Assembly (NCBI GenBank): GCA_001412365.1
Contig: LKUE01000320.1
Coordinates: 1 to 7,890 of the forward strand
Direction: 5' to 3'
DNA length: 7,890 nucleotides
Origin: Desulfuromonas sp. SDB
Lineage (GTDB): Bacteria > SDB-A
The translations under genes were made by a program, and so were the position numbers. Shown here in pieces: positions 1 through 7,890 of this stretch; position 1 is the first letter of the stretch, and every line of letters begins with the position of its first letter. A model generated the notes under the pieces. The model searched no databases, was not told the DNA's origin, and saw only the letters and a program-made list of their open reading frames with translations.

Positions 1-96
1 CCAGGGAGTGGATTCAGTTAAGATACTTTCAAAAAATTCATCTTTATTTTGAAAACTGGGTATAATGTTTTTTAACAAATTGACCTTTGTGCTCAT
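1..96 (-). CDS. Unrecognised protein, N-terminal 32 residues only
   Basis: An ATG at 94-96 on the minus strand opens a frame that runs off the left edge of the window with no stop. The peptide begins MSTKVNLLKNIIPSF and continues with an acidic, phenylalanine-rich stretch (DEFFESIL). There is no signal peptide or membrane segment, so a cytoplasmic protein is likely. The start is well supported: AGGAGGT lies at 102-108, five bases upstream of the ATG, and a sigma70-like promoter candidate lies just beyond it. The fragment is too short to assign a family. The opening loosely recalls small cupin-type proteins, but that is only an impression and is not used as the call. Confidence 0.7.
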   Translation of the reverse strand, partial: MSTKVNLLKNIIPSFQNKDEFFESILTESTPW

Positions 97-122
97 AATT
101 TACCTCCTGCTATTTGTAAGAA

Positions 123-151
123 AGTATATGACAAATTATTTAATAAAGCAA
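123..151 (-). promoter_or_regulatory. Candidate sigma70-type promoter for the gene at 1-96
   Basis: Read on the minus strand, TTGCTT (146-151) and TATACT (123-128) are separated by exactly 17 bases. The -10 matches the consensus at five of six positions and the -35 only at the TTG. A start site near position 116 would leave a leader of about 20 bases containing the AGGAGGT ribosome-binding site. Phased A/T tracts lie immediately upstream (153-202), where an UP element would sit. In DNA this AT-rich, chance -10 matches are common, so this remains a prediction. Confidence 0.4.
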
Positions 152-152
152 G

Positions 153-202
153 TTTTTTATTGTTTATTATTGTTTAATAATATTTATTATTATTTATTAA
201 AG
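153..202. repeat. Five imperfect 10-bp AT repeats (phased T/A tracts)
   Basis: Five consecutive 10-base units resemble TTTATTATTG: TTTTTTATTG, TTTATTATTG, TTTAATAATA, TTTATTATTA and TTTATTAAAG. The period is close to one helical turn, so the tracts fall on the same face of the DNA. That arrangement is known to favour bending and to act as an UP-type element. The array sits directly upstream of the promoter candidate for the gene at 1-96. It could also be simple low-complexity drift in an AT-rich spacer. Confidence 0.5.
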
Positions 203-377
203 ATATATAAGTTTTTTGGTAGTAATTTAAATTAATAAGTTATACATAAATATTCAAGAATCAGGTGGTCATTTCCAAAGCGGACAGTTGTTTAAAAGCG
301 GTTAAAAGCAACCAGGAAAAACAATTCAATATTTATCTAGTGGTGTGGTTAATCCTGATTTTATATAACAATAATAA

Positions 378-596
378 TTATTTAGGAGGAAGAGCTATAC
401 AAAGTTGAGGATGGAGAGGATAGTACATTATAATTAATCTATCCCCTGGTTTTAGATTTTTAAAATTATTATTTCCCCAAAACACTTCATTAATTACCCT
501 GTAAATCGTCCCGTTTTGAGATTGATATTCAATCAACATGAGATTACGAAAACTGGTTTTATACCCACTGTACTTAAAACCTTCCTGTAGTATCAC
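378..596 (-). CDS. DUF3592-like soluble domain, C-terminal half of the split gene
   Basis: If translated separately, this stretch would use the GTG at 594-596 and give 72 residues. The upstream bases (GAG GGA in minus-strand codons) offer only a weak, badly spaced ribosome-binding site. The frame stays open back to the TAG at 678-680, so the GTG is probably just an internal valine codon. The content resembles the distal part of DUF3592: a beta-rich segment with NGTIYRV, then KPGDRLIIMYYPLHP and a short hydrophobic end. The function of DUF3592 is unknown. A separate functional gene is possible but less likely than a fragment. Confidence 0.4.
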   Translation of the reverse strand: MILQEGFKYSGYKTSFRNLMLIEYQSQNGTIYRVINEVFWGNNNFKNLKPGDRLIIMYYPLHPQLCIALPPK

Positions 597-677
597 TCCC
601 TCAGTGATTTGATGATTCTCTTTTAAATTGTCCCAAAAGTTCCAGTTTTTACGGATATTTGAAAATATTTTTATAAT

Positions 678-908
678 CTAAAATTTTGTAACCAGATTAG
701 TAAAGATAAGAAAGGATATTGTCAGGAGATAAGGGGTAAGTTTGTTTAAGTTGAGGCTGTCTAAGAAAATTTTCAATATAATCAGCATGACCGATAAAAT
801 TATGATTGAACATATCAGGGAGAGAATGGACAGGGCAATTTCAGAAGGAACATTATTTAAAGTTTTAATTTTATAGCTTGGTAAAATATTATCCTTATTA
901 TTTTGCAT
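678..908 (-). CDS. Small membrane protein, N-terminal half of the split gene
   Basis: This 76-residue frame starts at ATG 906-908 and ends at TAG 678-680. It has a polar N-terminus (MQNNKDNILPSYKIKT), a long hydrophobic helix at about 22-48 (SLICSIIILSVMLIILKIFL) and a second hydrophobic segment near 59-74, so it should be an inner-membrane hairpin. No Shine-Dalgarno is visible upstream, and a TAA three bases before the ATG rules out a longer N-terminus. On its own it has no recognisable domain. It makes most sense as the membrane anchor of the DUF3592-like domain encoded just past the TAG. Confidence 0.45.
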   Translation of the reverse strand: MQNNKDNILPSYKIKTLNNVPSEIALSILSLICSIIILSVMLIILKIFLDSLNLNKLTPYLLTISFLIFTNLVTKF

Positions 909-1006
909 TTAACTTGATAAATATGAGATGAAAATTGATTTGTTTTAATTATCTGTTTCGTTACATATTATTGATTTAGATAATTTACATATAATTTTCA
1001 TTACAT

Positions 1007-2104
1007 TTATGGGGTTAGATCAATAAAAACTTCTTCTTTGGGTAGAGGTATATTTATAAATTCAGTTGTATCCAGGGGTGAATTCAATAAGTCAATTACA
1101 TGAATACGTCGGGTTTCTGCAGTGTGAATATAATAACGGCAATTTTCGAGGTCAATTCCACTGGTCCAATCAGTTTGTTCGGAAAGCGGATGATCTCCGG
1201 AGCTGAGATGGATTACTCCCCGGGGAATATCGAACTGATTTAAAAGGTGAAAAATTTGTTTGATTCCTTCAGTTGCATTCTGTACCGGTATAAGCGCAGC
1301 CTTGAGATAAGCAGCACGTACAAATCGGGAAGGGGGAGTGAAGTCGCCGGGAAGACCGAGCATTCCTGAACCGCGGCCAACCGGAGTAATGTTTTCATTT
1401 CCTAACTGACGAGTCATAGCTGCATCAGGAGATAGCTGGACATAGTTTTTTAAGTTAATCAAATGCCAATCGAACATAGGAGCATTGGTAATAACCCCTA
1501 CCGGATTATCATGGATATTGAGTTCACCATCAACATACTCAACCACAATTGCTGCTCCAGATTTATCCACAACAAACCAATGTAATGGTGGTACATCTCC
1601 CCACCCTGGTTCATCAAAAACAACAGGGGTAACTTTAATTTGAGGTAAGCCAGCTTTTAGTTCCTCTACTGATGAATAGTTTGATAATACCCAGTTTACA
1701 AAATCATTGGAAGAAATTGTAATATCTGCTTGGTCTTCAGTTGCCTGTTGGTATTCTACAAAATTTGGAAACATGAAAGCCCCAGCGGCAAGACCCTTTT
1801 CATTAACTCCATCTACAACTGCTGGTAAATTGTATGCATTCACCCCAGTAAAGGCATACTTCGCTTTCCAACTAGCTCCTGGTCCTCCCCAGGGAGTTGA
1901 ACCTGTAAATGAAGTACTCCTGGGGATAACAATTAATCCCCACTCTACCAGGTCATTCCCTAATTCCATAGTACGCCCGTATACTACCGAACCGTCTTCA
2001 GCAGTAATAGTTATTCCGGTGCAAGCAGAAATATTTGTTGGCAATAAGGTTATAATTACCAGAACAAATAATGATACTGATGATCTGCAGAATGCCAATT
2101 TCAT
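1007..2104 (-). CDS. Secreted choloylglycine hydrolase / penicillin V acylase family (Ntn, C59) amidase
   Basis: This 365-residue protein belongs to the linear amide C-N hydrolase family, which includes bile salt hydrolases and penicillin V acylases. Residues 1-27 form a signal peptide ending NISA, so cleavage would expose Cys28 (CTGITIT), the expected N-terminal nucleophile. Arg44 lies 16 residues after that cysteine, matching Arg18 relative to Cys2 in classical members. The Asp21 position is Glu47 (YGRTMEL). Other landmarks are VNEKGL at 100-105, the VITNAP segment with Asn207 (Asn175 equivalent) and PPSRFVRA at 257-264, which should hold the Arg228 equivalent. Length and these motifs fit the family's Gram-negative exported branch. 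The substrate (bile-salt amide, acyl-homoserine lactone, penicillin V or other N-acyl compound) cannot be told from sequence. AGGAGGT at 2111-2117 lies six bases before the ATG. The enzyme should act in the periplasm or outside the cell, and it carries no T9SS sorting domain. Confidence 0.92.
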   Translation of the reverse strand: MKLAFCRSSVSLFVLVIITLLPTNISACTGITITAEDGSVVYGRTMELGNDLVEWGLIVIPRSTSFTGSTPWGGPGASWKAKYAFTGVNAYNLPAVVDGVNEKGLAAGAFMFPNFVEYQQATEDQADITISSNDFVNWVLSNYSSVEELKAGLPQIKVTPVVFDEPGWGDVPPLHWFVVDKSGAAIVVEYVDGELNIHDNPVGVITNAPMFDWHLINLKNYVQLSPDAAMTRQLGNENITPVGRGSGMLGLPGDFTPPSRFVRAAYLKAALIPVQNATEGIKQIFHLLNQFDIPRGVIHLSSGDHPLSEQTDWTSGIDLENCRYYIHTAETRRIHVIDLLNSPLDTTEFINIPLPKEEVFIDLTP

Positions 2105-2142
2105 TACCTAACCTCCTGTAATGATATCAATTATAATGGTAA

Positions 2143-2178
2143 GTTATTTAAAATAACATGTTTAAACATTAGAGTCAA
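2143..2178 (-). promoter_or_regulatory. Candidate promoter with abutting palindromes upstream of the hydrolase
   Basis: On the minus strand, TTGACT (2173-2178) and TATTTT (2150-2155) are spaced by 17 bases. The spacer contains a perfect 12-bp palindrome, ATGTTTAAACAT (2158-2169). Directly next to it is GTTATTTAAAATAAC (2143-2157), a second palindrome of 7-bp arms around one base that covers the -10. A perfect TATAAT also occurs closer to the gene (2130-2135, minus strand) but has no convincing -35. The overlap of dyads with the promoter suggests an operator for a dimeric repressor. That is an inference, since AT-rich dyads also arise by chance. Confidence 0.4.
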
Positions 2179-2216
2179 TGTGGGAATATTCGTTGATTTC
2201 GAAAACAGAAGATCAA

Positions 2217-2254
2217 GATGAAATTAAGGATTGGTAAAAATCCTTAATTTCATC
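2217..2254 (-). terminator. Perfect 16-bp hairpin, likely transcription terminator
   Basis: The arms GATGAAATTAAGGATT (2217-2232) and AATCCTTAATTTCATC (2239-2254) pair perfectly around a six-base loop. The hairpin begins 23 bases beyond the stop of the Asp-box protein gene and ends well before the hydrolase start, where a terminator between the two minus-strand genes is expected. Downstream on the minus strand the sequence is T-rich but lacks a clean run of T (TTGATCTTCTGTTTTC), and the stem is AT-rich. It may therefore be a weak terminator or an mRNA-stabilising 3' hairpin. Confidence 0.55.
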
Positions 2255-2277
2255 GGTGCTTTAAAAAGTAAGTTTAA

Positions 2278-3810
2278 TTATAAAACAGTAATTCTCTTTG
2301 GAACAGAAATTAAATCTTTTTCCGGGACTCTGATTTCCATAAAATAAGCTCCGGGAGTTAAATCTTCTATGTGGAAATTATTTTCCCCGGCGATGCCAGA
2401 GATTAAATTTGATTTCCAAATAACTCTACCGGAAAGATCGTAGAGTAAAGCTTGATATGTACAGTTTTCAGGTAGTGTGAAATAAACCGGTGAATGCCGG
2501 TTAATAACCGAAGAGTTGATAAGGATATTTAAATGAGGATTTTGAGTATAAACTTCTTCAACTTGCAGTGACCAGGGAGCATCAATCCACAGATCATATC
2601 TCAAGTAACCTGTATAGACCACTGTGCTACCGGAACCATTTGCTCCAGGAGAATATAGAAGCTTGGGACTAGTCCCATCGGCAATGTAATGACAGGGATT
2701 GTCGTTAAGTGGACTGGAATTCATATACCAGGAAGTTGGATTGGTAGCAACACTCCATCCCCAGAAAACCTTGGTTGTATCCAAAGCTAAATCATGGTAG
2801 AGATAGCACATATTAACATAGGCGTTGCCGAATACCTTGTAAAATCTAATATCTGCTCCTGCATCCATATAAGATGAAGTTCCCACCGAAGTCTGGTTCC
2901 AGTTGTACTCTGCACTGTCTGGATGCAGAACTGAAGCAACCCTGATGTCTAAATCATTCTGATAGAGATCGTACTCATAAGTATAGGCGCACCAGATTGC
3001 CGGATTATTGGAATCATTGGAGCAGGCGATTCTGGGTTGCAGGCAGGCATGAGTTTGATCGGCAATTATAAAAGTTGCTCCTATAGGTGAATAGTTAATG
3101 GCATTATACATTTCCCCGTAAATATTCAATGAATCGTGATTTGTAGTTTGTGAACTCATTGAATAAGCTAAATATAGCTCTTCCCGGGGACCATGAGTAA
3201 TGGAACATTCAGGATCAAATGCTTTGCCCTGGGCAGTTTGGATACTAGTTCCAGTCCAGTATACTCCACCGTCATCTGATTTATAAAGATTAAGGGTTGA
3301 ATCATCTTTCCAGAAAAGAACAGTAACATGAGGGTTGCCCTGATGTTCATATAGGCAGGCATCAAAACCTGTGGGCAAGGCGTCAATACTAACCTGTTCG
3401 GTGGAAAGAAATGAATTGGTGGCAAGGTTATAACGGTGTACCCCTAAGTTATCAATCCAGGTTGGATCTTCCGCTACAAAGAAAATGTATAGGTAATTAT
3501 TGGACCATTCGGAGATTAATATTTTAATTTTCTGATATTTATTTATTGCTTGCACTGTATCCAATACTGACCAGGAACCGCCATGATTTGTGGATTTATA
3601 TAAAATTATGGGATAACTGTCCGGAGATAAAACCACAGTGTCTTTTTGTACCGCTACAATCATGGTCCCGTCATTCATGTAGTCACAGTCAAAACAGCAA
3701 ATTTCGCCTTCCACAATTTGAAGGTCTTGTCCCCATTCCGGTGATTGAGAATAAAGAATAGTGGTTGAAATGGTTATCAAAAACAAACAAATACCAGTAA
3801 ATTTTTTCAA
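2278..3810 (-). CDS. Exported Asp-box (BNR-like) protein with T9SS type A sorting domain
   Basis: This 510-residue secreted protein is likely a surface or extracellular beta-propeller-like protein. Residues 1 to about 21 are a signal peptide (MKKFTGICLFLITIST..). Two Asp-box motifs (S-x-D/N-x-G-x-x-W) occur at 73-80 (STNHGGSW) and 178-185 (SDDGGVYW). These are typical of sialidase-like propellers but do not by themselves show enzymatic activity, and I see no clear sialidase active-site set. Residues about 426-510 form a T9SS type A C-terminal domain: LLYDLSGRV at 455-463, LTPGAYFMEIR at 484-494 and a final KRITVL. Family knowledge predicts export across the outer membrane with removal or anchoring of that domain. 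A longer frame reaches an ATG at 3868-3870, but TTG at 3808-3810 is preferred because it gives a clean signal peptide and follows AGGAGG. It may respond to the upstream TPR pair, though a 118-base gap separates them. The ligand is unknown. Confidence 0.85.
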   Translation of the reverse strand: MKKFTGICLFLITISTTILYSQSPEWGQDLQIVEGEICCFDCDYMNDGTMIVAVQKDTVVLSPDSYPIILYKSTNHGGSWSVLDTVQAINKYQKIKILISEWSNNYLYIFFVAEDPTWIDNLGVHRYNLATNSFLSTEQVSIDALPTGFDACLYEHQGNPHVTVLFWKDDSTLNLYKSDDGGVYWTGTSIQTAQGKAFDPECSITHGPREELYLAYSMSSQTTNHDSLNIYGEMYNAINYSPIGATFIIADQTHACLQPRIACSNDSNNPAIWCAYTYEYDLYQNDLDIRVASVLHPDSAEYNWNQTSVGTSSYMDAGADIRFYKVFGNAYVNMCYLYHDLALDTTKVFWGWSVATNPTSWYMNSSPLNDNPCHYIADGTSPKLLYSPGANGSGSTVVYTGYLRYDLWIDAPWSLQVEEVYTQNPHLNILINSSVINRHSPVYFTLPENCTYQALLYDLSGRVIWKSNLISGIAGENNFHIEDLTPGAYFMEIRVPEKDLISVPKRITVL

Positions 3811-3814
3811 TTCT

Positions 3815-3820
3815 CCTCCT
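3815..3820 (-). promoter_or_regulatory. Ribosome-binding site that fixes a TTG start
   Basis: AGGAGG on the minus strand lies four bases before the TTG at 3808-3810. The same four-base spacing is seen between AGGAGG (6319-6324) and the ATG of the divergent Asp-box gene at 6329. An upstream ATG at 3868-3870 would add 20 polar residues ahead of the signal peptide and would place this ribosome-binding site inside the coding region, so it is unlikely. Confidence 0.75.
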
Positions 3821-3928
3821 TGTTGAAATTTTGTTTTTGTATCCAGTAAAATAATTTGATTCTTAAACAAACAAAATATCTTGAGTAAATATAAGCACAG
3901 ATAATATTATTTATGCAATATATTTTTA

Positions 3929-4657
3929 TTAAGTGATCTGACCTGCACAATCAGGGCAAAGACTATTAACTAATTGAGCTTGAGAATGGTTTTCAATGTA
4001 ATTTTCAATCATTTCCCAGTAACCCTTGTCGTTTCTTATCTTTTTACAACCAGCACAGATAGGTAATAGCTTGTTTAAAGTATTGATTTCCTCCAGGGCT
4101 TCAACTAATTTTTGATTGGATTTCACTAACTCAATATTTCTCAATTTGTAAATTTCAGCTTCTTTTTGTTTCTTTTCCAGCTCATATTGATTTTCAATTT
4201 CTGATATAATATGTTTTTTTTCTTCCTGGTGAAGTTCTTCCTTTATACTTAGGTAATTTTCATAATAATCAAGTGAATACAGAAAATCATTGGTCTGTTC
4301 GAAAAGTTGAGATAACTTTAACATTACTTCCGCAATTAATTTTTTTTCAATCTTAGCTTGATTAAATTCTAAAATTGATTTGAAAATTTTCTTAGATTTA
4401 TCAATATCAGATAGCTTGTGATATATACTGCCCTGAATAATTAAAGATTCTGTTTTTAAATTTAACAATTTGTTTTTTTCAGTTGTATCTAAATTCTTTT
4501 TACTCATTAATTTTTCAATGAAATCCAATGCCTGATCATTGTAGTAGATGCTTTCTTCAGGAGAATTATTTAAAGTTTCCATTGAAATTTGGTTTAAAAC
4601 TTTAACTCTGGTTATTCCCTCTGCAGATTGAAGTTCAATTTTATATTTATTATTCAT
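3929..4657 (-). CDS. Short TPR / coiled-coil protein with C-terminal C4 (putative zinc) module
   Basis: This 242-residue protein has no signal peptide or membrane helix and should be cytoplasmic. Residues about 15-145 are helical with degenerate TPR character (for example PEESIYYNDQALDFIEKL near 33-50 and DFLYSLDYYENYLSIKEEL near 124-142). Residues about 143-195 are a charged coiled coil. The C-terminus carries LLPICAGCKKIRNDKGYW, with Cys201 and Cys204, and then CPDC with Cys234 and Cys237, a likely zinc-binding four-cysteine site. This module recurs at the C-termini of bacterial PAS, receiver and TPR signalling proteins; its function is not established to my knowledge. The start ATG (4655-4657) overlaps the previous gene's stop by eight bases and has no Shine-Dalgarno, so translational coupling is likely. 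The C-terminal 75 residues closely parallel the upstream protein, indicating duplication. The TPR part is far shorter and more degenerate than in its partner. Confidence 0.8.
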   Translation of the reverse strand: MNNKYKIELQSAEGITRVKVLNQISMETLNNSPEESIYYNDQALDFIEKLMSKKNLDTTEKNKLLNLKTESLIIQGSIYHKLSDIDKSKKIFKSILEFNQAKIEKKLIAEVMLKLSQLFEQTNDFLYSLDYYENYLSIKEELHQEEKKHIISEIENQYELEKKQKEAEIYKLRNIELVKSNQKLVEALEEINTLNKLLPICAGCKKIRNDKGYWEMIENYIENHSQAQLVNSLCPDCAGQIT

Positions 4658-6119
4658 TTGATTTAGAGGTTTGCATATTTAATTGGATTTCTGTTTCTGG
4701 GAAGTATTTTTGCAGACAATCAGGACATAAACCATGAGTAAATTTTGTATTGGAATGGAAGGAAATATAAGTCTCCACTTCTTCCCAAAATCCTTGGTCA
4801 TCTTTGATCTTTTTACACTTTGGACAGATTGGTATAAATCCGCTAAGTATTTTGACTTCCTCAAGAGCTTTTCTTAATTTTTTATTGGAATATGCCAGTT
4901 CAATATTCTTCAATTTATATATTTCTTTATCTTTTTCCTGTTGTTCTAGCTTATAGATAATTTGTTTTTCCGTAACATTTTTTTCCGTTTCTTCAGTGTA
5001 AATTTGATCATTCAACTTTGAATACATTTTTAAATACTGAAGGGACTTTGAAAATTTATTTTGGGATTTGTAAATATCATGAAAAAGTTTATAGTTGATG
5101 GATATTAATTTTTTATCAATTATTTTTTCAGCAATATTTAGTGATTCCTGGGTATACTTTATTGCCTTATCCAAATTTCTGATTTTTAAGAATAAATCTC
5201 CCATGTTACTTAAAGTACTAGCAATACCAGCTTGGTCCGAGATTTTATGCTTCATATCAATAGCTTTTTGATAACAGTTTAGAGCTAGGTCATAGTTTTT
5301 TAGTGCATTATGGACATTACCCATATTGTTTAATGTATTTGCTATCCCCTTAACATCTGAAATTTTCTCTTTGATATCCAGAGAATTCTGATAGTATTTC
5401 ATTGATTTCTCATACTCTTCCATGTGCATGTAAACCAATCCTAAATTGTTACAAGAATCGGCAATACCCTTTTGGTCATTTAACTTTTTTCTAATTTCCA
5501 ATGATTTTTCAAAACACTCTTTACCTTTGTGATTGTTTTCAAAAATGATATTGATAATTCCAATATGATTGAGATTAACTGCAATTCCTTTATGATCATT
5601 AATGTTCTGGTATAATTTCATAGATTGAATAAAAAATTCCATTGCTGTGGAAAAATTGGAAAGTTTACGATGTGTTCTGCCGATCTTATTGAGAACATTC
5701 GCCTGATTTTTTATATCTTGAAATTTTTTGTAGATCTCTAAACTTTGAGTAAACATCTGCAGGGCAATATCAAACCTGTTTATGGAAAGGTTCGCTTCTC
5801 CAATTATTGATATAAATTTTGCCTTGGAAATTTGATTATCCTGAACTTCACATAGGATCAAACCCCTTTGGGCAAGTTCTATAGATTGGTAGAAAGCTCT
5901 CTTTTTTAAGTATAAGTCAGATTCCAGTTCAAGGAATTCAATTTCCATGTTTCGGTCGGAATTGTTTTTCAATAAATCAATAATTTGACCTCTATATAAT
6001 TCTGATTGCTGAGGATCTTTGAAAAAATTATCCCGGTAAAGATCTTTTAAACTTTGATATTTTTCAATAAGGGAATAATTTTTATCATTTTGTTGGGTAT
6101 TGTGCTTTTGATTTTTCAT
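4650..6119 (-). CDS. TPR-repeat protein with coiled coil and C-terminal C4 (putative zinc) module
   Basis: This 489-residue, probably cytoplasmic protein is built from TPR helices, a coiled coil and a small cysteine module. Residues 100-339 are six consecutive TPR units of exactly 40 residues, each with Ala at unit position 1 and Gly at position 8 (Gly107, 147, 187, 227, 267, 307). Degenerate units flank them at about 60-99 and 340-375. A coiled coil follows at about 376-425 (KDKEIYKLKNIELAYSNKKL), like the linker that joins TPR sensors to GGDEF, kinase or DNA-binding outputs. Here the output is replaced by IPICPKCKKIKDDQGFW and HGLCPDC, with Cys432, 435, 465 and 468, probably a zinc site. 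A protein-protein scaffold or sensor role is inferred. There is no enzymatic domain. The ATG lacks a Shine-Dalgarno. The stop overlaps the start of the next, paralogous gene, so they form an operon. Confidence 0.85.
   Translation of the reverse strand: MKNQKHNTQQNDKNYSLIEKYQSLKDLYRDNFFKDPQQSELYRGQIIDLLKNNSDRNMEIEFLELESDLYLKKRAFYQSIELAQRGLILCEVQDNQISKAKFISIIGEANLSINRFDIALQMFTQSLEIYKKFQDIKNQANVLNKIGRTHRKLSNFSTAMEFFIQSMKLYQNINDHKGIAVNLNHIGIINIIFENNHKGKECFEKSLEIRKKLNDQKGIADSCNNLGLVYMHMEEYEKSMKYYQNSLDIKEKISDVKGIANTLNNMGNVHNALKNYDLALNCYQKAIDMKHKISDQAGIASTLSNMGDLFLKIRNLDKAIKYTQESLNIAEKIIDKKLISINYKLFHDIYKSQNKFSKSLQYLKMYSKLNDQIYTEETEKNVTEKQIIYKLEQQEKDKEIYKLKNIELAYSNKKLRKALEEVKILSGFIPICPKCKKIKDDQGFWEEVETYISFHSNTKFTHGLCPDCLQKYFPETEIQLNMQTSKSNE
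5103..5822 (-). repeat. Six in-frame 120-bp units encoding 40-residue TPRs
   Basis: Residues 100-339 of the long TPR protein divide into six units of 120 bases with no insertions or deletions. At the end of four successive units the protein reads GIA (residues 178-180, 218-220, 258-260 and 298-300), a loop motif between helices. Forty-residue spacing, rather than the canonical 34, is known from the LGN/Rapsyn-like class of TPRs that wrap around peptide ligands. The units are similar but clearly diverged at DNA level, so this is an old protein repeat rather than a recent tandem expansion. Confidence 0.8.
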
Positions 6120-6179
6120 TAATTTAATACAACTGAGTTTAACCTAGAACTAGTTTTATAAAAAGTAAAAAAAATATCT

Positions 6180-6208
6180 TATGTATCTCTATATCTCCCT
6201 AATATCAA
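6180..6208 (-). promoter_or_regulatory. Weak candidate promoter for the TPR operon
   Basis: On the minus strand TTGATA (6203-6208) is followed after 17 bases by TACATA (6180-6185). The -35 is good and the -10 poor. It would leave a leader of about 55 bases. Elsewhere in this 209-base divergent spacer (6120-6328), a plus-strand TATAAG at 6295-6300 could serve as the -10 for the gene at 6329, but its -35 is not recognisable. I see no palindromic operator or RNA structure in the spacer. Confidence 0.25.
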
Positions 6209-6328
6209 GTTTTCAGAAGGTTATTAAAAGTTTTCTTAATTTATTTGATTTTTTAAGAATTAATTAAGTTTTCTCTAAGATTTATCACTAATCATATAAG
6301 AAAATAAAAATCTTGCAGAGGAGGGATT

Positions 6329-7890
6329 ATGAAAAGAGCACTATTATTTATCTTTTTAATTTCTGCAGTCGGTTTAAATGCAAACTACAACCACTGGAAC
6401 ATCTCGGGTGAAGTAAGATGTGCGAATGTAGTTTCAGAGGAGATGGAAATTGATTTAATGGCTGATAATGAAGGTATTAGCGGTAATAATTTATCTGAAC
6501 CAGTTAATCATTATTATCCAAATCAGCAAATTAAATCAAACATTGAATGCGGGAATCCACCTTCTCATTATACTCCCTGTTGGGCTGATGATATATTGAT
6601 ATGGGATAATTGGAACTTAGGGAATGCTCCGGTTGCTTTTGATTATGATGAGGATGGTTTTCTTTATATTGCCGCCATAACCAAAACCAGTTGCCAAGAT
6701 GATTCAGTGATATTTTTAAAATCCACGGACAATGGCTATACCTGGAATCAATTTTGGTTTCTTCATTCCTCTCAAAATATTGAAATGTGGGATTTTGACA
6801 TGAGGGTGGGGCATGTGGGTTCAGATCCTCATGTCTATGTAGTTTTGTTTGACTCCAATTATACCGATGGTCAACGGGAGATGTGGTTCTTTGATTACAA
6901 TCAAGCGACTTCAATAACCAGTATGGATTTTTTTGATCCGGACACCCACTCCCAATTTGAGTCACCTTTTCATGTGGCATTGGACATAACCGACGAAGCA
7001 ACTCCGAAGATATGGATTACCTATAATCGGTATTATTCCTCGACTGCTGCTTGGAACAGTGTTTACTCCACTGACGGAGGTTCTACCTGGAATATTATAA
7101 CTCATGCAATGAGTGATGGATGCAGTTATAGTGATATCTGCATGGGTCCGGATGACTGGGTATATATCGTAAATGTTTATACCCAGGATGATTACCGGGT
7201 GAGAATGAACCAGAGGCAGATTGGAGGATCCAATACCTATTACGATGTATCATCAACCGGAATTGGTTACCGAGTTTATCCTTGTGTGGCGTCGGAGAGG
7301 CATACCGCTTACGGCTCTAATGTTGTCCATGTCCTCTATCAGGATGATAACGGACCGGATGGCAGGATTATGAACTCCTATTCTGGCGATGGAGGGACTA
7401 CTTGGACTATTGATCAATATTGGTCACCAGTCGGAGATATTCCCGCCCTAAGTCCTAATGTCCGCTGCGGCTGGAATTGTGATCAATTTGTCGGATCGGC
7501 AGTTGTTCAAAGTGAATCTTTAGCAACTGCATGGTCCAATAATCAATACTGGGGATCGGCAACCTATGTCAGTGATCATTGGGTTGAATATCACATAATA
7601 CCTCAGGGAGTGGTGGGATCATCTACCGGTAGACAAATTGTTTACGCCCAAGATGGGACAGATAATCTGTGGTATGACCGTTATGACATGGCTAATTCAG
7701 TGGAGGAGATCACCCCGGGAATTGGTCAGATCATGAATATCACTAACAACGGTCATCATGTGGATATTTGTTTTTCCCTGGATCATGAGCAACAGGTAAC
7801 CATCAACCTTATTGATGTTTCCGGCAGAAAAGTGAGAAATCTTCTCAATCAGAATTTATCTTCTGGGGATCATAGTCTCAGTTATGATCT
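6329..7890 (+). CDS. Exported Asp-box (BNR-like) protein with truncated T9SS-type sorting domain
   Basis: An open frame of 520 codons starts at ATG 6329-6331 and runs off the right edge without a stop. The start is firm: AGGAGG at 6319-6324, four bases upstream. Residues 1-18 are a signal peptide (MKRALLFIFLISAVGLNA). Three Asp-box motifs are visible at 132-139 (STDNGYTW), 247-254 (STDGGSTW) and 352-359 (SGDGGTTW), suggesting a beta-propeller fold. From about residue 468 the sequence turns into a T9SS-type C-terminal domain (VTINLIDVSGRKVRNLL at 490-506, SSGDHSLSYDL at 511-521). The characteristic G-x-Y-F-x-x-x end lies outside the window, so perhaps 25-30 residues are missing. The protein should be secreted or surface attached. 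It shares architecture, but little obvious sequence, with the minus-strand Asp-box protein. No catalytic residues can be named and the ligand is unknown. It is transcribed divergently from the TPR pair. Confidence 0.85.
   Translation, partial: MKRALLFIFLISAVGLNANYNHWNISGEVRCANVVSEEMEIDLMADNEGISGNNLSEPVNHYYPNQQIKSNIECGNPPSHYTPCWADDILIWDNWNLGNAPVAFDYDEDGFLYIAAITKTSCQDDSVIFLKSTDNGYTWNQFWFLHSSQNIEMWDFDMRVGHVGSDPHVYVVLFDSNYTDGQREMWFFDYNQATSITSMDFFDPDTHSQFESPFHVALDITDEATPKIWITYNRYYSSTAAWNSVYSTDGGSTWNIITHAMSDGCSYSDICMGPDDWVYIVNVYTQDDYRVRMNQRQIGGSNTYYDVSSTGIGYRVYPCVASERHTAYGSNVVHVLYQDDNGPDGRIMNSYSGDGGTTWTIDQYWSPVGDIPALSPNVRCGWNCDQFVGSAVVQSESLATAWSNNQYWGSATYVSDHWVEYHIIPQGVVGSSTGRQIVYAQDGTDNLWYDRYDMANSVEEITPGIGQIMNITNNGHHVDICFSLDHEQQVTINLIDVSGRKVRNLLNQNLSSGDHSLSYD

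Follow-up and report, generated by a model that had tools for sequence, protein, structure and literature searches.

Overlapping genes for TPR / coiled-coil proteins with unlike C-terminal C4 modules in Desulfuromonas sp. SDB: a candidate two-chain sensor with a composite output

The window, i.e., the whole stretch of 7,890 nucleotides of Desulfuromonas sp. SDB that was analysed, contains two overlapping genes that encode proteins with a TPR-type sensor part, a coiled coil and a C-terminal four-cysteine (C4) module. Overlapping gene pairs of this kind recur in the same genome and in a second genus, their order is fixed, and in every pair the motif elements are split between the two modules in the same way. 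In addition, the TPR and coiled-coil scaffold is shared with histidine kinases and nucleotide cyclases of the same genome. We propose that the two proteins are co-translated and form a heterotypic pair of TPR sensors, the unlike modules of which would make up one composite output, and we assign a probability of about 0.58 to this reading.

The gene pair and its recurrence

The first gene of the pair, which is translated first, is denoted UP, and the second gene is denoted DN. Their features are as follows.

4650-6119, minus strand: UP gene, encoding a 489-residue TPR / coiled-coil / C4-module protein (open reading frame; Pfam TPR_12, E 2.5e-35; TPR_1, E 1.4e-26)
3929-4657, minus strand: DN gene, encoding a 242-residue TPR-like / coiled-coil / C4-module protein (open reading frame; weak Pfam TPR matches; AlphaFold model)
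4650-4657, minus strand: overlap of UP and DN, 8 bases, ATGAATAA, with the DN start codon within the end of UP
4842-5066, minus strand: last TPR hairpin and coiled coil of UP (gapless 75-column alignment of 12 TPR-C4 proteins)
4073-4297, minus strand: last TPR hairpin and coiled coil of DN (model helix 125-196; gapless 75-column alignment)
4695-4886, minus strand: C4 module of UP, residues 412-475 (CPKC...GFW...FTHGLCPDC; [ST]H kept, CPxC; HMM E 2.8e-34)
3932-4117, minus strand: C4 module of DN, residues 181-241 (CAGCKKIRNDKGYW...LVNSLCPDC; HMM E 2.2e-32)

The initial annotation had described an eight-base overlap, a TPR-sensor layout in both proteins and the C4 module as their only output domain, and all three descriptions held. 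The overlap is exactly 8 bases long. The TPRs of UP were recognised with the Pfam E-values given above, and those of DN stayed below the Pfam threshold (TPR_8, E 5e-4; TPR_12, E 9e-4). The AlphaFold model of DN (pLDDT 90.7) shows helical hairpins, followed by a continuous 72-residue helix (125-196) and the module, and its top structural matches were TPR proteins. The coiled coil, as seen in this helix and in the gapless 75-column alignment, sits between the TPR part and the C-terminal module. Pfam and family-library searches detected no histidine kinase, GGDEF, cyclase, HTH or other known output domain in UP or DN. The module is followed by 14 residues in UP and by a single residue in DN.

The arrangement extends beyond this locus and this genome, and its conservation had been proposed as a check on the pair. 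Eight of the 12 modules of the Desulfuromonas sp. SDB genome sit in four tandem, overlapping gene pairs, and a fifth pair was found in another genus of the same family; the sample for the SDB-A phylum comprised four genomes. The overlaps are 8, 8, 8, 4 and 4 bases long (the value for the C236 pair assumes an internal ATG start), and the gene order is UP, then DN, in 5/5 pairs. The lengths of the UP and DN proteins are 489/242, 197/469, 491/434, 476/267 and 185/433 residues. A long TPR part may occur in UP as well as in DN, and thus the sensing parts vary, whereas the module classes do not.

The next gene 3' of DN is co-directional and begins signal-peptide-like in 4/4 pairs with a visible downstream gene. 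The positions of these genes are:

2278-3870 of the window
6427-7056 of locus L017
2559-3173 of locus L018
486-2090 of locus L108

The L108 gene has a 4-base overlap with its pair and encodes a 5'-nucleotidase-type phosphoesterase. In the window, the pair is flanked by genes for secreted BNR/Asp-box-like proteins (2278-3870 and 6329-7888), and the product of 2278-3870 has a weak T9SS-type C-terminal sorting domain. Positions 1007-2104 encode a member of the choloylglycine hydrolase / penicillin V amidase family (Pfam CBAH, E 4.6e-78), the N-terminus of which resembles a signal peptide.

The C4 module: motif, distribution and fold

The conservation of the four cysteines across homologues, a further check that had been proposed, was confirmed in many phyla. 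They are invariant in all 12 module copies of the Desulfuromonas sp. SDB genome. In a set of 171 deduplicated modules from about 15 phyla, 161 of which lie outside the pairs, three of the cysteine columns show no exception, and the fourth has a cysteine in 170/171 modules. The alignments of 105 full proteins and of the 171 modules also revealed that CxxC...CxxC and an invariant W are present in both UP and DN. A dipeptide [S/T]-H, located two residues ahead of the second CxxC, is found in 159/161 modules outside the pairs, and thus the motif exceeds a bare C4; the dipeptide was also seen in 72/73 modules of a very diverged set. The full motif is C-x2-C...G-[YF]-W...[ST]-H-x2-C-x2-C.

A scan of named genomes confirmed at least 478 relatives among at least 583 candidate stretches. 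The best 80 loci were taken, and their hosts belong to the Desulfobacterota, Nitrospirota, Myxococcota, Spirochaetota, Acidobacteriota, Chloroflexota, Verrucomicrobiota, Bacteroidota and others. The view that the module is found at the ends of signalling proteins was corroborated when 105 full proteins were surveyed with Pfam. The domains N-terminal to the module were PAS, REC (21/105 proteins), Cache, HAMP, GAF, a sensory propeller and 7TM, and among the 25 families listed there was no kinase or GGDEF domain ahead of the module. In these proteins the module stands where a kinase or GGDEF domain would otherwise follow PAS, REC, Cache and similar domains as the output. Its position is always C-terminal, with a tail of mostly 3-30 and up to 66 residues. 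The adjacent co-directional genes often encode histidine kinases, PAS proteins or receivers. Phage records contained no module, plasmid records one, and viral contigs two.

The combination with TPRs was seen in the SDB-A phylum. Outside it, 28 named genomes with the module and 296 genomes of another phylum yielded no recognisable TPR-C4 protein. Matches of profile A6 in the 28 genomes start at column 26 or later, with the exception of one Chloroflexota match that starts from column 8, and none of the matches in the 296 genomes starts early. Within the 105-protein survey, TPR_12 apparently occurs just in L108, which is itself a pair protein of the SDB-A phylum.

No family match for the module was obtained in Pfam, NCBIfam, PHROG, PADLOC or PDB sequences. 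An assignment to zf-C4pol was rejected, since that match was at chance level (E 0.008 on the bare 44 residues, below the cut-off). The model of the module (pLDDT 90) has a knuckle, a hairpin and a helix, with the second CxxC at the helix start, and the order of these elements agrees with treble-clef fingers; searches with Foldseek and VIA-align against PDB and BFVD gave no significant fold relative. The module is probably a treble-clef-like domain that is stabilised by a putative zinc ion. It probably docks on a conserved partner, and catalysis by the module is less likely. Neither TPR sensors nor CxxC/CxxC fingers are new as such. Literature text searches for the motif, or for a described output domain of such a kind, gave no match, and in the resources used the C4-[ST]H module is undescribed as a widespread output.

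Asymmetry of the modules and the scaffold shared with kinases and cyclases

The modules of the pairs fall into two classes. UP modules have CPxC in 5/5 cases, versus 2/161 modules elsewhere, and keep [ST]H in 5/5 cases. The C-terminal half, nearly universal elsewhere, is retained in UP as [ST]H-x2-CPxC with LYP. DN modules have CAxC in 5/5 cases, [ST]H is replaced by [IV][NAE] in 5/5 cases, and the LYP tail is lost. A column comparison showed that the DN module of the window keeps the four cysteines, and that [ST]H and the LYP tail are gone. DN also keeps K, K, R, D, G, Y, W, E and Y, and its N-half, CAxCKKIRxDxGYW, is fully canonical.

The two halves of the modules were scored separately with a profile of 151 modules from other phyla, for which the reference values are 49.4+-7.5 (N-half) and 40.7+-8.5 (C-half). 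DN scored 51.3 in the N-half and 3.0 in the C-half, and UP scored 39.2 and 35.5, respectively. The N-half score was higher in DN than in UP in 5/5 pairs, and the C-half score was higher in UP than in DN, again in 5/5 pairs. The N-half of DN thus shows no loss, and the N-half of UP is relaxed, but not destroyed, so that UP homodimers could be active. Both halves are canonical in the unpaired TPR-C4 proteins of L019 and L021. Most tandem module pairs of other phyla retain [ST]H in both members, and the adjacent module genes of the PAS/REC/Cache-C4 type (L051, L063, L073 and L093) encode canonical modules with [ST]H. Three tandem C4-module genes were also seen in an unrelated genome (L119, 5000-7069; G019). 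The last of them is without the [ST]H histidine (YSYR), which echoes the downstream loss in the pairs.

In a tree based on the coiled coil and the module, UP and DN proteins formed two groups and not locus pairs (DN 93/85, UP 48/75). With the motif columns removed, the two groups were neither supported nor rejected (p-AU 0.43 and 0.23), and the five pairs may thus reflect one ancestral change. The Fisher p values for the motif split (2e-8) accordingly overstate the independence of the pairs and should not be taken to reflect five separate events. The likely history is a single ancient duplication, after which the UP/DN unit was copied as a whole. As far as the tools used show, the UP/DN asymmetry is new.

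A profile of the last TPR and the coiled coil alone detected four further proteins in the Desulfuromonas sp. SDB genome. Two of them are histidine kinases (C418 and C331), and the other two are class III nucleotide cyclases, which are encoded by overlapping genes on C393.

732-4539 of locus L213 (G000:C393): cyclase gene pair, C1-like, then C2-like
4777-5682 of the same locus: open reading frame for a TPR-only protein after the pair

An alignment with adenylyl cyclases marks the first enzyme as C1-like; it has VSDIVGFT and IGD, and FGEAVDIAQYI takes the place of the catalytic Asn and Arg, which are missing. The second is C2-like, i.e., it keeps INTAAR, and its first metal Asp is replaced by Glu (ISEFRLF). 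The active-site losses of the two are complementary, a scheme known from obligate C1/C2 heterodimers, and the pair is likely to be an obligate heterodimeric bacterial cyclase. All 12 TPR-C4 proteins align without a gap across the 75 columns of the TPR-coiled-coil region, and this is what an in-register parallel coiled coil would require. By analogy, the cyclase pair on the same scaffold offers the strongest indirect support for a heterodimer of UP and DN. The exchange of output domains on one scaffold also places the C4 module functionally as an output domain, next to kinases and cyclases. The same genome encodes two adjacent GGDEF proteins with intact GGDEF motifs in both (L216, 990-3541; G000:C96).

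Proposed mechanism, alternatives and comparison with known systems

According to the proposed mechanism, the TPR parts would take up a signal, and the ligand is probably a peptide or a protein. The UP and DN chains would zip together along about 70 residues of in-register coiled coil and thereby bring the C4 modules at their C-termini next to each other as the sole output. One composite site might then be formed, with the N-half surface contributed by DN and the [ST]H surface by UP, in analogy to the C1/C2 pair of cyclases that shares this scaffold. Binding of the TPR ligand would alter the geometry of the UP/DN coiled coil, the composite surface would become exposed or aligned, and it could then dock on the conserved partner. 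A broader generalisation is put forward only tentatively, namely that the C4-[ST]H module is a widespread dimeric output domain with its own conserved partner or activity, which in the SDB-A phylum has become an obligate heterodimer with a composite N-half/C-half site as in C1/C2 cyclases.

Other readings of the pair were weighed. DN could be a degenerate decoy or regulatory copy that tunes UP, either by inactive mixed dimers or by titration of the TPR ligand, and in this case UP alone would have an output and there would be no composite site. The [ST]H/LYP half is indeed wholly lost in DN (C-half 3.0 versus 40.7), and UP retains all motif elements recognisably. However, the N-half of DN is at the canonical score in 5/5 pairs, which points to continued selection on that surface, the N-half of UP is itself relaxed, and the cyclase pair of the same genome divides its residues between subunits. 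We regard a decoy as rather unlikely, if well worth considering. The two genes might instead be tandem duplicates that diverged into two separate sensors, which would be co-expressed but form homodimers each and act on different output partners. The TPR lengths differ freely between the partners, which thus may sense different signals, and the single TPR-C4 genes of L019 and L021 exist; yet the order and the overlap are fixed across two genera, the class split is alike in 5/5 pairs, and the length of the coiled coil is fixed, and we consider two independent sensors to be quite improbable.

Two further readings concern the module itself. It could be a catalytic or phosphotransfer domain, with the [ST]H histidine as catalytic residue or phospho-acceptor and DN as the pseudo-enzyme half. 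This would fit with the conservation of the histidine in 159/161 modules across phyla in proteins without another output domain, with REC as N-terminal partner in 21/105 proteins and with histidine kinases as frequent neighbours. With about 45 residues, however, the module is very small, neither its sequence nor its fold resembles that of any enzyme or HPt protein, and H-x2-C-x2-C would equally suit residues that support the structure close to a zinc ion, so that we hold such an activity to be unlikely. In principle, the C4 cluster could also be a redox or metal switch, i.e., the sensor, with the TPRs and the coiled coil serving only for oligomerisation. Its four cysteines are conserved more strongly than any other feature, and anaerobes or metal reducers are common among the hosts. 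But the module comes after dedicated sensor domains of various types, as outputs do, and a bare redox switch would have no need of an invariant W, E, Y and [ST]H; the switch is the least probable of the readings and in our opinion very unlikely.

The heterotypic sensor pair with one composite output is the reading that we favour. Hundreds of bacterial sensor proteins terminate in this module in place of a kinase, cyclase or DNA-binding domain. The UP/DN split points to residues that may matter for its function, and the pair offers a natural putative heterodimer for the question of a composite dimeric output.

Among known systems, treble-clef zinc fingers, including RING and LIM with their H-x2-C-x2-C motifs, resemble the predicted structure of the module in the knuckle, the hairpin and the CxxC at the helix start, and they share its H-x2-C-x2-C spacing. 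The module differs from them in that no sequence or fold match was found, the gap between C2 and C3 spans about 30 residues with an extra helix, and there is a single Cys4 set. The PAS/REC/Cache-C4 proteins of Desulfobacterota, Nitrospirota and others have the same C-terminal module after a coiled coil, but they differ from UP and DN in their sensor domains and in a canonical module with [ST]H. The TPR histidine kinases and class III cyclases of the same genome (C418, C331 and C393) resemble UP and DN in the TPRs and in the KYELEKKxxEAEIYKLKNIEL-type coiled coil, and the genes of the C393 pair overlap, as those of UP and DN do. Their outputs are HisKA/HATPase or Guanylate_cyc, in contrast to the C4 module of UP and DN. 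In mammalian adenylyl cyclase C1/C2, as well as in soluble guanylate cyclase alpha/beta, homologous but non-equivalent output domains with complementary residue loss form one composite site. The fold and the chemistry of these cyclases are unrelated to those of the C4 pair, for which a composite site is proposed. UP and DN are likewise two homologous, non-equivalent subunits that are encoded together, with a consistent split in five overlapping pairs.
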